Below are positions 1 through 5,742 of a stretch of DNA of 5,742 bases, one piece after another. Positions within the stretch are counted from its first letter, which is position 1; every line of letters starts with the position of its first letter. Below the pieces are notes generated by a model. The model was given only the letters and a program-made list of their open reading frames with translations. It searched no databases and had not been told where the DNA came from. The stretch is from Candidatus Atribacteria bacterium (GTDB lineage: Bacteria > Atribacterota > JALVIU01): positions 1-5,742 of the forward strand of contig JALVIU010000076.1 of the NCBI GenBank assembly GCA_027028665.1, written 5' to 3'. The position numbers were made by a program, and so were the translations under genes.

Positions 1-1179
1 GAAAAGGGTACGCGGCTTGGTGTTTTGGTGGATAACCTTTCATATGATGTAGGAAAAATATTTGCCCATATGAATGCAAACATATCTGCATCCAGAAAGG
101 GTATAGAGTATCTCTTTAAGAAAAATAAGATTACATTATATAAAGATGAGGCAGAGGTTATATCTAAAAATAGGATAAAACTTAAAAATAAGGGAGAGGA
201 GATTGAGACAGAAAATCTTGTCATAGCAACAGGTTCGTCTCCTTCTCTTTTTCCACCCTTTTCTGAGGTAGATGGTATATGGACAAGTGATGATGTATTT
301 ACTTTGAAGGATGTCCCTGAGGTATTACTCATAGTAGGGGGTGGAGTAATAGGTTGTGAAATGGCTACATTTTTTGCAAGATTGGGTGTTGAGGTTTATA
401 TATTTGAGATAATGGAACATATACTCCCTACAGAGGATAAAGATACTGCAGATGTGATAAAGAAGTCCTTAAAGAAATTGGGAGTAAAGATATATGAGTC
501 CTCTAAGGTGGTAGATGTAAAACGTAAAGATTCATGGTTTTCTGTTCATGCAGATACACCTGATGGAGAGATCGATATAGATGTAGAAAAGGTGCTTGTA
601 TCTGTGGGAAGAAGGGCAAATATATCAGATGATATAAAAGGTTTGGGGCTTAAGATAGAGCGTGGAATTGTTACAGATACACATATGAAGACAAATATCC
701 CGGGTGTGTATGCTATAGGTGATGTAAGGGGAGCGATAATGCTTGCCCATACAGCTATGTATGAAGGGGTAACCGCTGCCTACAATATAGCAGGGATAGA
801 TAAAGAGATGGATTATTCCGCTGTACCCTCTGTGGTCTTTACATCTCCTGAGATAGGGAGTGTAGGTGTTAGGGAAAAGGATATAGAAGCTGATAAGGTA
901 AAGATAGGCAAGTTTCCATTTATGGCAAATGGAAAGGCACGTGTAATGCTTGAAAGAGATGGTTTTGTAAAGGTGATAGTAGATAAGGAAACCGAGAAGG
1001 TCATTGGTTTTACAATAGTGGGGCCAAATGCTACAGATCTTATAATGGAAGGGGTTATAGCAGTGAGAAATAGATTAAAGTTGGATGAGCTTTTGGATAG
1101 TATCCATCCCCATCCTACTTTATCTGAGGCCATACTTGGTGCCTTAGAAGAGGCAGAAGGAAAGGCCATCCATATGTAA
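1..1179 (+). CDS. lpdA: Dihydrolipoamide dehydrogenase (E3), 5'-truncated by window edge
   Basis: FAD-dependent pyridine nucleotide-disulfide oxidoreductase that reoxidises dihydrolipoyl groups with NAD+ in 2-oxoacid dehydrogenase or glycine cleavage complexes; cytoplasmic. The frame is open from base 1, so the gene starts outside the window. A TTG at 25 is internal, because the preceding residues (EKGTRLGV) already fit the family. About 55-65 residues are missing, including the first FAD-binding GxGxxG and the CxxxxC redox disulfide. Visible: ATGS at the end of the FAD domain; the NAD-binding GGGVIG at 337-354, with a strand ending in Glu (VYIFE) as in NAD- rather than NADP-specific enzymes; the second FAD motif AIGD at 712-723 followed by LAHTAMYEG; and the dimerisation domain with HPHPTLSE, whose second His (1111-1113) and Glu (1126-1128) match the catalytic dyad. 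The C-terminus is normal. Mercuric reductase or glutathione reductase is less likely, given the Lpd-type HPHPTLSE end. Seen: motifs. Known: family chemistry. Which complex it serves cannot be told. Confidence 0.88.
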   Translation, partial: EKGTRLGVLVDNLSYDVGKIFAHMNANISASRKGIEYLFKKNKITLYKDEAEVISKNRIKLKNKGEEIETENLVIATGSSPSLFPPFSEVDGIWTSDDVFTLKDVPEVLLIVGGGVIGCEMATFFARLGVEVYIFEIMEHILPTEDKDTADVIKKSLKKLGVKIYESSKVVDVKRKDSWFSVHADTPDGEIDIDVEKVLVSVGRRANISDDIKGLGLKIERGIVTDTHMKTNIPGVYAIGDVRGAIMLAHTAMYEGVTAAYNIAGIDKEMDYSAVPSVVFTSPEIGSVGVREKDIEADKVKIGKFPFMANGKARVMLERDGFVKVIVDKETEKVIGFTIVGPNATDLIMEGVIAVRNRLKLDELLDSIHPHPTLSEAILGALEEAEGKAIHM

Positions 1180-1209
1180 ATAAAAATAATGGTAATCTTA
1201 TTGCTTTTT

Positions 1210-1263
1210 TAATCCTTAATCCCTGAGATAAGGAATATCTCATTCCTCAGGGATTAAGGATTA
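1210..1263. terminator. Long perfect hairpin between convergent genes, terminator-like but without a 3' U-tract
   Basis: Arms 1210-1227 and 1246-1263 are perfectly complementary over 18 bp (core AATCCTTAATCCCTGAG). Three more U-G wobble pairs are possible only in plus-strand RNA (1207-1209 with 1264-1266). The 18-base loop can form a further 4-bp stem (1233-1236 with 1242-1245). Two competing small stems exist: 1224-1230 with 1236-1242, and 1231-1236 with 1242-1247. It fills the gap between the stop of lpdA and the stop of the response regulator, which suggests a shared 3' end element. However, the only T-run (1205-1210) lies before the stem on the plus strand, and neither strand has a U-run after it, unlike the canonical terminator at 4609-4649. 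It may stabilise 3' ends or work with other factors. Confidence 0.5.
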
Positions 1264-1267
1264 GGGC

Positions 1268-1645
1268 TTAAATTCCTAAAGTTTTTTCTATACTTTCCTT
1301 TAGTTCATCCATTTTGAAGGGTTTTGAGAGTACCCCAGAGAATCCATACTCTTCATAATTATTCACTACTTCACCTTCAGAATAGCCTGTAGATACTATG
1401 ATAGGTACTTCTTTATCAAATTCTCTGATTTTTTTTGCCGCTTCTTTTCCATCCATACCACTGTTTACAGTGAGATCCATAATTATAAGGTCAAATGGTT
1501 CTCCCTTTTCCTTTGACCTTTTATAGAGATCTATAGCCTTTTCTCCATCCTCTACACTTACCACTTCATATCCAAGATAAGCAATCTGCTCTGAAACAAC
1601 ATCCCTTATCAGGGAATCATCATCCATAAGCAATATTTTTGCCAT
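1268..1645 (-). CDS. Single-domain response regulator (receiver only)
   Basis: A 125-residue CheY/Spo0F-like receiver with no output domain. It is expected to be phosphorylated on Asp by a histidine kinase and to act through protein-protein contacts in the cytoplasm. Visible: acidic pocket D8-D9-D10; phosphoacceptor D57 in LIIMDLT; switch residue T86 in IIVSTGYS; invariant K108 in LSKPF; and the usual five alternating beta/alpha units, ending at residue 125 with no room for a DNA-binding domain. The stretch DLTxxxGMDGKEA followed by VSTGYS and YGFSGVLSKPF is the variant typical of receivers fused to the C-terminus of hybrid PAS-kinases; the usual Pro after DLT-x is Asn here (N61). ATG at 1645 is preceded by a purine-rich AAGGGGGAGAGAGGT that serves as ribosome site. 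It has its own promoter (1694-1722) and lies downstream of the PAP2 gene on the same strand. No kinase is in the window. Seen: catalytic residues. Inferred: partner kinase elsewhere. Confidence 0.93.
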   Translation of the reverse strand: MAKILLMDDDSLIRDVVSEQIAYLGYEVVSVEDGEKAIDLYKRSKEKGEPFDLIIMDLTVNSGMDGKEAAKKIREFDKEVPIIVSTGYSEGEVVNNYEEYGFSGVLSKPFKMDELKESIEKTLGI

Positions 1646-1693
1646 ACCTCTCTCCCCCTTACCAATTTTATCCCATAAAAAGACTTTTTCTTA

Positions 1694-1722
1694 ATTATAT
1701 CATATTTTTATTTTAAGGAAAA
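1694..1722 (-). promoter_or_regulatory. Extended -10 promoter of the response regulator
   Basis: On the minus strand a perfect extended -10, TGATATAAT, occupies 1702-1694. Seventeen bases upstream the -35 position (1722-1717) reads TTTTCC, a poor match, as is common when TGn is present. The predicted start is near 1687, giving a leader of about 40 bases before ATG at 1645. A small AT-rich palindrome, AAAAAG-A-CTTTTT (1677-1689), spans the predicted start and could be an operator, though its low complexity makes that weak. The promoter begins only a few bases after the PAP2 stop codon, and no terminator separates the two genes, so read-through from PAP2 is possible too. Confidence 0.65.
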
Positions 1723-1727
1723 ACTTG

Positions 1728-2357
1728 CTACTTTTTAAAATATTTATATATATACTTCTCACAAAAGGCATACAGGGCATATACTATAAATATAGCGCCA
1801 AATACATCAAGAGAATAGTGAACTCTCATAAGTAAGAGGCCTAATGCAATGGATAGTGTAAAAAATAAAGCAAGCCACTTAAAGAATTTATTATCCTTTA
1901 TAGCGAGAAATATGAGAAAGGGAAAACCTGTATGTCCAGAGGGGAAGAGATCTCGTGTACCGAAATACCATCCAGGAAAATGAAAGTAGGGATAGTCATC
2001 TATTCTTGGATATGGTGGAGGAAGTTGGGTAAGTGAGAGGAAAAATGCCCTTACAAAGTTATAAACTCCTACCAGAAATATTATATAAGGTAGATCTTTC
2101 CGTGCAAAAAATATGAAATAGGTAAATACAATTATAGAAAATATTACAGGAAACAAGGATGCCAGTATATTTGCATTTACAAGGGGAAGCATATTGTGAA
2201 TAGTATCATTCAATGGACATTGATAGGTAAATTTCTCTACAAATGCACCTGCAAGCTCTGCCACATATAAACCGGATATAAGTATCACCATTGAGAAAAG
2301 GTAGAGCCAGAATCTCTCCTTTATATCGTAATAAAGCTCTTTTAAATGTTTTACCAT
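1728..2357 (-). CDS. PAP2/sphingomyelin-synthase-like membrane phosphatase or phosphotransferase
   Basis: Integral membrane protein of 209 residues with about six hydrophobic segments (roughly 17-36, 65-84, 89-109, 141-153, 158-177, 183-200). The active-site motifs are F-P-S-G-H-T (H142) and H-Y-S-L-D (H180, D184), the His-His-Asp set of the PAP2 superfamily, in which one His forms a phospho-enzyme. The classical first PAP2 motif (KX6RP) is absent. Instead there is VRAFFLSLTQLPPP (102-115), resembling the conserved block of the sphingomyelin synthase-like branch (PAP2_C). That suggests a lipid phosphatase or head-group transferase acting at the outer face of the cytoplasmic membrane; the substrate cannot be read from sequence. 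The gene has a GAGGT site (2365-2369) seven bases before ATG 2357, stop TAG, and its own promoter at 2427-2455. Seen: motifs and helices. Family placement: moderately sure. Reaction: inferred. Confidence 0.85.
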   Translation of the reverse strand: MVKHLKELYYDIKERFWLYLFSMVILISGLYVAELAGAFVEKFTYQCPLNDTIHNMLPLVNANILASLFPVIFSIIVFTYFIFFARKDLPYIIFLVGVYNFVRAFFLSLTQLPPPYPRIDDYPYFHFPGWYFGTRDLFPSGHTGFPFLIFLAIKDNKFFKWLALFFTLSIALGLLLMRVHYSLDVFGAIFIVYALYAFCEKYIYKYFKK

Positions 2358-2426
2358 ATCTTATACCTCATACCATTTTTATTTTTATTGTCTTTATAAA
2401 CTTAATTAATAGCTACTATGTAAATC

Positions 2427-2455
2427 ATTATATAAAGATGCAGCCATAAAGTCAA
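2427..2455 (-). promoter_or_regulatory. Sigma-70 type promoter of the PAP2 gene
   Basis: On the minus strand TTGACT (2455-2450) and TATAAT (2432-2427) are separated by exactly 17 bases, an almost perfect housekeeping promoter. The start would be near 2420, with a leader of about 60 bases that ends in the GAGGT ribosome site before ATG 2357. No leader hairpin is evident. Confidence 0.8.
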
Positions 2456-2541
2456 ATATATTCCATGTAGTAAGGTAGTACGATTTAACCATACTTAGTT
2501 ATATTCTATTTATGATTTTTATGTTTTTTAGTTTTCTCAAG

Positions 2542-2585
2542 GATGTATCTATTTTTTTGTAAATTTACAAAAAAATAGATACATC
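2542..2585. repeat. Perfect 44-bp palindrome with no spacer
   Basis: Two 22-base arms (2542-2563 and 2564-2585) are exact reverse complements with no central loop. The arm starts GATGTATCTA, continues with a run of seven T and ends GTAAA; the centre is TAAATTTA. Symmetry stops at 2541/2586 (G opposite A). An outer, spaced 6-bp pair (2535-2540 TCTCAA, 2605-2610 TTGAGA) adds looser symmetry. It lies 33 bases upstream of the -35 box of the DUF505 promoter and about 87 bases behind the PAP2 promoter. Neither strand has a U-run after it. Possible roles: binding site for a multimeric regulator, cruciform, or relic of a palindromic mobile element. Confidence 0.95.
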
Positions 2586-2618
2586 ATATAAGTTTGTAGA
2601 AAAATTGAGAGTATAAGA

Positions 2619-2647
2619 TTGAAATTTTCATCTATATTTGATAAAAT
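2619..2647 (+). promoter_or_regulatory. Sigma-70 type promoter of the DUF505 gene, with extended -10
   Basis: TTGAAA (2619-2624) and TAAAAT (2642-2647) are separated by 17 bases, each one mismatch from consensus. TG at 2639-2640 supplies an extended -10. The predicted start is near 2654, giving a short leader of about 27 bases containing the ribosome site. Confidence 0.78.
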
Positions 2648-2667
2648 TTAATTAGAAAAAAATATAA

Positions 2668-2675
2668 GAGGTGAT
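2668..2675 (+). promoter_or_regulatory. Ribosome binding site that fixes the DUF505 start
   Basis: GAGGTGAT matches eight consecutive bases of the anti-16S consensus and ends five bases before ATG 2681. The alternative in-frame TTG at 2675 overlaps this site and cannot be the start, so the protein begins M-I-I-K-K. Confidence 0.85.
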
Positions 2676-2680
2676 TGAGT

Positions 2681-4603
2681 ATGATCATTAAAAAGGAACA
2701 TGCACTTGCTTTACTAAATATCCTGGAAAAGGATAAAGAAAATACTACATTTATAGTAGCTGAAACAAAAGATTTAGCGCCATATGAAGAGCTCGAGCTA
2801 CAGAATCTTGTAAGACTGGAAAAACCTATGGAATATGCACTTACCTATTGGGGAAAAGGAATTTCTGAATTACTTACAAATATGGTCAATAAAGACCTGA
2901 TCCATCATCCTGATACCTGGGATCCTGAGTTTAGATGGATTGGCACAGAGGTGCTTTCTATGATTGAAAGTGCCATAAGAAATAATGACATCCCCGGGAC
3001 ACTTACGGAAAAGGAACTTGAAAAGAGAGGTTTTGTTAGAGAGGAAAAAGGGATAAAAGTAATAAGTGGGTATGCAAAAGATGTTTATAATATATTTAAA
3101 AATGCAAAACCTCGTCTCGTTGTGTCTAAGGAACTTTACAACTATATACAAAAGACACCGAAAGGACCTGCAAGGTTTTCATTGTTACCCCAAGAGGGGA
3201 GGTTTCCTCTTATCCTTGAGTCTATGAGGCTTATTGCACTTTCTGTGCCTGCACATGATGTTTATACATTTACAGGTCTGGGCCAGGCAGTAAAAGAGAC
3301 ATGCAACGTTCTTGCTGCTTCTTTAGATACAGTGATTTCTGAGGATATTATGTATTCTCTTGTAAAGATTATGGATGAAGGACCAGAGTCCCTTACTCCA
3401 GAGGAAAAAGAAGTGCTCGGTGCCCTTGCATATATAGATGGAGAGGGTAATCCCTTACCTGCAGGGGAATCCCTTATTGAGGTCTATCATATTTGGAAGG
3501 AAAAGGAATTTAGACCTGTTAAGACTTTTGATATAGATATTTTAGATGCAGAGGTTTTAAAATCTGTAGATAATATCTGGAAAAAATATAAAGAGAATCC
3601 TGCACTTCTTCCTACTATTGATGAAATTATAAATGTTATGTTCCTGCGTCCTATAAAAGAATACAAGCATCTATTTGAATATTATGGAAGAAGGATATAT
3701 CAAGATCTGGGATACCATAAAAAGGAAGAGATTAGAAAGAAATTCGATGAAGTAAAAACCATTGAAGAGGTATTTAAGAGCTATTATGAAAAGGGTGGAA
3801 AGTGGAGTGAGAAAATAAAAGAGGTAATCCAGCATGCATTATATACCCTTGAGTCCTTCGATCTCATTCTTACAGGATGGGAAGAAGGCAAAAAGGTATA
3901 CTTTCTTACAGAGCCAGGAAAGAAGGTAGTAGAAGACCTTGCAAGAAGAGGTGTAAGAGATATTCCATCTTCTGGTGTTAAAGCAATTACTATATCTTAT
4001 AGGGAAATATCGTCTCCCAACCTCTCATGGTATGAAGAGGCAAAGGAGAGACATCTTGTAGGGACAGGAGAACCTACAGAGGCAGGAAAGTTGTACGCAG
4101 ATCTTGCATACAGTATCAATAGATTGCCACATCTTACCCGATTTGAACTCAAGGTACTTCATAGGATCCCTGATAAAGGCTTTTTTGTAAATAATTTATA
4201 TAAAGAATTTGATGAAACCTGGCATGAGGAAATACAATATGCATTGAGAAAACTTGAGGCAAGAGGATATATAGACATCTTACAAAATGAGGCAATAATA
4301 CTTACAGAACCTGGTAAACTTATAAAGCGTGCACTCGCTGGTGCACCAGAGAGTATGGCAAATCCTATTACGCCACTTGTGGTAAAGATACTTAAAGCTT
4401 TGTATGAAGTAGGTGGATTATATGAAAAGGAAAAGAAGATAAGGGTACTCCCGAAGAATATGGCAGAGGCCCTAAAGCTTACAGGACTTGATGCTGAGAC
4501 CTTTGAAAAAGAGCTTCTCATTGCAAGAGTTGCAAAACTTATAGGAAAGACCAGTGTAAATGAAGCAGGTATTCTTGTACTTCAGAGTATAGGTGTTATG
4601 TAA
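2681..4603 (+). CDS. DUF505-family protein, array of winged-helix-like modules
   Basis: A 640-residue soluble protein without signal peptide or membrane segments, rich in Lys and Glu. I recognise the family (DUF505) from the N-terminus IIKKEHALALL, the block FRWIGTEVLSMIESA and the later GRRIYQDLG; its function is unknown. The signature T-x-x-G-x-x-hydrophobic, which in winged-helix folds closes the wing and starts the next helix, recurs: T55-G58 (ALTYWGK), T198-G201 (FTGLGQ), L259-G262 (LPAGES), T410-G413 (LTEPGKK), T466-G469 (PTEAGK), T542-G545 (LTEPGK), and a variant N627-G630 (NEAGI). Several are preceded by a helix such as ALYTLESFDL or ALRKLEARGY, a plausible recognition helix. No catalytic or metal motif is visible. 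The gene is monocistronic by appearance: own promoter, strong ribosome site, strong terminator. Inference: nucleic-acid binding or scaffold protein, possibly autoregulated through the upstream palindrome. Family call fairly sure; function open. Confidence 0.78.
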   Translation: MIIKKEHALALLNILEKDKENTTFIVAETKDLAPYEELELQNLVRLEKPMEYALTYWGKGISELLTNMVNKDLIHHPDTWDPEFRWIGTEVLSMIESAIRNNDIPGTLTEKELEKRGFVREEKGIKVISGYAKDVYNIFKNAKPRLVVSKELYNYIQKTPKGPARFSLLPQEGRFPLILESMRLIALSVPAHDVYTFTGLGQAVKETCNVLAASLDTVISEDIMYSLVKIMDEGPESLTPEEKEVLGALAYIDGEGNPLPAGESLIEVYHIWKEKEFRPVKTFDIDILDAEVLKSVDNIWKKYKENPALLPTIDEIINVMFLRPIKEYKHLFEYYGRRIYQDLGYHKKEEIRKKFDEVKTIEEVFKSYYEKGGKWSEKIKEVIQHALYTLESFDLILTGWEEGKKVYFLTEPGKKVVEDLARRGVRDIPSSGVKAITISYREISSPNLSWYEEAKERHLVGTGEPTEAGKLYADLAYSINRLPHLTRFELKVLHRIPDKGFFVNNLYKEFDETWHEEIQYALRKLEARGYIDILQNEAIILTEPGKLIKRALAGAPESMANPITPLVVKILKALYEVGGLYEKEKKIRVLPKNMAEALKLTGLDAETFEKELLIARVAKLIGKTSVNEAGILVLQSIGVM

Positions 4604-4608
4604 GTTCC

Positions 4609-4649
4609 AAAAGAGAGACCTCATAAAGTTAAAGAGGTCTCTCTTTTTT
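4609..4649 (+). terminator. Intrinsic terminator of the DUF505 gene
   Basis: Arms 4609-4622 and 4634-4647 pair perfectly over 14 bp (core GAGAGACCTC / GAGGTCTCTC) around an 11-base loop, followed by and partly including a run of six T at 4644-4649. It begins six bases after the DUF505 stop. The T-run also forms part of the left arm of the next inverted repeat. Confidence 0.92.
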
Positions 4650-4682
4650 CATATTTTGTGTTATAATACAAAATATGAAAAA
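4645..4682. repeat. 15-bp inverted repeat enclosing the lipoprotein -10 box and start codon
   Basis: Arms 4645-4659 (TTTTTCATATTTTGT) and 4668-4682 (ACAAAATATGAAAAA) are exact reverse complements with an 8-base spacer, GTTATAAT, that holds the -10 box. The right arm contains the ATG at 4675 and the first two Lys codons; the left arm begins inside the upstream terminator T-run. As DNA it could be an operator covering the promoter. As read-through RNA it would bury the start codon. Confidence 0.9.
4659..4667 (+). promoter_or_regulatory. Extended -10 promoter of the lipoprotein gene, predicted leaderless start
   Basis: TGTTATAAT is a perfect extended -10. The -35 position (4639-4644) falls in the terminator stem and has no match. 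With the usual 6-7 base distance, transcription would start at about 4673-4675, at or within a base or two of ATG 4675. No GGAGG-like site precedes that ATG, which agrees with a leaderless mRNA. Confidence 0.68.
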
Positions 4683-5553
4683 GTTCATTCTTCTTCTACT
4701 TTTATCTTTTGTAGTCCTTTTTCTTTCAGGATGTATGGAGCACATAGATCTTCCACTTTTTATATTTTCTTCTTCTACTCCTCTTCCTCAAAGTCCTGAA
4801 TCTGAAGATGAAATACTTTACGATACAGAAATGTTTACTACTTATAGTGAAATTTTGCCTATCATAGATGAAGGGGTAGAGGTTTTTAATAATAATCTTG
4901 TTTTATATAGAAATATAGTTTCACAATGCCTATTTGAAGAAGAGGAAAAGAGCCCTAATACGTTTCCCCTTACAAGGATAGATAGCACGCCATCTTTTTA
5001 TATAGAGTGGCCCCAGGAATACAAAGAAAGATATAAGACTATTTTAGAAAAGATCGTAAATAGTGTATTGCCAAATGGTTATGGTGGGACATACAAGCCT
5101 ATAATTACAGACAATGAAGATGCTGCCACATTTATTATATCTTTTGTATCCAGTGATACCCTTATGGGAGAGTTACTTTTTTCTAGTGGTGTTTATGGAT
5201 TTTATATTATAAGAGAAAAAGAGGAAAATGTTATAAAGAGAGGGACCATATATGTGAGAGACTACGACTTTTTAAAAAATACACATCCTTCTTTTACACC
5301 TAATCAAATTTGGACTATAGTGGAGGCCATACTTTCTGAGGAGATGGCACAGGCACCTATAGTCTGTCAGGATACAAGTATTGACAGTTCTATGAGATTT
5401 TATGATTCACCGAAAATTAGTGACTACCTTAAAAACCCAGACCTTACTCAAAAGGATTTTGAGGTGATAAAGATTGCCTTAAAATTACCCCCTGGTCTTA
5501 ATAAAGGAGAATGGATAAGATTTATAGATAAATATATGGATATAAGGAGGTAA
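4675..5553 (+). CDS. Lipoprotein, possibly DUF2927-like
   Basis: A 292-residue predicted lipoprotein. Residues 1-19 form a signal peptide (MKKF, Leu-rich core) ending in lipobox L17-S-G-C20, so mature Cys20 would be lipidated and the protein exported and membrane-anchored; a Ser/Pro/Glu-rich linker (about 33-46) follows. The globular part has FYIEWPQEY, then a helix ending [10 protein letters not shown], then [10 protein letters not shown], then an EEMAQ motif (222-226), and near the end [19 protein letters not shown]. This order resembles my memory of the DUF2927 family (RW-P block, ANI-type strand, EExxQ, then LT-x-D and LPPGM-like end), possibly a zincin-related fold, but there is no HExxH. 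The similarity is a hypothesis. Apart from the lipobox Cys there are two others, C85 and C231. ATG 4675 is chosen because it gives a complete signal peptide; it has no Shine-Dalgarno and lies inside an inverted repeat. Its stop overlaps the ribosome site of ftcD. Confidence 0.82.
5546..5551 (+). promoter_or_regulatory. Ribosome binding site of ftcD overlapping the lipoprotein stop
   Basis: GGAGGT, within AAGGAGGTAA, is a full-strength site. It is made of the last two Arg codons (AGG AGG) and the first base of the TAA of the lipoprotein, seven bases before ATG 5559. This implies one transcript and probably coupled translation. Confidence 0.88.
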
Positions 5554-5558
5554 GGGTT

Positions 5559-5742
5559 ATGGATCTTACAAGAATAGTAGAGTGTGTACCTAATTTTAGT
5601 GAAGGAAGAAGAAAAGATGTAATTGAAAAGATTATTACACCATTTAAAGAGGCAGAAGGTGTATATCTTTTGGACTATGAAGCAGATCCCAATCACAATA
5701 GATTAGTAGTTACAGTAATTGGAGTACCTGAAAAAGTAGCAG
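5559..5742 (+). CDS. ftcD: Glutamate formimidoyltransferase, N-terminal part (runs off window)
   Basis: Transfers the formimino group from N-formimino-L-glutamate to tetrahydrofolate in histidine degradation; cytoplasmic. Only 61 codons are in the window, the frame being open to the edge. Visible and highly characteristic: [13 protein letters not shown] (6-18), the folate/substrate-binding N-terminal strand and loop of the family; [15 protein letters not shown] (34-48), matching the family's GVxLLDxxxDxdHNR block (usually followed by S; here L49); and [10 protein letters not shown] (51-60). The catalytic His is expected further downstream, outside the window. Whether a cyclodeaminase domain is fused cannot be seen. 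It begins five bases after the lipoprotein stop and is preceded by a strong ribosome site, so the two are an operon. Confidence 0.92.

Follow-up and report, generated by a model that had tools for sequence, protein, structure and literature searches.

A perfect 44-bp palindrome in a divergent control region of an Atribacteria genome rich in long perfect inverted repeats

Between two divergent genes of a Candidatus Atribacteria bacterium lies a perfect palindrome of 44 bp, at positions 2542-2585 of contig JALVIU010000076.1 (assembly GCA_027028665.1; the window, that is, the whole stretch analysed, is 5,742 nucleotides). What is such an element doing in a promoter region: is it bound by a regulator, does it act in a transcript, or is it the product of a process that makes palindromes regardless of function? 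A sequence-only reading of the window had proposed a role at the level of DNA, with autoregulation by the downstream DUF505 gene or membership of a mobile repeat family among the possibilities. Here we examine the element itself, the other long palindromes of the same genome, and the DUF505 protein and its relatives.

The palindrome and its surroundings

The gap at 2358-2680, 323 bp in length and 79% A+T (121 A, 134 T, 38 G, 30 C), separates a PAP2 gene on the minus strand from a DUF505 gene on the plus strand. The relevant features are as follows.

1728..2357, minus strand: PAP2-superfamily membrane protein, 209 aa (PF14360, E 2.2e-07)
2455..2427, minus strand: predicted sigma-70-type promoter of the PAP2 gene, TTGACT-17-TATAAT (consensus match only)
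2542..2585, no strand: palindrome, 18% G+C, with T7 (2552-2558), core GTAAATTTAC and A7 (2569-2575), and outer arms GATGTATCTA / TAGATACATC
2542-2563 and 2564-2585: palindrome arms, 100% complementary
2619..2647, plus strand: predicted sigma-70-type promoter of the DUF505 gene, TTGAAA-17-TAAAAT with TG before the -10 (consensus match only)
2681..4603, plus strand: DUF505 protein, 640 aa (PF04458, E 4.8e-226), with ATG at 2681, the ribosome-binding-site-like AGAGGTGAT directly before it, and tandem winged-helix modules in the predicted model

The palindrome is exactly as first described: its arms, GATGTATCTATTTTTTTGTAAA and TTTACAAAAAAATAGATACATC, are 22 nt each and meet with no spacer and no mismatch, making it the longest perfect palindrome in the window. 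Only 4 of the 22 arm base pairs are G-C. It far exceeds chance: when the bases of the gap were shuffled 20,000 times the longest zero-spacer arm was 14 nt, against the 22 observed, and zero-spacer arms in Markov sequences of genome size did not exceed 11 nt. As single-stranded DNA the element folds at -16.8 kcal/mol (z -11), and the computed RNA fold would be a 20-bp hairpin with a 4-base loop.

The predicted DUF505 promoter begins 33 bp downstream of the end of the palindrome, which itself sits 86 bp upstream of the predicted PAP2 promoter. Taking these promoters as the consensus matches that they are, the palindrome lies between them, overlaps neither and is excluded from both predicted transcripts; it is thus a symmetric site in a predicted promoter region, as a palindromic operator would be. 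A terminator-like tail was sought on both strands and none was found, again in agreement with the first description. Furthermore, the T7-core-A7 polarity is the reverse of the terminator order, and the element departs from an intrinsic terminator in the low G+C content of its arms, in carrying A7 in the 3' arm and in lying 5' of both genes. Comparison with known RNA families gave chance-level microRNA matches only, below gathering scores, of the kind given by any long hairpin. No tRNA or small gene was found within the gap. No gene next to the palindrome encodes a regulator with an evident DNA-binding domain, the response regulator at 1268-1645 being a lone receiver domain. Ordinary terminator-like inverted repeats do occur in the window, at 1210-1263 between convergent genes and at 4609-4647 after DUF505.

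Contigs of this genome share identical ends of exactly 127 bases, so the assembler's word far exceeded the palindrome in length and spanned its flanks too. Intact genes flank the element on both sides, and the G+C content of the window (35%) and its tetranucleotides are typical of the genome (about 36% G+C). On these grounds a fold-back artefact, or a foreign or mis-binned contig, is unlikely.

All searches of the genome covered its 549,848 readable bases, contigs under about 3 kb being read as N. Within this portion there is no second copy of the 22-base arm at up to 3 mismatches and no other good match to the 301-bp palindrome region. The 36-base core is absent from 49 other genomes of the phylum, the arm is absent from viral contigs, and phages and plasmids gave chance-level matches only. 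A repeat family of the REP or MITE type is therefore ruled out by the single copy in the readable genome. The proposed DNA-level role is partly supported: it keeps its support from the position between predicted divergent promoters, outside both predicted transcripts, and from the lack of terminator character, and loses the mobile repeat that had been included in it. Regulon searches with the outer half-sites and with the inner 18 bp returned nothing convincing in the genome; the inner 18 bp had 10 other weak matches, as against 3 for a control pattern, all with 2-3 mismatches. No regulon is visible, with no second site in the readable genome, though an operator with a single target would need none.

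Long perfect palindromes across the genome

The readable bases of the genome hold 41 distinct perfect inverted repeats whose arms measure 12 bp or more and whose spacers do not exceed 8 bp; nine of the genome's palindromes besides the one at 2542-2585 are spacerless with arms of 15 bp or more. At an arm length of 16 bp, perfect palindromes outnumber imperfect ones, with 17 distinct perfect loci against 10 one-mismatch and 12 two-mismatch loci; the raw count of perfect ones is 18, since one locus lies in an end that two contigs share. The same scan found 4 perfect palindromes in 280 kb of two genomes elsewhere in the phylum, whereas 117 kb from a genome outside it and 299 kb of DUF505 loci gave none. 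That this genome is rich in long perfect palindromes is new here, and it lowers the surprise of the 44-bp element, whose length and perfection are not special in such company.

Most of the long palindromes have G+C cores and the A-stem-T order of a bidirectional terminator, and 25 of the 36 intergenic ones have a gene 3' end within 60 bp. The inner 8 bp of palindromes at 3' ends are richer in G+C than those of palindromes at 5' ends (25 vs 11, p 0.015, in a post hoc grouping with simple ORFs as gene calls). The terminator-like palindromes have arms of up to 25 bp, beyond what termination requires. Three palindromes (L138:2692-2739, L133:3042-3091 and L069:12977-13026), perfect, spacerless and 48-50 bp long, have G+C cores and lie close to the 3' ends of genes or at them; they look like terminator-like elements of unusual length and perfection. 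The palindrome at 2542-2585 shares with elements such as L138:2692-2739 its perfection, its lack of a spacer and its length of 40-50 bp; it differs in having an A+T core and T-stem-A order 5' of two divergent genes, where those have G+C cores and A-stem-T order at gene 3' ends. It is among the few with this reversed order, and has the longest A run in the 3' arm.

A smaller set of palindromes in the genome is A+T-rich and lies 5' of genes.

L060:6255-6280: TAAATTAGTTTATATAAACTAATTTA, 26 bp, perfect, 32 bp before a ROK-family repressor gene (winged helix)
L063:15112: ATAATTATTCTTAACTAAGAATAATTAT, 23 bp before a ferritin-like gene
L133:1703: TTCAATATTATATATGCTATATAATATTGAA, before a MalK-type ABC ATPase gene
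L132:1360: ATTATCTTGAACAAATGTTCAAGATAAT, before a sugar-binding protein gene

The first of these is likely the autoregulatory operator of the ROK repressor gene, and, judged by sequence and position, the low-G+C palindromes of the whole set look like operators.

If one arm were corrected against the other, perfect palindromes would be expected to exceed one-mismatch ones, as they do here, and template switching is known both to create and to repair perfect hairpin arms (PMC8794818, PMC7202029). An SbcD fragment lies at a contig end, so that loss of SbcCD is not supported as the cause of the many palindromes. Tentatively, and with the odds against it, an active process in this genome and perhaps in the phylum, either template switching or selection, may turn inverted repeats of all kinds, both terminators and sites on the promoter side, into long perfect spacerless palindromes, with 2542-2585 as an extreme promoter-side case. 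A published survey of perfect inverted repeats (PMC13155455) describes perfect arms like those seen here and an enrichment of bacterial repeats near gene ends, but stresses terminator-side repeats with 4-5 bp spacers, whereas the present element is spacerless and on the promoter side. Since perfect palindromes outnumber near-perfect ones here, long perfect arms should in this genome not be taken to signal special function. The genome-wide excess is a more unusual lead than a single-copy candidate operator, and makes the lineage a natural test case for how replication creates and maintains perfect inverted repeats.

A candidate operator and its alternatives

We put at roughly 0.48 the probability that 2542-2585 serves, within the divergent control region, as an operator-type DNA site recognised by a dimeric or tetrameric regulator encoded elsewhere in the genome, with its length and perfection probably acquired through template switching. 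Such a regulator would bind the two-fold symmetric, A+T-rich candidate site, for which part of the 44 bp would suffice for a dimer. The centre of the palindrome is about 90 bp upstream of the predicted DUF505 start and about 143 bp upstream of the predicted PAP2 start; from there the bound protein could activate, bend or loop the DNA rather than merely cover a promoter. The extra length and the perfection would come from the process shared with the other long palindromes of the genome, probably strand-switching during replication, in which one arm is copied onto the other. Many palindromes of this genome are made perfect or kept so, and these properties therefore need not reflect the protein. 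We infer that a protein may bind here and affect transcription, and that template switching is the probable cause of the perfect arms.

This reading is favoured by an arm length far beyond chance, by the location 5' of both genes and outside both predicted transcripts, by the reversed polarity, by the richer G+C cores of palindromes at 3' than at 5' ends, by the A+T-rich palindromes found 5' of the ROK, ferritin-like and sugar-transport genes, and by the excess of perfect over imperfect arms. The element resembles the operators of dimeric bacterial regulators, for example of the ROK/XylR and MarR types, in being two-fold symmetric, A+T-rich, upstream and outside the predicted transcripts, although its 44 bp of spacerless perfect symmetry exceed what known operators need. 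Against it stand that excess over the usual operator length, the want of a second site and of an adjoining regulator gene, and the failure to find the palindrome upstream of DUF505 in relatives (below). On this reading 2542-2585 may be a control site of two genes about which little is known.

The main rival is that the palindrome has no dedicated function, template switching having created or perfected it at a short, A+T-rich inverted repeat in intergenic DNA of low constraint. The excess of perfect over one-mismatch loci, the terminator-like arms longer than termination calls for, and the lack of any conserved or second copy all speak for it; its place in a control region shared by divergent genes, and the A+T-rich palindromes ahead of other genes of regulated type, fit function. 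We regard a functionless palindrome as possible but rather unlikely, and each of a transcript hairpin, DUF505 autoregulation and a cruciform as less likely than that.

An element acting in RNA, whether as a hairpin in a longer 5' leader or as a terminator or insulator against stray transcripts from either side, would accord with the predicted 20-bp hairpin and with the preference of long palindromes in this genome for gene 3' ends. We consider it improbable: the stem is followed by no T run on either strand, the T7/A7 order is reversed, G-C pairs are few, and no predicted promoter transcribes 2542-2585 in a gap that holds neither small gene nor tRNA.

That DUF505 binds the palindrome upstream of its own gene was a natural idea, the protein having been read as containing several winged-helix-like modules, and at the level of a predicted model these are confirmed. 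The AlphaFold2 model (pLDDT 89, pTM 0.86) consists of repeated helix-helix-strand-strand modules, of which residues 482-559 and 284-424 match winged helices of the MarR, PadR, MepR and DtxR types (Z about 9-10 over about 75 residues, rmsd about 2-3 A). A whole-chain relative was not found at significance by Foldseek (best E 0.12), nor did a sequence search of solved structures with DUF505 return anything significant. With a pI of 5.8 and a net charge of about -10 the protein is acidic, and the helices expected to enter the major groove are net negative, the conserved FDETWxEE segment included, so that in the model its charge does not suggest DNA binding.

The relatives argue in the same direction. 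None of the 49 further genomes of the phylum yielded DUF505; the closest relatives share about 60% identity and belong mainly to Aquificota. Among 44 relatives at 35-62% identity, none (0/44) has a similar long palindrome upstream, a count in which some contigs offer less than 200 bp of upstream sequence and the DUF505 gene of the more distant relatives apparently stands behind another gene in an operon. A DUF505-linked operator conserved at long range is accordingly rejected. The search for the 22-base arm that had been suggested thus revealed neither a many-copy family nor, at this distance, conservation upstream of orthologues, and autoregulation, unsupported so far, is in our estimate decidedly improbable.

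A cruciform that itself affects the promoters under negative supercoiling is very improbable. The element is spacerless and A+T-rich and folds well as single-stranded DNA, and divergent transcription raises negative supercoiling between genes. A gyrase-like gene pair was recognised by sequence at L078, and reverse gyrase was not found at the family cut-off, only a topoisomerase part being detected, an absence that is not firm in an incomplete genome. Against this, 44 bp is short for efficient cruciform extrusion in vivo.

Finally, a perfect inverted repeat in an intergenic position could bring to mind a mobile or repeated element of the REP or MITE type, or else an artefact of assembly. Both are nearly excluded by the single copy in the genome, the absence of the element from the phylum, viral contigs, phages and plasmids, the lack of a target-site duplication in the flanks, the 127-base assembly word and the intact genes on both sides.

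Further observations

The upstream regions of many DUF505 relatives contain, by eye, a good sigma-70-type promoter. A short dyad unrelated to the palindrome, TTTTATCAT..ATGATAAAA, stands some 130 bp ahead of DUF505 in several Desulfurobacteriaceae. In Caldisericaceae, Chloroflexota, Hippea and others (L038-L040, L042, L043, L052, L057), a conserved frame ending ...RYIxxWLxPTIYLFDxxIAExxxK... directly precedes DUF505, with which it probably forms one operon; this gene does not adjoin DUF505 in the window. Also, an A+T-rich inverted repeat with 15-nt arms and an 8-nt spacer lies at 4645-4682, directly before the ATG at 4675 of a lipoprotein-like gene. It carries TATAAT in its middle, and the short distance from there to the ATG would suggest a leaderless transcript.
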